A stretch of DNA of 64,000 bases from Terribacillus halophilus. GTDB taxonomy: Bacteria > Bacillota > Bacilli > Bacillales > Amphibacillaceae. The position numbers were made by a program, and so were the translations under genes. Where the stretch lies: NCBI RefSeq assembly GCF_900162685.1, contig NZ_LT727828.1:1294723-1358722 (forward strand), written 5' to 3'. Under the pieces are notes generated by a model. That model had not been told where the DNA came from. It searched no databases and saw only the letters and a program-made list of their open reading frames with translations. Of this stretch, positions 1 through 64,000 are shown piece by piece (within the stretch, counting starts at the first letter, position 1; each line of letters starts with the position of its first letter).

Positions 1-1
1 A

Positions 2-271
2 GCCACTGTAAAAGGCTCCGCCTATCATGTAAGCACAGAGCTGGATTTGCGCGGAGAACGATATGAGGATGCACTGCGCCGCGTAGAAAAATATGTGGAT
101 GATGCGCTATTAGCTGGATATCCGCAAGTATCGATTATCCACGGTAAAGGAACAGGCGCATTACGGACTGGTGTACAGGAATTTGCCAAACGTCATCGTG
201 CTGTGAAAAATCATCGCTCCGGCGGAATGAGTGAAGGCGGAACTGGTGTTACCGTGCTGGAATTTCAGTAA
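2..271 (+). CDS. mutS2: MutS2 (MutSB), C-terminal Smr domain, 5' end outside window
   Basis: The frame is open from base 2 and ends with TAA at 269-271. The visible 89 residues form an Smr domain, with the hallmark DLRG motif followed by [11 protein letters not shown] and a glycine-rich end. In MutS2 the Smr domain is a nuclease module. B. subtilis MutS2 has been linked to recombination control and to rescue of collided ribosomes. Position next to a yshE-like gene and trxA-uvrC supports mutS2 rather than a free-standing Smr protein. The start lies upstream of the window. Confidence 0.9.
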
Positions 272-292
272 CGACCGGGGGAATTCGAAGTT

Positions 293-697
293 ATGGAGTC
301 ATTTTGGGAAAATACGTTTGTCCTGACAGCTGCTCGCTATAGCGTGGCAGTATTGAGCATTATTGTATTTATGGCTATTTTCGAGCTGGTTACTTCTTAT
401 AAGAACTGGGAAGAAATCAGACGCGGAAACTTATCAGTAGCAATGGCGACTGGGGGAAAGATGTTCGGAATTACGAATGTACTTCGTTTTTCTTATGAAC
501 ATAATGATGGTATTTTGCAAAGTATCGTGTGGAGTTCCGTCGGCTTCGTCATGCTGCTGATCGGTTATTTTATCTTTGAGTTCCTTACGCCGACTTATAA
601 GATTGATGCGGAGATTGCGAATGATAATCGCGCAGTTGGATTTATATCTCTTGTTATTTCCGTAGGATTGTCATATGTTATAGGAGCAAGTATTTAG
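293..697 (+). CDS. yshE: DUF350-family membrane protein (YshE-like)
   Basis: This 134-residue protein has four hydrophobic segments (about 13-33, 57-77, 80-100 and 112-132), the layout of the DUF350 (UPF0719) family. The start follows GGGGGAATT 22 bp after mutS2, so the two are probably co-transcribed, as in B. subtilis. Molecular function is unknown. In B. subtilis the next genes are the fatty-acid degradation cluster lcfA-fadR-fadB-etfBA; here trxA follows after 99 bp. Confidence 0.85.
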   Translation: MESFWENTFVLTAARYSVAVLSIIVFMAIFELVTSYKNWEEIRRGNLSVAMATGGKMFGITNVLRFSYEHNDGILQSIVWSSVGFVMLLIGYFIFEFLTPTYKIDAEIANDNRAVGFISLVISVGLSYVIGASI

Positions 698-758
698 TAC
701 GATGTTTAGGAATGGAGCCTTCTAAGCAAACTATTAGCGTTCCGGACTTCAGCAGTGC

Positions 759-764
759 TATACT
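759..764 (+). promoter_or_regulatory. Possible extended -10 promoter of trxA
   Basis: TATACT is preceded by TG (TGCTATACT, 757-764), an extended -10 about 33 bp before the trxA start codon. No good -35 box lies 16-18 bp upstream. B. subtilis trxA has sigma-A and sigma-B promoters; only a sigma-A-like element is suggested here. Confidence 0.4.
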
Positions 765-796
765 CTGGTGAAAGCTTTATTTAGGAGGAATAGACA

Positions 797-1111
797 ATGG
801 CAATTGTAAATGCAACGGATTCAAACTTTAGTACAGAAACTGGCGAAGGACTTGTCCTTGCTGACTTTTGGGCAACTTGGTGCGGCCCTTGTAAAATGAT
901 CGCTCCAGTATTGGAAGAAATCGATGGCGAAATGAGCGATAAAGTAAAAATCGTAAAACTTGACGTTGACGAAAACCAAGCTACTGCTGGTAAATTTGGC
1001 GTAATGAGCATCCCGACTTTGCTTCTTTTCAAAGATGGCGAAGTAGTAGACCAAGTAATTGGTTACCAGCCAAAAGAAGCTCTTGTTGAGCTAGTAAACA
1101 AACACGCGTAA
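797..1111 (+). CDS. trxA: Thioredoxin
   Basis: This is a 104-residue single-domain thioredoxin, the normal length for the family. The WCGPC redox site has cysteines 29 and 32, and the cis-proline is Pro74 in the SIPT motif. It is the general cytosolic protein disulfide reductase, recycled by thioredoxin reductase (not in this window). A strong ribosome binding site (TTTAGGAGGAATAG) precedes the ATG. Codon use is strongly biased, as expected for a highly expressed gene. A hairpin terminator separates it from uvrC. Confidence 0.97.
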
Positions 1112-1128
1112 GCAATCATGAATTGGAT

Positions 1129-1160
1129 CCCTTGTTACTTCCTGTAGCAAGGGTTCCTTT
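1129..1160 (+). terminator. Rho-independent terminator of trxA
   Basis: CCCTTGTTAC (1129-1138) pairs with GTAGCAAGGG (1144-1153) with one wobble, followed by TTCCTTT. It lies 18 bp after the trxA stop. Confidence 0.75.
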
Positions 1161-1190
1161 ATGTAAAGAATTGTATAGAGGGGAAAGCGA

Positions 1191-2993
1191 ATGAACAAGA
1201 CGATTACAGATAAACTCGCTGTTCTGCCGCCGCAGCCTGGCTGTTATTTGATGAAAGATAAAAATGGGACAGTCATCTATGTTGGAAAGTCTAAGACACT
1301 CCGCAACCGCGTGCGCTCCTATTTTACTGGTGCACACGACCGCAAAACGCAGCGGCTTGTCACAGAGATTGTCGATTTCGAATACATTGTCACCTCCTCC
1401 GAAATCGAAGCACTCATTTTAGAAATGAATTTAATCAAAAAATACGATCCCAAATATAACATCCTTCTAAAGGATGATAAGACATATCCCTATTTGAAAA
1501 TTACAGCAGAAGAACAGCCGCGCTTGCTGGTGACACGAAAAGTGAAAAAAGACAAAGGCAAATATTTTGGACCATATCCGAACGTAATCGCAGCCAGGGA
1601 AACGAAGAAACTGCTGGACAGGCTTTACCCGCTGCGTAAATGTAATACGATGCCCGACCGCGTTTGCTTGTATTACCATATGCACCAATGCCTTGGTCCT
1701 TGTGTGTATCCTGTCTCCCAAGAAACAAACCGTAATATCGTACAAAATATTACGACCTTCTTAAATGGCGGACACCATCAGATTAAGAAGGATTTGCAGC
1801 AAAGGATGCAGGAAGCTTCGGAAGAACTTGATTTTGAGCGGGCAAAAGAACTGCGAGATCAAATTCAGCATATTGAATCTGTCATGGAGCAGCAGAAGAT
1901 GACATTAACGGATCAGACAGACAGAGATGTGTTCGGCTTTGCTTATGACAAAGGCTGGATGTGTGTGCAAGTATTCTTTATCCGCCAAGGTAAGCTGATT
2001 GAGCGTGATGTCAGCATGTTCCCGTTTTTTGATGAACCAGAAGAGACATTCCTTACGTTTGTCGGACGTTTCTATTTGCATCAAAACCATCTAATGCCAA
2101 AACAGGTACTCGTACCAATTGGCACGAACGTGGAAGGACTGCAGCAGCTATTGGATACCGATGTTGCCATCCCATTCCGAGGTCGGAAAAAAGAGCTAGT
2201 GGAACTTGCTAGAAAGAATGCGAAAATCGCTATTAAAGAAAAATTCTCGCTTATCGAACGTGATGAAGACCGAACAATTAAAGCAGTAGAGTCACTTGGA
2301 GAAAAATTGAATATCGAAACACCGCATCGAATTGAAGCTTTTGACAACTCGAATATCCAAGGAACCGATCCAGTATCAGCGATGATTGTTTTCACCGACG
2401 GTCGCCCGGACAAAAAGGAATACCGAAAGTACAAAGTTCGTGATGTAAAAGGCCCGGATGATTACGATACAATGCGTGAAGTCATCAGACGTCGCTACAA
2501 GCGCGTATTACAGGATAACCTGCCGCTGCCTGACTTAATTGTCATTGACGGTGGTAAGGGTCAAATGAGCGCTGCTTTGGAAGTACTGGAGGACGAGCTT
2601 GGACTGGATATTCCGGTTTGCGGTCTCGCAAAGGATGACAAGCACCGAACGAGTGAACTGCTTTATGGTACACCGCCAGAAGTTGTTAATTTCGATCGAA
2701 ATGCTCAGGATTTTTATCTGGTTCAGCGTATACAGGATGAAGTCCACCGCTTCGCCATCAGCTTCCACCGTCAACTTCGCGGCAAGAGTGCGATCAAATC
2801 CAAGTTGGATGATATCCCTGGCGTAGGAGAGAAGCGCAGAAGATTGCTTATGCGCCATTTCAAATCAGTTCCCGCTATCCAGGAAGCTTCTGTCGAAGAG
2901 ATTAGCAAGCTTGGTATACCAGCACCGACTGCGCAAGTTATATTGAATCACTTGAATAACCCGCAAGATGAACAGGAGAATGAACAAGAATAG
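1191..2993 (+). CDS. uvrC: UvrABC excinuclease subunit C
   Basis: This 600-residue protein has full UvrC architecture. It has an N-terminal GIY-YIG nuclease (about 14-95; PGCYLMKD, then IYVGKSK) for the 3' incision. The UVR motif ([11 protein letters not shown], about 215-228) contacts UvrB. The RNase-H-like nuclease (about 375-540; [12 protein letters not shown]) makes the 5' incision, and a C-terminal helix-hairpin-helix has [18 protein letters not shown]. It acts in nucleotide excision repair with UvrA and UvrB, which are encoded elsewhere. The start follows GAGGGGAAAG. The trxA-uvrC order matches B. subtilis, but lysC does not follow. Confidence 0.97.
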
Positions 2994-3023
2994 ACCAGGC
3001 TTATGATGCTCTGGTCTTTTTTT
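2992..3023 (+). terminator. Terminator of uvrC
   Basis: AGACCAG (2992-2998) and CTGGTCT (3011-3017), separated by 12 bases and followed by a run of T, form a compact intrinsic terminator. It begins inside the uvrC stop codon. It also argues against translation of the next gene starting at the ATG inside the loop (3003). Confidence 0.8.
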
Positions 3024-3032
3024 TATGAGGAG

Positions 3033-3491
3033 ATGAGAATTATAAAAGAAGGCAAATACATTGCAATGCCAACCGCGTATCATCATCTTAAAGAGGAAGT
3101 TGTAAAAGAAAGCTGGACTAGAACCATGAAAGAAATGTTGTCCCTCCGTCTCCGGGAACATTTCCCTTATGATGATTTGAGGCATTTGATAGCAGACCAT
3201 CCTAATGCAGATATGTTGGACGGAGCAGATTGGAATACATATTGGATGGATATTGCTGCTGCCGTACATCCTATAGGAAGAGGCAAGCTGCCAAGCAGAT
3301 CTTTTGTTGCGTGGTGCAGCAAAAACTTCTTTTCGCATCATCCAGAATGGGCTATTCAAGATAACAGCTTTATTCAAAAGTATCCTGTGTTCTATCACGA
3401 ATATAAAACATTTGAGCTAGCCCGTTTTTACGTACTATTCCTTTATTATAAACAACACGAGGCTGAAAGAGAGAAATATCGATATTACTAG
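3033..3491 (+). CDS. Hypothetical soluble protein, start uncertain
   Basis: From 3033 the frame encodes 152 residues rich in aromatic and charged amino acids, with no transmembrane segment and no motif I recognise. A longer frame opens at 3003, but that ATG is in the loop of the uvrC terminator. ATG 3033 has GAGGAG directly abutting it, too close for normal initiation. ATG 3066 has AGAAGG 13 bases upstream. The true start is therefore either 3033 or 3066. It ends just before a strong bidirectional terminator shared with convergent yslB. It occupies the slot of lysC in B. subtilis but does not resemble aspartokinase. Confidence 0.6.
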   Translation: MRIIKEGKYIAMPTAYHHLKEEVVKESWTRTMKEMLSLRLREHFPYDDLRHLIADHPNADMLDGADWNTYWMDIAAAVHPIGRGKLPSRSFVAWCSKNFFSHHPEWAIQDNSFIQKYPVFYHEYKTFELARFYVLFLYYKQHEAEREKYRYY

Positions 3492-3498
3492 AGCAGAC

Positions 3499-3535
3499 AA
3501 AAAAGACGTGTGAAGATATCCACACGTCTTTTTTC
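3499..3535. terminator. Bidirectional terminator between convergent genes
   Basis: An 11-bp perfect stem (AAAGACGTGTG, pairing with CACACGTCTTT) has A-rich and T-rich flanks on the two sides. It can terminate both the plus-strand gene ending at 3491 and yslB on the minus strand. Confidence 0.85.
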
Positions 3536-3549
3536 GATTCACAAGTACA

Positions 3550-3993
3550 TTAATTTTCCTTTGCAAAATACACATTAAATTGGACATACTCACGTTTCGG
3601 TACATTTTCGTCTACCACTTCACACATAAGTTCTTTGATTTGCTCTATACTGGCAGCCAGGAAGCCTGCTTCCATGCGATATTCCTTCCCGAGACCTACT
3701 TTCCATCTATGTACGACGGGAGCACCAGAGAGTTCGAATGTCATTTCATGCCGCTTTTGTTTGACGAGACTCAGGTTGCCCCAGCCCATCTGAATAAAGA
3801 AATCCTCGATTTGTTCCATGGACGTTGGGTTTACTTTCCGTGCCAGCTTCTTACCAAGAACATAAAGGATAGAGGAGGCGTCCTCGCCTAATAAGTCTGG
3901 TAAACTGACAAAACGCAATATATCATGACCAGCTCCGTGGGTAATGAGCTGCTCCATATAATCTCTGTCGAATTCTTGCATTTTCTTTTGCAT
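3550..3993 (-). CDS. yslB: YslB-like protein, DUF2507
   Basis: This 147-residue soluble protein contains the DUF2507 pattern: a helical N-terminus, then LPDLLGEDASSILYVLGKKL, and a later segment with GWGNLSL and FELSG. YslB has a V4R-like fold of unknown role and sits beside sdhC in B. subtilis. Here it is transcribed divergently from sdhC. The start follows GGAAGGAA-type purines (AAAGGAAGACACGC before ATG). Identification rests on motif and neighbourhood. Confidence 0.85.
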   Translation of the reverse strand: MQKKMQEFDRDYMEQLITHGAGHDILRFVSLPDLLGEDASSILYVLGKKLARKVNPTSMEQIEDFFIQMGWGNLSLVKQKRHEMTFELSGAPVVHRWKVGLGKEYRMEAGFLAASIEQIKELMCEVVDENVPKREYVQFNVYFAKEN

Positions 3994-4181
3994 GCGTGTC
4001 TTCCTTTCCCGCCTTGTTGCAATTACAAGCTATCTGTATTCACTTTAACATGAAAACAGCACTTCCCGCTATTGTCTTTTGACGGAATTAAGAATGTTTA
4101 CACAGCTGACAAAAAATGATTTGTTTCGTCGGTATTTAACAAAATAAAAAAACTGTTTATTAATTTTTTCGAAGCGTTTTC

Positions 4182-4210
4182 TTGACGCCTAAATTTGATA
4201 GTTATACAAT
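4182..4210 (+). promoter_or_regulatory. Sigma-A promoter of sdhCAB
   Basis: TTGACG (4182-4187), a 17-bp spacer and TACAAT (4205-4210) form a near-consensus vegetative promoter, 105 bp upstream of the sdhC start. The resulting untranslated leader is about 100 bases. It lies in the 321-bp yslB-sdhC gap, which holds no other gene. Confidence 0.75.
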
Positions 4211-4264
4211 AATATTGTTAATAACGGATTTTAGTTTTCAATCGGTCTTATTTTTGACCGGTTA

Positions 4265-4278
4265 TGAAAACGCAATCA
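4265..4278. promoter_or_regulatory. Candidate CcpA site (cre) in the sdh leader
   Basis: TGAAAACGCAATCA fits the cre pattern (central CG, outer TG and CA), with one mismatch to TGWAARCGYTWNCW. It sits about 50-65 bp downstream of the sdh transcription start, where a bound CcpA would act as a roadblock. This suggests catabolite repression of succinate dehydrogenase; it has not been tested. Confidence 0.45.
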
Positions 4279-4314
4279 TTCTGTTAATTCAGAGAGCTAC
4301 AGAGGGGGGTACGT

Positions 4315-4935
4315 ATGAACGAGAATCGAGAGTTTTTCTACCGCAGGCTGCATTCGTTGTTGGGAGTGCTTCCAATTGGAATCTTCCTTATCCAGCACTT
4401 GGTAATTAACCATTTTGCTGCATACGGAAGCGACAGCTTTAATAAAGCTGCCGGTTTCATGCACGATCTTCCATTCCGCTTTGTCCTTGAATGGGTGGTT
4501 ATTTACATACCAATCCTATACCATGCCATTCTCGGTGTGTACATTGTACTGACTGGTAAGAACAATGCGAGAAGATATGGCTACTTCCGTAACTTAATGT
4601 TCTTGCTGCAGCGGGTCACTGGTATCGTAACATTGATTTTCATTGCGTGGCATGTCTATCAAACTCGTATTATTACAATCTTTACGCAGGAAACGATTGA
4701 CTTTGATTTCATGGAAGCGATTCTTACGCAGCCATTTTTCTTCTGGTTCTACTTGATTGGCGTCATTTCCACAACGTTCCACTTTGCGAACGGCTTATGG
4801 AGTTTCCTGGTTACATGGGGCATTACCGTGTCTCCGCGTTCTCAGCGAATCGCGACATATGCGACGCTGCTTGTATTCCTGGGCGTTACGTATTTGGGAA
4901 TACGTTCCTTGCTTGCAATCGGTATGGGCGTATAA
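4315..4935 (+). CDS. sdhC: Succinate dehydrogenase cytochrome b558 subunit
   Basis: This 206-residue protein has five transmembrane segments and is the membrane anchor of the Bacillus-type (single-anchor, dihaem) succinate:menaquinone oxidoreductase. Histidines 28, 70, 113 and 156 match the four axial haem ligands known in B. subtilis SdhC. It anchors SdhA and SdhB on the cytoplasmic side and passes electrons to menaquinone. The ribosome binding site is GAGGGGGG. It is first in the sdhCAB operon and precedes sdhA by 32 bp. Confidence 0.97.
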   Translation: MNENREFFYRRLHSLLGVLPIGIFLIQHLVINHFAAYGSDSFNKAAGFMHDLPFRFVLEWVVIYIPILYHAILGVYIVLTGKNNARRYGYFRNLMFLLQRVTGIVTLIFIAWHVYQTRIITIFTQETIDFDFMEAILTQPFFFWFYLIGVISTTFHFANGLWSFLVTWGITVSPRSQRIATYATLLVFLGVTYLGIRSLLAIGMGV

Positions 4936-4967
4936 GATAGCAGCTTTAAGAAAGGGGACTTAAAGAT

Positions 4968-6737
4968 ATGAGTAAACGTAACATAGTAGTCGTCGGCGGG
5001 GGACTTGCAGGGTTGATGGCTACCATCAAAGCTGCAGAAGCTGGCGTCCATGTAGATTTATTATCCATTGTACCAGTGAAACGCTCCCACTCTGTTTGTG
5101 CCCAGGGCGGCATTAACGGAGCAGTGAATACAAAAGGGGAAGGCGATTCCACATGGGAACATTTTGACGATACAGTATACGGCGGAGATTTCCTTGCCAA
5201 CCAAGGTCCGGTTAAAGGAATGTGTGATGCTGCACCAAGCATTATCCATATGCTCGACCGAATGGGCGTTATGTTCAACAGAACGCCAGAAGGACTGCTT
5301 GATTTTCGCCGTTTCGGAGGTACACAATACCACCGGACAGCTTACGCTGGTGCGACGACTGGCCAGCAGCTGCTTTACGCGCTGGACGAACAAGTCCGCC
5401 GCTTCGAAACAGCTGGACTGGTAACGAAATATGAAGGCTGGGAATTTGTTCATGCAATCATTGATGAAGAAGGTGTCGGACGCGGTATCCTGACACAGAA
5501 CATCCAATCCCATGAATTGCGCGCATTGCGTGCAGATGCTGTCATTATGGCAACAGGCGGACCTGGGATTATCTTCGGTAAATCGACAAACTCCATTATC
5601 AATACAGGTTCGGCTGCTGGTGCTTTGTATGAGCAAGGCGCAATTTATGCGAATGGAGAGTTCATCCAGATTCACCCGACCGCGATACCAGGTGATGATA
5701 AACTTCGCTTGATGAGTGAATCTGCCCGCGGAGAAGGCGGCCGTGTTTGGACGTATAAAGATGGTGAGCCTTGGTACTTCTTAGAAGAGAAATATCCGGC
5801 TTACGGAAACTTGGTGCCGCGTGACATCGCCACTCGAGAAATTTTCGATGTGTGTGTGAACCAAAAGCTCGGTATCAATGGGGAGAACATGGTGTACCTT
5901 GATCTTTCTCATAAAGATCCGAAAGAATTAGATGTCAAACTGGGTGGAATTATCGAGATCTACGAGAAATTCGCAGGAGATGATCCGCGCAAAGTACCGA
6001 TGAAGATCTTCCCAGCCGTACACTATTCGATGGGTGGTTTATGGATCAGCGATGATCAGATGACAAACATTCCAGGAATATTCGCGGCTGGAGAATGTGA
6101 TTACTCACAGCACGGTGCGAATCGTCTTGGTGCGAACTCCCTGCTGTCTGCTATTTATGGCGGAATGGTTGCAGGACCAAACGCAATTAAGTATATCGAT
6201 GGATTAGATAAGCACGCAGATGACCTTTCCAGCAAACTGTTCGACGATGCCCTTGCAAAAGAGCAGGCGTCCTTCGATAAGCTGATTAAGATGGACGGGA
6301 AGGAAAATGCGTACAAGCTGCATCGTGAGCTCGGCGAGTGGATGACAGATAACGTGACAGTTGTTCGGGAAAACAGCAAGCTGCTGAAAACAGACGATAA
6401 ACTGCAGGAGCTTCAGGAACGCTGGAACAATATCAACATCCATGATACGTCGCTTTGGAGCAACCAAGGTGTAATGTTCACACGCCAGCTGAAGAATATG
6501 CTTCACTTAGCACGTGTGATGACAATTGGTGCCTACCAGCGGAACGAAAGCCGCGGAGCCCATTACAAGCCGGAATTCCCGGAACGTAATGATGAAGACT
6601 TCTTGAAAACAACTATGGCTAGATATGATGAATCTACCAACTCACCACATATCTATTACGAAGCAGTCGACACTTCCTATATCGAGCCAAGAAAACGTGA
6701 CTACAGCCAAGCGAAAGCGAAGGAGGCAAAAGCATAA
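4968..6737 (+). CDS. sdhA: Succinate dehydrogenase flavoprotein subunit
   Basis: This 589-residue subunit oxidises succinate to fumarate. The N-terminal dinucleotide-binding loop is VVGGGLAGL (about 6-14). The FAD-attachment signature RSHSVCAQGG carries the covalently flavinylated His at about residue 40. Active-site elements HPTAIPG, HYSMGG and RLGANSLL are all present. The C-terminal helical cap ends in a lysine-rich tail. Length is normal for the Bacillus enzyme. The stop codon overlaps the sdhB start by one base (TAATG), implying translational coupling. Confidence 0.98.
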   Translation: MSKRNIVVVGGGLAGLMATIKAAEAGVHVDLLSIVPVKRSHSVCAQGGINGAVNTKGEGDSTWEHFDDTVYGGDFLANQGPVKGMCDAAPSIIHMLDRMGVMFNRTPEGLLDFRRFGGTQYHRTAYAGATTGQQLLYALDEQVRRFETAGLVTKYEGWEFVHAIIDEEGVGRGILTQNIQSHELRALRADAVIMATGGPGIIFGKSTNSIINTGSAAGALYEQGAIYANGEFIQIHPTAIPGDDKLRLMSESARGEGGRVWTYKDGEPWYFLEEKYPAYGNLVPRDIATREIFDVCVNQKLGINGENMVYLDLSHKDPKELDVKLGGIIEIYEKFAGDDPRKVPMKIFPAVHYSMGGLWISDDQMTNIPGIFAAGECDYSQHGANRLGANSLLSAIYGGMVAGPNAIKYIDGLDKHADDLSSKLFDDALAKEQASFDKLIKMDGKENAYKLHRELGEWMTDNVTVVRENSKLLKTDDKLQELQERWNNINIHDTSLWSNQGVMFTRQLKNMLHLARVMTIGAYQRNESRGAHYKPEFPERNDEDFLKTTMARYDESTNSPHIYYEAVDTSYIEPRKRDYSQAKAKEAKA

Positions 6738-7507
6738 TGGAAGCGACCAAACAAGAGACGGTTACCCTGATTGTTACACGTCAGAACGATCCGAGCAGCG
6801 CTCCTTATGAAGAAACGTTTGAGGTACCATACCGGGAAAATATGAATGTCATCTCTGCCTTAATGGAGATTCGCAGAAACCCAGTGAATGCTGAAGGCAA
6901 GGATTCAACGCCGATTTATTGGGATATGAACTGCCTGGAGGAAGTATGCGGGGCCTGTTCTATGGTTATCAACGGCGAACCTAGACAGTCATGTGCCGCA
7001 CTGATTGATAAACTCGAGCAGCCAATCCGACTTGAGCCAATGTCTACTTTCCCAATCGTTCGAGATTTGGCAGTTGACCGCTCTCAAATGTTCGATAGTC
7101 TGAAAAAAGTTAAAGCATGGGTGCCAATTGATGGTACGTACGATCTTGGACCTGGACCGCGTATGCCGGAGAAAAAACGCCAGTGGGCATATGAACTCTC
7201 CAAGTGCATGACGTGCGGGGTATGCTTGGAAGCATGTCCGAACGTTAACGACAAATCAGACTTTATCGGTCCCGCACCGATTTCCCAAGTCCGTTTGTTC
7301 AACTCCCACCCAACAGGAGCAATGAACAAGGGAGAACGTCTGGAAGCTTTGATGGGCGAAGGCGGCATCGGCAGCTGCGGTAACTCCCAAAACTGCGTCC
7401 AAGTTTGTCCGAAAGGCATTCCGTTGACCACGTCCATCGCCGAGATGAACCGCGCAACGAACATCCAATCGTTTAAGAACTTCTTTGGCAGTGATACGAA
7501 TTATTAA
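6737..7507 (+). CDS. sdhB: Succinate dehydrogenase iron-sulfur subunit
   Basis: This 256-residue subunit carries electrons from SdhA to SdhC. The N-terminal plant-type ferredoxin domain has the 2Fe-2S cysteines in CLEEVCGAC and a later Cys (QSC). The C-terminal domain has CMTCGVCLEACP and CGNSQNCVQVCP for the 4Fe-4S and 3Fe-4S clusters. It completes the respiratory complex II operon and is followed by a strong terminator. In B. subtilis the next genes are ysmA and gerE; here about 13 kb of accessory DNA separates sdhB from gerE. Confidence 0.98.
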   Translation: MEATKQETVTLIVTRQNDPSSAPYEETFEVPYRENMNVISALMEIRRNPVNAEGKDSTPIYWDMNCLEEVCGACSMVINGEPRQSCAALIDKLEQPIRLEPMSTFPIVRDLAVDRSQMFDSLKKVKAWVPIDGTYDLGPGPRMPEKKRQWAYELSKCMTCGVCLEACPNVNDKSDFIGPAPISQVRLFNSHPTGAMNKGERLEALMGEGGIGSCGNSQNCVQVCPKGIPLTTSIAEMNRATNIQSFKNFFGSDTNY

Positions 7508-7515
7508 GACAGAAG

Positions 7516-7548
7516 AACGGAACTCTTACTAGGAGTTCCGTTTTTTTG
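7516..7548 (+). terminator. Terminator of sdhCAB
   Basis: CGGAACTC and GAGTTCCG (8-bp perfect stem, 7-base loop) are followed by seven T residues, 9 bp after the sdhB stop. Confidence 0.92.
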
Positions 7549-7572
7549 TAGGTTGAGGAATGAGGGGGAATA

Positions 7573-7806
7573 GTGATTGATGTAATGAAAAAGAAACAAT
7601 GGGTGTCAGTACTGAAAGGAAGTGAGAAAAGCATTCCTTTTTTAATTCTCTTCCTCATTGTTACCATAAGCATCTTTTACACATATACAATGAAACCCTC
7701 TTGCTACAAAAGCTGCCCAGAATTCGGCAGCTTTTGTAAAGTCAAGGTATGGATTAAGTTTATCGGTGTAAGTATTAAGGAGTTAACTCCAAACCAGATC
7801 CATTGA
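7573..7806 (+). CDS. Doubtful small membrane-peptide ORF
   Basis: A GTG start at 7573 follows GAGGGGGAA and opens a frame with one strong hydrophobic segment (residues about 22-40). The frame then runs through a perfect 13-bp inverted repeat (7704-7739) that looks like a transcription terminator, and overlaps the end of the convergent TetR gene. The natural gene may therefore have been a shorter membrane peptide that lost its stop codon, or the frame may be non-coding. Low confidence. Confidence 0.25.
   Translation: MIDVMKKKQWVSVLKGSEKSIPFLILFLIVTISIFYTYTMKPSCYKSCPEFGSFCKVKVWIKFIGVSIKELTPNQIH
7705..7738. terminator. Hairpin, probable bidirectional terminator
   Basis: TACAAAAGCTGCC and GGCAGCTTTTGTA form a perfect 13-bp stem around a 7-8-base loop, with short T/A runs within the arms. 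It lies between sdhB and the convergent TetR gene. Confidence 0.55.
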
Positions 7807-8377
7807 TAGGTCCCTTGATACTTAATTGAACGATAAATAAAGCCATTTGTTCAGGTGTATAAGGCTTACTGTTTGCTAGCCACCAATATAGCATACTGCT
7901 AATTGCAGTACTTAGGAAGGTTAGCAGAATATCCTTTGGTAGGGGCAACGCTTGCTGACCGAAAAGTGAGTGGAAACGTTCTTGAAAGACATGTAGGATA
8001 GCTGTTTCAAATCTATGTTTTAAGTTTCCTATATCTTCTCGTTTAATTAGTAATTCATAAAACCCACTGTCCTCTTCAACAAGTTGAAATACATACTTTA
8101 TTGTGTTTATAAAGCGATCCTTATATAAGATGCCTTCTGTAAGATGAGCAGCAGGTCGATAAATGTTAAGTATCCTATCCATCCGTTTTTGAATCAACTC
8201 TTCCAAAAGATGGAATTTATCGGTGTAATGTAAATAAAAGGTTGCTCTATTAATCATTGCGCGATCAGCAATTTGTTGAATAGTTATTTTACTAAATTCT
8301 TTTGACTTCAAAAGTTCAAGAAAACTGTTTTCTATTCCTAATAAGGTTTTCTTTACTCTCAAATCTGCAGCAGTCAT
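7775..8377 (-). CDS. TetR/AcrR-family repressor of the adjacent ABC-2 exporter
   Basis: This 200-residue protein has an N-terminal TetR helix-turn-helix at about 22-50 (ITIQQIADRAMINRATFYLHY). The C-terminal ligand domain resembles the DhaS/YhgD type and has a hydrophobic segment late in the sequence. The SD GGGGAG lies 6 bases before the ATG. It is divergent from an ABC ATPase/permease pair, with a perfect palindrome in between, so it probably represses both its own gene and the exporter. The ligand is unknown. Confidence 0.85.
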   Translation of the reverse strand: MTAADLRVKKTLLGIENSFLELLKSKEFSKITIQQIADRAMINRATFYLHYTDKFHLLEELIQKRMDRILNIYRPAAHLTEGILYKDRFINTIKYVFQLVEEDSGFYELLIKREDIGNLKHRFETAILHVFQERFHSLFGQQALPLPKDILLTFLSTAISSMLYWWLANSKPYTPEQMALFIVQLSIKGPINGSGLELTP

Positions 8378-8396
8378 TATTAACTCCCCTAACTAG

Positions 8397-8414
8397 ACAT
8401 ATTTACAAATATGT
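8397..8414. promoter_or_regulatory. Palindromic operator for the TetR repressor
   Basis: ACATATTT-AC-AAATATGT is a perfect 18-bp palindrome 20 bp upstream of the TetR start. It directly precedes a -35-like TTGACA (8422-8427) on the plus strand that could serve the ABC genes; the matching -10 (TTGAAT, 8446-8451, spacer 18) is weak. Placement between divergent genes fits a TetR dimer site. Confidence 0.6.
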
Positions 8415-8529
8415 TGCTTATTTGACAGTTACACTTTATTGCGAATTGAATCCCTCTTTTGGCTATTCCATAATTATACATGAAATAAATGTATCCTACA
8501 CAACAGCTATGGAAAGGAAGGAGAGCGAA

Positions 8530-9231
8530 ATGATTACGCTAAAGGGAGTAACTATCGCGAAAGGAAAACATTACATTCTAAATGATATCACCTGTACTAT
8601 TAAGAAAGGAGAGTTAATTGGCTTAATTGGTCCAAGTGGCTCTGGAAAAACCACGATGTTTCGTGCACTTGCCGGTATCATAAAGGTGAAATCTGGTCAG
8701 ATAAAGATAAAGGATAAAGAACAGCCAACATTAGAAGTAAGTGGATATATAGGGTATATGGCACAAAACGATGCTCTATACAGTGAATTAACAGCCGAAG
8801 AAAACTTACTTTACTTCGGGGCTCTTCACAGGCTAAAAGGGAAGGAATTAAAGGAAAGGGTAGATAAGCTGCTTCATTTTGTTGATTTATATCATGTAAG
8901 AAAACGTAAAATAGCTTTCTTCTCAGGTGGAATGAAACGCAGACTAAGTTTAGCTATTGCGCTTATACATGACCCTGATATTCTGCTTTTAGATGAACCG
9001 ACAGTTGGTATTGATCCAAAGTTGAAATTAGATTTTTGGCAAGAGTTCAAACGTCTTAAGAAAGCCGGTAAAACAATTTTACTTTCTACTCATCTAATGG
9101 ATGAAGCAGAAGTTTGTGATCGATTACTATTCATGCGAAATGGAAAGTTATCTGATGCAGGTACTCCGGAGAAATTAATTCAACATCATGGCTCTGTTGA
9201 TGTCGCTTTTTTAAAGGAGGCACAAGTATGA
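8530..9231 (+). CDS. ABC transporter ATP-binding protein (ABC-2 exporter)
   Basis: This 233-residue single nucleotide-binding domain has Walker A GPSGSGKTT (about 36-44), a Q-loop in GYMAQND, signature FSGGMKRRLSLA and Walker B ILLLDEPTVG, plus H-loop STH. The frame is open from 8302, but AAGGAAGGAGAG places the start at 8530. It powers export with the permease that follows, with which it overlaps by 4 bp (ATGA). Substrate is unknown; TetR control and an ABC-2 partner suggest drug or lipid efflux. Confidence 0.88.
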   Translation: MITLKGVTIAKGKHYILNDITCTIKKGELIGLIGPSGSGKTTMFRALAGIIKVKSGQIKIKDKEQPTLEVSGYIGYMAQNDALYSELTAEENLLYFGALHRLKGKELKERVDKLLHFVDLYHVRKRKIAFFSGGMKRRLSLAIALIHDPDILLLDEPTVGIDPKLKLDFWQEFKRLKKAGKTILLSTHLMDEAEVCDRLLFMRNGKLSDAGTPEKLIQHHGSVDVAFLKEAQV

Positions 9232-10232
9232 GGTCATTCATGATTGCAAAGCGTGTTGGTATACAGCTATTAAGAGATAAACGTACACTGCTAATGATGT
9301 TTGTAGCTCCAATACTTGTACTGTTCTTATTATATAGTGTATTGAATGCAGGGAGTGGAGAGATACAGATTGGAATTGTAGGAGATGAAGCCTTTAAAGT
9401 TGAGGGTTGGGAAAATTACAGTTCAGTTGCGTCTGCAAAAGCTGATATGAAGAAAAGAGAACTAGATGCTTTTGTAATTCCGGAAGAATTTAAAATTATT
9501 ATTGAAGGCACCGAAAATACAAAAAGAAACGCTGCTTATCATATAATAACCGACCAACTTGAACAAGAGAATTTAAACAGCAGTTCCAATACGCCTGTCC
9601 ATACAGAATATATGTACGGTGGTAAACATCTATCTGCATTTGAGGAAGTAGGACCTGCTATAATGGGCTTTTTTATCTTTCTATATGTATTCATTACTTC
9701 AGGAGTGAGCTTTTTACGAGAACGTACATTTGGTACATTAGAGCGCAGTTTAGCAACTTCTATCAGAAGATCTTACATGTTGATTGGCTATTTTTTAGGC
9801 TACTTACCCTTTGTCGCTTGTCAGGCTTTCATCATTGAAGTGTTTGTTATTTTTGTTTTAGATGTACCACTGGAAGGCAGCTTGCTACTGTTGACCTTCG
9901 TTACCTTAGTCATTGCGTGTGTTGCTCTTGCGCTAGGATTACTGTTATCTGTCTTTGCCAAAAATGAGTTTCAGCTTATACAATTCATCCCAATTCTATT
10001 AGTACCCCAAATATTATTCAGTGGATTATTTGATATAACCGGTGGCGGGCAATGGATAAATACAATAGCCAACCTAATGCCACTATCTTTCGCCACTCGT
10101 ATCTTAAATGCAATAATGTTACGTGGAGAAGATATAAATTGGATATGGAGCGACCTATTAATACTTTGCAGTTTCTTTTTGATCTTTGTTATGGCCAATT
10201 CTATTATGTTACGGAAAGAGCGACCATTTTAA
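9228..10232 (+). CDS. ABC-2 type exporter permease
   Basis: This 334-residue protein has one N-terminal transmembrane helix (about 22-40), a roughly 120-residue extracytoplasmic domain, and five C-terminal helices from about residue 143. This is the ABC-2 membrane-domain layout of YhgE/DrrB-like exporters. It overlaps the ATPase stop by 4 bp, so translation is coupled. A hairpin at 10556-10593 is the first clear terminator downstream. Confidence 0.85.
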   Translation: MRSFMIAKRVGIQLLRDKRTLLMMFVAPILVLFLLYSVLNAGSGEIQIGIVGDEAFKVEGWENYSSVASAKADMKKRELDAFVIPEEFKIIIEGTENTKRNAAYHIITDQLEQENLNSSSNTPVHTEYMYGGKHLSAFEEVGPAIMGFFIFLYVFITSGVSFLRERTFGTLERSLATSIRRSYMLIGYFLGYLPFVACQAFIIEVFVIFVLDVPLEGSLLLLTFVTLVIACVALALGLLLSVFAKNEFQLIQFIPILLVPQILFSGLFDITGGGQWINTIANLMPLSFATRILNAIMLRGEDINWIWSDLLILCSFFLIFVMANSIMLRKERPF

Positions 10233-10672
10233 GTATAGGCTTTACTTTGATATAGGGAATTAATTTTCGTATATTTGGAAATTAATACCTAAATATTCTG
10301 CTTAGAAAGGTATTTATTTATCGCGGATGTGCATGCCAGACGTTTCTCATTCTCTTTTTCAGGGATAAGAGAAGGCGGCATCAATGTATTAGTTGAGCAA
10401 GAGGATTGAGAAAAATGGCGGTGTTGTCGTACATAAAGAATTATTTAACGTTCAGATTACAGGGAACGCCATTTATGTTAACAGTTTTCAAGTTCTGTTG
10501 GGGGGTAAATAATTGTAAGATAGCTCTTCTAACTAGTCCATATAGTTTTTGATAGAGAAAAGGATCTTAGCCTTTAATGTAAGATCCTTTTCTATAACCA
10601 ATGTATCTTACTCTGAACGACACTTTAAAGCACTATCAGCATGTCTGCTCAAACTTGATGTACGGCTTCTGT
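10233..10672. other. Gene-free stretch with a possible coding remnant
   Basis: These 440 bp lie between the exporter permease and the convergent TetR gene. A plus-strand frame from about 10396 to 10511 reads protein-like (GGVVVHKELFNVQITGN and so on) and ends at TAA, but lacks a start codon and a ribosome site and is preceded by a stop. It may be the tail of a decayed gene. Nothing else is recognisable apart from the terminator at 10552-10597. Confidence 0.35.
10552..10597. terminator. Strong hairpin terminator
   Basis: AGAAAAGGATCTTA (10556-10569) pairs perfectly with TAAGATCCTTTTCT (10580-10593) around a 10-base loop. It lies between convergent transcription units. Confidence 0.8.
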
Positions 10673-11191
10673 TCACCCGCTTAGCCCTCGCTCGAAGATA
10701 CCAACCATCCTCACAAGCGATTCCTCCAGATTAACATTCATTTTAAACCCCTCGTGATATTGTAAATCTATAAATCCATGCAGCATACTGCGAAATCCGC
10801 GAATAGCATGGATTTTTTCTTTTTCCACTAATCCAGCTAAAACGGGTGTGTTGGCAAAAAGTTGTACGATTGCGTGACCTGTCTTACCTGTACCGCCACG
10901 CAGGGAAGCGGTGTATAAACCAGGATATGATATGGAGAAATCTACGTACTTCTTGGCTAATGACAAAAGCGTATTTTTGTCTTTCAAGGCTTCATACAAT
11001 TTTTGTTGCGCAATCAAGGCCATTTCTTGTTTAATCTCATCCAAGTTCTTGAAATGATTGTACAAAGATGGCGGCTTAATGGATAAGGCGCGTGCGATAT
11101 TCGCCATTGTTACAGCTTCATAGCTTTGCTGTTCTGCAATGGAAAGTGCAGCGTCTGTTATTTTGGATTGTGTAAGCTGCATTTTAGGCAT
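10673..11191 (-). CDS. TetR-family repressor, WHG-type C-terminal domain
   Basis: The protein has 172 residues. An N-terminal helix-turn-helix at about 27-53 (VTMANIARALSIKPPSLYNHF) is followed by a compact C-terminal domain of the TetR WHG class. The start ATG overlaps the stop of the upstream hydrolase gene by 8 bp, so the repressor is second in a two-gene operon. Two palindromes in the operon promoter make autoregulation likely. The inducer is unknown; the hydrolase substrate or a related lactone or ester is a reasonable guess. Confidence 0.85.
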   Translation of the reverse strand: MPKMQLTQSKITDAALSIAEQQSYEAVTMANIARALSIKPPSLYNHFKNLDEIKQEMALIAQQKLYEALKDKNTLLSLAKKYVDFSISYPGLYTASLRGGTGKTGHAIVQLFANTPVLAGLVEKEKIHAIRGFRSMLHGFIDLQYHEGFKMNVNLEESLVRMVGIFERGLSG

Positions 11192-11894
11192 GAGAATTTA
11201 ATCCTTTTCTAGCACGCTGAATGGCTTGCTGCATTTTAGGTACCGGGTTATGCAGGAGATCACCATGCCCGACAGCAAGAAGCTTTGGTTCTAGATCAAC
11301 TAATTTTTGTGCAGAAGCAATAGAAAGTTCTTTGTTCCACGTACCCCATGCAGGGAATGGAAAGCGCCAACGAATATCACCAGCAACTGCCATTCCGCCG
11401 CGCAGCTGGAAGCTGTCTCCGGCAAGAAGTACGCCGTTTCGATGGTCGAAGAAAGCAAGCATGCCTGGGGAATGTCCGGGAGCAGCAATCACTTCCAGAG
11501 AGTCGATTCGATCGCCTTCTGTTAAATATACAGTTGGCTTTGTCTGGATGTTTTTTGGAAAGCCTCCTTTTATAGGTGGTTCATTGGCTTTTAATGAAAA
11601 TTCCCCCGATAGTAATTTCCACTCTGTTTCTGCCATAAACACCTCTGCATGTGGTAAGGCTTTTTTTAATTTGTCTAATGCTCCAATGTGATCTGAATGG
11701 GCATGTGTCAGTACAATTTTACGGATAGGTTTGCCGATTGTTTCAGCGGCAGATAAGATGGATGCAGCGGAAGAAGTCATAGCTGCATCTACCAGCGTAA
11801 GGCCATCTTTTTCTTCAATCAAGTAACAATTAACAGGAAACAAACGCGGCATAAAAGTGAGCTGATAAAGATGTTCATGTTTCTGTAAACGCAC
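11184..11894 (-). CDS. Metallo-beta-lactamase-fold hydrolase
   Basis: This 236-residue protein has the MBL metal site THAHSDHIG (about 65-73), a later AGD, and a C-terminal GHGD, consistent with a dinuclear zinc hydrolase of the lactonase/glyoxalase-II superfamily. The frame reaches GTG 11903, but that codon overlaps the SD GGAG; GTG 11894, 8 bases beyond it, is the better start. No signal peptide. It shares an operon with the TetR gene downstream. Exact substrate cannot be inferred. Confidence 0.82.
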   Translation of the reverse strand: MRLQKHEHLYQLTFMPRLFPVNCYLIEEKDGLTLVDAAMTSSAASILSAAETIGKPIRKIVLTHAHSDHIGALDKLKKALPHAEVFMAETEWKLLSGEFSLKANEPPIKGGFPKNIQTKPTVYLTEGDRIDSLEVIAAPGHSPGMLAFFDHRNGVLLAGDSFQLRGGMAVAGDIRWRFPFPAWGTWNKELSIASAQKLVDLEPKLLAVGHGDLLHNPVPKMQQAIQRARKGLNSHA

Positions 11895-11907
11895 ATGTAT
11901 CACTCCA

Positions 11908-11955
11908 AACTAATAGTATTAGTTAAATAGTAAACTAATACTATTAGTTTTACAA
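11908..11955 (-). promoter_or_regulatory. Promoter with two TetR operators, MBL-tetR operon
   Basis: On the minus strand TTGTAA (complement of 11950-11955), a 17-bp spacer and TACTAT (complement of 11927-11932) form a promoter. AAACTAATA-C-TATTAGTTT (11932-11950), a perfect 19-bp palindrome, occupies the spacer. AACTAATA-G-TATTAGTT (11908-11924), a perfect 17-bp palindrome, covers the start region and reaches the ribosome site. The centres are 25 bp apart. The arrangement strongly predicts tight repression by the operon's own TetR. Confidence 0.75.
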
Positions 11956-12024
11956 GGGTTTATTTTCCAAATGGGAGAGATTTATGATACGGTGAGTATA
12001 AGCTGAATAAAAGGAGGGGAGAGA

Positions 12025-12213
12025 ATGAATAGATCCAAGTTTCAGATTTGGGGAGTTGGTTTGCTTCTTTTAGCCTCCTCATTGATGCTATTAGGAGCAA
12101 TTTCAGAAGGAGCAGTGTTCCTTATCACGGGACTTATTTTACAAGTGATTGCGATGATACTTTTAATAAAGCATTTAGGTATTAGAAGTATAAATAAGGA
12201 TGACCTTTACTAA
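12025..12213 (+). CDS. Small two-helix membrane protein
   Basis: This 62-residue protein has two hydrophobic helices (about 8-29 and 33-50) and a basic C-terminus. The SD AAGGAGGGGAGAGA is strong. It is followed 18 bp later by a paralogous gene; both share the pattern SK-F/W-x-x-WGV-x-x-LLLAS near the N-terminus and a second helix beginning around a GA/GL motif. Function unknown. Confidence 0.6.
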   Translation: MNRSKFQIWGVGLLLLASSLMLLGAISEGAVFLITGLILQVIAMILLIKHLGIRSINKDDLY

Positions 12214-12231
12214 TATATGAGGGGGGAATCG

Positions 12232-12420
12232 ATGTTTCAATCTAAGTGGCATTTGTGGGGAGTTGTATCATTGCTTTTAGCTTCAGGTTTTTTTGGATTT
12301 TCCGCATGGTTGAAACAGCCTATCCTGTTTTTGGCTGGAGCGATACTCCAAGTCATTTCAATCGTGTGTATAGTTAGAAATATGAATGATAAGAAGCCCA
12401 CAAAGCGGAAAAATTATTAA
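12232..12420 (+). CDS. Small two-helix membrane protein, paralogue of preceding gene
   Basis: This 62-residue protein has the same two-helix topology and N-terminal pattern as the gene at 12025, so the two look like a tandem duplication. The frame opens at 12217, but GAGGGGGG (12219-12226) lies after that ATG and 5 bases before ATG 12232, which decides the start. The C-terminal tail is lysine-rich. Function unknown. Confidence 0.6.
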   Translation: MFQSKWHLWGVVSLLLASGFFGFSAWLKQPILFLAGAILQVISIVCIVRNMNDKKPTKRKNY

Positions 12421-12576
12421 ATCTTCTTTCCGATCTTTAAAGAAAGTTCTCTAGCTATATCTCCTGTAGTTGCCAGAGAATTGAAAGGGGAAACAGATCA
12501 TAGCGCTTGGCGGCGGTGTTTATTTTAGAGCTTCATCAATCTGTAAGTTCCAGAGAAAACGCTGTTGCTTATCAAA

Positions 12577-12629
12577 TAAAAAGACAAGAAGCCGGTGCTT
12601 CCTCGAAAGCTTCCGACTACTTGTCTGTT
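12577..12629 (-). terminator. Terminator of the small minus-strand gene
   Basis: AGACAAGAAGCCGG and CCGACTACTTGTCT form an imperfect 14-bp stem. On the minus strand it is followed by CTTTTTATTTG. It lies just downstream of the ORF at 12643-12795. Confidence 0.6.
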
Positions 12630-12642
12630 CTAAATACATGAA

Positions 12643-12795
12643 TTACATTTCTACAATAAACCAGCGGATATGCGATGCAGTCTCAGCAGCGAGCTGCTTT
12701 TTCATCAACTCAGCTTCTTCTAATGTAGCAAACAGCTTACACATGGCGCTTCCGGCCTCTGTCAGGCAGCGAACGTTCTCTTTTTCTTCACGCAT
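12643..12795 (-). CDS. Small hypothetical protein, possibly frame-disturbed at 5' end
   Basis: This 50-residue ORF is too short for most gene callers. It reads as a soluble helical protein with FATLEEAELMKKQLAAETA and an aromatic-rich end (IRWFIVEM). A terminator follows directly. The only good SD (AGAGGG) lies 22-25 bases upstream of the in-frame ATG, abutting a different ATG in another frame whose reading stops after nine codons. A one-base indel may have separated the native start from the body. Function unknown. Confidence 0.5.
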   Translation of the reverse strand: MREEKENVRCLTEAGSAMCKLFATLEEAELMKKQLAAETASHIRWFIVEM

Positions 12796-12912
12796 GATTA
12801 TGAATGCTATGTTTCATCCCTCTTTCAACGTTTTCTAAGGTGTTTAGATGATTATATATCGAGAGGAAGTTGCTGTATAGCAGTTTTTTTGAAAATATAT
12901 GGAGTATCATAC

Positions 12913-12950
12913 TAAAAGATCCTGCGGCAGGGAAACCGCAGGATCTTTAT
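12913..12950 (-). terminator. Terminator of the DinB-like gene
   Basis: AAAGATCCTGCGG (12915-12927) and CCGCAGGATCTTT (12936-12948) form a perfect 13-bp stem directly after the minus-strand DinB stop. Confidence 0.88.
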
Positions 12951-12954
12951 AAGG

Positions 12955-13407
12955 TTAACGGAAGAAAGGAAGAGCCGTTGCTCCAACTAGCCGTGCATAA
13001 ACGAACATCTGTCCTTTGTGGTGCAGTTCATGGTCGTACATTGCTTGCACGTAGACTTCTCTCTTTCCTTGCATGCTTGGAATTTTTGCTTGGTTATCTT
13101 GGTCTAATTCTTCATCAGTAATACTATCGAAAATAGCTGCTGTCTTATCAGTGAAATCGCGAACTGCTTGACGCAATTCGTCCATTGATTGTACCTCAGG
13201 GATTTCTGGATTGTTCATATCGTCTGTTTTTACCATGTCAAGAATCATAGCGTTAGATGATGCCACGTGAAGCACTAAGTCTTTCAGTGTCATTGCATCT
13301 TCCCATGGTTTATAATCTAAATGCCCGTCTTCTATTTGGTCAAGCAGGTTAATTAGTACGTGGCGATGTTGAAGCCAGCTTTCTTTCCAGTGAGCTGTTT
13401 TAGTCAT
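12955..13407 (-). CDS. DinB-family putative metal-dependent enzyme
   Basis: This 150-residue four-helix-bundle protein of the DinB/YfiT-like family carries the three expected metal-ligand histidines: one in LVLHVASS (about residue 47) and the pair in YDHELHHKGQ (about 127-134). Family members include thiol-dependent transferases and many with no known role. SD AAAGGAG lies 8 bases before the ATG. The unit is monocistronic with its own terminator. Confidence 0.82.
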   Translation of the reverse strand: MTKTAHWKESWLQHRHVLINLLDQIEDGHLDYKPWEDAMTLKDLVLHVASSNAMILDMVKTDDMNNPEIPEVQSMDELRQAVRDFTDKTAAIFDSITDEELDQDNQAKIPSMQGKREVYVQAMYDHELHHKGQMFVYARLVGATALPFFR

Positions 13408-13515
13408 TCGTCATTCTCCTTTGTTATGTAGATAACTTCACTATAAACAAAAAGTATAGCCATTGTCATTTAAGAAGAATTGAACTTACTGGATGAGGAA
13501 CATTATATTCTCCGC

Positions 13516-14262
13516 TCATTCACAAGCATAATTATCTTTATCTCGGTCAAACTTGGGCTGATACGCCGGATGTGTGCTCGGTACGCCTGCTGGATACGTT
13601 TCTCGCAGTGCTGTACAGTTAGCAAAATCTGTCGCTTCATCTGATTGGTCTTGGTCAACATCACTTGATACATTATCTTCTTTCTCTTCGATAGAGCAGC
13701 CATTAAATCCTTTGTCTGTTGCGTAACCATTTTGACGCCACACTGCCTTATTACCATCGATAGCGGATGCCTCTGCGTCTTCAAATGAATCGAGGTATCT
13801 GGTATTGGGTGGATACACATACGCTACGCGCGCCAATCCTTCTGTTAGCAGCGTTTCTTGAACACTTTGTCCGTCTGCGTACACGTAGGCAAGCAGCCTT
13901 CCGTATTTATCTTTTCTTTGTCCTACATCAAATTCCAGTTCCAGCTTGCCATTTGTGACGAGCTCCTCATTGCGCTTAGATGCATTCTTTCCATAGGGCT
14001 GTACACATTTATTTGGTGCTTTCGTTTCCGGAGTATCAATAAGCAAATAGCGGACTGTTTCTTCTTGGCCGTTATAGTTTACTTTAATCGTATCTCCGTC
14101 AACAATACGGATCAACGAAACTTCCACTTTATCTGTTGTACCGGAAGTTGCTGTTGGGTGGTCGTTTGTTTCTGCTGCTTGATTAAGATTGACTGTCCCG
14201 CAGGCACTCAATAAGAATAATGTAGTAATCAGCCAAACTGTCAGTTGTAACGTTTGTTTCAT
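13516..14262 (-). CDS. Lipoprotein thermonuclease with C-terminal Excalibur domain
   Basis: The protein has 248 residues. A lipoprotein signal ends in the lipobox LSAC (Cys21). The staphylococcal-nuclease domain spans about 48-180 (IVDGDTIKV, RYLLIDTPE, KDKYGRLLAYV), including the catalytic Arg/Glu pair and the second Arg. A C-terminal Excalibur calcium-binding motif (DRDKDNYACE) is at the extreme end. It should be a membrane-anchored, surface-exposed Ca-dependent nuclease, like B. subtilis YncB with an added Excalibur module. Likely role is degradation of external DNA or RNA. Confidence 0.88.
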   Translation of the reverse strand: MKQTLQLTVWLITTLFLLSACGTVNLNQAAETNDHPTATSGTTDKVEVSLIRIVDGDTIKVNYNGQEETVRYLLIDTPETKAPNKCVQPYGKNASKRNEELVTNGKLELEFDVGQRKDKYGRLLAYVYADGQSVQETLLTEGLARVAYVYPPNTRYLDSFEDAEASAIDGNKAVWRQNGYATDKGFNGCSIEEKEDNVSSDVDQDQSDEATDFANCTALRETYPAGVPSTHPAYQPKFDRDKDNYACE

Positions 14263-14329
14263 GCTGTCAAAAGCTCCTTCATGCTGTTTCTATATCCATC
14301 ATACGGGCGATGGCGACAGCTTACAAGAG

Positions 14330-14366
14330 CAGAAAGCAGTGCATCAGGGCAGATGCACTGCTTTTG
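14330..14366 (-). terminator. Terminator of the aldehyde dehydrogenase gene
   Basis: AAAGCAGTGCAT (14333-14344) and ATGCACTGCTTT form a perfect 12-bp stem around 8 bases, abutting the minus-strand stop codon. Confidence 0.85.
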
Positions 14367-15845
14367 TCATTCCGGTATATAAGGTAAATCTAAAGACTTC
14401 GGCATATTGATAACATGTGTTTCCGCATATGCGAGGAGGCCTTCTTTGCCGTACTCGCGCCCGATTCCAGACTGTTTGACGCCGCCGAATGGGAAGCGAA
14501 CATCTAAGCCTTGGACAGCGGCCGTATTAATCATCGTTGTACCTGCTTGGATGCGTTTAGCAACCTTTACAGCGTGCTCCTGTTTTCCCCAGACAGAACT
14601 CGTCAATCCAAAGATGCTCTTATTGGCAAGGTGAATGGCATGCTCGTCGTCTTTAAACGGCAGAATTGGTACAGTAGGTCCGAACTGTTCTTGTTCCACA
14701 ATTGGATCGTCATAGTCTGCACCTAAAACGAGTGTTGGCTGCATAAAATAGCCCTGCTGGAAGAGGTTTTCATCCATTATTTTACCGAGTTTAATCACTT
14801 CTGCGCCTTTTTGTTTGCTATCATCGATGAGACTTTGAACAAATTCAATTTGTTTCTTATTATTGACCGCGCCGACTGTGACATTTTCGTCGAATGGATC
14901 ACCAACTCGAATCCATTTGTCAGCAGCTTCGCGATATTTTTCTATAAAAGTATCAAAAATCGTTTCATGTACATAGACGCGTTTGGCAATCATACAGATT
15001 TGACCAGCTGTTAAGAAATTGGAAACAACCAGCCTGCGCATGGCTTTTTCATCGTTCACATCAAAATCATCCAGTACAATGGCTGCATCATTTCCACCAA
15101 GCTCTAACGTCATATGCTTGATGGTATCAGCTGCTGCTTTCATAATATGCTTGGCAGTTTCTGTGCCGCCGGTGAAGGCGATTTTTGCTACTTTCGGGTT
15201 GGAAGTAAGTTCGACACCAACTTCTGCTTCACCATGTACCAAATTCAGTACGCCAGGAGGAAACTCTTCCGCGATTAGTTCGGTCACTTTGCTGACAGCA
15301 AGCGGTGCCAGCGGACTAGGCTTTAGCACCATCGTGTTACCCGCGAGCAGGGCAGGAGCAATCTTGATGGTGGAAAGGGAAATAGGGTAGTTCCAAGGCG
15401 AAATGGCGCTGATAACACCAATCGCATCTCGCGCAATAATTGTTTTACCGCTATCATGCTCGTGTTCTTCGTCTTTGAGTACTTCAGCTACATTATCACA
15501 AGCGAACTCCATCCACATAAGCGAAACGGCGATTTCGCCCTTGGCATCATATAATGCTTTCCCATGCTCGCGAGCAAGCAACTTTGCAATTTCTGGTGTC
15601 TTGTCTTTGATTTTCTGTATGGCGCGTCGCATACGTTTGATTCGGTCATCAAATGATGTGTCTCGCCATTCGGTAAAGGCTTGATCTGCTGCATCGATTG
15701 CTTGAATGGTTTCCTCTTTTGTATTAAGGGGGGAGTAGCCAACAATTTGTTCTGGGTAAGCTGGGTTTTCACGAGGGGCTTGTTTTTCTGCTTTGTGTTT
15801 TTCTCCGTTGATAATCGCATCAATTCTAATTGGCTCGGTTGCCAC
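14367..15845 (-). CDS. NAD(P)-dependent aldehyde dehydrogenase
   Basis: This 492-residue protein is normal length for the ALDH superfamily. It has the conserved SPWNYPIS, TGGTETAKH cofactor-binding segment, general base Glu in LELGGNDAA, and catalytic Cys in AGQICMIAKR. The C-terminal PFGGVKQSGIGREYG is typical of the succinate-semialdehyde/broad aldehyde group. It oxidises an aldehyde to the acid; the precise substrate is not decidable. The start is GTG after CGGAGTG. Transcribed alone, convergent to nothing and divergent from the SDR gene. Confidence 0.88.
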   Translation of the reverse strand: MATEPIRIDAIINGEKHKAEKQAPRENPAYPEQIVGYSPLNTKEETIQAIDAADQAFTEWRDTSFDDRIKRMRRAIQKIKDKTPEIAKLLAREHGKALYDAKGEIAVSLMWMEFACDNVAEVLKDEEHEHDSGKTIIARDAIGVISAISPWNYPISLSTIKIAPALLAGNTMVLKPSPLAPLAVSKVTELIAEEFPPGVLNLVHGEAEVGVELTSNPKVAKIAFTGGTETAKHIMKAAADTIKHMTLELGGNDAAIVLDDFDVNDEKAMRRLVVSNFLTAGQICMIAKRVYVHETIFDTFIEKYREAADKWIRVGDPFDENVTVGAVNNKKQIEFVQSLIDDSKQKGAEVIKLGKIMDENLFQQGYFMQPTLVLGADYDDPIVEQEQFGPTVPILPFKDDEHAIHLANKSIFGLTSSVWGKQEHAVKVAKRIQAGTTMINTAAVQGLDVRFPFGGVKQSGIGREYGKEGLLAYAETHVINMPKSLDLPYIPE

Positions 15846-15975
15846 AGATAATCACTCCGTTTCTAGTAAGGTCAGTCATACTTTACCCCAAAATAGATGC
15901 GGTAATCGTTTCAGAAAGTTATGGAAAGCAATTGGGCGGGTAAGATAACAACAGTACAAAGCTGGAGGTAGACAG

Positions 15976-16728
15976 ATGAATCTTACTGGAAATAAAATTT
16001 TAATAACAGGCGGTGCATCCGGAATCGGTTTTGCATTTACTGAACGATTCCTGCAGGCAGGAAATGACGTAATTGTTTGCGGCAGAAGAGAAAGTAAGCT
16101 GCAAGAAGCAAAGGACAGGCATCCAGAACTTATAACGCGCGTCTGTGATGTGTCTGTAGAATTAGAGCGAATCGCTCTATTGGAATGGATCAAAAAAGAA
16201 CATCCAGAGGTTAATGTTCTCGTCAATAATGCAGGTATCCAGCAGCGTTTTGCTGTTTTAGAAGCAGACACGGTAAATGACTGGTCGTATTACAGCAAAG
16301 AGATCTCCGCTAATATAGAAGGGCCATTTCATTTATCAATGCTGTTTGCGCCTTTCTTTGCTTCCAAAGGAGAAAAGGCAGCAATTTTAAATGTTACATC
16401 CGGACTAGCTTTCACGCCAATGGCAATAGCTCCTATTTATTCAGCAGCGAAGGCGGCAATGCATTCGTTTACGATGAGTCTTCGTCTGCAGTTAGCTGAC
16501 ACAGAAGTAGAAGTAATTGAAATAGCACCGCCAGCAGTCAATACCGATCTGGGAGGAGCAGGTATTCACACTTTCGGAGCACCAGTAGATGAATTTGCGG
16601 ACGGCATATTTGAAGGGCTGAAAGAGGGGCAAGAAGAAATCGGCTATGGTACATCTGCCAAGGCGCTGCGTATGTCTCGAGATGAGATTGATGAAGCCGT
16701 TAAAACTATATACAGCAGAGTGAAGTAA
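15976..16728 (+). CDS. Short-chain dehydrogenase (DltE-like SDR)
   Basis: This 250-residue classical SDR has cofactor motif TGGASGIG (about 10-17), NNAG (about 80-83), catalytic Ser in NVTSG and YSAAK (Tyr-x3-Lys, about 155-159). The N-terminal CGRRESKL suggests NADP preference. It resembles DltE-type oxidoreductases of unknown substrate, although no dlt genes are nearby. The start follows GGAGGTAGACAG. Divergent from the aldehyde dehydrogenase. Confidence 0.85.
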   Translation: MNLTGNKILITGGASGIGFAFTERFLQAGNDVIVCGRRESKLQEAKDRHPELITRVCDVSVELERIALLEWIKKEHPEVNVLVNNAGIQQRFAVLEADTVNDWSYYSKEISANIEGPFHLSMLFAPFFASKGEKAAILNVTSGLAFTPMAIAPIYSAAKAAMHSFTMSLRLQLADTEVEVIEIAPPAVNTDLGGAGIHTFGAPVDEFADGIFEGLKEGQEEIGYGTSAKALRMSRDEIDEAVKTIYSRVK

Positions 16729-16730
16729 AG

Positions 16731-16765
16731 ACAAAAGAGCTGATCGGCATGATCAGCTCTTTTTA
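16731..16765. terminator. Bidirectional terminator
   Basis: AAAAGAGCTGATC (16733-16745) and GATCAGCTCTTTTT form a 13-bp stem with a 5-base loop between the SDR gene and the convergent RsbR-like gene. Confidence 0.9.
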
Positions 16766-16770
16766 CAATG

Positions 16771-17622
16771 TTATTGCTTATCCAGCTTCCCGTAGCCGAG
16801 AAGATGCAGCGCATTTTTAAGCGTCGACTGTGTTGTAATGGAACGGAATTCCAATCCGAGGGATACCATTGTTTGCGCAATCTCCGGTCGAATACCAGTA
16901 ATGATTGTTTTTATACCGCTCAACCGAAGAGACTGTACGATATGAAAAATCTGATCAGCCACCATCGTATCAATCATTAGAACACCAGAAACATCTAAAA
17001 TAATATGCTCCAGTTTTAATAATCTTCCTTGTGTTAACGCCGTCTCCATAATCAATTTGGCACGATGCGTATCGATTTCCCCAACAATGGGTATAACAGC
17101 TAATCCTTCATAAATTGGAACGACTGGCACCGACAGCTCTTCCAGCGCACTATACGCAATGCTCACCATTTCTTTATTATGGTTTTCGAATTGTCTGCCG
17201 ATTTCGAAGCTGACGGCTTCCAGCATCGGATCTATAATCTTCGATACATCCAGCATTGTAATCGCCGCGAAATGCCGCTCCTCCAGCTCCTCCGTGAAAA
17301 TGTCCCATATAACGCTCCGAAAATTGGAAACATACTGCAAGGTAGCAGTCAGGGATATATTCATCTCCGTTGCAGATTGACCTGCTTTTGATCCCCAGTT
17401 AAGAAAATGCTGTTTTACTTCTTCTTTATTCTCCTCAGGCAATAGAATCGAACCGATTGAATAGACCAGTTCCGCGTTGAATTTGTATAGATCCTGGTTA
17501 GGAAGAGATAAAAGACGAAGATCATGACCTAAATTCGAATCAAGGCGTTGAAGCACAGACTTAGCTATTATATCTTTATTCTCCTGTATCTTCTCTCCTA
17601 TGTATCTCAATTCATCCTTCAT
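16771..17622 (-). CDS. RsbR-family stressosome protein
   Basis: The protein has 283 residues. An N-terminal RsbR-type non-haem globin-like domain (about 1-145) is followed by a C-terminal STAS domain (about 160-275) with the PIVGEIDTHRA and DVSGVLMIDTMVAD signatures. The Ser/Thr residues in the latter correspond to those phosphorylated by RsbT in RsbR paralogues. Such proteins form the stressosome core with RsbS, controlling sigma-B activation. No rsbS or rsbT is adjacent, so this is an orphan paralogue like B. subtilis RsbRC or RsbRD. Confidence 0.85.
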   Translation of the reverse strand: MKDELRYIGEKIQENKDIIAKSVLQRLDSNLGHDLRLLSLPNQDLYKFNAELVYSIGSILLPEENKEEVKQHFLNWGSKAGQSATEMNISLTATLQYVSNFRSVIWDIFTEELEERHFAAITMLDVSKIIDPMLEAVSFEIGRQFENHNKEMVSIAYSALEELSVPVVPIYEGLAVIPIVGEIDTHRAKLIMETALTQGRLLKLEHIILDVSGVLMIDTMVADQIFHIVQSLRLSGIKTIITGIRPEIAQTMVSLGLEFRSITTQSTLKNALHLLGYGKLDKQ

Positions 17623-18096
17623 AACTAACGTCCCCTTTTATTGTTGTACTTCCTTAAGAATAAGCTAAGTGACAACTGAAGGGAAGTGAAAAGTGGTATT
17701 TAATATACTTCTATTCCCATCATAAAAATGCAACCCCATTACTTGGCTTTTACTCATCATAATTCACAATATACTCCCCATAAATACATTTAAAAGAAAA
17801 ATTGGGGAGAGAAGTTTAATGATATTAATTGGAGGTTGAATTTCAAATAGATAAGATTTCGAGGTCTATCATCAAGAAAACCACGGTGCACATAACCATA
17901 TGCAGGCTCAGGGTTTGTTGATGAAGGAGATAGGTTTGAAAAAAGATGTGTGTGGTTAAGTAATTGAATTAGATAGCTTACACCGTTTTATTGTGTTTAA
18001 ACCAAAGGTTATCGCAGCATGAGCACTTCTTTGTTTTGTGACCAGCAAAAATAGCAAAACCAGGTCTGCAGGCACAGACCTGGTTTTTTATAACCC
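17623..18096. other. Gene-free stretch with a short coding remnant
   Basis: These 474 bp lie between two minus-strand genes. A plus-strand frame at 17855-17959 reads protein-like (VYHQENHGAHNHMQAQGLL, then MKEIGLKKD) and ends at TAA, but lacks a start and is preceded by stops. It may be a decayed gene end. A terminator hairpin closes the region at 18056-18090. Nothing else is seen. Confidence 0.35.
18056..18090. terminator. Strong bidirectional terminator
   Basis: AAAACCAGGTCTG and CAGACCTGGTTTT form a 13-bp stem with a 6-base loop and flanking A and T runs. It lies directly after the minus-strand gene ending at 18097. Confidence 0.9.
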
Positions 18097-18327
18097 CTAC
18101 ACACTGTTATTCTCTTCATCTGCTTTGATAGCCTGGTCAAGTTTATCGGTAAATAATGACCAAATTATTCCTAATAAAAATGAGTAAATGGCGTTTATAC
18201 ATAAGATATCTACAGCAGCTTCCATTAAATTGTTCCCTCTAAAATAATGTATGGCGAGATATCCAAAAAAGTAAACACAGGGTGTAAAAACATGGAAGGT
18301 TAAATAAAACAGTTTCTTAGGTTTCAA
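18097..18327 (-). CDS. Small membrane protein with TTG start
   Basis: From TTG 18327 this is a 76-residue protein with two predicted transmembrane helices (about 7-28 and 39-60) and an acidic tail. The frame extends to GTG 18336, but that codon is part of the SD AGAGGTG; TTG 18327 lies 6 bases beyond the SD and is the likely start. It is 80 bp downstream of the ABC permease gene on the same strand and may belong to that unit. Function unknown. Confidence 0.6.
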   Translation of the reverse strand: MKPKKLFYLTFHVFTPCVYFFGYLAIHYFRGNNLMEAAVDILCINAIYSFLLGIIWSLFTDKLDQAIKADEENNSV

Positions 18328-18410
18328 TACAATCACCTCTAGAACATGCAGGAAATTAGATGCTATTATTGTAACAGAGGTGATAATGTACTTTAAAGGT
18401 ACCCTGTAAC

Positions 18411-19031
18411 TTAAAAACCCTTACGCTGATAGATAAAAGTCGTAATCATCCAAGAAACTACGTAGATTATTAGAATACTAAGTGTCAATCCAATATAGAA
18501 AATGGGTGTAGATAAACTTGTAACGAAATCGGTTATTACTTTCAAATCATCAGCAAAATGGAACACAATCTTAGGTCCAATGATAGAAAGAGCAAGGAAA
18601 CTAATCATTGCGACAGGAAAAACGTATCCTTTTTTAATGACATAAGATACCGGGAAAAATAGTGCGGTAAATAGTAGAAATAATCCACTGCTAATAGCTA
18701 TATCTGTAATTGTGAATGGTCTGCTTAAAGCATAAAACAGCCCGCAGGTTACGCCAGTAGCTAAGAGCATATAAACAATAGCTCCTAGATAACGTGATGC
18801 AATAATTTCAGAACGCTTATATGGTAAAGAGTTCAGTAAAATGTTTACTTCTACTTTTTCATCATATGCAAAGGTGTTAATCGGCACAAAAAGACTGGCA
18901 AGAAGAAAGATAAATGCTGGGTTTTGTTTTCCCAACAAAACAAAGAACAAAGTAAAAGGTACAAATAGTAGAAGCTGCTTTTTCTGCAAAATGACATCAC
19001 GTCTGATTAAATTAAACATGCTGTAATCCAC
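18411..19031 (-). CDS. ABC-2 type permease of a GntR-regulated transporter
   Basis: This 206-residue protein has six predicted transmembrane helices and the ABC-2 membrane type-5 look of YhcI/BcrB-type permeases. Its start lies inside the ATPase gene (20-bp overlap), implying coupled translation. It would form the membrane channel with the ATPase. Related GntR-controlled systems respond to cell-wall antibiotics; the substrate here is unknown. Confidence 0.8.
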   Translation of the reverse strand: MDYSMFNLIRRDVILQKKQLLLFVPFTLFFVLLGKQNPAFIFLLASLFVPINTFAYDEKVEVNILLNSLPYKRSEIIASRYLGAIVYMLLATGVTCGLFYALSRPFTITDIAISSGLFLLFTALFFPVSYVIKKGYVFPVAMISFLALSIIGPKIVFHFADDLKVITDFVTSLSTPIFYIGLTLSILIIYVVSWMITTFIYQRKGF

Positions 19032-19878
19032 CCTTCACATAATACATAATATCCTCCAGTGAGGCGCGCTCAATAACAACTTCACCCCCAAAAGTGCGTT
19101 CAGCGTTGCGTACATCATCTGTTAAACCTTCAAATCCTGTTGCAGCGCGATGAATATGAAAGAAAGCTTGTTCTGTATCTTGGTCTAGAAGATCTGTTCT
19201 CCCTTTTACAATTGCATAATTTTCAGCTACGTCATGAACGGACTTATCAAAAATCAATTTTCCTTTATGGATGAATGCTATATAATCTGCAATGCGGTCT
19301 AAGTCTGTGGTGATATGAGTGGAGAAGAAGATGGTACGGTTGCCGTCTATCATTAGCTCTTGTAAGAGTCCAAGCAGCTCACGTCTAAAAATAGGGTCTA
19401 AGCCAGCGGTAGGCTCATCCATAATAATCAGTTCAGCATGATGGGAGAGCGCCACAGCTAGAGAAGCCTTCATTTGCATTCCTTTTGAGAAGTTTTTTAT
19501 TGATTTATTCATTGGCAATTCGAATTGACTGGTATAGTGAGAGAATAATGCATTATCCCAGTGTTTGTAAGCTGGTGCCACAATACGTTTAATATCTTTT
19601 AAATTAAGACCTTCATAAAAAACGTTACCATCGTATACAAAACCAATGCGTTCTTTAATTGTCTTTTCATACTTTTTGTAATCCAAGTCGAAAACCTTTA
19701 CCTCGCCTGCATCTGGCTTCAACAAATTCATCATCATCTTTATTGTTGTCGACTTACCAGCACCATTAGCGCCGATAAAACCATGCACAAATCCGCGCTT
19801 CACTTGCAGGTTCAGGTCCTTTACAGAGAAATCCTTGAATTGCTTTGTCACATTGTTTAATTCAACTACATTATCCAT
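19012..19878 (-). CDS. ABC transporter ATP-binding protein (YhcH/YtrB-like)
   Basis: This 288-residue protein has Walker A GANGAGKST (about 35-43), signature NFSKGMQMKASLA, Walker B LIIMDEPTAGLD and an H-loop STH. The C-terminal extension of about 80 residues is typical of the YtrB/BcrA group. It lies between the GntR regulator and the permease in one operon. Confidence 0.85.
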   Translation of the reverse strand: MDNVVELNNVTKQFKDFSVKDLNLQVKRGFVHGFIGANGAGKSTTIKMMMNLLKPDAGEVKVFDLDYKKYEKTIKERIGFVYDGNVFYEGLNLKDIKRIVAPAYKHWDNALFSHYTSQFELPMNKSIKNFSKGMQMKASLAVALSHHAELIIMDEPTAGLDPIFRRELLGLLQELMIDGNRTIFFSTHITTDLDRIADYIAFIHKGKLIFDKSVHDVAENYAIVKGRTDLLDQDTEQAFFHIHRAATGFEGLTDDVRNAERTFGGEVVIERASLEDIMYYVKGGLQHV

Positions 19879-19883
19879 TCACG

Positions 19884-20255
19884 TCACTCCTCATATAAAA
19901 TCTTCAATAATTGCTGCAGTTCATCAAGGGACAGGCCGATCTCTCGGCTGTTCATAATAACTTCGTTAAGCTGTTCCTCAACGACTTTTAGTTTTTTCTC
20001 TTTTATGACTTCTAGATTTTGCTCCGCAACAAACGATCCTTTTCCGACAATAGAGTAGATAAAGCCCGCTTTTTCTAATTCTTCATAAGCGCGTTTTGTT
20101 GTGATGACACTAATCTGTAAGTCCTTGGCGAGCTTCCGCATAGAAGGAATAGGAGATCCTTCTTGCAGCTCACCGGTTAAAATAGACGATTTAATTTGAT
20201 TTGTAATTTGTTCATAAATCGGCTCCTTCGAACTGTTTGAAATAATAATTTGCAT
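19884..20255 (-). CDS. GntR-family regulator, YtrA subfamily
   Basis: This 123-residue protein has a winged helix (about 7-75; YEQITNQIKSSIL, PSMRKLAKDLQIS) and only a short helical C-terminus, the signature of YtrA-type GntR proteins that control linked ABC exporters. It is first in the minus-strand operon GntR-ATPase-permease, 5 bp from the ATPase. It probably represses its own operon. Confidence 0.87.
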   Translation of the reverse strand: MQIIISNSSKEPIYEQITNQIKSSILTGELQEGSPIPSMRKLAKDLQISVITTKRAYEELEKAGFIYSIVGKGSFVAEQNLEVIKEKKLKVVEEQLNEVIMNSREIGLSLDELQQLLKILYEE

Positions 20256-20367
20256 GCCGATCCCTCATCTGCTTTTTTAGTGAAACGCAATCTTAAGTGT
20301 GTGTATAGAGAGACACAGACATAGCAATGAGTGCCAAAAGCAAACTCGAGTGAGCGTATGTATCCCT

Positions 20368-20396
20368 GTTATAATGTATATACACTATATGTACAA
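20368..20396 (-). promoter_or_regulatory. Promoter and candidate operator of the GntR-ABC operon
   Basis: On the minus strand TTGTAC (complement of 20391-20396), a 17-bp spacer and TATAAC (complement of 20368-20373) form a good sigma-A promoter. The spacer and -35 region carry an imperfect palindrome (GTATATACACTATATGTAC, 20377-20395), where a YtrA-type repressor could bind. The 112-bp remainder of the leader up to the GntR start shows no other signal. Confidence 0.6.
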
Positions 20397-20564
20397 TATA
20401 TACAACGTCGGATTGTTTTGCAACCATTTATGTAAAAATAATGGAAAGATAATATTGTGTGTTGAAGAGGTAGATATATGGTTATGTTTTGATAAATCCT
20501 CTTGAGTCAATAAATATGAGTAACAGTGAATTGAATCTTTGGATATAAAGGAGAGGAAATTTAT

Positions 20565-20813
20565 ATGGAATTAATCTATTTGGTGATCATTTTTGTTATC
20601 TTCTTCGTATTTCTACTTATCTCTAATTCAGCTAAGACGTTATTTTCTATATTCCTAATTAGCACAATGATATCTTTAGGTATATTCCTATACAAACTTT
20701 ACACGATGCAATCAATAAGCAGTGCGCTGATTGATTCATTTGGCTTGATTAATGTCCTCGTTCTTGCACTTGCGGTTTTCTTAATTGTTGAGAAGCTGTC
20801 AAAGAAGAATTAA
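20565..20813 (+). CDS. Small membrane protein
   Basis: This 82-residue protein is almost entirely hydrophobic, with three probable helices (about 4-22, 26-45, 58-77) and a lysine-rich C-terminus. SD AAAGGAGAGGAAA is strong. It stands alone between the GntR operon (divergent) and gerE. Function unknown. Confidence 0.65.
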   Translation: MELIYLVIIFVIFFVFLLISNSAKTLFSIFLISTMISLGIFLYKLYTMQSISSALIDSFGLINVLVLALAVFLIVEKLSKKN

Positions 20814-20984
20814 AAGTACAATAAGCTTATAAAGGATATGTGGCAGACCGTACCTAAACTTTGGGAGAGATTGCATGGATAAGAACATAGTGTGTGTCAT
20901 AAACATTTGACACCTAGATCAGTCTAATTTTTAAATGTGTATCTTCCTTATAACAAATCGTTAACATTTCGCTAATTCCCGTTC

Positions 20985-21012
20985 ACCCTCCGTCATTCCT
21001 TTACATAAGCTA
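20985..21012 (+). promoter_or_regulatory. Sigma-K promoter of gerE
   Basis: CATAAGCTA (21004-21012) matches the sigma-K -10 consensus CATAnnnTA, and an AC at 20985-20986, 17 bp upstream, matches the minimal -35. It lies about 60 bp before the gerE start codon. gerE is sigma-K dependent in B. subtilis. Confidence 0.7.
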
Positions 21013-21071
21013 CATGGACTAAATAAATACCTGACGCAGCAACCCTGAAGAGAGCAAGGAGGGGTTAAATT

Positions 21072-21296
21072 TTGAAGGATAGTGACTACAGGCCAAAACA
21101 ATTACTCACCAAACGAGAAAAAGAAGTCTTTGAACTACTGGTACAGGATAAGACGACCAAGGATATCGCACAAGAGCTTTTTATCTCAGAGAAGACGGTG
21201 CGAAACCACATCTCGAATACGATGCAGAAACTGGGAGTAAAGGGACGGTCTCAGGCTGTAGTGGAGCTCCTTCGTATGGGGGAACTGAAGCTCTGA
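21072..21296 (+). CDS. gerE: Late mother-cell sporulation regulator GerE
   Basis: This 74-residue stand-alone LuxR-type helix-turn-helix is the normal size of GerE and nearly identical in pattern to the B. subtilis protein: LLTKREKEVFELLVQDKTT near the start, then SEKTVRNHISNTMQKLGVKG and RSQAVVELLRMGEL. It controls coat and cortex genes in the mother cell after sigma-K. The start is TTG, 7 bases after AAGGAGGGG. A terminator follows at 21372. ysmA, its neighbour in B. subtilis, is missing. Confidence 0.96.
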   Translation: MKDSDYRPKQLLTKREKEVFELLVQDKTTKDIAQELFISEKTVRNHISNTMQKLGVKGRSQAVVELLRMGELKL

Positions 21297-21793
21297 CGGG
21301 CGATCTGCCTGTTGCTTGACATAGCTGACTGTAAGCAGAAAGAAAATAATCGCTTGCTTTAACGGCTGCTTAAAACCGACTATGATGGTCGGTTTTTTTG
21401 TTTTGGGGAAAAGCAATTGTGATGATGTTCTGACGAGTGCAGTCGATGAGGCTGATGGAGTAAGCGTTATTCTAAATTGATGCTGGACTAAAAATACAGA
21501 TATGATTAAAACTGCAAGAGAGTTGCAGGAACAGCACTTTTTGCTTTATACATACATATTGCTATTTATCATTCAGCAGGATTACTTCTAGCCAATTGAG
21601 GGGGCTTTTTTGTTTAAGCACAATTGGGGTGAAGAGAACGGGAAACGAATGGAGAGACCTTTCTAAGGTGCTGTCCATGTTGTGCGCCATGGTAAAGAGA
21701 TAACTTATAAAAAGTTCTATTAAAGTAAGTGGGAAAACTGTTACAGTTACATTTACAAAAGAAATAAATATTAGTAACGGGTGGGGGAGTTGT
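21297..21793. other. Gene-free stretch after gerE
   Basis: Contains the gerE terminator (ACCGAC, 6-base loop, GTCGGTTTTTTT, about 21372-21400). Beyond that, short unsupported frames and a weak AGCC/GGCT hairpin followed by TTTTTT near 21590-21612 are all that can be seen. Confidence 0.5.
21372..21400 (+). terminator. Terminator of gerE
   Basis: AAACCGAC and GTCGGTTTTTTT form a short GC-rich stem with a T-run about 75 bp after the gerE stop. Confidence 0.8.
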
Positions 21794-22240
21794 ATGTCTA
21801 CTAATTTTAAAGAATTAATACTAAAAGGTAGATTTGCAGAGGCGAAAAGCTTCTCGAAGCACTTATCTTTTGAGGAACTTGACGAGGAATTAACAGATAT
21901 TGCTTTTACTTGTCCAAGTATGTCTATTTATACATTCATGGTAAGTTTACTTATAGAAGATGAAAAAATAGAATTTCATGAAATAGCTTTTGAATTGCTT
22001 GTTAATCCGCTTTGTCATATAGAGGGAGCCTATCATGCGGCTCTTTATCACGCAAGGCGCTGTATTGCGTTAGCTGATAAGCAGGCGTTAGCTGGATACC
22101 TATCATATTTATTGTTCTTACATGAAATACCGGACAAAATAATTGATGATGAAGAAGCACTTGCTGCTGCTATAAAAATAATAGAGCTAGACTTTGATAA
22201 CAAAGTCGCTAAAGAATTTCTAGCAGATAAAATCCGATAA
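21794..22240 (+). CDS. Hypothetical all-helical protein, possible immunity type
   Basis: This 148-residue acidic soluble protein is composed of short paired helices resembling TPR-like repeats, including FAEAKSFSKHLSFEELDEEL and HLEG-like IEGAYHAALYHARR. It recalls orphan proteins often found near polymorphic-toxin immunity genes in Bacillaceae, but I cannot assign a family. SD GGGTGGGGGAG lies before the ATG. The neighbourhood contains other short orphans and a decayed frame. Confidence 0.6.
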   Translation: MSTNFKELILKGRFAEAKSFSKHLSFEELDEELTDIAFTCPSMSIYTFMVSLLIEDEKIEFHEIAFELLVNPLCHIEGAYHAALYHARRCIALADKQALAGYLSYLLFLHEIPDKIIDDEEALAAAIKIIELDFDNKVAKEFLADKIR

Positions 22241-22586
22241 TTGATCTCAATCTGCGTTAGTTGAGTTAGAGCGAAACTTCAGTCGTTAACTTTGGCAACT
22301 TTACATCAACCCGTCATCACTTTCTTTTCTAGCTACTGCAACCAATTGTGATGGTTTTTGTTGATGTAATGGCTAGGAGACCAGGTTATGGGTGATGGTA
22401 AATTATTATATTGAACACATAGAAAACACAAACAGGCATTATTATTCTATATGCGCTCTCTAGAACAATACGCGCCGTTTTACTTGGGGAGTGAGATTAA
22501 AAAAGCCTCATATCACGTTAAAGTAAGAACGACGTAACTTATATTCCGAAATTACAAATGATTTCTCAATCACTAGGAGTATGATT
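22241..22586. other. Gene-free stretch
   Basis: These 346 bp lie between two hypothetical genes. No start-plus-ribosome-site combination, tRNA or convincing terminator is visible. Confidence 0.5.
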
Positions 22587-23105
22587 ATGTTGCAGATCAA
22601 GCAATTTATAGTCATTAAACCAATTAGGAGACTAAACAATAGTTTGATGAATACAGACGAACATGTTTGTTTCCTTGAAGGTAACGAAGAAAAATTCATT
22701 GATTTTTTGAAAACAAATTTAGAAGAACTCCTTGATGACAATCTCTTAAGTATTGATGGTGGTCTTTCTTTTAGGTTTAAATCTAAGGAATACTTGGGTG
22801 TAGAGTATTGGGATGATCTGCCAATGATTTGGGGGTTCCTGTTTAACACGCTGGAAGAATGTTTAGAAATTGGTGAAGGTAAGTGCCTTTTTCCGGGTCA
22901 GCCTATTCTATTAGCAATGAAAGATGTAGGTACAAACATTCAAGTCCAATTTGACCATAAAATTGTAAGTATTGACAGAGAGTTATTCGTGAAAGAGTTG
23001 TCGACTCATGGTAAGTTATTCTACAACACGCTTGTAACAGCGTTTAATCTTGCTTCATACAAGTATGATCTCGACAGGGTTAACCTCCTAGTATCTAAGT
23101 TGTGA
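22587..23105 (+). CDS. Hypothetical protein, possible immunity type
   Basis: This 172-residue acidic protein contains YLGVEYWDDLPMIWGFLFN and a central PGQPILLAM. No transmembrane helix or catalytic motif is evident. ATG 22581 is one base from the SD AGGAG; ATG 22587, 7 bases away, is preferred. The size, acidity and orphan context resemble contact-toxin immunity proteins, but this is only an impression. The stop overlaps the next frame. Confidence 0.55.
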   Translation: MLQIKQFIVIKPIRRLNNSLMNTDEHVCFLEGNEEKFIDFLKTNLEELLDDNLLSIDGGLSFRFKSKEYLGVEYWDDLPMIWGFLFNTLEECLEIGEGKCLFPGQPILLAMKDVGTNIQVQFDHKIVSIDRELFVKELSTHGKLFYNTLVTAFNLASYKYDLDRVNLLVSKL

Positions 23106-23137
23106 ATAAAGCGTTGTTTTATATATGGAGGTATTCT

Positions 23138-23293
23138 GTGAAATATGTTGTTATGGCTATATATGCGTTTGTTATCTTCTATACATTCGAATTAGTGTAC
23201 CCTGAGAGAAATTTCGCTCGCTTAGTTATAGTAGCGGTATTGCTATTTGGTGGCTGTTTTACTATTGAAAAGTTAATGGATAGAAAAAAGTAA
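23138..23293 (+). CDS. Small membrane protein with GTG start
   Basis: This 51-residue protein has two hydrophobic helices and a charged C-terminus (EKLMDRKK). The frame opens at GTG 23102, overlapping the previous stop, but TGGAGG (23126-23131) precedes GTG 23138 with ideal 6-base spacing and is the better start. Probably co-transcribed with the upstream gene. Function unknown. Confidence 0.5.
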   Translation: MKYVVMAIYAFVIFYTFELVYPERNFARLVIVAVLLFGGCFTIEKLMDRKK

Positions 23294-23404
23294 TTTTAGA
23301 TACAACCCTCCTTGATAGGGCAACTCCCTTTCGTGTAAGGAACAAGATTGACATAATTTATTACAATCATAAGAATGGTGACGAACCGTAAGGATGCTGA
23401 ATGA

Positions 23405-23659
23405 GATACGCTGATTAAAGCGACATTTTGTGTCGCTTCTTATAGTGGCGGCAAAAGGTATGGCAAAAAAATAGGTGTTGGTAAATTCCTGGAAATCACA
23501 AATTGGAAAGAAAAAATTATCGATTATAGTGAGAATTTTAAACTAATATATGCTGAGGTCAATTTTAGAAGTGAGGATGTTTTTAAACTTTCCTATCGTT
23601 TTTCAAACCAAACAATATATTGTTTATATCAGCACGGACGTGTTAGATATAATGGCTGA
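23405..23659 (+). pseudogene. Startless coding remnant
   Basis: An open frame of 84 codons ending in TGA reads like the C-terminal part of a basic protein (GGKRYGKKIGVGKF, LSYRFSNQTIYCLYQHGR). It has no plausible start codon or ribosome site; a stop lies just before it, and a hairpin (AAGCGACA/TGTCGCTT) overlaps its 5' end. It looks like a truncated gene in an island of orphans. Parent family not recognised. Confidence 0.4.
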
Positions 23660-24072
23660 AGAAGTACAAATAAACCAACTAAAAAAAGAATTTAGTGGTT
23701 ATTACAATCGGCTGTTTGATAACTAACTGAAAGGTGTCTGTCACGTTCTTGTTTAAAAGGCCTGGAGCTTACAATTATAACGTTGCATAGTCTAAGAAAG
23801 CAAAACATAGTGATTTTCTTGTAATGGTTAGATAAATTGTTCTAGAAACACGAAGGAGTCCTATATTATTTGCATTTGGTGATGGCAGCATACATAGACA
23901 TTTAGACTTTTATTTTCCCATATTTCAACTCTTCCTCATATTGGATGCCCAGGAAAGTGCGAAAAAACGCATAGCGGGAAGTAAGCCATTGCTCTACTAA
24001 TTCGTTAGTACACATATTCCGCATTCATTCATATACTAAATCCAGCTTGAAATAAATGAAGGATGGGATAGT
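23660..24072. other. Gene-free stretch upstream of ytaF
   Basis: These 413 bp have no supported gene. A sigma-K-like promoter lies at 24012-24038. No other signal was recognised. Confidence 0.5.
24012..24038 (+). promoter_or_regulatory. Sigma-K-like promoter of ytaF
   Basis: CATATACTA (24030-24038) matches CATAnnnTA, with AC at 24012-24013 and a 16-bp spacer. The start codon of the sporulation membrane protein gene is 35 bp downstream, a sensible distance. Confidence 0.5.
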
Positions 24073-24738
24073 ATGGCCTATTTTGCAGGACTAATGCTCT
24101 TGATCATTGCCGTGAGCTTGGACGGTTTTGGTGTTGGGGTTACTTACGGTATGAGGCGAATCCGCATTTCTTTTTTGGCGTTACTAATTATTATGTTATG
24201 TTCAGGAGTTACGGTTCTGACATCAATGGCGATTGGAAGTTTATTAAGTTCCTTTATTCCTCCCGGATTTGCAGAAATAATTGGGAGCATAATCTTAATT
24301 TCAATAGGGGTATTTAGTCTATATAATGTTCTCCGATCAAAGAAGGTTGATGAAGAAATGGAAGAGGATCCAATACAAAAAAATAAACTGGAGATTAAAG
24401 AATGGAAGATTGAATTAAAGAAATTCGGTCTGTTCATAACTGTGCTTAAAAAACCACAAATGGCTGATTTAGACCGCTCAGGTACAATTTCTGCGAAAGA
24501 ATCGCTATTATTAGGTATTGCCCTTGCTTTAGATGCATTTGGTGCTGGAATCGGTGCTGCTATGATCGGTGGTTATTCACCATTTATTACAGCTGTGTTA
24601 GTTGCTTTAATGAGCGGATTATTTGTTTTATTTGGCATTAAGTCAGGTTTTGTTTTAGCAAAAATAAAATGGCTGCAGAAATTAGTTTTCTTATCACCGT
24701 GTCTATTAATAACCCTCGGATTTTTCAAGATGCTTTAA
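24073..24738 (+). CDS. ytaF: Sporulation membrane protein YtaF (MntP-like)
   Basis: This 221-residue protein has six transmembrane helices in two halves, each with the SLDGFGVGVTYG / ALDAFGAGIGAA motif of the MntP/YtaF superfamily. The cytoplasmic loop contains DLDRSGTISAKE, an EF-hand-like segment characteristic of YtaF. MntP is a manganese exporter; YtaF is annotated as a sporulation protein of unknown cargo. The promoter looks sigma-K dependent. A terminator follows at 24751-24781. Confidence 0.88.
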   Translation: MAYFAGLMLLIIAVSLDGFGVGVTYGMRRIRISFLALLIIMLCSGVTVLTSMAIGSLLSSFIPPGFAEIIGSIILISIGVFSLYNVLRSKKVDEEMEEDPIQKNKLEIKEWKIELKKFGLFITVLKKPQMADLDRSGTISAKESLLLGIALALDAFGAGIGAAMIGGYSPFITAVLVALMSGLFVLFGIKSGFVLAKIKWLQKLVFLSPCLLITLGFFKML

Positions 24739-24750
24739 AGTTATTATATT

Positions 24751-24781
24751 CTTCTCCTTTTCATTTAGGAGGAGTTTTTTT
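24751..24781 (+). terminator. Terminator of ytaF
   Basis: CTCC and GGAG arms around an AT-rich loop are followed by TTTTTTT, 13 bp after the stop codon. Confidence 0.6.
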
Positions 24782-25092
24782 ATGTTTAGGTTTTGAGTGA
24801 ACTTTTAAGCTCTCTCAGGTTGCTCTAATACATTTACAAGAGGGCTATAGGGAGTTTTAAACTTTGAGGGGAAGAAAACTCTAGCTCTACTCTCAATTTA
24901 AAGAGACTAAATAAGATAATGATATATGACGACATAGCCTAAATGAGCCAGGTTCATGGTTTCGGAGGCAGTGAGGTTGCTATTATTCTGAATACATTTT
25001 TTTATAACAAATAATAGATGAAGGAGAACTGGGTACCGCACGGAGAAATAATGAATGGGTAAGTAATAAAATCGTAGGGGAGGCAAGGATGC
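24782..25092. other. Gene-free stretch
   Basis: These 311 bp lie before the holin-like gene. Only its ribosome site (GGGGAGG, 25077-25083) is recognisable. Confidence 0.45.
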
Positions 25093-25365
25093 ATGGAAGC
25101 AGTAATGACTTTTGCATCAGTTATTAGCCCAATTGTAATTGCTTTGGTACAGCTGGTTAAAAAGACAGTCTCTGTTAATAAACGATTCTTGCCATTAATT
25201 AGCTTGCTGACTGGTTTGCTCATTGGTTTACTTGCTTGGCCATTAACGGATCTTACCCTCGTTTTGCGGATATGGTCAGGCGGTTTAGCTGGTCTTGCTG
25301 CATCAGGATTGTATTCTTTAGGGAAGAAAACTATTTCGAATAACGATAAAGATAAGGCTGCCTAA
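25093..25365 (+). CDS. Phage-type holin (A118 Hol118-like)
   Basis: This 90-residue protein has three hydrophobic segments, a short loop with a Lys-Lys pair, a TDLTLVLRIWSGGLAGLAASGLYSL segment strongly reminiscent of Listeria phage A118 holin, and a charged C-terminal tail. Holins form membrane lesions that release endolysin. No endolysin or other phage gene is adjacent, so this is a solitary holin, either a prophage remnant or a domesticated membrane-permeabilising protein. The 3' end is part of a strong terminator stem. Confidence 0.65.
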   Translation: MEAVMTFASVISPIVIALVQLVKKTVSVNKRFLPLISLLTGLLIGLLAWPLTDLTLVLRIWSGGLAGLAASGLYSLGKKTISNNDKDKAA

Positions 25366-25383
25366 GGGCGGCCTTATCTTTTG
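25348..25383. terminator. Bidirectional terminator overlapping the holin stop
   Basis: AAAGATAAGGCTGCC and GGGCGGCCTTATCTTT form a long stem with one mismatch. It serves the holin-like gene and the convergent acetyltransferase gene. Confidence 0.8.
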
Positions 25384-25390
25384 AATCTCT

Positions 25391-25864
25391 TTATTGTTGC
25401 AAGACCTTTCCCATGGAGATTGAGGAAGTAGTGTATCCTAATTTTTTATACAGATGGTATGCATTTGGATTATTACCATAAACACTTAATCCAAGAGATG
25501 TGATGCCCTGATTCTTCATCTCGGATTCTAACTGATGAAGCACAGCAGTTGCATATCCTTTTCGTCTATAACTGTCGTGAATAAGAATGTGGTAAACAAA
25601 GGCTTTGTTACTGTCCGGTTGTATGTTATACCAAAGCACGCCGATGTTTGCTCCCTCTTTAGATGAATAGATATTACAGACTTCATACCCTTGTGTATTG
25701 TGGTTGTCTGGAAGTAAATTGTTTAGTAACTGTTGTGCTTCTTCTAATGCAAGAACCATTGGCAAATGGAAATTTTCGCTTAAGTCTTTTGCATAGTCTG
25801 GGATAAATTCTTCTATATAACTAGTAAAGTCACTTTCCGTCATGTTCCTCAGTTCTGTACGCAT
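25391..25864 (-). CDS. GNAT-family N-acetyltransferase
   Basis: The protein has 157 residues. The C-terminal half carries the GNAT acetyl-CoA loop YRRKGYATAVL (about 109-119) and the terminal GNNPNAYHLYKKLGY motif. The N-terminal half is a helical extension seen in several Bacillus acetyltransferases. The frame begins at 25879, but GAAGGGTG places the start at ATG 25864. The acceptor substrate is unknown. Confidence 0.85.
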   Translation of the reverse strand: MRTELRNMTESDFTSYIEEFIPDYAKDLSENFHLPMVLALEEAQQLLNNLLPDNHNTQGYEVCNIYSSKEGANIGVLWYNIQPDSNKAFVYHILIHDSYRRKGYATAVLHQLESEMKNQGITSLGLSVYGNNPNAYHLYKKLGYTTSSISMGKVLQQ

Positions 25865-26057
25865 GATGACACCCTTCATTCGTTAAGACATTGAATGCGT
25901 TATTGCGATCCGGAGCAATTAGCACCAAGTGTTTTGTACTTCTTTCATCTTAACAGAAGCAATACATATGCTGGCTCAACGTGTAAATATTTGTATGTTA
26001 TGATGGGCTAGGATTGAATTTTATACATAACAATAAATTTAGTAAGGAGCGAGACAT

Positions 26058-26381
26058 ATGAATGATATTACAACTGTTATCTTGATTGTTGGATTCATTG
26101 TGTTTGTAACAGTTTTAACGTTGGTGATCGTTACTCCTAAGAAAAAGAATGCACCGAGCGCTGCTCAGCTTCGAAAGCATAATGAAAAAACAAAGCATGA
26201 CAACAATGGAGATGTTTCTGTATTAGCTTCTATGACAGCCTTTGAATCGGCTGATTTGGATGGAAAGCATAAAAAATATCACGACACTGACTTAAGTTCC
26301 CAATCCCTTGATGCAGGCTCGAGCAGCCCAAGCTATGACGGCGGAGGTTCAGATGGCGGAGGGGGCGGTGGAGGAGAATAA
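26058..26381 (+). CDS. Single-span membrane protein with glycine-rich tail
   Basis: This 107-residue protein has an N-terminal transmembrane helix (about 5-27), a basic juxtamembrane stretch and a hydrophilic region ending in a run of Gly, Ser and Asp residues (SDGGGGGGGE). SD AAGGAGCGAG is good. The glycine-rich end resembles small proteins of the TIGR04222-like kind. No function can be stated. Confidence 0.6.
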   Translation: MNDITTVILIVGFIVFVTVLTLVIVTPKKKNAPSAAQLRKHNEKTKHDNNGDVSVLASMTAFESADLDGKHKKYHDTDLSSQSLDAGSSSPSYDGGGSDGGGGGGGE

Positions 26382-26449
26382 CGACGATAATCTTCCAACT
26401 TGTGTAAGTAGCAGTTAACCTGGGTTTTTCACCGAAAACTTGCAGGTAT

Positions 26450-26486
26450 CCCTCCGGTTCTGTCGAAACTGTACAGAAAAGGAGGG
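26450..26486 (+). promoter_or_regulatory. Hairpin masking a ribosome binding site; overlaps a Spo0A-like box
   Basis: CCCTCC (26450-26455) and TTCTGT (26458-26463) pair with ACAGAA (26473-26478) and GGAGGG (26481-26486), with a GG/AA internal mismatch. The right arm is the SD of the gene starting at 26493, so a folded leader would block initiation. The loop side contains TGTCGAA (26461-26467), the consensus Spo0A box on DNA. Either reading would indicate regulation. Confidence 0.5.
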
Positions 26487-26492
26487 TTTTCC

Positions 26493-26939
26493 ATGGAAAT
26501 TGTGAAAAGTCCGTTTGTCGCTCCAGTCATTGTAGCATTGCCAAAATTGCAGCAGCAAATTTTCAAAGATGTTCGTGAAGCCTTTGTGCAGCAAACGGGG
26601 GCAGGGGAATTCTACATGTCTGATGAAGATGATCCGATTGTGATGCAGCCATTTGCAGCGTTATACGGTTTATCTGTTGAGGAGATAGCAATACATTACA
26701 GCGGTGCAGAGTGCGCGATTGCACAGTTTCAGGAAACACAGTTTGGAAGCTCTCCGCCAGCGGATTTTGAAAAGTGGGCGATGAAGAAGGGAAATACAGT
26801 AGTAAGTCGTTATGATGAAGAACAGAACTGCATCTTGGTCAGCATTAACGGATGCCGTACCGTTGCTTATCGTGATTTGCCGGTATCTTCTTTTTCAGAG
26901 CTATTTCGCTCGTATACATTAAGCCCTTTGTTTAAATAA
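26493..26939 (+). CDS. Hypothetical soluble protein
   Basis: The protein has 148 residues and no transmembrane span. Segments include FYMSDEDDPIVMQPFAALYGL and INGCRTVAYRDLPVSSF. I recognise no family. The strong SD AAGGAGGG lies inside an inverted repeat, which may control its translation. The unit appears monocistronic. Confidence 0.65.
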   Translation: MEIVKSPFVAPVIVALPKLQQQIFKDVREAFVQQTGAGEFYMSDEDDPIVMQPFAALYGLSVEEIAIHYSGAECAIAQFQETQFGSSPPADFEKWAMKKGNTVVSRYDEEQNCILVSINGCRTVAYRDLPVSSFSELFRSYTLSPLFK

Positions 26940-27089
26940 AGAACCAGATAAACAGCCGACATACGTGTGTCGGTTTTTTGCTGTTCACGGGCGAATAGTG
27001 CTTTTTCCATGCAGGTATGCGTTTTTAAAGGTATCATAAAGGGTAGGATAAAAAAGTTAAAAAGCTCGAGAAGTTGTAGGAGGATGTAC

Positions 27090-28571
27090 ATGCAGGATTA
27101 TGTGGTAACAAATCAATTCATCTTTCTGTTCGCACTATTGCTCGTTGTGAGTGTTGTAGTGACGAAATTTTCGACTAGGTTTGGTGTTCCGGCACTCGTA
27201 CTGTTTATTGCAGTTGGTATGATTGTCGGGAGTGACGGTTTCGGTCTTGTATATTTTGATAATGTGTACTTAGCGGAAGGAATCGGTATTTTTGCGCTGA
27301 TTGTTATTTTGTTTGAAGGTGGTTTGCACGCAAACTGGCATACAATGAAGCCAGCGCTTGCTCCGGCGATTACGATGTCTACAATAGGCGTGTTACTGAC
27401 ATCTGCAATTGTGGCAGTTGCTGCTCATTACATATTTGATTTGCCGTGGCTGGAGTCTGTATTGATCGGATCAATTGTCGGTTCGACGGACGCTGCTGCT
27501 GTGTTTTCTGTCTTGAAAGGACAGAATGTGAAAGAAAGGCTTACTTCCACGCTGGAAGCGGAGTCAGGTACGAACGACCCGATGGCAATGTTTTTAACCA
27601 TTACATGTATTGAGTTAATTAGCGGACATGGTTCCAGCGTCGTTTCAATGATTGGCAGTTTTATATGGGAAATGGGTGCTGGTGCCGCGATGGGTCTCCT
27701 TATCGGCTTTATTGCCGTTACAGCTATCAATCGAATCAATCTGGATACGAGCGGACTGTACCCATTGTTTGCTCTTTCTTTTGCGTTGGCAAGCTATGGC
27801 ATTACTTCACTTATCCATGCATCCGGCTTATTAGCTGTGTATGTAAGTGCCTTGTATATCGGCAATGCAGAAATTACCTATCGGCGTGCCATCATTCGCT
27901 TTAATGAAGGTTTCGGCTGGCTGATGCAGATTAGCATGTTCGTATTGCTCGGTTTGTTCGTTTTTCCGTCAGAGCTGTTTACACCGAGTTTGATGCTAAA
28001 AGGATTTTTGCTATCCCTTGTGCTGATTTTCTTAGCGCGACCACTGGCAACTTTCCTCAGTCTTATTCGCTTCAAATACTCTGCGAAAGAAAAGCTGTTC
28101 ATTTCCTGGGCTGGTTTAAAAGGGGCTGTGCCAATTGTGTTGGCTCTCTTCCCGTTGATTGCTGGTATAGAGAACAGTCAGCTCATCTTTAATGCTGTCT
28201 TTTTCGTCGTACTGTTGTCAACGGTCCTGCAAGGGTCTACAGTGACAGCACTCGCAGCAAAGCTGAAGTTAGTGGAACCACAGACAACGAATGAAATTGA
28301 AACGCTGGAATTGATCAGTATGGGACGAAATAATCTTGAGATGGTAGAGTATAAACCAACCGAACTAAATGAAATTACTGGTAAATCGCTGGAGAATCTC
28401 GATTTACCAGAGACAACTTTAATTAACGCCATCCTCCGAAATGGGGAGATTATTTCGCCAAATGGCCAAACAATCATTGAAGCAGGCGATACGTTGTATA
28501 TCATGGTTTCCTTACAATATAAGAAAAAACTTGCAAGATATTTGCGCCGGAATATTTTAACGAAGAAGTAG
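27090..28571 (+). CDS. Cation/proton antiporter, CPA1 NhaP2-like, with RCK-C domain
   Basis: The protein has 493 residues. Twelve or so transmembrane helices (about 10-390) form a Na+/H+ exchanger domain with GSTDAAAVFS and ESGTNDPMA motifs, including the ion-binding Asp pair. A cytosolic C-terminal TrkA-C/RCK-C domain follows (about 410-485; SLENLDLPETTLINAI). NhaP2-type proteins exchange K+ or Na+ for H+. The frame extends far upstream, but AGGAGG (27078-27083) selects ATG 27090, 6 bases away. Fits a halotolerant lifestyle. Confidence 0.87.
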   Translation: MQDYVVTNQFIFLFALLLVVSVVVTKFSTRFGVPALVLFIAVGMIVGSDGFGLVYFDNVYLAEGIGIFALIVILFEGGLHANWHTMKPALAPAITMSTIGVLLTSAIVAVAAHYIFDLPWLESVLIGSIVGSTDAAAVFSVLKGQNVKERLTSTLEAESGTNDPMAMFLTITCIELISGHGSSVVSMIGSFIWEMGAGAAMGLLIGFIAVTAINRINLDTSGLYPLFALSFALASYGITSLIHASGLLAVYVSALYIGNAEITYRRAIIRFNEGFGWLMQISMFVLLGLFVFPSELFTPSLMLKGFLLSLVLIFLARPLATFLSLIRFKYSAKEKLFISWAGLKGAVPIVLALFPLIAGIENSQLIFNAVFFVVLLSTVLQGSTVTALAAKLKLVEPQTTNEIETLELISMGRNNLEMVEYKPTELNEITGKSLENLDLPETTLINAILRNGEIISPNGQTIIEAGDTLYIMVSLQYKKKLARYLRRNILTKK

Positions 28572-28586
28572 CAGGGGGAATGGAAC

Positions 28587-29069
28587 GTGCACGACACACT
28601 GACAGCCGAACGAATTGCAGCCATTGAGAAAGAATTGCGGCATGTTTCAGCGATTATCAAGCAAAAAGGACGGGAGATTTTGCTGCAGTATCCAATCACA
28701 GCACCGCAATTCGTCGCTTTGCAATGGCTGGCAGACAAAGGCGATTTAACGACAGGAGAACTATCTCAAACAATTAAGCTGGCTATTAGTACAACAACAG
28801 ATATCGTGGATAGGCTGGAGAAAAACGAACTAGTAAAGCGCGTGCGTGATGAGAAGGACCGACGCATCGTGCGTGTGCATATCTTAGAAAAGGGAGAGCA
28901 AATCATTACGGAAGTGATCAAGAAACGGCAAGCTTATCTCGGAAACCTGCTGGAAAATTTTTCGCCGGAGGAAGCAGATCAGCTGCAGTTGCTCTTACAT
29001 AAGTTACACGGTAAAATGAATGATTACGAACAGCTAGAGGCTAAAACAGAAAAGAAAAAGAGGAGATAA
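28587..29069 (+). CDS. ysmB: MarR-family regulator (YsmB-like)
   Basis: The protein has 160 residues. The winged-helix MarR core (about 30-130) includes LTTGELSQTIKLAISTTTDIVDRLEKNEL and the wing VRDEKDRRIVRV. The tail is rich in Lys and Arg. GTG start after GGGGGAATGG. It lies 2 bp upstream of racE, the same order as ysmB-racE in B. subtilis, so co-transcription is likely. Effector unknown. Confidence 0.9.
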   Translation: MHDTLTAERIAAIEKELRHVSAIIKQKGREILLQYPITAPQFVALQWLADKGDLTTGELSQTIKLAISTTTDIVDRLEKNELVKRVRDEKDRRIVRVHILEKGEQIITEVIKKRQAYLGNLLENFSPEEADQLQLLLHKLHGKMNDYEQLEAKTEKKKRR

Positions 29070-29071
29070 AC

Positions 29072-29887
29072 GTGGATTATCCAATTGGGGTCATCGATTC
29101 AGGAGTAGGGGGACTGACGGTTGCCAGAGAATTAATGCGGCAGCTGCCAAAAGAGAACCTTATCTACGTAGGTGATACACTGCGCTGCCCATATGGTCCG
29201 CGGCCAGAAGAGGAAGTCGTGGAGTTTACTTGGGATATGGTAAATTTCCTCCTGGAGAAGAACATTAAGATGCTTGTAATCGCTTGTAACACAGCGACAG
29301 CTTTTACTTTAGAAGAGCTGAAGCAAAAGCTGGATATACCAGTCGTCGGTGTTATTGAACCAGGCGCACGAGCAGCTATAAAGACAACGAAAACAAATCA
29401 TATAGGCGTGCTTGGTACAGAAGGCACCATTCGCAGCCATGCTTATCGAAAAGCGCTTAAAAATATCAATAGTGAGCTGGAGATTGAAGGGCTTGCTTGT
29501 CCGACATTTGTGCCGATGGTGGAAAAGGGGGTCATTTCTGGGCCTCTTGCACATCAAGTTGTCCAAGAGGCGTTAAAGCCGTTAGAGAATTGGAAACAGA
29601 TGGACACGCTCATCCTCGGCTGCACGCATTACCCGCTTATCAAATCGGTAATTGAGGAAGTTGTTGGGAATCAAGTAGAGGTTATTAGTTCTGGGGATGA
29701 GACAGCAAGAGAAGTAAGTGCCATTCTCGGCTTCAAACGAAAGCTATATGAAGGAACACGTCCTGTTTCCCATCAATTTTATGCAACAGGCGATACGCAT
29801 CTGTTCATGAAAATCGCAAACATGTGGTTGCAGCGTCCCGTTACGGAAGTAGGCAGAATTAAATTCGGCCAATCGCACTCAATCTAA
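29072..29887 (+). CDS. racE: Glutamate racemase
   Basis: This 271-residue enzyme makes D-glutamate for peptidoglycan. The N-terminal DSGVGGLTVARELM is the aspartate/glutamate racemase signature. Catalytic cysteines lie in ACNTATA (about residue 73) and LGCTHYPL (about residue 184). GTG start after AGAGGAG. It follows ysmB and precedes gerM, exactly as in B. subtilis. Confidence 0.97.
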   Translation: MDYPIGVIDSGVGGLTVARELMRQLPKENLIYVGDTLRCPYGPRPEEEVVEFTWDMVNFLLEKNIKMLVIACNTATAFTLEELKQKLDIPVVGVIEPGARAAIKTTKTNHIGVLGTEGTIRSHAYRKALKNINSELEIEGLACPTFVPMVEKGVISGPLAHQVVQEALKPLENWKQMDTLILGCTHYPLIKSVIEEVVGNQVEVISSGDETAREVSAILGFKRKLYEGTRPVSHQFYATGDTHLFMKIANMWLQRPVTEVGRIKFGQSHSI

Positions 29888-29904
29888 ATAAAGATGGTCT
29901 AAAT

Positions 29905-29946
29905 CCTTTGATGGCTCGTATACATGATAGTACAAACCATCAAGGG
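29905..29946 (+). promoter_or_regulatory. Inverted repeat masking the gerM ribosome site
   Basis: CCTTTGATGG (29905-29914) pairs with CCATCAAGGG (29937-29946) with one wobble around a 22-base loop. The right arm includes the SD AAGGGGGA of gerM. It could modulate translation; it has no T-run, so it is not a terminator. Confidence 0.4.
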
Positions 29947-29959
29947 GGAAGAAGTGCGT

Positions 29960-31144
29960 ATGAATAAGAAAATTGCAGGTCTTTTCACTAGCGTAATAGG
30001 CCTTTCCATTTTACTGGCCGGATGTTCTTTAAAAGGAGAGCAAGCAATCGATGAAGTGGACGTGCCGCAGGATACAACATATGTGGACAAGCTGGAAGAA
30101 AGTGCACTTGAGCCAGGCGCAACAGACGTAGCGCCAGCAGAGGGAGAAACGCCTGTGGAAGACGAAACTTCGGCAAAGGAAGAAGCGCCTGCTGAAGGAG
30201 AAGCACCAGCAGAAGGTGAAGAAAAGCAGCCTGAAGATGAAAAGAATAAAGGGGAAGCCGCTGAATCTGCCACTGCCAAGCGTCAGCTGTTCCTTATGGA
30301 TGCAAATAACATGGTAGTACCGATGACATTTGAATTGCCGCAGACGAATGAAGTAGCCAAAGAAACATTGGAATACCTTGTAAAAGACGGTCCTGTAACG
30401 GACATGCTTCCAAATGGATTCCAGGCTGTATTGCCAGCTGGCACAACGATTAACGGTATTGATGCTAAGAAAAACGGCACATTAGTAGTCGACTTCTCGA
30501 AAGAATTCAACGAGTACCAAGCTGCAAACGAGAAGAAAATTCTCGAGTCGATTACGTACACACTTACACAGTTTGAAAATGTGAAAAATGTTTCTGTCCG
30601 TGTAGAAGGACAAGAATTGGCGAAAATGCCAGTCGATGGTACACCAATCGGCAAGAGCTTATCTCGTGCTGACGGAATCAACCTAATGGATAACGGCATT
30701 ACAACAGTTGACAGTAAATCTGTAACACTATACTTCCCAGCAGAAGCAGTGGACGGTGCAGCTTATGAAGTGCCAGTCACAGAGCGTATTAGCAGCAACG
30801 TAGAAAATGATTACGAAGCAATTGTTACATCCTTGATTGACGGTCCAGCTATGGACAGCAGCCTAGCCAATGTATTTAACACTGGTTCTGCTTTAACATC
30901 TGAACCAACTTTGAAAGATGGCGTGCTTAACCTTGAATTCAACAAAGAAGTGTTGAGCAACGCAGATGAAGCAGCAATCTCTGATCAACTAATGGAAACG
31001 CTAGTAATGAGCTTAACGGAAATGACAGATGTTGAAGCTGTCTCTGTGAAAGTAGAAGGCGTGGAAGAAGTGTTCAACGAACAAGGCGAAGCATACGCCA
31101 AGCCTGTGACAAGAGAACAATACGTACCAGCGGAAAAATTATAA
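29960..31144 (+). CDS. gerM: Germination/sporulation lipoprotein GerM
   Basis: The protein has 394 residues. The lipoprotein signal ends at LAGC (Cys22). A low-complexity linker follows at about 65-110, with repeated GEAPAEGE-type blocks rich in Glu, Pro and Ala. Two GerMN domains come next (about 130-245 and 275-380). In B. subtilis GerM links mother-cell and forespore membranes during engulfment and is needed for germination. The acidic linker looks unusually long. The frame opens at 29924; ATG 29960 begins the signal peptide. rph, next in B. subtilis, is missing. Confidence 0.93.
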   Translation: MNKKIAGLFTSVIGLSILLAGCSLKGEQAIDEVDVPQDTTYVDKLEESALEPGATDVAPAEGETPVEDETSAKEEAPAEGEAPAEGEEKQPEDEKNKGEAAESATAKRQLFLMDANNMVVPMTFELPQTNEVAKETLEYLVKDGPVTDMLPNGFQAVLPAGTTINGIDAKKNGTLVVDFSKEFNEYQAANEKKILESITYTLTQFENVKNVSVRVEGQELAKMPVDGTPIGKSLSRADGINLMDNGITTVDSKSVTLYFPAEAVDGAAYEVPVTERISSNVENDYEAIVTSLIDGPAMDSSLANVFNTGSALTSEPTLKDGVLNLEFNKEVLSNADEAAISDQLMETLVMSLTEMTDVEAVSVKVEGVEEVFNEQGEAYAKPVTREQYVPAEKL

Positions 31145-31145
31145 G

Positions 31146-31185
31146 TTTGGAAAAGTCCGGTCAGCTGACCGGACTTTTTTTGCAG
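31146..31185 (+). terminator. Terminator of gerM
   Basis: AAGTCCGGTCAGCTGACCGGACTTTTTTT (31153-31181) is a perfect palindromic stem followed by T residues. Confidence 0.9.
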
Positions 31186-31315
31186 GAAAAGAACCGCTGA
31201 ACTTTTGCAATGATAGCGGTTAGAAGGATATACTTTATAAGTAAGAATTACATAATATTTAGCAAGTTTCAAATTAGGGTACAGAAACATAGTCACGTTT
31301 ATTGGAGGGATTATC

Positions 31316-31915
31316 ATGGACAAAATTATTATTGCAACAAAAAATGCTGGAAAACTGAAAGAATTTAAATCTTTCTTCGAGCAATATGATATGACAGCGT
31401 ATGGTCTCGACGAATTAGACAAGCAATTTGATGATGTTGAAGAAACTGGTACAACTTTTGAGGAAAACGCAGCCTTAAAGGCAGAAACGATAGCGGGCTT
31501 TCTGCAAGTGCCGGTTCTTGCAGATGATTCCGGCTTGGAAATTGATGCGCTGGAAGGGCGTCCGGGTGTTTATTCTGCTCGCTATGCTGGAGAAGCTAAG
31601 AGTGATCAAGCGAATATGGACAAAGTACTAGAAGAGCTGCAAGATGTTCCAACGGCTGAGCGCACTGCACGTTTCGTCTGTGTATTAGCTGTTTCGCAGC
31701 CTGGTAAAGAAACGTTTTACGCACGAGGTCATGTGGAAGGTGTCATTACCGAAGCTCCCCAAGGTGAACATGGTTTCGGTTACGATCCAGTCTTCCAGCC
31801 AGAAGGTTATGAGAAAACGATGGCGCAGCTAGATCCAGCTGAGAAAAACCAAATCAGCCACCGCAAACAAGCGATGGTACATTTGGAAAAATGGCTGAAT
31901 GAACAAGCGAAGTGA
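31316..31915 (+). CDS. rdgB: XTP/dITP diphosphatase (RdgB/HAM1, YsnA)
   Basis: This 199-residue house-cleaning enzyme hydrolyses non-canonical purine nucleoside triphosphates. Family motifs are IATKNAGKLKEFK at the N-terminus, FEENAALKA, ADDSGLEIDAL, GFGYDPVF and ISHRKQA near the end. SD TTGGAGGG. It precedes the phosphoesterase gene by 9 bp. In B. subtilis rph lies directly upstream; here it does not. Confidence 0.96.
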   Translation: MDKIIIATKNAGKLKEFKSFFEQYDMTAYGLDELDKQFDDVEETGTTFEENAALKAETIAGFLQVPVLADDSGLEIDALEGRPGVYSARYAGEAKSDQANMDKVLEELQDVPTAERTARFVCVLAVSQPGKETFYARGHVEGVITEAPQGEHGFGYDPVFQPEGYEKTMAQLDPAEKNQISHRKQAMVHLEKWLNEQAK

Positions 31916-31924
31916 GGGAGATAG

Positions 31925-32437
31925 ATGAAGCTACTAATCACGAGTGATAGTCATGGACTCACATCAGAAGTAGCAATGCTGAAACAGCGTCATGAAGAGG
32001 AAGTTATTGGGAGCATCCACTGTGGTGATTCCGAGCTGCCTTTTGACGCGCCAGAAATGGAAGGGTATTACCGTGTTGCAGGTAACTGTGATTTTGACAG
32101 AGCTTATCCAGAAATAGAGCAGCTTACTGTTGACGATTTACCGATCTTGATCACACATGGTCATCTATATGGGGTGAAATCCAGCCTGCGATCTTTAGAG
32201 CAGCTGGCGATGGAAAGGGAGGCGAAGGTCGTTTGCTACGGGCATTCGCATGTAGCAAGAGCAGATGTTATCAATGGCCGACTTTACATCAATCCCGGCA
32301 GCATCCGCCTGCCAAAGCAATCGCCGCATCCGACTTATTGTTTGTTGTCCTACGAAGACAAAATTGCGACTGTCCGTTTTTACACGATGGATGGAAAAGA
32401 AGTGCAGGAACTGGAGAAATCTGTATCGTTCAGCTGA
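31925..32437 (+). CDS. ysnB: Metallophosphoesterase, YsnB/YfcE family
   Basis: The protein has 170 residues. Calcineurin-like metal motifs are all present: SDSHG, HCGDSEL, GNCD, THGHLYGV and GHSHVA. Family members hydrolyse small phosphodiesters in the cytosol. Nine bp separate it from rdgB, so the two are an operon as in B. subtilis. Confidence 0.93.
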   Translation: MKLLITSDSHGLTSEVAMLKQRHEEEVIGSIHCGDSELPFDAPEMEGYYRVAGNCDFDRAYPEIEQLTVDDLPILITHGHLYGVKSSLRSLEQLAMEREAKVVCYGHSHVARADVINGRLYINPGSIRLPKQSPHPTYCLLSYEDKIATVRFYTMDGKEVQELEKSVSFS

Positions 32438-32527
32438 TTACGGACAAAAAATTGTAACGTTTTGCTTGCCGAATTACCTCGAACTTACGTTATACTAGTG
32501 TAATGTTACGAATAGAGGTGATTCTGA

Positions 32528-33082
32528 ATGAATGAATCCGATTTCGGTTATAAACCAAATCATAAAAAACGCAATTATCGTCCGCTTGTCATTTGGCTGA
32601 CTATCATTATTGATGGATTGGTTGTTGTATTGAGCGGCTTACCGCCTGTCGAAGACTTTGATTTATTCGACGTACACATCCTGCCAATGCTAAACGCAAT
32701 ATTCAACAGCTTTACGTTCATCTTCCTGCTGTTGGCACTAATCTTCATCATGAAGAAGAAAATTATCTGGCATAAGCGCTTTATCTACGCAGCGTTTATT
32801 ACAACGACATTGTTCTTAGTTACTTATGTGTCTTATCACTACTTGGCAGGAGATTCATCCTTCGGTGGTGAAGGTATCATCCGTCCAATTTACTTCTTTA
32901 TCTTAATCACGCATATCGTGCTGGCAGCAGTTATCGTACCGTTAGCCCTTGCATCGATTACGCGTGCTTGGAATATGGACGTGCCAAAACACCGTAAGAT
33001 TGCTCGCTGGACAATGCCATTATGGCTTTATGTCAGCCTGACAGGCGTCATCGTTTACCTAATGATTCGCCCGTATTATTAA
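32528..33082 (+). CDS. DUF420 membrane protein, CtaM/YozB-like
   Basis: This 184-residue protein has five transmembrane helices and conserved DUF420 elements: an N-proximal HILPMLNAIFNSFTF, a WHKRFIYAAF segment and a late PKHRKIARWTMPLWLYVSLTGV. Staphylococcus CtaM of this family is needed for maturation of haem-copper oxidases. A terminator follows. This is a probable respiratory assembly factor, not linked to oxidase genes here. Confidence 0.85.
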   Translation: MNESDFGYKPNHKKRNYRPLVIWLTIIIDGLVVVLSGLPPVEDFDLFDVHILPMLNAIFNSFTFIFLLLALIFIMKKKIIWHKRFIYAAFITTTLFLVTYVSYHYLAGDSSFGGEGIIRPIYFFILITHIVLAAVIVPLALASITRAWNMDVPKHRKIARWTMPLWLYVSLTGVIVYLMIRPYY

Positions 33083-33085
33083 TGA

Positions 33086-33117
33086 AATTGCTCCGGGATA
33101 CCGGAGCAATTTTTAAA
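33086..33117 (+). terminator. Terminator of the DUF420 gene
   Basis: TTGCTCCGG and CCGGAGCAA form a 9-bp stem with loop GATA, followed by TTTTT. Confidence 0.92.
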
Positions 33118-33131
33118 ATCTAAAAAAACTG

Positions 33132-33160
33132 TTGACGATTTGAAACATATAGTGTATTAT
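33132..33160 (+). promoter_or_regulatory. tRNA operon promoter
   Basis: TTGACG (33132-33137), a 17-bp spacer and TATTAT (33155-33160) form a strong sigma-A promoter 43 bp before the first tRNA. Confidence 0.8.
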
Positions 33161-33203
33161 TAATCTTGTCCTTAAGAGAGGGCAACATACATAAATGCAA
33201 TAC

Positions 33204-33277
33204 GCGGGTGTAGTTTAGTGGTAAAACCTCAGCCTTCCAAGCTGATGTCGAGGGTTCGATTCCCTTCACCCGCTCCA
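33204..33277 (+). tRNA. tRNA-Gly (TCC)
   Basis: The full cloverleaf can be drawn: acceptor GCGGGTG with CACCCGC, anticodon stem TCAGC/GCTGA around loop CTTCCAA (anticodon TCC, 33236-33238), and T-arm GAGGGTTCGATTCCCTT. TCCA follows, so CCA is encoded in the genome. Confidence 0.95.
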
Positions 33278-33278
33278 T

Positions 33279-33352
33279 GTCCCAATAGCTCAGCTGGATA
33301 GAGCAACAGCCTTCTAAGCTGTGGGTCGGGGGTTCGAATCCCTCTTGGGACG
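33279..33352 (+). tRNA. tRNA-Arg (TCT)
   Basis: Acceptor GTCCCAA pairs with TTGGGAC. The anticodon stem ACAGC/GCTGT encloses CTTCTAA (anticodon TCT, 33313-33315). The T-arm is GGGGGTTCGAATCCCTC. CCA is not encoded. It lies 1 bp after tRNA-Gly. Confidence 0.93.
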
Positions 33353-33386
33353 CTAACTGAGTCGGCTGTAATAGTCGCCAAATCAG

Positions 33387-33476
33387 CCTCTTATATTGTT
33401 TAGTAATAGTCAATACGACGGTTTAGTAAGAAATTACGCCGTAGATTGACTTACTAGCAATATAAGAGGTTTTTTT
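33387..33476 (+). terminator. Long hairpin terminator of the tRNA operon
   Basis: Outer arms CCTCTTATATTG (33387-33398) and CAATATAAGAGG (33458-33469) are perfect. Inner arms (TTAGTAA..GTCAAT and ATTGAC..TTACTA) extend the stem imperfectly. Seven T residues follow. At about 80 bases it is unusually long for a terminator. Confidence 0.75.
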
Positions 33477-33479
33477 AAT

Positions 33480-33659
33480 ATGAATAAAGATAAATTTATA
33501 TTGTGTTTTTGGTTAGTTATTATTGCTTTTTTTACAGGAAGAATTGTTAGGTTTATGATGTTGTATTTGGATTTTAATGGCCTTACATGCAATGCATGCA
33601 ACGATTATAATGATTGGGATGTAAACGCTAGAATAAAGTTGACACTTTTTGCTCGATAG
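33480..33659 (+). pseudogene. Small membrane-protein gene interrupted by an IS21 element
   Basis: ATG 33480 opens a frame with a hydrophobic segment (FILCFWLVIIAFF) and a CNAC pair. Its last codons (TLFAR) are supplied by the left end of the IS. Joining the flanks at a shared TTGAC restores a continuous frame ending in RIKLTSTWESSR then stop at 36118, about 62 residues, followed by a terminator. The gene was probably intact before insertion. Function unknown. Confidence 0.5.
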
Positions 33660-33735
33660 GAATTTACACTTTTGCTCAATCAACCTACTACTTTAGTAAA
33701 ATAGATTTGACGTTATTTTACTGGAGGTTAGTATT

Positions 33736-35292
33736 TTGGAGGAGAAGTTAGTGTTATATATTAAGATTAAGGAATTACATAAGAGAAAGTTTAAAGTAGC
33801 ACAAATCTCTAAGGAGCTTAAGATCTCAAGACCGACTGTCTATAAGTATTTAGAAATGACATTCGATGAGGCAAAGGCCTATACTGAACAGCCCTCGAGA
33901 AAGATGAAAAAATTAGATCACTATAAGGACTGGATACTGGCCTGGCTAGAAGAGTATCCCCACCTAAGCAGTGCTCAGATCCATGATTGGCTTTTAGAAA
34001 GATACCCCGACCTAGTGGTCGGCGGAAGTACTGTAAGAACATATGTAAGGGATATTCGAGAAGTCTATCAGATTGAGAAAAAGATGATTGTTCGTCAATA
34101 CGAAGCAGTTCCTGAGCAGCCAATGGGTAAACAACTCCAGGTAGATTGGGGAGAAACAAAACAGAAAAACGTGAACAATAAGGAAATCAAACTATACTTT
34201 ATTGCCTTTGTACTCGCTAACTCACGACACAAATATATGGAATGGCAAGCACGTCCATTCACTACAAGAGATGCGATTCGTTGTCACGAAAACGCATTCC
34301 AGTTCTATGGGGGACGAACAGAAGAAATTGTCTATGATCAGGATCACTTAATCTCAGTAAGTGAAAATGCAGGTCAACTACTTTTAACAGCTGAGTTTCA
34401 AAGCTATGTAAACGAGCGTAAATTCAAAGTTCACCTGTGCCGAAGAGCGGATCCAGAATCTAAAGGTATGATTGAAAATGTAGTGAAATACATAAAAGGC
34501 AACTTCGCTGATAGTCGTGTGTTTAGAGATATAGAAGATTGGAATAAACGGGCAAGGCAGTGGCTCGAGCGTACTGGAAACCACCAGGTTCACCAGACAA
34601 TGAAAAAAAGACCAGCAGAAGTGTTTCTCCTCGAAAAGCAACACTTACAGCCAGTCTCTTCGTTACTTTCATATGAAAGTACCAATAACCAAAGTATAAC
34701 AAGAAGTGTCAGCAAGGACAACACGATCCGGTACAAGTCAAACCGTTACTCTGTCCCACTGGGGACTTATCAAAATATGAGTGAGAATCTTGTGTGGATT
34801 GAAATCAGGGAAGATGATCAGGCCCTGATCATCCGTAAAGAAGCAAATGGTGAAGTGATTGGCGAGCATATGATCAGTTCTGAAAAGGGAAAGCTGATTC
34901 AAAACCGTCACCATACTCGTGATCGCTCCAAAGGTGTGGAAGAGCTTAAACAACGCCTCATTTCCCACTTTGGAGATCAGGTTCGCGCAGCTGCATATTT
35001 AGATGAGATTAGCCAAAGATACCCTAGGTATCGGAGAGATCAATTTACAATTATTCATAAGGTGATCCAACAATACCCAGCTTTAATTGATACTGTTTTA
35101 ACCAAGTGCACGACAGAAAAGCTCTACAATGCGAATGACTTTCGCGATATCGCTCATCACCTTGATGCTTTACGAGATGAGCCGATTGAAGAAGTACAAT
35201 CTTATTACACGAGTCCGCCAAAACATTCTCATATCAAAGCCTCTACCCGTTCTCTAAATGCCTATACTAGCATTTTAGGAGGTAGAGCATGA
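33736..35292 (+). CDS. istA: IS21 transposase IstA
   Basis: The protein has 518 residues. An N-terminal helix-turn-helix (about 17-40; KVAQISKELKISRPTVYKYL) is followed by the retroviral-integrase-type DDE core with Asp in QVDWGE (about 137), a second Asp in IVYDQDH and Glu in KGMIENVVKYIK. The C-terminal region is a DNA-binding beta-barrel. It appears intact and full length. TTG start after TGGAGG. Overlaps istB by 4 bp. Confidence 0.95.
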   Translation: MEEKLVLYIKIKELHKRKFKVAQISKELKISRPTVYKYLEMTFDEAKAYTEQPSRKMKKLDHYKDWILAWLEEYPHLSSAQIHDWLLERYPDLVVGGSTVRTYVRDIREVYQIEKKMIVRQYEAVPEQPMGKQLQVDWGETKQKNVNNKEIKLYFIAFVLANSRHKYMEWQARPFTTRDAIRCHENAFQFYGGRTEEIVYDQDHLISVSENAGQLLLTAEFQSYVNERKFKVHLCRRADPESKGMIENVVKYIKGNFADSRVFRDIEDWNKRARQWLERTGNHQVHQTMKKRPAEVFLLEKQHLQPVSSLLSYESTNNQSITRSVSKDNTIRYKSNRYSVPLGTYQNMSENLVWIEIREDDQALIIRKEANGEVIGEHMISSEKGKLIQNRHHTRDRSKGVEELKQRLISHFGDQVRAAAYLDEISQRYPRYRRDQFTIIHKVIQQYPALIDTVLTKCTTEKLYNANDFRDIAHHLDALRDEPIEEVQSYYTSPPKHSHIKASTRSLNAYTSILGGRA

Positions 35293-36056
35293 TGAATAAG
35301 ACAGTACATGAACTACAAAATCAATTCCGGCAGCTACGCTTAGCAGAAACGGCGGAGGAGCTACCACAGCTTCTTCGCGAAGCTGAAAAAGCATCGTGGA
35401 CTTACTTGGAATTTTTAGAGTCTATCACTCGCTTTGAATTAGCCAAGCGTGAAGCGAAAAGTCTGGAGAAAAGAATGAAATGGGCACGCTTCCCTTTCGT
35501 GAAGTCATTAGACGAGTTTGAGCTGAAAGGCCAAAACATTCTGACGGCTCGCCAGCTCTCTCAACTGCGAGAATTAAGCTGGCTGGAGCAACAGTACAAT
35601 CTCATTCTTTTAGGTCCTCCCGGCATCGGAAAAACGTATATCGCAATTGGTCTTGGATTGGAGGCTGTTTACAGAGGGTTCAATGTTAATTTCGCTACAA
35701 TGGGAGAACTTGTGCAGCTTCTAAAATCAGAAGAATACCTGAACAAATCTAAAGTTCAGCTTAAGAGAATTAGAAATGCCGACCTAGTGATCATTGATGA
35801 TTTAATGTATATGGCCATGGATCAAAGAGAAGCAAACCTATTCTTTCATTTGATTAATCATCTGTACGAACGAAGTTCGATTATCCTGACGTCAAATAAA
35901 AGTCCAGATGAATGGGGCAATTTAATCGGAGACCAAGGTATCACCACAGCGATTTTAGACCGTTTACTTCATCGAGTGGAAGTGATTCATGGAGGCGAGG
36001 AAGAGGAAAGCTATCGGATGAAAAATCGGAAGAGCATCTTTTCAGCAAAAGTGTAA
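35289..36056 (+). CDS. istB: IS21 transposition helper ATPase IstB
   Basis: This 255-residue AAA+ protein of the DnaC/IstB class has Walker A GPPGIGKT (about 109-116), Walker B LVIIDDLMY (about 161) and a sensor segment SIILTSNKSP. It works with IstA in target selection and strand transfer. Translationally coupled to istA by ATGA overlap. Its last codons overlap the inner terminal repeat. Confidence 0.95.
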   Translation: MMNKTVHELQNQFRQLRLAETAEELPQLLREAEKASWTYLEFLESITRFELAKREAKSLEKRMKWARFPFVKSLDEFELKGQNILTARQLSQLRELSWLEQQYNLILLGPPGIGKTYIAIGLGLEAVYRGFNVNFATMGELVQLLKSEEYLNKSKVQLKRIRNADLVIIDDLMYMAMDQREANLFFHLINHLYERSSIILTSNKSPDEWGNLIGDQGITTAILDRLLHRVEVIHGGEEEESYRMKNRKSIFSAKV

Positions 36057-36140
36057 AAAGGAAACGAGCAAAAAGTGTAAAATTCAACTTGACGTCTACA
36101 TGGGAAAGTAGTAGGTAGTAATAGGGAATGTCTGAATTAT

Positions 36141-36192
36141 AAAAAAGATGAGGCAGGTGTCTCCGAACTTACGGAAATACCTGCCTCTTTAA
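36141..36192. terminator. Bidirectional terminator
   Basis: GAGGCAGGTGTCTCCG pairs with CGGAAATACCTGCCTC (wobbles in the middle), with A-rich and T-rich flanks. It would end the interrupted plus-strand gene and the minus-strand rap-phr operon. Confidence 0.85.
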
Positions 36193-36225
36193 TTGTTCAT
36201 TTTAAGGGGTTTTGTCCCGGTTTCT

Positions 36226-36366
36226 TTATTTGCTTATATTTAGTGAAAGTATTATAGTCCCAAGATCACCTTTTTTTTCTGCTGTCTTGTTATCGTTTGC
36301 ATATCCAGCCATGCCGCTTAGAATGATCGTTACTACTAGTATCAGCGAGAAAACAACTTTCTTCAT
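36226..36366 (-). CDS. phr: Phr-type pheromone precursor
   Basis: This 46-residue peptide is too short for routine gene calling. It has an N-terminal signal peptide (MKKVVFSLILVVTIILSGMA, then GYA) and a hydrophilic C-terminal part ending GDLGTIILSLNISK. Strong SD AAAGGAGGG. It begins 15 bp after the rap stop on the same strand, the classic rap-phr cassette. Phr peptides are exported, cleaved to 5-7 residues, re-imported by Opp and inhibit the cognate Rap. The mature sequence cannot be set from sequence alone. Confidence 0.8.
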   Translation of the reverse strand: MKKVVFSLILVVTIILSGMAGYANDNKTAEKKGDLGTIILSLNISK

Positions 36367-36381
36367 TATATACCCTCCTTT

Positions 36382-37434
36382 TTAGATAGTAGCTAAAAGA
36401 TAGTATCTTGTTGCCAGCTCGAATTGCTTCGTTTCAGTATAATGCCAGGCTAGTTCTTTTGAATAGAGTCTAACATTATACAAATCGTTTATTCCTCTAA
36501 AATATTCTATACCTTCTTGCCATACACTTTCATAGTTCACCTTATCCTCATATTTCTTATGCAGCATGGAAAATTCCCACTTCATTGTTAAATCATCGTT
36601 ATCCATGCTTTTCTGGAAACCTTCAGAATAAACTTCTATAGCTTTTGAAGACTGATTAGTTTTCCAATAGGAATCAGCTAATAAGTATAAAATCTTCAAA
36701 TGGATGCGTTCTTGTCTATTCTTACGTGCTTCTTCCAGATAACGAATAGCTGTTTCCGGCAATTTGCGTTCCACATACAGAAGTCCAAGGTTGAGTTTAG
36801 TAGTGGTTATAAAGTTGTGATTATTTATATTTTTGTAAGATGCTAAAGCTCTATGAAGATGTTCTTCCGCCATTTCAAAATTATGAAGATCCATGTAATT
36901 CATCCCTTGCAGCATTTCTGCCCGGGCAAGAAGAAACTCAAATGTTTTATATGGTTTTAGGGATTCTATTGCTCTTTCTGCATGTAAAGCAGATAAAGTA
37001 GTTATATCAAGAAAATAATAAGTCATGGCTTTACGAAGGTGAAATTCACCTATTTCTACTGGGTCATTTAATTGATTCAGATATTTTTCAGCCTTCTCAA
37101 AGCAGTTAAGAGCTTCTTGGTAATGTTTTTCGTCATAGAATTGTATTCCTTCTGCTAGGTGTAGATAATGTCTGTGGGTATCCTTAAAGTGGACTAGGTG
37201 CTTTTTAGCATTGTCAATCGCAGCAGCACTATTCACGAGGTGTTTTTGCATTAGGTAGAAGCGACTTTCTAACAGTAAAAATTTTATAAGAGTATCTATA
37301 CTGAAGTCATCGGAAAAGCCTTTTAAGCGGTCGTGAATACTGACTGCCGCTTCTCTTTTATCAAGACGAATACTGATCGACCAATTATCCAATTCAGCCG
37401 AAATATTGACTTGATTATATATATTCTGTCCCAT
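36382..37434 (-). CDS. Rap-family aspartyl-phosphate phosphatase or Rap-like quorum sensor
   Basis: This 350-residue protein has the length and architecture of Rap proteins: an N-terminal helical bundle (about 1-70) and a series of TPR repeats (about 90-345; YLHLAEGIQFYDEKHYQEAL, HLRKAMTYYFLDIT, TKLNLGLLYVERKLPETAI). Rap proteins dephosphorylate Spo0F or block response regulators such as ComA; Phr peptides relieve this. The target cannot be told. SD AAAGGAGG. The partner phr gene is directly downstream. Confidence 0.88.
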   Translation of the reverse strand: MGQNIYNQVNISAELDNWSISIRLDKREAAVSIHDRLKGFSDDFSIDTLIKFLLLESRFYLMQKHLVNSAAAIDNAKKHLVHFKDTHRHYLHLAEGIQFYDEKHYQEALNCFEKAEKYLNQLNDPVEIGEFHLRKAMTYYFLDITTLSALHAERAIESLKPYKTFEFLLARAEMLQGMNYMDLHNFEMAEEHLHRALASYKNINNHNFITTTKLNLGLLYVERKLPETAIRYLEEARKNRQERIHLKILYLLADSYWKTNQSSKAIEVYSEGFQKSMDNDDLTMKWEFSMLHKKYEDKVNYESVWQEGIEYFRGINDLYNVRLYSKELAWHYTETKQFELATRYYLLATI

Positions 37435-37795
37435 GGAGCAAACCTCCTTTAAAGTTTTTATCTATAAATCAATCTTACCATTTTCTTGAAACTGAATGTA
37501 TTGGGAAATTTTGTAGTTTAGAGTCTATTAAAACAAAGATATTGAAGATGAGGTTTCCTACTCTATTGCACGTCGGTAAACATGTAGTCTTAGAAAGAGA
37601 AAGAAACAAAGGAAAAGAGCAACTCATCATATAAAAAGTGAATAAGCTGCTCTTGTTTCGGTAGACTATTTTGTCTTCAAAACATTATATAAGAATCTTC
37701 AAGATATAAGTTAACCTTATTATTCCTAATTTCCGCAGCTTATTAAGGGTATATGTAACCTAAGCAGTTGGAGTAGGGAAAGGAGCTTTTGTCTT
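37435..37795. other. Gene-free stretch upstream of rap
   Basis: These 361 bp lie between divergent genes. An AAGAGCA/TGCTCTT inverted repeat near 37614-37658 is visible. No gene or clear promoter was identified. Confidence 0.4.
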
Positions 37796-38113
37796 ATGGG
37801 ACTTTTAATGTTTTTACTAGTCATTTTTTCTATAGTATGTTTCTTGTTAGGATATGCGTATTTGAATGATAAAGCTGAAGATTTACTAATGTGGAGTTTT
37901 ACAGATAAACTTGAGAAAGTAACGGACAAAGATGGATATAAAAAACAACAAGGGAAATATACAATCGTAATGGGTATTATATTTTTTTTAGTTCCTGTTT
38001 CCATATTTGCAATTGAAGAGTTAGATAGTAATCCTAAATTACTTTATATATGGATTGTTGTTTTTGTAGTAGTTGCTGCAACAAATGCGATACAGACTAG
38101 AAAATATTTTTAA
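37796..38113 (+). CDS. Small three-helix membrane protein
   Basis: The protein has 105 residues. An N-terminal helix (about 2-22), a hydrophilic loop rich in Lys and Asp, and two helices (about 58-75 and 82-99) recall DUF3784-type proteins, without certainty. SD AAAGGAG lies 10 bases before the ATG. Followed by a bidirectional hairpin (38136-38174). Function unknown. Confidence 0.6.
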   Translation: MGLLMFLLVIFSIVCFLLGYAYLNDKAEDLLMWSFTDKLEKVTDKDGYKKQQGKYTIVMGIIFFLVPVSIFAIEELDSNPKLLYIWIVVFVVVAATNAIQTRKYF

Positions 38114-38135
38114 TAGATATAGATATCTTATAGAC

Positions 38136-38174
38136 AAAAGAAGCAGCCATTAACAAAGTAGGCTGCTCCTTTTA
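38136..38174. terminator. Bidirectional terminator
   Basis: AAAAGAAGCAGCC and GGCTGCTCCTTTT form a stem with one mismatch between convergent genes. Confidence 0.75.
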
Positions 38175-38186
38175 TCTAAACAATGA

Positions 38187-39167
38187 TTAATTAGGCCCAA
38201 CCACTGCATGTGGTACATAAGGCTCTTCAAGAAATGCAATATCATCAGTTGTGAGCTTAACAGAAAGAGAACCTACAGCATCTTCAAGGTGAGATATCTT
38301 TGTAGCGCCTATCACTGGAGCTGTTACTGTTTCTTTCGATAGTAACCAGGCAAGTGCGACATGGATACGAGGGACACCGTGTCTTTCTGCGACTGCGGCT
38401 ACTCGTTCTACAACCAATCGGTCGGCATCAGCGGTTGCATCGTATTTAGATTTTTGAATCTGATCTGTCTCTGATCGAAGCGTTGTTTCTGACCAGTCGC
38501 GTGTCAATCTTCCTGATGCTAGCGGGCTATAAGGTGTAATCCCGATTTTTTCCTCTTTACAGAGTGGGATCATTTCCCGCTCTTCTTCACGGTAAATGAG
38601 GTTGTAGTGATTCTGCATCGACACAAAGCGAGTCCAATTATTTTTGTCGGCTACGTGAAGCGCTTTTTGAAATTGCCAAGCATACATCGCAGAGGCGCCG
38701 ATGTACCTTGCCTTCCCGGATTTTACCACATCATGCAAGGTTTCCATCGTTTCTTCAATTGGTGTGTTATAGTCCCAGCGATGAATAATATAAAGGTCTA
38801 CATAGTCTGTCCCCAGTCTTGTCAGGCTATTATCAATTTCACTCATAATAGCCTTACGAGAAAGCCCCGCACCGTTTGGACCTTCATGCATACGGCCATG
38901 CACTTTTGTTGCTAGCACAACTTCATCTCGATTGGCATAGTCTTTTAGAGCGCGTCCTAGATATTCTTCGCTCGTTCCTGTTGAATACACATTGGCGGTA
39001 TCAAAAAAGTTTATGCCAAGGTCAAGCGCCCGTTTTATGATAGAGCGACTCTTATCTTCATCAAGCACCCATTTGTGTATCCACTTTTCTGCATCTCCAA
39101 AACTCATGCAGCCAAGACAAATTCTAGATACGTCCAAACCTGTATTGCCCAGTTTTACATATTCCAT
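38187..39167 (-). CDS. Aldo/keto reductase (broad-specificity)
   Basis: This 326-residue TIM-barrel AKR has the catalytic tetrad: Asp and Tyr in FFDTANVYSTG (about 54-60), Lys in LATKVHG (about 87) and His in YIIHRWD (about 130). The C-terminal NADPH-binding VIGATKISHLEDAV is present. It resembles YrpG/GSP69-like general-stress reductases. Its gene is divergent from an AraC regulator, which may control it. SD GGGAGG. Confidence 0.88.
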   Translation of the reverse strand: MEYVKLGNTGLDVSRICLGCMSFGDAEKWIHKWVLDEDKSRSIIKRALDLGINFFDTANVYSTGTSEEYLGRALKDYANRDEVVLATKVHGRMHEGPNGAGLSRKAIMSEIDNSLTRLGTDYVDLYIIHRWDYNTPIEETMETLHDVVKSGKARYIGASAMYAWQFQKALHVADKNNWTRFVSMQNHYNLIYREEEREMIPLCKEEKIGITPYSPLASGRLTRDWSETTLRSETDQIQKSKYDATADADRLVVERVAAVAERHGVPRIHVALAWLLSKETVTAPVIGATKISHLEDAVGSLSVKLTTDDIAFLEEPYVPHAVVGPN

Positions 39168-39339
39168 TTATATTATCCTCCCTTAGTTCATTATCTTTAA
39201 CTACCACTTCATTATGGCATAAACTAGAAACAGAAGATTAACACATTTATCTTAAGTTCTTGCCTATTCCTATCAAATCTCTTTCACACTTCTCGGATAT
39301 GAATTAGAATGAGCCTAACCATAGAAGGAGAAATGCTAT

Positions 39340-40233
39340 ATGTCTGAGGAAATAGAGAAGAGGTACGAACTAAGCAAGCTCATACAAAGAAACACAGAAC
39401 CGGATGGTGTGCATCCTACTTCTATCCCATCACTATTTCTCATACGTGAGTCTGCAATTAGTGAACCTGTTGCCAGAGTGAACGAGACTTCCTTTTGTAT
39501 TATTGTCCAAGGTGAAAAAGAAGTATGGCTGGGGGAGGAATGTTATCAATATGGACCTGGCAATTATATTGTGGCATCTGTGGAACTGCCGGTAACCGGT
39601 CAAGTTATCTCAGCTACATCACAATCTCCTTATTTAGCACTCAAACTTGAATTTACCCCAAAGGAAATTTTAGATGCTCTGCATGAGACCGGAATACAAG
39701 CGGGAAAGAGGAGACACACAAAACGAGCGATGTTTATAGGGGAAGCAAGTTCTTCATTGTTAGATGCAGTAGTTCGTTTAGCCGCTTTGTTGGACACGCC
39801 AAAACATATTCCAGTTTTTGCATCACTATATAAGAGAGAAATACTGTATTGGGTTCTTCAAGGTCCAAACGGTGAAGCACTGCAGCAAATGGCCGTTGAA
39901 GGAAGCAATGCCATGCGTATTAGAAATGTAATTGAAACAATCATCCTTGATTTTGAGAAGACTTTTCGGATAGAAGAATTAGCAGAAAGAGCAAATATGA
40001 GCGTCTCTTCTCTGCACCGCCATTTTAAAGAGGTAACTGCTATGAGTCCAATTCAGTTCCAAAAGCAGCTGCGGTTGCAGGAAGCAAGACGATTATTATT
40101 AGCGGAGTTATCTGACGTAGCAGAAGTCGCTTACCGAGTGGGATACGAGAGCCATCCCCAATTCACACGAGAATATACTCGTATGTTTGGTTCTTCGCCC
40201 AGAGCGGACATGAATCGACTCAAGAAGATTTAA
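39340..40233 (+). CDS. AraC-family regulator with AraC_N domain (copy 1)
   Basis: This 297-residue protein has an N-terminal AraC-type cupin-like domain (about 20-175; CIIVQGEKEVWLGEECYQYGPGNYIV) and two C-terminal helix-turn-helix motifs (about 205-290; RIEELAERANMSVSSLHRHFK and VAYRVGYESHPQF). Close paralogue of the gene at 40393-41295. Divergent from the aldo/keto reductase, its likely target. SD AAGGAG. Confidence 0.9.
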   Translation: MSEEIEKRYELSKLIQRNTEPDGVHPTSIPSLFLIRESAISEPVARVNETSFCIIVQGEKEVWLGEECYQYGPGNYIVASVELPVTGQVISATSQSPYLALKLEFTPKEILDALHETGIQAGKRRHTKRAMFIGEASSSLLDAVVRLAALLDTPKHIPVFASLYKREILYWVLQGPNGEALQQMAVEGSNAMRIRNVIETIILDFEKTFRIEELAERANMSVSSLHRHFKEVTAMSPIQFQKQLRLQEARRLLLAELSDVAEVAYRVGYESHPQFTREYTRMFGSSPRADMNRLKKI

Positions 40234-40317
40234 TAACTAACGGGGATATTATCAATAACTTTTATAGTTTCTTTATTTACCTCAATTAGAGATGGAGAAG
40301 GATATTAGATAAGTATA

Positions 40318-40376
40318 AAATATGCCTGTAAAATGCGATTATAGATTTTAGTTTCGCATTTTATAGGCATTTTTGG
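40318..40376. terminator. Bidirectional terminator between the two AraC paralogues
   Basis: ATGCCTGTAAAATGCGA (40322-40338) and TCGCATTTTATAGGCAT (40354-40370) form a 17-bp stem with one wobble, followed by TTTTTGG. Confidence 0.9.
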
Positions 40377-40392
40377 TTGAGATGAAAAAAGT

Positions 40393-41295
40393 TCACGCTT
40401 TCAAGGTGTCATCGTAACTTTCTTTCATCTTCTTGATATCTTGTATTGGAGGCAACCCGAACATACGGGCATACTCTCGGCTGAATTGAGACGGGCTTTC
40501 GTATCCAACTTGAAAGGCGGCATCCGTTGCATCTGTTGATTCTGTTAATAACAGGCGACGTGCTTCTTGCAGTCGTAATTGTTTTTGGAACTGGAGGGGA
40601 CTCATCGCTGTCACTTCTTTAAAGTTTCGATGCAGGGAAGAAACGCTCATATTAGCTATCTCGGCGAGTTCCTCCATACGAAACGTGCGTTTGAAGTTAT
40701 CCATAATAAACGCAATGGCCTCTTTTACACGTGAAGTGTAGCTGCCCTTTAGAGCGATTTGTTTCAATGCATCACCATGTTGATCAATAAGAACTCTGTA
40801 TAAAATTTCTTTCGTGATTAGAGGAGCGAGAATGGGTATATCATTCGGACTGTCGACTAAGCGAACTAATCTTGTGACCGAATCCATTAATGTTAGGTTT
40901 AAATTGCTGACGAACATGGCTCTGTTTAAATCTCTTTTCGGTTTCGCATTGAGGCTTGTTTCTTGTAAGATCTCTAAAACATCACTTGGCGTAAATTCCA
41001 GTTTTAGCGAAAGGTAAGGTTTTTCCATCGTGGCATGTGTTACTTGCCCTGTAATGGGCAAGTCAACAGATGACACGAAGTAATTCGCCGGCCCGTAAGT
41101 AAATCTTTCTTCTGCAAGAAGAACTTGCTTCTCGCCTTGAACCACTATACATAAAGAAGGATTCTGTATGCCGTATCTTGGCTCCGTTACATCTGAATAA
41201 CGTGAAAAAAATAAGGATGGCACATTGCTGGGGTAGGTTCCATCATTTCTAGTGTACCTTTCGATCAGTTCGATGATCTCTTTATGCTGCTTCAC
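40393..41295 (-). CDS. AraC-family regulator with AraC_N domain (copy 2)
   Basis: This 300-residue protein is collinear with the copy at 39340: CIVVQGEKQVLLAEERFTYGPANYFV, RMEELAEIANMSVSSLHRNFKEV, AMSPLQFQKQLRLQEARRLLL. The two HTH regions are nearly identical over long runs, whereas the N-terminal domains differ more, implying related operators but different effectors. GTG start, 8 bases after GGAGG. Divergent from the Crh-like gene. Confidence 0.9.
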   Translation of the reverse strand: MKQHKEIIELIERYTRNDGTYPSNVPSLFFSRYSDVTEPRYGIQNPSLCIVVQGEKQVLLAEERFTYGPANYFVSSVDLPITGQVTHATMEKPYLSLKLEFTPSDVLEILQETSLNAKPKRDLNRAMFVSNLNLTLMDSVTRLVRLVDSPNDIPILAPLITKEILYRVLIDQHGDALKQIALKGSYTSRVKEAIAFIMDNFKRTFRMEELAEIANMSVSSLHRNFKEVTAMSPLQFQKQLRLQEARRLLLTESTDATDAAFQVGYESPSQFSREYARMFGLPPIQDIKKMKESYDDTLKA

Positions 41296-41479
41296 GCATA
41301 GTCCCTCCCAATTCTGTACTTGTCAGAAACATTATATATCATCCCTCTCCTTATGTAAGCCTGGTTGAGAGGATTGTGCAAGCATTAGCCATGAATAGGT
41401 AAAAACTGCTGCTGCATTTAAGGGATAATATGTATAAAGCGTAATTTAATCTGCATAGGAAAGGAAATGAGGTCGGACA

Positions 41480-41761
41480 ATGGTTAAAATAAATCTTAAG
41501 TTTGGAGCGGATGGTGGAACAGCCCGTTTTGCAACCGTATTAGTAAGCAATGCTGCTCAGTTCTCCTCACATGTCTTTTTGAAATACAAACAAAAAACCG
41601 TACCTGTTAAAAATACGCCTAAATCCATTATGGAGATTGTTGATTTAGACATAAGACCATTCGAAGATTATCAGGTTATTGTAGATGGTCCAGATGAAGA
41701 TCACGCCCTTTTTGTATATAAGCTAAGATTACAAGAGTTTCAGCCAGATATTCAGCTGTAA
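41480..41761 (+). CDS. HPr/Crh-like protein lacking the active-site histidine
   Basis: This 93-residue protein aligns along its length with HPr and Crh. The HPr motif GIHARPA reads GGTARFA, so the PEP-phosphorylated His15 is replaced by Thr14, while the following Arg is kept. The regulatory serine region KSIMG reads KSIME (Ser49). Crh of B. subtilis has Gln at the first position and Ser46 at the second. The protein therefore cannot carry sugar phosphate in the usual way; a CcpA-type co-regulator or an unrelated role is possible. No pts genes are nearby. SD GAGG. Confidence 0.65.
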   Translation: MVKINLKFGADGGTARFATVLVSNAAQFSSHVFLKYKQKTVPVKNTPKSIMEIVDLDIRPFEDYQVIVDGPDEDHALFVYKLRLQEFQPDIQL

Positions 41762-41898
41762 GAACAGGCTTGCTATTCTGTAATATGCCCTGTTTGAATA
41801 AGAGAATCAGGCAAGCTATTGCCCGGAATGAGATAGCACACTTTGTGTTCTATAGCCAAATAGAAAAGCCAGGGCGACCCATAAAGCAGCAAATGTGA

Positions 41899-42795
<897 letters not shown>

Positions 42796-42807
42796 AGGCA
42801 TCTTTAT

Positions 42808-42838
42808 TAAAGCTATCCTTTGTGGGTAGCTTTTTTAT
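42808..42838 (+). terminator. Terminator of the AKR5 gene
   Basis: AAAGCTA and TAGCTTTTTT arms enclose 11 bases, shortly after the stop. Confidence 0.7.
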
Positions 42839-42878
42839 TCTTGAATCTTTTTACCGTGATTATCAGCTTGTAAAAAGT

Positions 42879-43145
42879 TTAATCAGTTTCCTGATTAATT
42901 TGTGCTAATACTTCAGGCATCTGACTGTTTATTTGTCTGCCGCTAAATCGCAATACTTTCCAACCGTTTCTACGTAAATATTGATTCTTTCTTCTATCAT
43001 GGGCTTTTTGTTCAGGTGTAGAATGCCATTGTTTACCATCACATCAAATCACCCATATGGTTGTTTTTAACTTTAACTTATCCATAAGGAGGCGTTCTTA
43101 TTCTATCCATAAATCACGTTTATTAGGAACCAGTATGATTATCTA
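42879..43145 (-). pseudogene. DUF559-type endonuclease-like gene remnant with two nonsense codons
   Basis: Read on the minus strand, one continuous frame gives CDGKQWHSTPEQKAHDRRK and NGWKVLRFSGRQI, the tail of a restriction-endonuclease-like (DUF559 / very-short-patch-like) domain with its DG..H and K..WxVLRF pattern. Upstream in the same frame are KTTIWVI, then TGA, and RDLWIE, then TAA, so at least two in-frame stops interrupt it. No start is left. The remnant ends at TAA 42879-42881. It is decaying. Confidence 0.6.
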
Positions 43146-43285
43146 ATAGATTTTGGGATTTGAGACAATGGTCAATAGCGGATGTCGTACTATTCTCCTT
43201 ACATTGAAACACTTCCTCCAATTTTTAACCATTTACCTCTGTTTTCTGTAATGCCAATTACCCACCCGTTTGATAAACTACATAT

Positions 43286-43299
43286 TGTAAACGCTTACA
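43286..43299. promoter_or_regulatory. cre site (CcpA) upstream of the sugar locus
   Basis: TGTAAACGCTTACA is a perfect 14-bp palindrome with central CG, fully matching the cre consensus. LacI-type regulators use similar boxes, but no LacI gene is nearby. It lies 28 bp before the substrate-binding protein start, likely overlapping the promoter or start site. It predicts carbon catabolite repression of the whole locus. Confidence 0.75.
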
Positions 43300-43326
43300 T
43301 CAACAACAAACAAAGGGGGATGTGGG

Positions 43327-44616
43327 ATGAGAAGAAAGTCAGTAGTGGTTGTATGGGGTTTGATCTTGGTTTTGCTGCTTGCTGCTTGTAGTGGTGGAGG
43401 CAGCAGTTCGAGTGGAGGTTCTGGTTCAGAAGATGGCAAGGTGACGCTGCGGATGGCTTGGTGGGGTGATCAGCCGCGAAATGATTATACCGCAAAAGTT
43501 ATAGAGATGTATGAAGAACAAAATCCTGATGTAAAAATTGAGGCGGAGTATGCGAGCTGGGATGATTATTGGCAGAAGCTTTCTCCTCAGGCTGCCGCAA
43601 ATGAACTGCCAGATATCGTGCAGATGGATGTTTCTTATTTAGCGCAATATGCACAAGGCAATAAATTGGCTGATTTGACACCTTATCTTGGTGAACAGAT
43701 TGACACGAGCAAGATGACCGAAGACTACGTGAATGGCGGAAAAATAAATGATGGGATTTATGGTATGAACACGGGAGTAAATGCCGTTGGGTTCCATTAC
43801 AATCCGGACTTATTAGAAGAAATAGGATTTGATCGAGAAATCCCAGAAGGATGGACGTGGGAGGATTACCAGTCCATGTCTGACAAAGCAGCTGCGAAAG
43901 GTATTTACTTTGACACACACTTAAAGCCGGATGTGTTCTTTGATTATTATCTTCGCAGTAATGGTGCACGTTTGTATGCAGAAGATGGCAGCGGTCTTGG
44001 CTACAAAGATGATCAGTTGTTCGTCGATTATTTCGGCATGATAGCGGAGCAAGTAGAAAAAGGTTCCACGCCAACGCCTGATGTACTTACACAGATATCG
44101 GGTATTGAAGATGATCCAGTTGTAAAAGGAGAAGGTGTTGGGATTTTCCAATGGTCCAATCAGTTTGTCGGTTTGAAGCAGGTGGCGGAGAAGCCGCTTG
44201 AAATCGCGCCAATGCCGGGACCAGGTACGTCAGATGGCTTGTATTTGAAGCCAGGTATGTTCTTCTCTGTTTCCCAAAACTCCAAGCATAAAGAAGCGGC
44301 TGCTGATTTCTTGAACTTCTTTATGAATGACATTGAAGCGAATAAATTAATTCTAGGTGACCGCGGTGTACCAGGTTCTTCAGAAGTAAAAGATGCACTG
44401 AAGAGTGAAGTTTCTGAAGCTCAGGCGCAAGTATTTGAATACGTAGAGTGGGCGGAACAAAATAGTTCACCGATGGGTGCGCCGGATCCTGCAGGTGCTG
44501 GTGAGGTGATCGAGCTGTTAGATACAATGTCTGAACAAATTAGCTACGGTCAGATTACACCGGAAGAAGCAGCGAAAAGCTTCCGAAGCCAAGCAGAAGG
44601 TATGCTTGGGCAATAG
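43327..44616 (+). CDS. ABC sugar transporter substrate-binding lipoprotein (YesO-like)
   Basis: This 429-residue extracellular solute-binding protein of family 1 has lipobox LAAC (Cys21) followed by a Gly/Ser linker. Body motifs include LRMAWWGDQPRNDYT, VGFHYNPDLLEE and a central EGWTWEDYQ. It delivers oligosaccharides to the two permeases downstream. SD GGGGG. The ATPase of such importers (MsmX type) is normally shared and lies elsewhere. First gene of the carbohydrate locus. Confidence 0.92.
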   Translation: MRRKSVVVVWGLILVLLLAACSGGGSSSSGGSGSEDGKVTLRMAWWGDQPRNDYTAKVIEMYEEQNPDVKIEAEYASWDDYWQKLSPQAAANELPDIVQMDVSYLAQYAQGNKLADLTPYLGEQIDTSKMTEDYVNGGKINDGIYGMNTGVNAVGFHYNPDLLEEIGFDREIPEGWTWEDYQSMSDKAAAKGIYFDTHLKPDVFFDYYLRSNGARLYAEDGSGLGYKDDQLFVDYFGMIAEQVEKGSTPTPDVLTQISGIEDDPVVKGEGVGIFQWSNQFVGLKQVAEKPLEIAPMPGPGTSDGLYLKPGMFFSVSQNSKHKEAAADFLNFFMNDIEANKLILGDRGVPGSSEVKDALKSEVSEAQAQVFEYVEWAEQNSSPMGAPDPAGAGEVIELLDTMSEQISYGQITPEEAAKSFRSQAEGMLGQ

Positions 44617-44625
44617 AAGCAAACT

Positions 44626-44675
44626 GTGATGAAGCGGAAAGCTGATGCTGCAAATCAGCTTTCTGTCTTCGTCAC
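44626..44675 (+). promoter_or_regulatory. Intercistronic stem-loop after the binding-protein gene
   Basis: GTGATGAAG..AAAGCTGAT (44626-44646) pairs with ATCAGCTTT..CTTCGTCAC (44654-44675), giving two stems of 9 bp with a small internal loop. There is no T-run. Such hairpins commonly protect the binding-protein mRNA segment and produce excess binding protein over permease. Confidence 0.6.
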
Positions 44676-44702
44676 ACTTCTATAAGAGAGGAGTGGAGTG
44701 GG

Positions 44703-45599
44703 TTGTTGAATTCACGGTTACAACGTAATTTATGGGGTTATGTTTTTATCGGTCCATTCGTTATCGGTTTTTTATGCTTTACAATTATTCCTATGATGGC
44801 TTCCTTATATTTCTCGTTTACAAGTTATGGTCTGTTTGACTCACCGAAATGGATTGGGTTAGGTAATTATACAAAAATGTTCACAGAGGACCCCCGTTAC
44901 CTTCAATCATTAAAAGTAACCATTATCTATGTACTAGGCGGTGTTCCTTTAAGACTGGCATTTGCGTTACTTGTTGCCATGCTGCTGAATGCCGGATCAA
45001 GAGCAGTCGGTTTGTACCGCACAATGTATTATCTCCCTTCCTTAATTGGCGGAAGTGTAGCGGTTGCGATTATGTGGCGTAATATTTTTGGCGATGCAGG
45101 AATCGTGAATTTAGCTTTAGGTGGTCTTGGTTTGGATGCTATCCGCTGGTTCGGAGAGCCAACGGCTGCTTTATGGATGTTGATTTTCTTGTCTATTTGG
45201 CAATTTGGATCCTCGATGCTGATTTTCCTAGCTGGATTAAAGTCTATTCCATCCAGTTTTTATGAAGCAGCCAGTGTAGATGGAGCGAACTTCTTCCAGA
45301 AATTCTTTAAGATTACCTTGCCAATGTTAAGTCCGGTTTTGCTTTTCAACATTATCATGCAGACAATTGCTGCATTTATGACGTTTGTGCCGGCATTTAT
45401 TATTTCCAAAGGTACAGGTGGCCCGCTGGATGGAACGCTGCTGTACTCCTTGTATCTTTTCAAGCAAGGATTTGAGTACTTCAACATGGGCTATGCTTCG
45501 GCGATGGCGTGGGTTATGCTGCTGATTGTAGCCGCTTTGACAGGGATTATTTTCTGGACGTCCAAGTATTGGGTGCATTATGAGTCGGAGGTGAAGTAG
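44703..45599 (+). CDS. ABC sugar transporter permease 1 (MalF-like, YesP-like)
   Basis: This 298-residue permease has six transmembrane helices and the EAA loop [20 protein letters not shown] (about 195-215) that contacts the ATPase. TTG start after AGAGAGGAGTGGAG; TTG 44706 is an equally possible start. Forms a heterodimer with the next gene product. Confidence 0.92.
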
Positions 45600-45601
45600 C
45601 C

Positions 45602-46438
45602 TTGGCCAATTCAAAAGTAAAATATTTTCTTTATCATATTTTAGTCGGAGGCTTTGCTATCTTGCTGCTGTATCCGGTGATCTGGCTGTTAGTCAGTTCA
45701 TTTAAGGAAAGTAACGATATATTCGTCACGGCAGGTTCGCTTATTCCGAATCCATTCACGCTTGTCAATTACCCGCAGGGCTGGGAAGGATTTGGCGGCT
45801 ATGGGTTTGGAACGTTCATTAAAAATACGATCGTATTTGTTTTCTGGATGCTCGTTGGTCATTTGATTTCTTGTTCTTTGATTGCGTTCGGATTTGCCAG
45901 ACTTAAGTTTGTTGGCCGCGGTTTTTGGTTTGCGATTATGCTGGTGACGCTGATGCTTCCATATGAGGTAGTCATGATTCCGCAGTACATCATCTTCTCA
46001 GAACTCGGCTGGCTAAATTCACTTAAGCCGCTTGTTGTTCCAGCGTTCTTTGGGCACCCATTCTTCATCTTCTTGCTCGTTCAATTTATTCGAACGATTC
46101 CGCGGGAGCTGGATGAAGCAGCGACAATCGATGGAGCTAATACATTCCAGATCTTTTATAAAGTAATCTTGCCGCTGATTGTACCAGCTCTAGCAACGAC
46201 GGCAATCTTCACTTTCTATTGGACATGGGATAACTTGCTCGGACCGGTACTGTATTTAAATAGCCCGGATAAGTATACCGTTTCGATGGCGCTGAACATG
46301 TTTTTAAGTAATGAAACAGTCTCCAACTGGGGGGCAATGTTTGCCATGTCCATGGTCACACTTGTACCAGTGTTTGTGATTTTCTTCATCTTCCAGCGCT
46401 ATGTAGTAGAAGGCATCAGTACAACTGGTCTAAAATAG
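45602..46438 (+). CDS. ABC sugar transporter permease 2 (MalG-like, YesQ-like)
   Basis: This 278-residue permease has six helices and an EAA loop [25 protein letters not shown] start just after the upstream stop (GGAGGTGAAG is the SD). Ends 21 bp before the yesL-like gene. Confidence 0.92.
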
Positions 46439-46459
46439 CAGGTAAAGGAGCGGTATTGT

Positions 46460-47083
46460 ATGGCTGCGATAAATAAAGGGCTTGAGTGGATTACGAGAAT
46501 GGCTTATGTCAACATTCTCTGGCTGCTTTTCTTAGTACCAGGGCTGGTACTGTTTGGGTTCTTCCCGGCTACTACAGCCCTCCTGCATGTCATGCAGCAA
46601 TGGCTGCGAGGGAAAACAGAGTTTCCCATATTCCAAACCTTTCTCACCACGTATAAAAAGGAGTTTCTAAACAGCAATAAACTGGGATTTATCTTTGTTT
46701 TATTAGGATATATCCTTTACTTGGACTTTCTTTTCCTAACTTCAGCTGCAAGTGGTACGGCATTATACCTCACGATTCCTTATCTTGTTCTTACCTGCCT
46801 CGTTGGGCTGACAAGTTTATATGCATTTCCGATGCTCGTTCGGTACGAAATGAAACCGCTTCAAATCGTAAAGCGCGCTTTCTTTATGATGATGCTCAAT
46901 CCAGGCCAAACCTTTCTTATGTGTGTAGCAGTTGGAGGCATAGGTGCAATTCTATGGTACTTCCAAGGGTTAGCTTTGTTTTTCAGCTTCAGCATTCTAG
47001 CACTGATTATTATGATGCCAGCTGTAAGAGCATTTGAAAGAACAGAACAAAAAGCATCCAAATTACTGGCTAAACGAGCCTGA
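46460..47083 (+). CDS. YesL-family membrane protein, DUF624
   Basis: This 207-residue protein has five transmembrane helices and the DUF624 N-terminal pattern of YesL: an early WITRMAYVNILWLLFLVPGL and then FGFFPATTALLHV. YesL proteins are habitually encoded with YesM/YesN and sugar importers; their role is unknown. SD AAAGGAGCGG. Confidence 0.87.
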   Translation: MAAINKGLEWITRMAYVNILWLLFLVPGLVLFGFFPATTALLHVMQQWLRGKTEFPIFQTFLTTYKKEFLNSNKLGFIFVLLGYILYLDFLFLTSAASGTALYLTIPYLVLTCLVGLTSLYAFPMLVRYEMKPLQIVKRAFFMMMLNPGQTFLMCVAVGGIGAILWYFQGLALFFSFSILALIIMMPAVRAFERTEQKASKLLAKRA

Positions 47084-47099
47084 GTAAGGAGATTCTTGT

Positions 47100-48380
47100 A
47101 TGAAAAAATATGTACTTGTTGGAACAGGCGGCCGGGCAGAATTTTATTACGGCGCGATGGCGAAAGATTTCAAAGATACATGTACATTAGCAGCTTTTTG
47201 TGACAGTAATAAGACACGGATGGATTATGCAAATCAGCTTTTGGAGGAAAAATATCAGCATCCTCGTATTCCTCTGTATCATGCAGCTGATTTTAGACAA
47301 ATGATTTTACAGGAAAAGCCGGATGTCGTGATGGTCACAACGATTGATCGCACACATCATACGTATATCATTCAGGCGCTGGAGCTTGGCTGTGACGTAA
47401 TAACCGAAAAACCGATGACAATCGATGAACAAAAATGCCAAGAAATTTTGGATGCCATTCATCGGACTGGAAGAGAAGTGCGAGTTACGTTTAATTACCG
47501 ATACGCACCACATAATACAAAAATCAAAGAGCTAATCAGCTCAGGCGTCATTGGTCAAGTGAATTCCGTTCATTTTGAATGGGCACTTGATACAAAGCAT
47601 GGAGCCGATTATTTCCGCAGGTGGCACCGAGACAAACGAAACAGCGGCGGTCTGCTCGTGCATAAGTCCACGCATCACTTTGATTTGGTGAATTTCTGGC
47701 TGGATACAACACCTGAGCGTGTGTATGCGGTCGGTGACCTGCTTTTTTATGGCAAAGAAAACGCTGAGCAAAGAGGCGAAACAAACTTCTACCAGCGGGC
47801 GCATCAGAGCGATCTAGCGAAAGAGGATCCTTTCGCCATTGATTTGGCAAACAATGTGCACTTAAAAGCAATGTATCTGGATGCTGAAAAAGAAGATGGC
47901 TATCAAAGAGATCAAAGTGTTTTTGGAGATGGTATAAGTATTGAGGATACTTTAGGCGTGCTGGTGAATTATAAAAACAAGAGCATCCTGACGTATTCCT
48001 TAAACGCTTACTTGCCTTGGGAGGGTTTTCGAGTCTCTTTTAACGGTACCAAAGGAAGAATTGATGCGCATATTATTGAAAAGTCTTATGTGAATTCGGG
48101 AGGAAAGAAAGCCGAAGAAGGTCAGTTGGAGCAGTTGTCCATCATCGTTAGCCCGATGTTCGATATGCCTTACGAGGTGGAAGTGGAAACGACAGAGGGT
48201 GGTCACGGAGGAGGCGACACAGCTTTGCTGGAAGATCTTTTTGGCAAGCCGCAGCCAGATGTGTTCAAACGAGCCGCATCGCATGTGGATGGCGCGATGA
48301 GCATTATGACTGGTATTGCAGGCAACCTTTCCTTGAGAACTGGCAATGCCGTTACCATAAAAGATTTAATAAAACTATAA
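47100..48380 (+). CDS. Gfo/Idh/MocA-family oxidoreductase
   Basis: This 426-residue protein has an N-terminal Rossmann domain (LVGTGGRAEFYYGAMAKDF; the EKPMT motif at about 101-105 carries the catalytic Lys) and a C-terminal beta-sheet substrate domain with HRDKRNSGGLLVHKSTHHFD (Lys/His pair). Such enzymes oxidise or isomerise sugars and glycosides at C3 or C1. Belonging to the importer operon, it probably acts on the imported sugar. SD AAGGAG. Precise reaction unknown. Confidence 0.88.
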   Translation: MKKYVLVGTGGRAEFYYGAMAKDFKDTCTLAAFCDSNKTRMDYANQLLEEKYQHPRIPLYHAADFRQMILQEKPDVVMVTTIDRTHHTYIIQALELGCDVITEKPMTIDEQKCQEILDAIHRTGREVRVTFNYRYAPHNTKIKELISSGVIGQVNSVHFEWALDTKHGADYFRRWHRDKRNSGGLLVHKSTHHFDLVNFWLDTTPERVYAVGDLLFYGKENAEQRGETNFYQRAHQSDLAKEDPFAIDLANNVHLKAMYLDAEKEDGYQRDQSVFGDGISIEDTLGVLVNYKNKSILTYSLNAYLPWEGFRVSFNGTKGRIDAHIIEKSYVNSGGKKAEEGQLEQLSIIVSPMFDMPYEVEVETTEGGHGGGDTALLEDLFGKPQPDVFKRAASHVDGAMSIMTGIAGNLSLRTGNAVTIKDLIKL

Positions 48381-48395
48381 TTGGAGGCTATTTTC

Positions 48396-49169
48396 GTGGA
48401 AAAAACGGCCGTCATCTCTGGCGGGGCATCGGGAATTGGGAAGGCTGCTGCACGTAAGCTGGCTGAAACAGGTTTCCGTATTTGCTTGCTGGATGTAAAT
48501 CAAGCAAAATTACAAGCAGTTCAAGAAGAAATGGAAGCAGAGGGCTATACCGTACTGGCAATTCCTTGTGATATGGCAGTATATGATCAAGTAGGGGCAG
48601 CGGCCGAAAAAGTGATGCAGCATTATGGCAGGATTGATGTTGTATTTGCTAACGCCGGTATTGTAGGCGAAACATCCTCTATTGAATCAATGAGCATCGA
48701 TAATTGGAGCCAAGTGCTCAGCATTAACTTAAATGGGACATTCTATCTCGTCAAAGCAGTCATTCCTTATGTAAAGCAGCAAGGCGGCAGCATTATCATT
48801 ACTAGTTCAGTCAGCGGCAACCGCGTCTTTTCACAAGCAGGTTTTACGGCCTACTCCACCTCCAAAGCAGCACAGGCAACATTCGCTAAAATGGCCGCGC
48901 TGGAGCTGGCTCAATATCACGTTCGCGTTAACGTCATTTGCCCAGGCGGCGTCGAAACGGATTTTAAAAAATCGATAAAACCTTCGCCTGATTTAGAAGA
49001 AGTCAAAGTACCCGTCACATTCCCGGAAGGCAGTAAACCGTTGGACAATCGATCAGGTAAACCGGAAGAAGTGGCGAATCTGGTGAAATTTTTGGCATCC
49101 GATGAATCAAGCCATATTACGGGAACGGAGATTTATATTGATGGGGCGGAATCGCTGCTTATAGGGTAG
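48396..49169 (+). CDS. Short-chain dehydrogenase in the sugar locus
   Basis: This 257-residue classical SDR has cofactor loop SGGASGIG (about 7-14), NAGIVG, Ser in ITSSVSG and YSTSK (Tyr-x3-Lys, about 158-162). The frame starts at TTG 48381, but that codon is the SD TTGGAGG; GTG 48396, 8 bases beyond the SD, is the start. Probably a sugar or sugar-alcohol dehydrogenase working with the preceding oxidoreductase. A terminator follows. Confidence 0.88.
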   Translation: MEKTAVISGGASGIGKAAARKLAETGFRICLLDVNQAKLQAVQEEMEAEGYTVLAIPCDMAVYDQVGAAAEKVMQHYGRIDVVFANAGIVGETSSIESMSIDNWSQVLSINLNGTFYLVKAVIPYVKQQGGSIIITSSVSGNRVFSQAGFTAYSTSKAAQATFAKMAALELAQYHVRVNVICPGGVETDFKKSIKPSPDLEEVKVPVTFPEGSKPLDNRSGKPEEVANLVKFLASDESSHITGTEIYIDGAESLLIG

Positions 49170-49171
49170 AA

Positions 49172-49206
49172 ACAACACCATGATACTTGTCATGGTGTTT
49201 GTTGCG
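49172..49206 (+). terminator. Terminator of the importer/dehydrogenase operon
   Basis: AACAACACCATGA and TCATGGTGTTTGTT form a stem with one bulge around TACTTG directly after the SDR stop; the T-run is short. Confidence 0.65.
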
Positions 49207-49645
49207 TTTCGTTTTATCAAGAAATGTAGCATGCGTGCGTCGGAAATAGGGTATGTTGCACAGAAAAGTAAAGGATTAAGAGAATAATTACCAAAAATAG
49301 ATATATAATGAACTGGAAAGCCAATACAACACTGGTTTCTTTTTTGGAAAACTGAAGGTGACATTGTAGTTTAGTACAATTGCTGTTAAAAAAGGTAGCA
49401 GTCAAATGTAAGTTTATAGATAGAATACAGATAGAAATCAAGAAGAAGCAAAATCGCATAATTTACACATTTGATAACTTTATATGTATCTTTTACAGCT
49501 TAATAAGAAGGGACACAGAAAGGCGATAAGTTGCCAAGTATGTATCCAGGAAGCAGGGAAACCTGTAAAACTAGCGAATTAAATGGGTAAGAGTAAAATT
49601 TAGATCATAGAGAGATTTACTCAAAGTAAGAGGGGAATAACCAAT
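49207..49645. other. Gene-free stretch before the two-component system
   Basis: These 439 bp are AT-rich. Minus-strand frames (49107-49364, 49217-49459) lack ribosome sites and look like chance. It presumably holds the promoter of the sensor gene. No clear boxes were found. Confidence 0.45.
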
Positions 49646-51424
49646 ATGAAACGATTCACCCGTTTATTTTCTGATCTGAAAATGAAGCATAAGTTGTTTT
49701 GTTTGCTGTCTCTTATCTTGATTTCGTTTAGTGTAGGCGGGTTATTGCTCATCCAGTACGCGCTGCATGTTTATAATGAAGAAATCCATCGACAGTCTGC
49801 CCAGTCATTGAAGGTATCGTCTGCTTTGGTGGAAAAAGAGATTGCAAAAATGAAAAGGCTTTCATATACATTGGCAACAGATCCGTATCTTCAATCCTAC
49901 TTAATTAACTTGAAAGAAAGTGATGGCGGTTATGAGTCTTATTTAACCGGAGTGAGTATAGAAAGAAGACTTGTGGAATTAGGTGCTTTTGAGAATTATA
50001 TCGATTCCATTCAGGTATATGACACAGCGGATCGCAATTACAGTATAGGGAAGCGTGTTGTAGCGATTGGAAACGAGCAGTTATTGGAGTATAAGCGGGC
50101 AACAATGGAAAAGGATGGCGGTGTGGAATGGTTTGTTGCGAATAAGCAGGATGAATCGTTTATAGCTGCCAGAGAGGTGAACGCATATGCAAATTTATCA
50201 TTCGAGCGGTTAGGAATGGTTGTCGTGCGTTTCAATATGAATGAGATGGTGTCTTCATTCGAAGATAGTGCGGCGGAACAAGGAACGAAGCTGCTGATTA
50301 CGAATGCAGACCAGGAAATAATATTTCCTCAGGAAACAGCGGAGAAGGATGCATACTTAGCCTCCAGTTTGCTTGATGATGCTGGCTATCGTTTAGTCAA
50401 TTATGAAGGTGAAAGATATTTTGTGACTTATACCTCGGCCAATTTCACGAATTGGAAGTATATGATTGCTTCTCCTTATAATCAATTGTTTGAAGCAGTC
50501 TCTTTTGTTATGAAAGCCGTCATCAGCCTTTATTTGCTGTTGTTTGTCTTACTGCTTTTGCTTGGCATCCGCTTTATAAAGGGAATCACAAATCCGATTG
50601 AGGCGTTAAACAGAAAGATGAAAAGAGTTGAAACGGCAGAGGTTATGGATTTTCATGATAATCAAGATATAAGATTTACGAATGATGAAGCGGGGCAAAT
50701 GCATGAGAACTTCAATAAGATGATGCGGCAGATTCATTCGCTAATTGAAGAAAACTACGAAAAACAGCTTGTCATTAAAGACGCAGAGTTCAAAACGCTC
50801 CAAGCCCAAATAAATCCTCACTTTTTATACAATACATTAGAATCTATCAATTGGTCAGCGAAACTAGGCAAGGTGCAGGAAACATCCCGTATGGCCACTT
50901 CATTAGGCTTTATTTTGCGTTCTTCGCTTGAAACGAAAGAGTCGCTCATAACGCTTGCTGAGGAAATGGAAATTGTAAACCACTATATTATGATCCAATC
51001 GTACCGTTTTCAAGATCGTCTAGTTTTTCGCAATAAGCTGCCTAATCACCTTCTTGCTTGTAAGGTGCCTAAATTCAGCCTCCAGCCATTAGTGGAAAAT
51101 GCAATCCGATATGGTGTGCAAGAAATAGTTGGTGTCTGTACGATCACCATCGAGGCAGCGCATGTTGGTGAAGATACCGTTATTTCTGTTATAGATGATG
51201 GTCCTGGCATGGATGATGAATTCATCCGTAACCTGCAGAGTGGTGTATATCGTACGAAAGGAACTGGTCTAGGGATACGAAATATCAATAATAGGTTAAA
51301 GATGCTGTTCGGCGCAGCATATGGAATAGAAGTTAGAAGTGAACTTGGAGCTGGAACGACGGTCATGCTGACAATTCCTTATAAAGGAGGGAGTGATCAT
51401 GTTCAAAGTGCTGCTGGTAGATGA
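49646..51424 (+). CDS. Sensor histidine kinase, YesM-like
   Basis: The protein has 592 residues. Transmembrane helices at about 18-38 and 290-312 flank a large extracytoplasmic sensor domain, followed by HAMP (about 312-365) and a HisKA-type phosphoacceptor LQAQINPHFLYNTLESINW (about 392-410). The ATPase has LQPLVENAIRYGV (N box) and VIDDGPGMDDE, GTGLGIRNINNRL (G boxes). LytS/YesM-type kinases sense extracellular sugars and drive importer operons. Overlaps the response regulator by 26 bp. Confidence 0.92.
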   Translation: MKRFTRLFSDLKMKHKLFCLLSLILISFSVGGLLLIQYALHVYNEEIHRQSAQSLKVSSALVEKEIAKMKRLSYTLATDPYLQSYLINLKESDGGYESYLTGVSIERRLVELGAFENYIDSIQVYDTADRNYSIGKRVVAIGNEQLLEYKRATMEKDGGVEWFVANKQDESFIAAREVNAYANLSFERLGMVVVRFNMNEMVSSFEDSAAEQGTKLLITNADQEIIFPQETAEKDAYLASSLLDDAGYRLVNYEGERYFVTYTSANFTNWKYMIASPYNQLFEAVSFVMKAVISLYLLLFVLLLLLGIRFIKGITNPIEALNRKMKRVETAEVMDFHDNQDIRFTNDEAGQMHENFNKMMRQIHSLIEENYEKQLVIKDAEFKTLQAQINPHFLYNTLESINWSAKLGKVQETSRMATSLGFILRSSLETKESLITLAEEMEIVNHYIMIQSYRFQDRLVFRNKLPNHLLACKVPKFSLQPLVENAIRYGVQEIVGVCTITIEAAHVGEDTVISVIDDGPGMDDEFIRNLQSGVYRTKGTGLGIRNINNRLKMLFGAAYGIEVRSELGAGTTVMLTIPYKGGSDHVQSAAGR

Positions 51425-52145
51425 CGAACCAATGCTGCTGGAAGGTATTTCTTCGATTGTGGAATGGGAGCGGCACGGAACCGAATTAGGAGGGATTGCT
51501 CGTAATGGCTTAGAAGCGCTGGAATTCATTCACAAACATGCTCCTGATATTGTCATAACGGATATTACCATGCCTGGCCTGGATGGGATGGGATTGATTG
51601 AGCAAGGTAGTAAGATTTCACCTCTTATCAAATGGATTTTATTGTCCGGTTATAACGAATTTGAATATGCGCAGAAAGCGATGCGTTTCGGGGTAAAGCA
51701 TTATTTGCTTAAACCATCCAGTGAGGAAGACATTCAGGAAGCGTTAGCGGAAATTGTGCAGGAACTCGGCGAAAAAAGGGAACACGCGAAAAAGACCTCG
51801 AGCGACACGAAGCGATATTCTAGTGTTGTGAATAAAATGATAGACAGCATACGTGACAATATAGAAAATCCGGACCTATCGCTGCGCTGGGTTGCGAGTG
51901 AAGTGCTCTATATGAATACAGATTACCTTGGCAAACTGTTTAAAAAAGAAGTGGGAGAGAAATTTTCAGCGTATGTATTAAATAGGAAGATAGATAAAGC
52001 GCTAGAAATTATGGAGAAACAAGACGATATCAAAGTGTTTGAACTGGCTGAACAAGTAGGTTATGGCAACAACCCGCAATATTTCAGCCATATCTTTAAG
52101 AAAAGAACGGGCAGCACACCTACAGATTGGATTAAAAAAAGATAA
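51399..52145 (+). CDS. AraC-type response regulator, YesN-like
   Basis: The protein has 248 residues. A receiver domain (about 3-120) has phosphoacceptor Asp in VITDITMPG (about 54) and Lys in LKPSS. A C-terminal AraC domain has two helix-turn-helix motifs (DLSLRWVASEVLYMNTDYLGK; FELAEQVGYGNNPQYFSHIFK). Probably activates the importer operon upstream. The frame begins at GTG 51393, but GGAGG selects ATG 51399. Confidence 0.92.
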   Translation: MFKVLLVDDEPMLLEGISSIVEWERHGTELGGIARNGLEALEFIHKHAPDIVITDITMPGLDGMGLIEQGSKISPLIKWILLSGYNEFEYAQKAMRFGVKHYLLKPSSEEDIQEALAEIVQELGEKREHAKKTSSDTKRYSSVVNKMIDSIRDNIENPDLSLRWVASEVLYMNTDYLGKLFKKEVGEKFSAYVLNRKIDKALEIMEKQDDIKVFELAEQVGYGNNPQYFSHIFKKRTGSTPTDWIKKR

Positions 52146-52163
52146 GAAGGGGCGTGTTTTTAC

Positions 52164-52763
52164 ATGACAGAGAAATGGATTTTTATCGGTGATAGCATTA
52201 CAGAGTGTGGAAGGTTTGAGGACCCGCTTGCAATAGGAGACGGTTACGTAAAAATGATTCAAGATGAAATAAAGCAGAAAAAAGAAGTAGAAATCATTAA
52301 CGAAGGAGTGGGAGGCAATCGTGTCACTGACTTAGCAGCGAGATGGAAAGAAGATGTACTTCTTCTAGCTCCAGACTTAATTTCTGTTTCTATTGGTATC
52401 AATGACGTTTGGAGACAGCTGGATCAGCCGCAAATGAAGCAGGTTTCACCTGAGGAATTCAAAGACGTTTATAACAACATCTTGGCAGAAACCGTCAAGC
52501 TTGAAACGAAGCTGTTTCTAATGGAGCCAACCATTATTGAAGAAGATAAGAATTCAAAAGGAAACCAGCTGCTGCTTCCGTATGTAGAGATTGTGCGGGA
52601 CCTGGCTACAACGTATAACGCAACACTTATCCCGACGCATACAGCATTCCTGGAAACAGAAAAAACTGGTTTGACAACGGATGGCGTCCATATGACGGAA
52701 ACTGGCAATCAGCTGATGGCTGATACATGGCTGAAAGCATATTTCGCTGCAGAAGGAATGTAA
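52164..52763 (+). CDS. SGNH/GDSL esterase (YesT-like)
   Basis: The protein has 199 residues. SGNH blocks: block I GDSITECGR (Ser10-region), Gly in GVGGNR, Asn in IGINDVW, and block V DGVHMTETG (Asp-x2-His). No signal peptide, so it is cytoplasmic. By analogy with YesT it may remove acetyl groups from an imported oligosaccharide. SD AAGAAGGGG. Ends the locus. Confidence 0.88.
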   Translation: MTEKWIFIGDSITECGRFEDPLAIGDGYVKMIQDEIKQKKEVEIINEGVGGNRVTDLAARWKEDVLLLAPDLISVSIGINDVWRQLDQPQMKQVSPEEFKDVYNNILAETVKLETKLFLMEPTIIEEDKNSKGNQLLLPYVEIVRDLATTYNATLIPTHTAFLETEKTGLTTDGVHMTETGNQLMADTWLKAYFAAEGM

Positions 52764-52832
52764 TACTTAGAAATCTAAAATACGCTGACATTAGACAAGG
52801 CTCTTCTTCATACTTTGTTCTGAGGTGATAAA

Positions 52833-53273
52833 ATGGCACGAGTCAAGTACACCAGCAAAGATGTGGATCTAATGGCCAGAATGATGCGAGCTGAAGCTGA
52901 AGGGGAAGGCCAGCAAGGCATGCTATACGTTGGAACGGTTATTGTGAACAGAGCGGTAGCTGACTGCTTAGACTTTGGAGATGTGCGAGCAATCCGTGAC
53001 GTTATTTTCCAAGTACAGGGCGGCAACTATTCGTTTGAAGCTGTACAAAAAGGGAACGTTTTTTATCAGCGAGCACGCGATTCAGAAAGACGACTGGCGG
53101 AAAGAAATCTAAAGTTTTGGAGGGAGCAGCCAGCACGGTTTTCCCTTTGGTACTTCAACCCCTACGCACCATGCCCTCCGACTTGGTACGATCAGCCTTT
53201 TACGGGCCAATTTAAAGACCATTGCTTTTATGAACCACAGCCGGGGACTTGTGAGAGTGTGTATATTGGATAA
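52833..53273 (+). CDS. cwlJ: Spore cortex-lytic hydrolase CwlJ
   Basis: This 146-residue single Hydrolase_2 domain closely matches B. subtilis CwlJ: DVDLMARMMRAEAEGEG near the N-terminus (catalytic Glu), FYQRARDSER in the middle and ARFSLWYFNPYAPCP near the end. CwlJ degrades cortex peptidoglycan in response to Ca-dipicolinate during germination and depends on the coat protein GerQ, not in this window. CATACTTT at 52810-52817 could be a sigma-E -10, but the -35 is weak. SD GAGGTGAT. A hairpin terminator follows. Confidence 0.93.
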   Translation: MARVKYTSKDVDLMARMMRAEAEGEGQQGMLYVGTVIVNRAVADCLDFGDVRAIRDVIFQVQGGNYSFEAVQKGNVFYQRARDSERRLAERNLKFWREQPARFSLWYFNPYAPCPPTWYDQPFTGQFKDHCFYEPQPGTCESVYIG

Positions 53274-53290
53274 AGTAAATAGCTTAGTCA

Positions 53291-53322
53291 GGAAGTGCAG
53301 TCTTTGAGATTGCACTTTTTTA
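53291..53322 (+). terminator. Terminator of cwlJ
   Basis: AAGTGCA and TGCACTTTTTT arms around about 13 bases, shortly after the stop. Confidence 0.75.
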
Positions 53323-53386
53323 CGTTAACCTAATTCCATGATTTACCGATAATGATACAATAATTGAAGAGGCAATTGGAGGTGCT

Positions 53387-53716
53387 CTGCCTATCAGATG
53401 GTTTACTAAAGGTAAAACAAAAGTATCTTTACTTACTGCGGTTGGTGTAGTCTTACTGTTTGTTCTCCAAGTGGTTCTAATTTTGAAAGTTCCATTAGAC
53501 AATGAAATCATTTCACTGTTCATGCGTGTTTTTATTCCTGTCTGTTTAATTTTATATATCCTTGGACCGATCTTTGGTTTTATTACAGCTTTCTTTGCGC
53601 AAACACAGGTATGGAAAGTAACGTTGGGAATAGTTTATTTTTTTATTGGGGCAGTTTTAATTCCTTATTCTATTTTTGTTATTACTTTCCGTTATTTTGT
53701 GGGATTCGGCGGCTAA
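53387..53716 (+). CDS. Membrane protein, possible CTG start
   Basis: From CTG 53387 the frame gives 109 residues with three transmembrane helices (about 14-33, 40-66, 80-100). The first ATG/GTG/TTG in frame (GTG 53471) cuts into the first helix and has no ribosome site, whereas TTGGAGG (53376-53382) sits 4 bases before CTG and TGATACAAT (53353-53361) resembles an extended -10. The basic residues WFTKGKTK precede helix 1 as expected for a true N-terminus. Start codon unproven. Function unknown. Confidence 0.5.
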   Translation: MPIRWFTKGKTKVSLLTAVGVVLLFVLQVVLILKVPLDNEIISLFMRVFIPVCLILYILGPIFGFITAFFAQTQVWKVTLGIVYFFIGAVLIPYSIFVITFRYFVGFGG

Positions 53717-53807
53717 ACATAAAGTTCCATTATACATTTCAAAAATAGAGGGAGCTTTCTTCTGGCAAAAGTTTTGAATCTAGTATCTAACTATAGAGGT
53801 GAATCTA

Positions 53808-54545
53808 ATGACAAATGAGCTACAGCACGCATTAAAGGTATTGAAACAAAAACAGTGGATAGACCTGACTCATACATTCGGACCAGACTCTCCGTATTTC
53901 TCGGCATTTGAACCAGCAAAGTTTCAGACGCTCTTTACCCATAATGATGGTTTTTTTGCACAGAATTTCTCTTTTCCTGGTCAGTATGGGACGCACTTGG
54001 ATGCACCGATTCATTTCGTTCGGAACACGCGTTACTTAGAGGAGCTTGAGCTGCAGGAATTGGTGCTGCCGCTGGTTGTCATTGATAAATCAGGGGAAGC
54101 GGCTGCGAATCACGACTACTCATTGTCTGTAGCTGACATTTTGGCGTTTGAAGCAGAACACGGAGAAATTGAGCCAGACACATTTGTTGCTTTGCGAACG
54201 GATTGGAGCAAGCGTTGGCCTGATCAAGTGAAAATGGATAACAAAGATGAACAAGGCAACAGTCACTCTCCCGGCTGGTCGCTTGCAGCGTTAAAGTTTC
54301 TATATGAAGAGAGAGAAATAAAGGCAGTTGGTCATGAAACCTTTGATACCGATGCCGCCGTTGACTTTCAGAAAAACGGTGCTTTAGTTGGCGAGTACTA
54401 TGTGTTGGAACAAGACTCCTATCAAGTAGAACTGTTAACAAATCTCGATCAGCTGCCAGCCAAAGGGGCATTTATCTTTAATATAGTACCAAAAGCTGAA
54501 AAAGCATCAGGATTTCCTGTTCGGTCGTTTGCTGTCTTGCCATAA
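53808..54545 (+). CDS. Cyclase-family hydrolase (KynB-like)
   Basis: This 245-residue protein of the cyclase/arylformamidase family has an N-terminal WIDLTHTFGPDSP, the metal motif GTHLDAPIHF (about 65-74; HxxxDxxxH type) and a C-terminal GHETFDTDA. Family members hydrolyse amides such as N-formylkynurenine or isatin. The frame opens at GTG 53799, which is part of the SD AGAGGTG; ATG 53808 is the start. Substrate unknown. No kynurenine genes nearby. Confidence 0.82.
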   Translation: MTNELQHALKVLKQKQWIDLTHTFGPDSPYFSAFEPAKFQTLFTHNDGFFAQNFSFPGQYGTHLDAPIHFVRNTRYLEELELQELVLPLVVIDKSGEAAANHDYSLSVADILAFEAEHGEIEPDTFVALRTDWSKRWPDQVKMDNKDEQGNSHSPGWSLAALKFLYEEREIKAVGHETFDTDAAVDFQKNGALVGEYYVLEQDSYQVELLTNLDQLPAKGAFIFNIVPKAEKASGFPVRSFAVLP

Positions 54546-54615
54546 GCATGCAAGATTGGATCGCCTCCAATTCGGTTATAAATAAGTACTGCTACCGAGC
54601 CGAGGAGGAAGACTT

Positions 54616-54675
54616 ATGGAGTCAGCGCAAAATAGTACAGAGATATTTAAGCTTGCATATATGAACAAAATGTAA
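54616..54675 (+). CDS. Very short ORF with a strong ribosome site
   Basis: ATG 54616 follows CGAGGAGGAAGACTT and encodes 19 residues (MESAQNSTEIFKLAYMNKM) before TAA. Its stop is 2 bp before a perfect inverted repeat upstream of the next gene. It could be a leader peptide or a chance frame. Confidence 0.3.
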   Translation: MESAQNSTEIFKLAYMNKM

Positions 54676-54677
54676 TT

Positions 54678-54724
54678 TTTATGTATATTATGGCGAAAAT
54701 ATACATAAATGCATCGATATACAT
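54678..54724. promoter_or_regulatory. Inverted repeat plus third half-site upstream of the 54750 gene
   Basis: TTTATGTATATT (54678-54689) and AATATACATAAA (54698-54709) are perfect inverted arms around 8 bases. A further ATATACAT half-site lies at 54717-54724, 18 bp (under two helical turns) beyond the previous copy. The set lies 26-72 bp before the gene at 54750. Suggests an operator for a dimeric regulator or a hairpin; no T-run follows. Confidence 0.5.
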
Positions 54725-54749
54725 GCTACACTTTTGTTGGAGGTGGCCT

Positions 54750-55088
54750 ATGTACTTAGATGAGACGAAACGTTATCGGTTTATCGAATCTGTTCCTTAT
54801 GGCAAATATTTTATGGTTCGCATCTATGACTTGGAGCTGCAAGAGGAGTATACGGTAACCGATTGGCTGTTGAGCAAGTATACGGATAAGGCGCTGAAGG
54901 AATTCTATCTTCAGATTAAGCGCGATATTTTTGCAACGAATAACAAACAAGAAGAACTGAATTCAGAATTGGGAGATATGCAGCAGCGGCTGTTTGATTT
55001 TCTGGATGAAGAAGATGAAGATGATTTGCCGGTAAGCATGGAGAATGTGATACCATTCCCGGTTCCTGCATCTAATGCAGACAAATAA
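54750..55088 (+). CDS. Conserved hypothetical acidic protein
   Basis: The protein has 112 residues. Aromatic-rich N-terminal half (YRFIESVPYGKYFMVRIYDL), then a helical region and a Glu/Asp-rich tail ending IPFPVPASNADK. The frame opens upstream at 54681, but TTGGAGG (54737-54743) selects ATG 54750. No known domain recognised. Upstream of ysoA-tig. Confidence 0.65.
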   Translation: MYLDETKRYRFIESVPYGKYFMVRIYDLELQEEYTVTDWLLSKYTDKALKEFYLQIKRDIFATNNKQEELNSELGDMQQRLFDFLDEEDEDDLPVSMENVIPFPVPASNADK

Positions 55089-55230
55089 TCTATTGCATTG
55101 CAAAGGCTGTGAATAGTTTGATTCACAGCTTTTTGCTATTTTAAGTTTTCAATAAGCGTTTTCTTTGTTACATTTAAGGGTATAGCTGATACCAGGTCTC
55201 TGAACTGAAAATCTGATAAGGATGTTGCCG

Positions 55231-56214
55231 ATGGATAAAGAGAATAATGTAGTATTGTTCCCCGGTCTGAAGACGCGGCTGGAGCAGCAAGGAATGAAGG
55301 AGCTGCAGGAGAAGAATTATGCCGAAGCGATTCAGAAATTCGAACAGCTGTTGGATTATGGCTACCGACAGCCGGAAATTTTGACAGGGCGACTGATCTG
55401 CCTGATGGAACTTGGCAAGCATGAAGAGGCGGAAGAGATGTCCTTACAGCTGTTAGAAGCGAAGGACAAGGATTACCTGCAATATTTACATATTCATTTG
55501 ACGCTGCTGTTCCAGCTCGGTCGCTATGAGGAAGTAGTGGAAATGCTGGATGAGGTATATGCACTAGAGAATATACCTGTTCCGCTTCGGACTTCGTTTG
55601 AACAACTGCAAAAGGTGAGTCGGAAAATGGCGGAAGATAAGTATCAAACGGCAGCCGATCAGCTGATACATAACTTTGAGAAAGCAAGAAATAATCAGGA
55701 TGTCTCTGCTCAATGGCAGCTCATTCAGAAATGCCACCTGCTCGATTTAAGTCCTCATGTACAGAAGATGGAAGCGTATCTCCTTGATGAGCAGTCCGAT
55801 CCAGTAGTCCAGACAGCTGTACTGGAATGGTTCATCAAGCAGGAAATAGAATTTCCGGTTTCCATACATAAGATGAAAGAAACAATTACAGTTATACCTG
55901 AGAATTTACAGCTAGTAGACAAATCAGAAGGGATGGAGCGTGTACTTCAGCATCTCCAAATGCTTGAGCAGCAAAATCCATCACTTTTCGACCTGGTGTA
56001 CAAATTATTGTATCGCTATATGTATGTAAAATATCCTATCATTCCAGATGAAGACGAGAGCCTTACATTAGCTGCAGCGCTGCAAAAGCTGGCTAGCAGC
56101 TACTTACAGATTGAGCAGCCGCCTGTTTCAAATGAAGAAGCACAGCAAATCGCTTCCATGATGGAAGAAATTATCACATTTGAGGCAAAATATCTGACTG
56201 TTGCCGAGGAATGA
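55231..56214 (+). CDS. ysoA: TPR-repeat protein (YsoA-like)
   Basis: This 327-residue cytosolic helical protein has TPR motifs near the N-terminus (KELQEKNYAEAIQKFEQLLDY; KHEEAEEMSLQLLEA; GRYEEVVEMLDEVYA). It occupies the ysoA slot directly before tig, as in B. subtilis. Start chosen at ATG 55231 rather than ATG 55222, since AAGG abuts the latter. Role unknown. Confidence 0.8.
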   Translation: MDKENNVVLFPGLKTRLEQQGMKELQEKNYAEAIQKFEQLLDYGYRQPEILTGRLICLMELGKHEEAEEMSLQLLEAKDKDYLQYLHIHLTLLFQLGRYEEVVEMLDEVYALENIPVPLRTSFEQLQKVSRKMAEDKYQTAADQLIHNFEKARNNQDVSAQWQLIQKCHLLDLSPHVQKMEAYLLDEQSDPVVQTAVLEWFIKQEIEFPVSIHKMKETITVIPENLQLVDKSEGMERVLQHLQMLEQQNPSLFDLVYKLLYRYMYVKYPIIPDEDESLTLAAALQKLASSYLQIEQPPVSNEEAQQIASMMEEIITFEAKYLTVAEE

Positions 56215-56234
56215 CACAGTTCGTGTTGTAAGTG

Positions 56235-56262
56235 TTGAAAGCGACTATGAATATGTTATAAT
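56235..56262 (+). promoter_or_regulatory. Sigma-A promoter of tig
   Basis: TTGAAA (56235-56240), 16-bp spacer, TATAAT (56257-56262) with upstream TG. It lies 97 bp before the tig start. Confidence 0.8.
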
Positions 56263-56358
56263 GAGATGGTTGTAAACCAGTACTAGTTAATAACTTCTTT
56301 AATGCTAGAATTGAGAACGATTAACAGGTAAGAAACGATAGATGTTGGAGGGAATATT

Positions 56359-57648
56359 ATGTCAGCAAAATTCGAAAGAACAGAAGGCAAGAACGAGGGT
56401 GTCTTAACTATCACCCTATCCCCTGAAGAGTTGGACAACGCGCTTGACCAAGCGTTCAAAAAAGTTGTCAAAACAGTACAGGTACCAGGTTTCCGTAAAG
56501 GAAGAGTACCTCGTAAAATGTTCGAACAACGCTTTGGTGTAGAATCTCTATATCAAGATGCGATTGATATCGTGCTTCCTCAAGCTTATATGAACGCTGT
56601 TGAAGAGACTGGTATCGAGCCAGTTGCACAGCCGGATGTAGATCTTGAGCAGATTGAACAAGGTAAAGAACTTATCTTCAAAGCTACTGTAGCAATCAAA
56701 CCTGAAGTAGAACTTGGTGACTACAAAGGTCTTGAGGTAGAAGCAGAAGATACAGCTGTTTCCGACGAAGACGTTGAAAAAGAAATCGATACGCTTCGCA
56801 ACAACCAAGCTGAATTGGTTGTAAAAGAAGAAGGCACAGTTGGAGAAGGCGACACAGTTGTAATGGACTTCGAAGGTTTCGTTGATGGCGTTGCATTCGA
56901 AGGCGGAAAAGCAGAGAACCATAGCTTAGAAATCGGTTCTGGCAGCTTCATTCCTGGATTCGAAGAACAGCTTACAGGCAAAGAATCCGGCAGTGAGTCT
57001 GATATCACTGTAACATTCCCTGAAGAATATCATGCAGAAGAGCTTGCTGGTAAAGAAGCTGTCTTCAAAGTGAAAATTCATGAAATCAAAGCGAAAGAAC
57101 TTCCTGAGCTTGATGATGAATTCGCGAAAGACGTAGACGAAGAAGTAGAATCTTTGGATGCACTTCGTGAGAAAACGAAAAACCGTCTGCAAGAAGAAAA
57201 AGCAAACGCAGCTGAAAACAACAAGCGTGAACAGCTAATCAACCTTGCTACTGATAACGCAACTGTAGACGTTCCTCAAGCAATGGTAGATACAGAGCTT
57301 GACCGTATGGTTCGTGAATTCGAACAGCGCTTGCAAATGCAAGGTATGACGCTTGAAATGTATCAGCAGTTCTCTGGTCAAGATGAAGCTGCACTTCGCG
57401 AGCAAATGAAAGAAGATGCTGGCAAACGTGTGAAAACAAACTTGACTCTTGAAGCGATCGCGAAAGCGGAAAAACTTGAAGTAACTGATGAGGACGTTAA
57501 TGCTGAGCTTGATAAAATGGCTGAAATGTACCAAACAGACAAAGAACAATTAACACAAATGCTTGGTGGCAACACAGATGCTATTAAAGATGATTTGAAG
57601 TTCCAAAAAGCAATTGACGTGTTGGTTGAAAACAGCAAAACTGCATAA
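56359..57648 (+). CDS. tig: Trigger factor
   Basis: The protein has 429 residues. The N-terminal ribosome-binding domain has the [11 protein letters not shown] signature (about 36-46). The central FKBP-type peptidyl-prolyl isomerase domain (about 160-245) includes [20 protein letters not shown]. The C-terminal helical chaperone domain follows. It is the ribosome-associated chaperone that first meets nascent chains. Strong SD TTGGAGGG and highly biased codons suit high expression. Own promoter and terminator. Confidence 0.97.
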
Positions 57649-57658
57649 GATAGACATA

Positions 57659-57697
57659 GAGAAAAACAAGGCAGCAACCACTGTGCCTTGTTTTTCT
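57659..57697 (+). terminator. Terminator of tig
   Basis: GAAAAACAAGGCA and TGCCTTGTTTTTC form a perfect 13-bp stem around 10 bases. Confidence 0.92.
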
Positions 57698-57793
57698 AAA
57701 ACATAAACGTATACACAGGGAGGGATTCTTACCTTCTCTGTGGAATACGTGCATGAACGACTTTTTTGTTTACATATACTACATACATATGGT

Positions 57794-57821
57794 TTGACTT
57801 TTACAAAAAAAACTCCATAAT
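57794..57821 (+). promoter_or_regulatory. Candidate clpX promoter
   Basis: TTGACT (57794-57799), 16-bp spacer, CATAAT (57816-57821). This would leave a 235-base leader before clpX. The 407-bp tig-clpX gap has no other recognised content apart from this and the tig terminator. Confidence 0.5.
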
Positions 57822-58055
57822 AAAACGTACCTCTTTTTTCGTATATGCAGTATTTGCCAGCAGGAGATAGGGAGAGAAATCTTTCGAAGCGAGGGTTTAT
57901 ACCCTGTTATTTGGCTAATACTGAGGGAAAAAGTGTTTTGCTTTTTAATACTGCTGTTATCTGATATGATTGGCTAAAGGAAGGCTGGGCGCATCCAGAA
58001 TGTGTTTGATCTTTCGAGATATCATATATAGATATTACATTCGAGGGGTGAAATG

Positions 58056-59336
58056 ATGTTTAAATTTAATGAAGAAAAAGGGCAGCTGAAATGCTCTTTC
58101 TGCGGCAAAAGCCAAGACCAAGTACGTAAATTAGTAGCCGGACCAGGCGTCTATATATGTGATGAGTGCATCGACTTGTGCACCGAGATCGTGGAAGAGG
58201 AACTTGGAAATGAAGAAGAAGTAGAATTCAAAGAAATTCCAAAACCACAAGAAATCCGCGACATCCTGAACGACTATGTTATCGGACAGGACAAAGCGAA
58301 GAAAAACCTTGCTGTAGCGGTATACAACCATTACAAACGGATTAACTCCACAAAAGGTTCAGACGATGTAGAATTGTCTAAGAGTAATATTGCGATGATC
58401 GGACCGACTGGTAGCGGTAAGACGTTGCTTGCACAGACATTAGCGCGTATTCTTAACGTACCATTCGCTATTGCGGATGCGACTTCTTTAACAGAAGCAG
58501 GTTACGTTGGAGAAGACGTAGAGAACATCTTGCTTAAATTGATCCAATCTGCGGACTACGATGTAGAAAAAGCAGAAAAAGGTATCATTTACATTGATGA
58601 AATTGATAAAGTTGCTCGTAAATCCGAAAACCCATCCATCACACGCGATGTATCAGGGGAAGGTGTACAGCAAGCACTTCTTAAAATCCTTGAAGGTACG
58701 GTAGCAAGCGTTCCGCCACAAGGCGGCCGTAAGCATCCGCATCAAGAATTCATCCAGATTGATACGACGAATGTTCTGTTTATCTGCGGTGGTGCATTTG
58801 ATGGTATTGAGCAAATTATCAAACGCCGTCTTGGTAACAAAGTAATCGGCTTCGGTGCTAGTGAAGAAGGCAGCCAAACACTTGATAAAGGCGAACTGCT
58901 TGCTAAAGTATTGCCAGAAGATATGCTGAAATTCGGTTTGATTCCTGAATTTATCGGTCGTCTTCCAGTTATCGGTGCTCTAGAGCCGCTTGATGAAGTG
59001 GCGTTGGTTGAAATCTTGACGAAACCAAAAAATGCATTGGTTAAACAATACGAAAAGCTATTCCAGATGGACCATGTAGAATTGGTAATTGAGGAAGAAG
59101 CATTGAGCGAAATTGCAAAACTGGCAATCGAACGTAAAACTGGTGCACGTGGCTTGCGTTCCATTATGGAAGGTATCATGCTTGATGTTATGTATGAGCT
59201 GCCGTCCCGTGATGATATTAAGCAATGCATCATAACTAAAGATACCGTACTGCTTGAAAACGGCCGTCCGAAATTTGTTCTTCACGATGGCACGGTTACA
59301 GATGAAAATAAACAATCTCCAAAAGAGAGCGCATAA
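58056..59336 (+). CDS. clpX: ATP-dependent Clp protease ATP-binding subunit ClpX
   Basis: The protein has 426 residues. The N-terminal zinc-binding domain has two Cys pairs ([16 protein letters not shown]). The AAA+ core has Walker A GPTGSGKT (about 117-124), pore loop GYVGED, Walker [13 protein letters not shown] loop GGRKHP, and the ClpP-docking IGF in KVIGFGA. It unfolds substrates for ClpP or acts as a chaperone. ATG 58053 is 4 bases from the SD GAGGGG; ATG 58056 matches the conserved MFKFNEEKG start. Confidence 0.97.
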
Positions 59337-59371
59337 GTTCACTTCATCAATCAGGCAATATAACATGTACA

Positions 59372-59412
59372 GCAAATCCCTTGTTACAGTTGGTGGCAAG
59401 GGATTTTTTTCT
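59372..59412 (+). terminator. Terminator of clpX
   Basis: AAATCCCTTG and CAAGGGATTTTTTT arms around 13 bases, 40 bp after the stop. Confidence 0.88.
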
Positions 59413-59495
59413 TTAAATACACAAAGTATGGGTACGGTACCGCTGTTGTGTATATACTTTAAGAAGGACTTAAGAAGACATATGGAGGTGTCACG

Positions 59496-61832
59496 ATGGG
59501 AGAAAAAGAGAAGACACTAGTAACGCCTCTCTTGCCCTTACGAGGATTGCTTATTTTTCCTACGATGGTGTTGCATTTAGATGTAGGGAGAGAGAAATCT
59601 GTGCATGCATTGGAGCGTGCTATGCTGGAAGAAGAAACAATCTTTCTTGCTGCGCAAAAAGAGGTTGACCTGGACCAGCCGACGGAAGAAGAAATTCATC
59701 GAGTAGGTACCGTAGCGAAAGTCAATCAAATGATGAAGCTGCCGAATGGTACGATGCGAGTGCTGGTTGAAGGATTATATAGAGCGGAAATCATTCGTTT
59801 TGTTGAAGATGAAAAGCAATTTATTGTTGAAATTGAGGAAAGACCAGACGAGCATGGAACGAAGAATGAAGAAGAAGCGCTCATGCGTGCATTGTTGGAA
59901 CAGTTTGAGCAATACATAAAGGTTTCGAAGAAGATTGGCCAGGAAACGTTAGCAACCTTAACAGATATCAAAGAGCCGGGACGGATGGCGGATATTATTA
60001 CGTCGCATCTTTCTTTGCGATTAGAAGATAAACAGGAAATTTTGGAGATGCTCGATGTAAAAGAACGGCTGCGTCATATCATCACCATTATTACCAATGA
60101 GCGAGAAGTACTGGATCTAGAGAAAAAAATCGGACAGCGTGTAAAGCAGTCTGTTGAGAAAACACAAAAGGAATATTATTTGCGTGAACAAATGAAAGCA
60201 ATCCAGAAGGAACTGGGCGATCGGGATGGCAAGTCCGGGGAAATCGAACAGTTCCGTGAAGATATTAAGAATTCGGACATGACAGATCATATGAAAGAAA
60301 TTGCAGAGAAAGAGCTGAGCCGATACGAACGAGTACCGCAAAGCTCGGCGGAAAGCTCTGTTATCCGCAACTATTTGGAATGGTTGATTGCCTTGCCGTG
60401 GAAGAAACAAACAGAAGACAACCTGGATATCCCGCATGCGGAGGAAACGCTGGATGAAGATCACTATGGGTTGGAAAAAGTGAAGGAACGGATATTGGAA
60501 TATTTGGCTGTACAAAAACTGACCAATTCCTTAAAAGGACCGATTCTGTGCCTCGCTGGACCTCCTGGGGTCGGTAAAACATCTTTGGCTACAAGCATTG
60601 GGAAAGCGATAAACCGTGAGTTCGTTCGTATATCATTAGGTGGTGTACGAGACGAAGCAGAAATCCGCGGTCATCGCCGGACATATGTCGGCGCGATGCC
60701 AGGACGTATCATGCAAGGGATGCGCCGTGCAGGAACGACAAATCCAATCGTTCTTCTTGATGAGATTGACAAGATGTCAAATGATTTCCGAGGCGATCCA
60801 TCTTCGGCGATGCTAGAAGTGCTTGATCCGGAACAAAACAGCACATTTAGCGATCACTTCATTGAAGAAACGTATGATCTTTCGAATGTTATGTTCATTG
60901 CAACAGCGAACAACCTTGGTTCTATACCTGGTCCGTTGCTGGATAGAATGGAGATTATCAGCATAGCAGGTTACACTGAAGTGGAAAAACTTCATATTGC
61001 TAAAGAACATTTGCTGCCAAAGCAGATTAAAGAAAATGGATTGAAAAAAGGGAACATTATCTTAAAAGATGAAGCATTGCAACATATTGTCCGCCGTTAT
61101 ACAAGAGAAGCTGGTGTCCGCGGGCTTGAGCGTGAGCTGGCTGCTGTATGCCGGAAAGTTGCCAGAATCATTGTATCAGAAGATAAGAAGCGAATTACCG
61201 TTACCGAAAAGAAAGTGGAAGAATTGCTTGGACGTCCGCGCTTCCGTTATGGTTTAATGGAAGAGGAGAATCAAGTTGGCGCAGCGACAGGTCTTGCTTA
61301 TACAACAGCCGGCGGAGACACACTATCCATCGAAGTTTCCTTATCTCCAGGTAAAGGAAAACTGACGCTCACTGGTAAACTTGGCGATGTAATGAAAGAA
61401 TCTGCCCAGGCAGCATTCAGCTATATCCGTTCTAATGCCGAGGAGCTAGGTGTGGATCCGAATTTCCATGAACAGTATGATATCCATATCCATGTGCCAG
61501 AAGGAGCAACGCCAAAGGATGGACCTTCAGCTGGTATTACGATTGCGACCGCTTTGACGAGTGCATTGACGGGCAGACCGGTACGAAAAGAAGTTGGTAT
61601 GACCGGGGAGATTACACTGCGCGGGCGTGTGCTGCCGATTGGCGGCTTGAAGGAGAAGTCCTTGAGTGCGCATCGTGCCGGAATCTCAACGATTCTTTTC
61701 CCAGCCGATAATGACCGGGATCTGGAAGACATTCCGGACACAATTAAGCAGGACATGACGTTTATCAAAGTCAGCCATCTTGATGAGGTATTAAAATACG
61801 CATTGGTGGAAGATAAACATGAAAGTAACTGA
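59496..61832 (+). CDS. lonA: ATP-dependent protease LonA
   Basis: The protein has 778 residues. An N-terminal LAN substrate-binding domain (about 8-200) is followed by a coiled-coil linker, AAA+ with Walker A GPPGVGKT (about 354-361) and Walker [10 protein letters not shown], and a C-terminal protease domain with catalytic Ser in KDGPSAG (about 679) and Lys in [14 protein letters not shown]. It degrades misfolded and regulatory proteins. SD GGAGGTG. In B. subtilis lonB lies between clpX and lonA; it is absent here. Overlaps engB by 14 bp. Confidence 0.98.
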
Positions 61833-62400
61833 AGCAGAAATAGTAATTAGTGCGGTATCAAAAAAACAGTATCCGGAGACACATATGCCGGAAATTGCTT
61901 TAGCTGGCCGCTCAAATGTTGGGAAGTCATCTTTTATCAATAAGATGATTAACCGTAAGAACCTAGTCCGCACATCACAGAAACCAGGAAAGACGCAAAC
62001 ATTGAACTTTTATAAGATTAATGAGCGTTTTCATTTCGTCGATGTGCCGGGCTATGGCTATGCGAAAGTTTCCAAGCGGGAACGTAATGCATGGGGCAGA
62101 ATGCTTGAAGAATATTTCACAGAACGGGAAAACTTGAAGGCGGTTGTGCTACTAGTTGATATTCGGCACAAGCCGACCAAGGATGATGTGACAATGTATG
62201 ATTTTCTCAAGCATTATGAACTGCCAGTTGTTGTGGTTGCAACAAAATTGGATAAGATTCCAAAAGGCAAGCGTGTGCAGCATATTAAACGCGCTGCAGA
62301 TGAACTGCAGCTGGAACAAGAAGACATCATTTTGCCTTTCTCTTCCGAAACAGGAGAAGGTAAGGAAGAAGCATGGGGAGTATTAAAACAATTCCTATGA
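61819..62400 (+). CDS. engB: Ribosome-biogenesis GTPase EngB (YsxC/YihA)
   Basis: The protein has 193 residues. Essential GTPase motifs: G1 GRSNVGKSS (about 31-39), G3 DVPGYGYAK (about 75-83), G4 TKLDK (about 142-146), G5 SSETGEG. It assists 50S subunit assembly. Translationally coupled to lonA by a 14-bp overlap, the conserved Bacillus arrangement. A perfect hairpin terminator follows. Confidence 0.97.
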
Positions 62401-62401
62401 A

Positions 62402-62442
62402 AAATAACCGTACAAGCCTTTGGGCTTGTACGGTTATTTTTT
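62402..62442. terminator. Terminator of engB
   Basis: AAATAACCGTACAAGCC and GGCTTGTACGGTTATTT form a 17-bp perfect stem with a 4-base loop, then T residues. The convergent gene at 62434 ends inside its 3' arm. Confidence 0.95.
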
Positions 62443-62916
62443 TCGGAATAAAAGGTAAGCGCCAGCCAGTATAAGCAGCACAGGCCAGAAATCACTAATA
62501 ATTCCAGCAGTTCGATCAAACCAGCCAAACCATGCGGGCTGGTTTGGTGCGGCGATAGCAAAAATACCAAGAGCCAGCAGCAGAATCGCCCATACATAAC
62601 CTTTTTTTGTTTTCAGCGCCGCTAGTAAGAGCGCTGCTCCAACCAACAATGGATACGCGCCCCAGCTGTTCGTCCAGAACGTATAATGGCTTAAGCCATG
62701 GAAATGTATTCCTAGACCAAGCAATGTATAGCCTGCGAATAAGTTTTTATGATCTTTCGCAAGATAAGCATGCAATAACAGTGCGGCACCGATAATAATG
62801 AGTAATGTTGGCCACGAATAAAAGTCAACAAAAAGTGGAACACGTAACTGACGCAGCAAAAAGTAAGCGCCAATTCCAAGTAATAAGAATCCGACAAAAG
62901 CATTTTTCTTTGACAT
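62434..62916 (-). CDS. Membrane protein with LiaI/LiaF-like transmembrane region (DUF5668-like)
   Basis: This 160-residue protein has about eight short hydrophobic helices arranged in repeats of LLLGIGAYFLLRQ / LLLALGIFAI / LLILAGAYLLFRK type. SD GGAGAGATG selects ATG 62916 over 62931. It lies between engB and hemA, where B. subtilis has ysxD, a membrane protein of similar size, but here it is inverted relative to the operon. Function unknown. Confidence 0.7.
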   Translation of the reverse strand: MSKKNAFVGFLLLGIGAYFLLRQLRVPLFVDFYSWPTLLIIIGAALLLHAYLAKDHKNLFAGYTLLGLGIHFHGLSHYTFWTNSWGAYPLLVGAALLLAALKTKKGYVWAILLLALGIFAIAAPNQPAWFGWFDRTAGIISDFWPVLLILAGAYLLFRKK

Positions 62917-63151
62917 AACATCTCTCCACATAATAATTATTATTAAATAAGATTAAATCGTTGATTATCATGAGTAGCTGTGTTAATTTGTAATATGTAC
63001 TTATTAAATTATTCACAAACTCACACCTAAATGCAAGACACACTTTATCCTAACACAATTGTTTACGTTCTGTTCACAAATTAATCGAGGACAGAAATTA
63101 CGTAGTGTTATACTGGTATGAGCGATACGGTTTTCAAGGGGGAAAAAGGGA
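62917..63151. promoter_or_regulatory. hemA upstream region
   Basis: An AT-rich gap between divergent genes. TATACT (63109-63114) preceded by TG is a probable extended -10 for hemA, 38 bp before the start codon. The -35 is poor. No riboswitch-like fold is evident. Confidence 0.5.
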
Positions 63152-64000
63152 ATGTACATGTTAGTTGCAGGAATCAATTATCGCACAGCCCCGATTGAAA
63201 TAAGAGAAAGATTAACCTTCAAGGAAGAAGAGCTTGGATTAGCGATGCAAGCACTCTCCAACCAGAAAAGCATGCTCGAGAATGTGATCGTTTCTACATG
63301 CAACCGCACGGAGATTTATGCAGTAGTCGATCAAATGCATACCGGGCGCTATTATATAAAGAAATTTTTATCTGAATGGTTCGGTATAGAGAAAGAAGAA
63401 ATCGCATCTTATCTTACATTTCATGAGGATGAACGAGCTGTGGAGCATCTGTACCGTGTAGCAAGCGGATTGGATTCTATGGTCGTAGGGGAAACACAGA
63501 TTCTAGGTCAGCTGAAACGCGCTTTTCAAAAAGCGCAGGAGCTACACACATCGGGCACTATATACAATGAGTTATTTAAACAAGCAGTTACAGTAGCAAA
63601 ACGTGCACATACAGAAACAGGGATCGGTGAGAATGCGGTTTCTGTCAGCTATGCTGCAGTGGAGCTGTCGAAGAAGATATTCGGTGATATCGCATCAAAA
63701 CGAGTCGTGATTCTCGGCGCTGGTAAAATGGGGGAATTGGCAGCAAAAAATCTGCACGGTTCAGGCGTAAAGGATGTAACGGTCGTTAACCGTACGAAAG
63801 AAAAAGCTGAACAGTTAGCAGCATTGTTTAACGGTAAAGCAGCTGGTTGGGATGAATTAGAGTCTGCTTTGCAACACGCAGACATCGTCATCAGTTCTAC
63901 TGGAGCGCCAGGGTATGTACTGGATAAACAGATTCTCCAGCCAATTCTAAAAGCACGAAAAGGCCAGCCTCTATTTCTGGTCGACATTGCTGTGCCACGC
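63152..64000 (+). CDS. hemA: Glutamyl-tRNA reductase, 3' end outside window
   Basis: The first 283 residues are visible. N-terminal catalytic domain with active-site Cys50 in [27 protein letters not shown]-binding domain with [13 protein letters not shown] (about 190-202). It reduces glutamyl-tRNA to glutamate-1-semialdehyde, the committed step of haem synthesis. The start at ATG 63152 gives [10 protein letters not shown], matching other HemA proteins. SD AAGGGGG. The frame runs off the window end. Confidence 0.95.

Follow-up and report, generated by a model that had tools for sequence, protein, structure and literature searches.

A Terribacillus-specific Rap-Phr cassette with a likely internal pheromone core and a Rap target that is probably not the textbook one

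A gene for a Rap-like receptor followed closely by a gene for a small peptide raises two questions: which part of the peptide is the signal, and on what does the receptor act inside the cell? Such a pair lies on the minus strand of the 64,000-nucleotide stretch of DNA analysed here (the window). An earlier note had described it as a 350-residue Rap followed 15 bp later by a 46-residue gene with an ideal signal sequence, had called the pheromone novel-looking on account of its C-terminal region, and had suggested that the Rap target may be new. Our best explanation, which we hold with reasonable confidence, is a two-gene Rap-Phr quorum-sensing cassette whose signal comes from an internal core and whose partner is probably not Spo0F dephosphorylated in the manner of RapH. 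The cassette and the element that adjoins it comprise the following features.

37472..37480, minus strand: TGGTAAGAT, extended -10-like box upstream of rap, found by eye, candidate promoter
37443..37450, minus strand: Shine-Dalgarno sequence of rap, AAAGGAGG, 8 nt before rap, read directly
36382..37434, minus strand: rap, 350-aa TPR receptor of the Rap family, ATG start (ORF reading, family models, profile and fold comparison)
36373..36378, minus strand: Shine-Dalgarno sequence of phr, GGAGGG, 6 nt before phr, read directly
36226..36366, minus strand: phr, gene for a 46-aa pre-pro-pheromone, ATG start (ORF reading, homologues, orthologue comparison)
36298..36366, minus strand: probable signal peptide, Phr residues 1-23, cleavage site placed by eye
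36256..36279, minus strand: predicted pheromone core, Phr residues 30-37, EKKGDLGT (alignment, cluster test, AlphaFold run 2)
36229..36255, minus strand: variable C-terminal tail, Phr residues 38-46, IILSLNISK (within-cluster variation)
36141..36187, minus strand: intrinsic-terminator-like hairpin (36150-36187) and run of six U (36141-36146), read in the DNA and by folding
33619..36101, plus strand: IS21-family element between inverted-repeat arms, with istA (33736-35292) and istB (35289-36056), adjoining the cassette and outside it

The two ORFs share one frame, with 15 bp from the rap stop to the phr start. The gene arrangement described earlier is borne out by the Shine-Dalgarno sequence of phr itself, by its homologues behind 24 of 25 related Raps (see below) and by the terminator hairpin. 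The latter folds at -26.7 kcal/mol (z -6.2) before its six U, and was absent from the list of a simple terminator scan. From the close spacing and the one terminator behind both genes, we infer that rap and phr are co-transcribed. At the place of the -10-like box TGGTAAGAT, the T. aidingensis and T. halophilus orthologues have TGGTAAAAT; the box is absent from the list of the promoter scan, which was uninformative (7 sites vs 5.6 expected). No sigma-H-like phr promoter rose above shuffled sequences in the window, where the best site inside rap had 11 of 13 matches and 74 of 100 shuffles were equally good; among 17 cassettes scanned in this way, the lowest shuffle count was 5 of 100 (locus L028). 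Truncation of phr by the IS21-family element was rejected: its arms, which are 74% complementary, end at 36101 and a further repeat extends to 36138, with the terminator and phr beyond. Elsewhere in the window (38187-41295), two genes for AraC-type regulators (39340-40233 and 40393-41295) lie beside an aldo/keto reductase gene (38187-39167).

Pfam recognised only TPR repeats in the 350-residue protein. A sequence search against solved structures matched RapH, Rap3T and RapF, and a profile built from seven members matched Rap3T (E 1.6e-32) and RapH (E 8.2e-30), with NprR also among the matches. The Rap part of the AlphaFold model, mostly above pLDDT 85, shows a 3-helix N-terminal bundle and a TPR domain and no HTH. 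Its closest folds were Rap3T, RapJ-PhrC, RapF-PhrF and apo RapI, tied at Z 33-34 with an rmsd of 4.1-4.9 over about 350 residues; apo NprR followed at Z 31.8, so that Rap and NprR are not cleanly separated by fold. The residues of RapF that hold the pheromone, as named in the part of PMC3601957 available to us, are Asn227, Asp194, Gln183, Tyr152, Arg223, Gln263 and Asp338. The anchor of the pheromone backbone, Asn227, corresponds to Asn215 in the window Rap and is Asn in all 59 aligned rows, some loci entering this alignment twice. Asp194, the acidic partner of Phr residue 2, corresponds to Asp182 and is D or E in all 25 members of the clade described below, and Gln183 corresponds to Arg171, with Arg in 24 of the 25 and His in L013. 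Tyr152 is Tyr140 in the profile alignment, and Arg223, Gln263 and Asp338 are replaced by Thr, Lys and Leu, none being kept. The fold, the order of the genes and the anchor residues place the cassette in the Rap-Phr kind; the identity proposed in the earlier note is upheld by the fold, the matches to RapH, Rap3T and RapF, the kept Asn and the adjacent small gene with a secretion signal.

The source genome contains nine matches to the window Rap, one of them an HTH-bearing protein that is NprR-like by eye. Named relatives numbered 23, comprising Terribacillus loci (T. aidingensis at 88%, T. halophilus at 83%, and T. saccharophilus) and one genome under the title Virgibacillus sp. 7505. With E limited to 1e-60, the Rap matched 10 of 61 genomes, all ten of the genus; with the limit at 1e-25, it matched the same ten among 159 genomes of the family, and such a Rap was found in 0 of the other 149. 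Each of the ten genus genomes encodes two to four full-length Raps of this clade (identity of at least 53%). With the window Rap counted, they total 25, a number that leaves out a 177-residue Rap fragment of T. halophilus (L059). An intact homologous phr lies 12-16 bp downstream in 24 of the 25, and in 10 of 10 genus genomes; the products in these pairs are 45-49 residues long, and at locus L013 the intact phr was read in the DNA. The one exception, in T. halophilus (L026/L050), has an intact rap and a phr reduced to a remnant. Because 24 of 25 loci have a homologue in this position, a chance ORF was rejected as an explanation of phr. In comparisons with the two closest named species, omega was 0.23 and 0.35 for phr and 0.20 and 0.12 for rap, indicating that purifying selection acts on phr.

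The T. aidingensis and T. halophilus orthologues have different neighbours, as judged by eye from ORF translations. Therefore, the cassette moves, by a route that we leave unspecified. Similarity stops at the phr stop codon in the three orthologues compared, and duplicate, solitary and rap-less phr copies exist in the genus. A prophage or plasmid origin is unsupported: no relative of the Rap was confirmed on viral contigs, and its matches in 157 plasmid and 28 phage records are all below 60% identity, the best 15 of the 157 plasmid and the best 10 of the 28 phage records lying at about 22-27%. When relatives of Phr were sought in 397 genomes of the order, 13 matched, four of them of the genus; in the other nine, the matches covered mainly the signal-peptide part and lay inside open frames of at least 112 aa. 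Neither the window Phr nor PhrI1 of B. thuringiensis matched the plasmid collection. Our literature search found no description of Rap-Phr in Terribacillus, a Halobacillus genome paper (PMC12167742) that carries both "Terribacillus" and "Phr" having contents outside that search; the word "Terribacillus" has 0 occurrences in the main text, supplements aside, of the RRNPP papers searched. The cassette is a genuine, genus-specific Rap-Phr system that is ordinary in kind.

Other signal genes were seen in these genomes. Tandem phr genes with different cores (SNKNDPGG and EKQGDPGG) occur at L066 and L067; one pair lies behind a single intact Rap, and the other has no intact rap in the stretch read. 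The source genome also encodes a 66-residue propeptide with LDLQPGAF three times, a multi-copy pheromone (L009, G000:C12:163500-168000, at 2805-3005 on its reverse complement), which follows a TPR regulator with an HTH-like N-terminus that is NprR-like by eye. Behind more distant Raps (L005, L072, L118), the genus has another type of Phr, with LTDF or LTDL at its end; one copy, on plasmid pDMT04 (L118), is annotated as hypothetical.

The features of the ideal signal sequence claimed earlier are visible by inspection at the Phr N-terminus (MKK, a hydrophobic stretch, then G-Y-A), but no family model passes its cut-off on the 46-aa Phr, the best NCBIfam pheromone match being PhrK (E 0.069, 13.4 bits vs a cut-off of 35). 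Which part would become the signal was approached through conservation, because a pheromone is expected to be constant among orthologues and to change between paralogues. Past the signal peptide, the most conserved Phr positions are Gly36, Asp34 and Lys31, not the C-terminus (GDLGTIILSLNISK). Automatic clustering of the Raps at 80% identity gave five clusters covering 16 of the 24 complete pairs. Within these clusters, the core varies at 0 of 40 positions and the tail at 15 of 47, and between them the core EKKGDLGT changes. Counting only columns that differ between clusters, the contrast was 0/30 for the core vs 15/47 for the tail (p = 2.5e-4); the core limits were chosen after the alignment had been seen, which flatters the test, and the restriction to such columns lessens this bias. 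Other Rap cut-offs gave p = 2.1e-4 (75%), 1.1e-3 (85%) and 0.033 (70%). An earlier hand-made grouping, with extra phr copies lacking a full rap included and L028 and L051 left out, had 3/80 variable positions in the core vs 30/94 in the tail, and twelve forms of the core, among them EKKGDLGT, EKPTDLGS, SKKGDFGS and SNKNDPGG. Nine additional phr copies were read. Eight carry x-[KN]-x-[GTN]-[DE]-x-G; the tails of several are dissimilar, and two (L070 and L073) look degraded. The motif is absent from the ninth, L072, whose neighbour is a distant Rap. For the basic residue that B. subtilis-type Phr have at position 2 of a penta- or hexapeptide, Lys31 or Lys32, present in 24 of 24 pairs, is a candidate, its position depending on where the mature peptide begins and ends. 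The likely signal is thus an internal piece of Phr around EKKGDLGT, residues 30-37. The pheromone is indeed unlike the B. subtilis pentapeptides, but its placement at the C-terminus was probably wrong, as the signal-like block is internal.

Alternatively, the mature signal might be the C-terminal end of Phr (e.g. SLNISK), as in most Phr of B. subtilis, with the core acting as a pro-region or a protease site. The conserved core could indeed be a protease site instead of the signal, and tail positions 39-44 keep [IV]-[FL]-S-L-N-[IL] in many paralogues. However, between nearly identical Raps the tail varies, also in length (LLKDK, LFKDK, LLEILDK, LLEIPDK), while the core is constant, and some members have unlike tails altogether (TPKTFSK, LSIRF). 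Structure prediction was applied twice to a fused chain, Rap-G-KGGYI-Phr, in which the rap stop was read as Gly. The first run, with 7 Phr rows, did not favour the core, in keeping with a C-terminal signal: within Phr, pLDDT reached 50 only in the stretch 368-371, which belongs to the signal peptide, and core residues 30-37 gained no support. In the second run, for which the Phr rows rose to 15 and the Rap rows fell by six, only 386-393 (Phr 30-37) reached pLDDT 50 after residue 351. This peak agrees with the core but is modest, was seen in one of two runs and may only reflect conservation. Phr positions did not covary significantly with sites of the Rap groove in the 19 pairs left of 23 once near-copies were removed (lowest one-sided p 0.107), and a match of Phe35 with Val175 was rejected as Phr-Rap coupling, being a single event on the tree. 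Overall, we regard a C-terminal signal as unlikely and prefer the internal core.

As to the target, a classical sporulation Rap would act on Spo0F by dephosphorylation or blocking and be relieved by Phr. Spo0A was found in 10 of 10 genus genomes, and a Spo0F-like receiver is encoded between two genes that we identified by eye, pyrG and fbaA. In the parts of PMC3035606 available to us, Gln47 of RapH is required for dephosphorylation of Spo0F. This residue aligns with Thr48 here, and neither Gln nor Glu occurs in the window loop SDDFSIDTL, whichever register is chosen, although a shift by one residue would bring one back in certain paralogues (DTQTL in L002, Glu in others). RapH Leu50 is kept as Leu49, whereas RapH Phe58 aligns with Ser57. 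All ten genus genomes have Pro at the Tyr13 place of Spo0F; Tyr occurs there in 0 of the 23 Spo0F compared, so that this says little on coevolution. RapH-type action on Spo0F is thus unlikely on these alignments. Steric blocking is possible, as the RapH variant Q47N can block Spo0F without catalysis (PMC3035606, same parts). Taking dephosphorylation and blocking together, we think it improbable that Spo0F is the target. The residues reported in the seen part of PMC3246441 to matter for ComA binding, RapF Phe24, Pro27 and Asp28, are replaced by Asp25, Glu28 and Ala29, a comparison confined to these three positions (RapF Leu67 and Gln78 are unmapped). A search for ComX with E limited to 0.1 found it in none of the ten genus genomes, a weak result since B. 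subtilis itself scored only below the cut-off of the model. Because the Gln of Spo0F phosphatases and the three ComA-contact residues are missing, the target is probably not the textbook one. The earlier suggestion that it may be new is therefore plausible.

A sister Rap clade (42-44% identity) has no phr-profile match beside it in any of the ten genus genomes. It occurs once in each of the ten (L003, L032-L036, L053-L058). Every row read, from nine of the ten genomes, has Gln in the loop between helices 2 and 3, and the clade may act as a Spo0F phosphatase under the control of other Phr signals.

That the 46-residue product is a small toxin- or regulator-like membrane peptide merely following rap is very improbable: a hydrophobic stretch of about 20 residues dominates it, no family model passes its cut-off and some copies lack an intact rap, but the pairing with Rap in 24 of 25 loci, the hydrophilic core under selection and the same arrangement in known Rap-Phr pairs speak against it.

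With a Rap-Phr cassette as the preferred reading, a Terribacillus-like bacterium probably senses its own density through this gene pair. The two genes would be transcribed together, and the Phr precursor would be secreted, freed of its signal peptide and trimmed on both sides. The mature signal would be short and come from the internal core E-K-K-G-D-L-G-T, most likely as 5-8 residues containing GDLG. It would accumulate with cell density and be re-imported by an oligopeptide permease; the source genome encodes six permease-type binding proteins (SBP_bac_5). Inside the cell, the signal may bind its cognate Rap in the concave groove of the TPR domain, near Asn215, Asp182 and Arg171, closing the groove and releasing an inhibited partner, probably a response regulator or transcription factor, and not Spo0F dephosphorylated in the RapH manner.

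Tentatively, and with somewhat more doubt than belief, we extend this to the genus: Terribacillus may have evolved its own multi-channel code of genus-specific paralogous Rap-Phr pairs, with distinct internal pheromones of the form x-K-x-x-[DE]-x-G-x and with a target other than ComA or Spo0F, the latter in the sense of Gln-catalysed dephosphorylation. The pairs form a natural panel of a dozen distinct predicted cores in one genus, most with cognate receptors, useful for studying how pheromone specificity diverges after duplication. They also suggest that the C-terminal reading of signals, usual in genome scans, may single out the wrong peptide. Should the target be new, this Rap would join the few that act beyond Spo0F or ComA. 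What is new here is the corrected pheromone prediction for a genus-specific cassette; the Rap-Phr kind itself is already known.

Among known systems, Phr of the B. cereus group share the pattern G-[DH]-x-G-[GST]: the seen part of PMC4147580 gives GHTGG for BXA0205Phr and a GDTGG repeat for PhrI1 of B. thuringiensis, and both GDPGG and GDTGG occur among the Terribacillus copies. The motif is C-terminal or tandem in those examples, whereas it is single and internal in Terribacillus, and the likeness is one of pattern. If the core is read as GDLGT, it has Asp where Phr of B. subtilis and the B. cereus group have a basic residue. Precedents for an internal mature peptide are NprX (PMC4147580) and phrH and phrE (PMC5199041), in the portions of these papers available to us. 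In NprR-NprX, the mature signal SKPDIVG, shown by mass spectrometry (PMC5641580, seen in part), is likewise a seven-residue piece inside the C-terminal region, and both it and EKKGDLG have Lys as their second and Gly as their seventh residue. However, NprR is a DNA-binding regulator and Asp stands at a different position, and the resemblance may be chance. Compared with B. subtilis, the window Rap is 19-22% identical to the Raps in the fold comparison; it has no equivalent of RapH Gln47, nor RapF Phe24, Pro27 and Asp28 or the anchors Arg223, Gln263 and Asp338. Its Phr has no C-terminal pentapeptide with Arg or Lys at position 2, and no sigma-H-like promoter of phr rose above shuffles in the window. 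In common with RapF-PhrF, RapJ-PhrC and RapH-PhrH, the cassette has a TPR receptor without HTH, a phr directly downstream and the Asn and Asp anchors, and its predicted fold matches RapF-PhrF and RapJ-PhrC at Z about 33.5.
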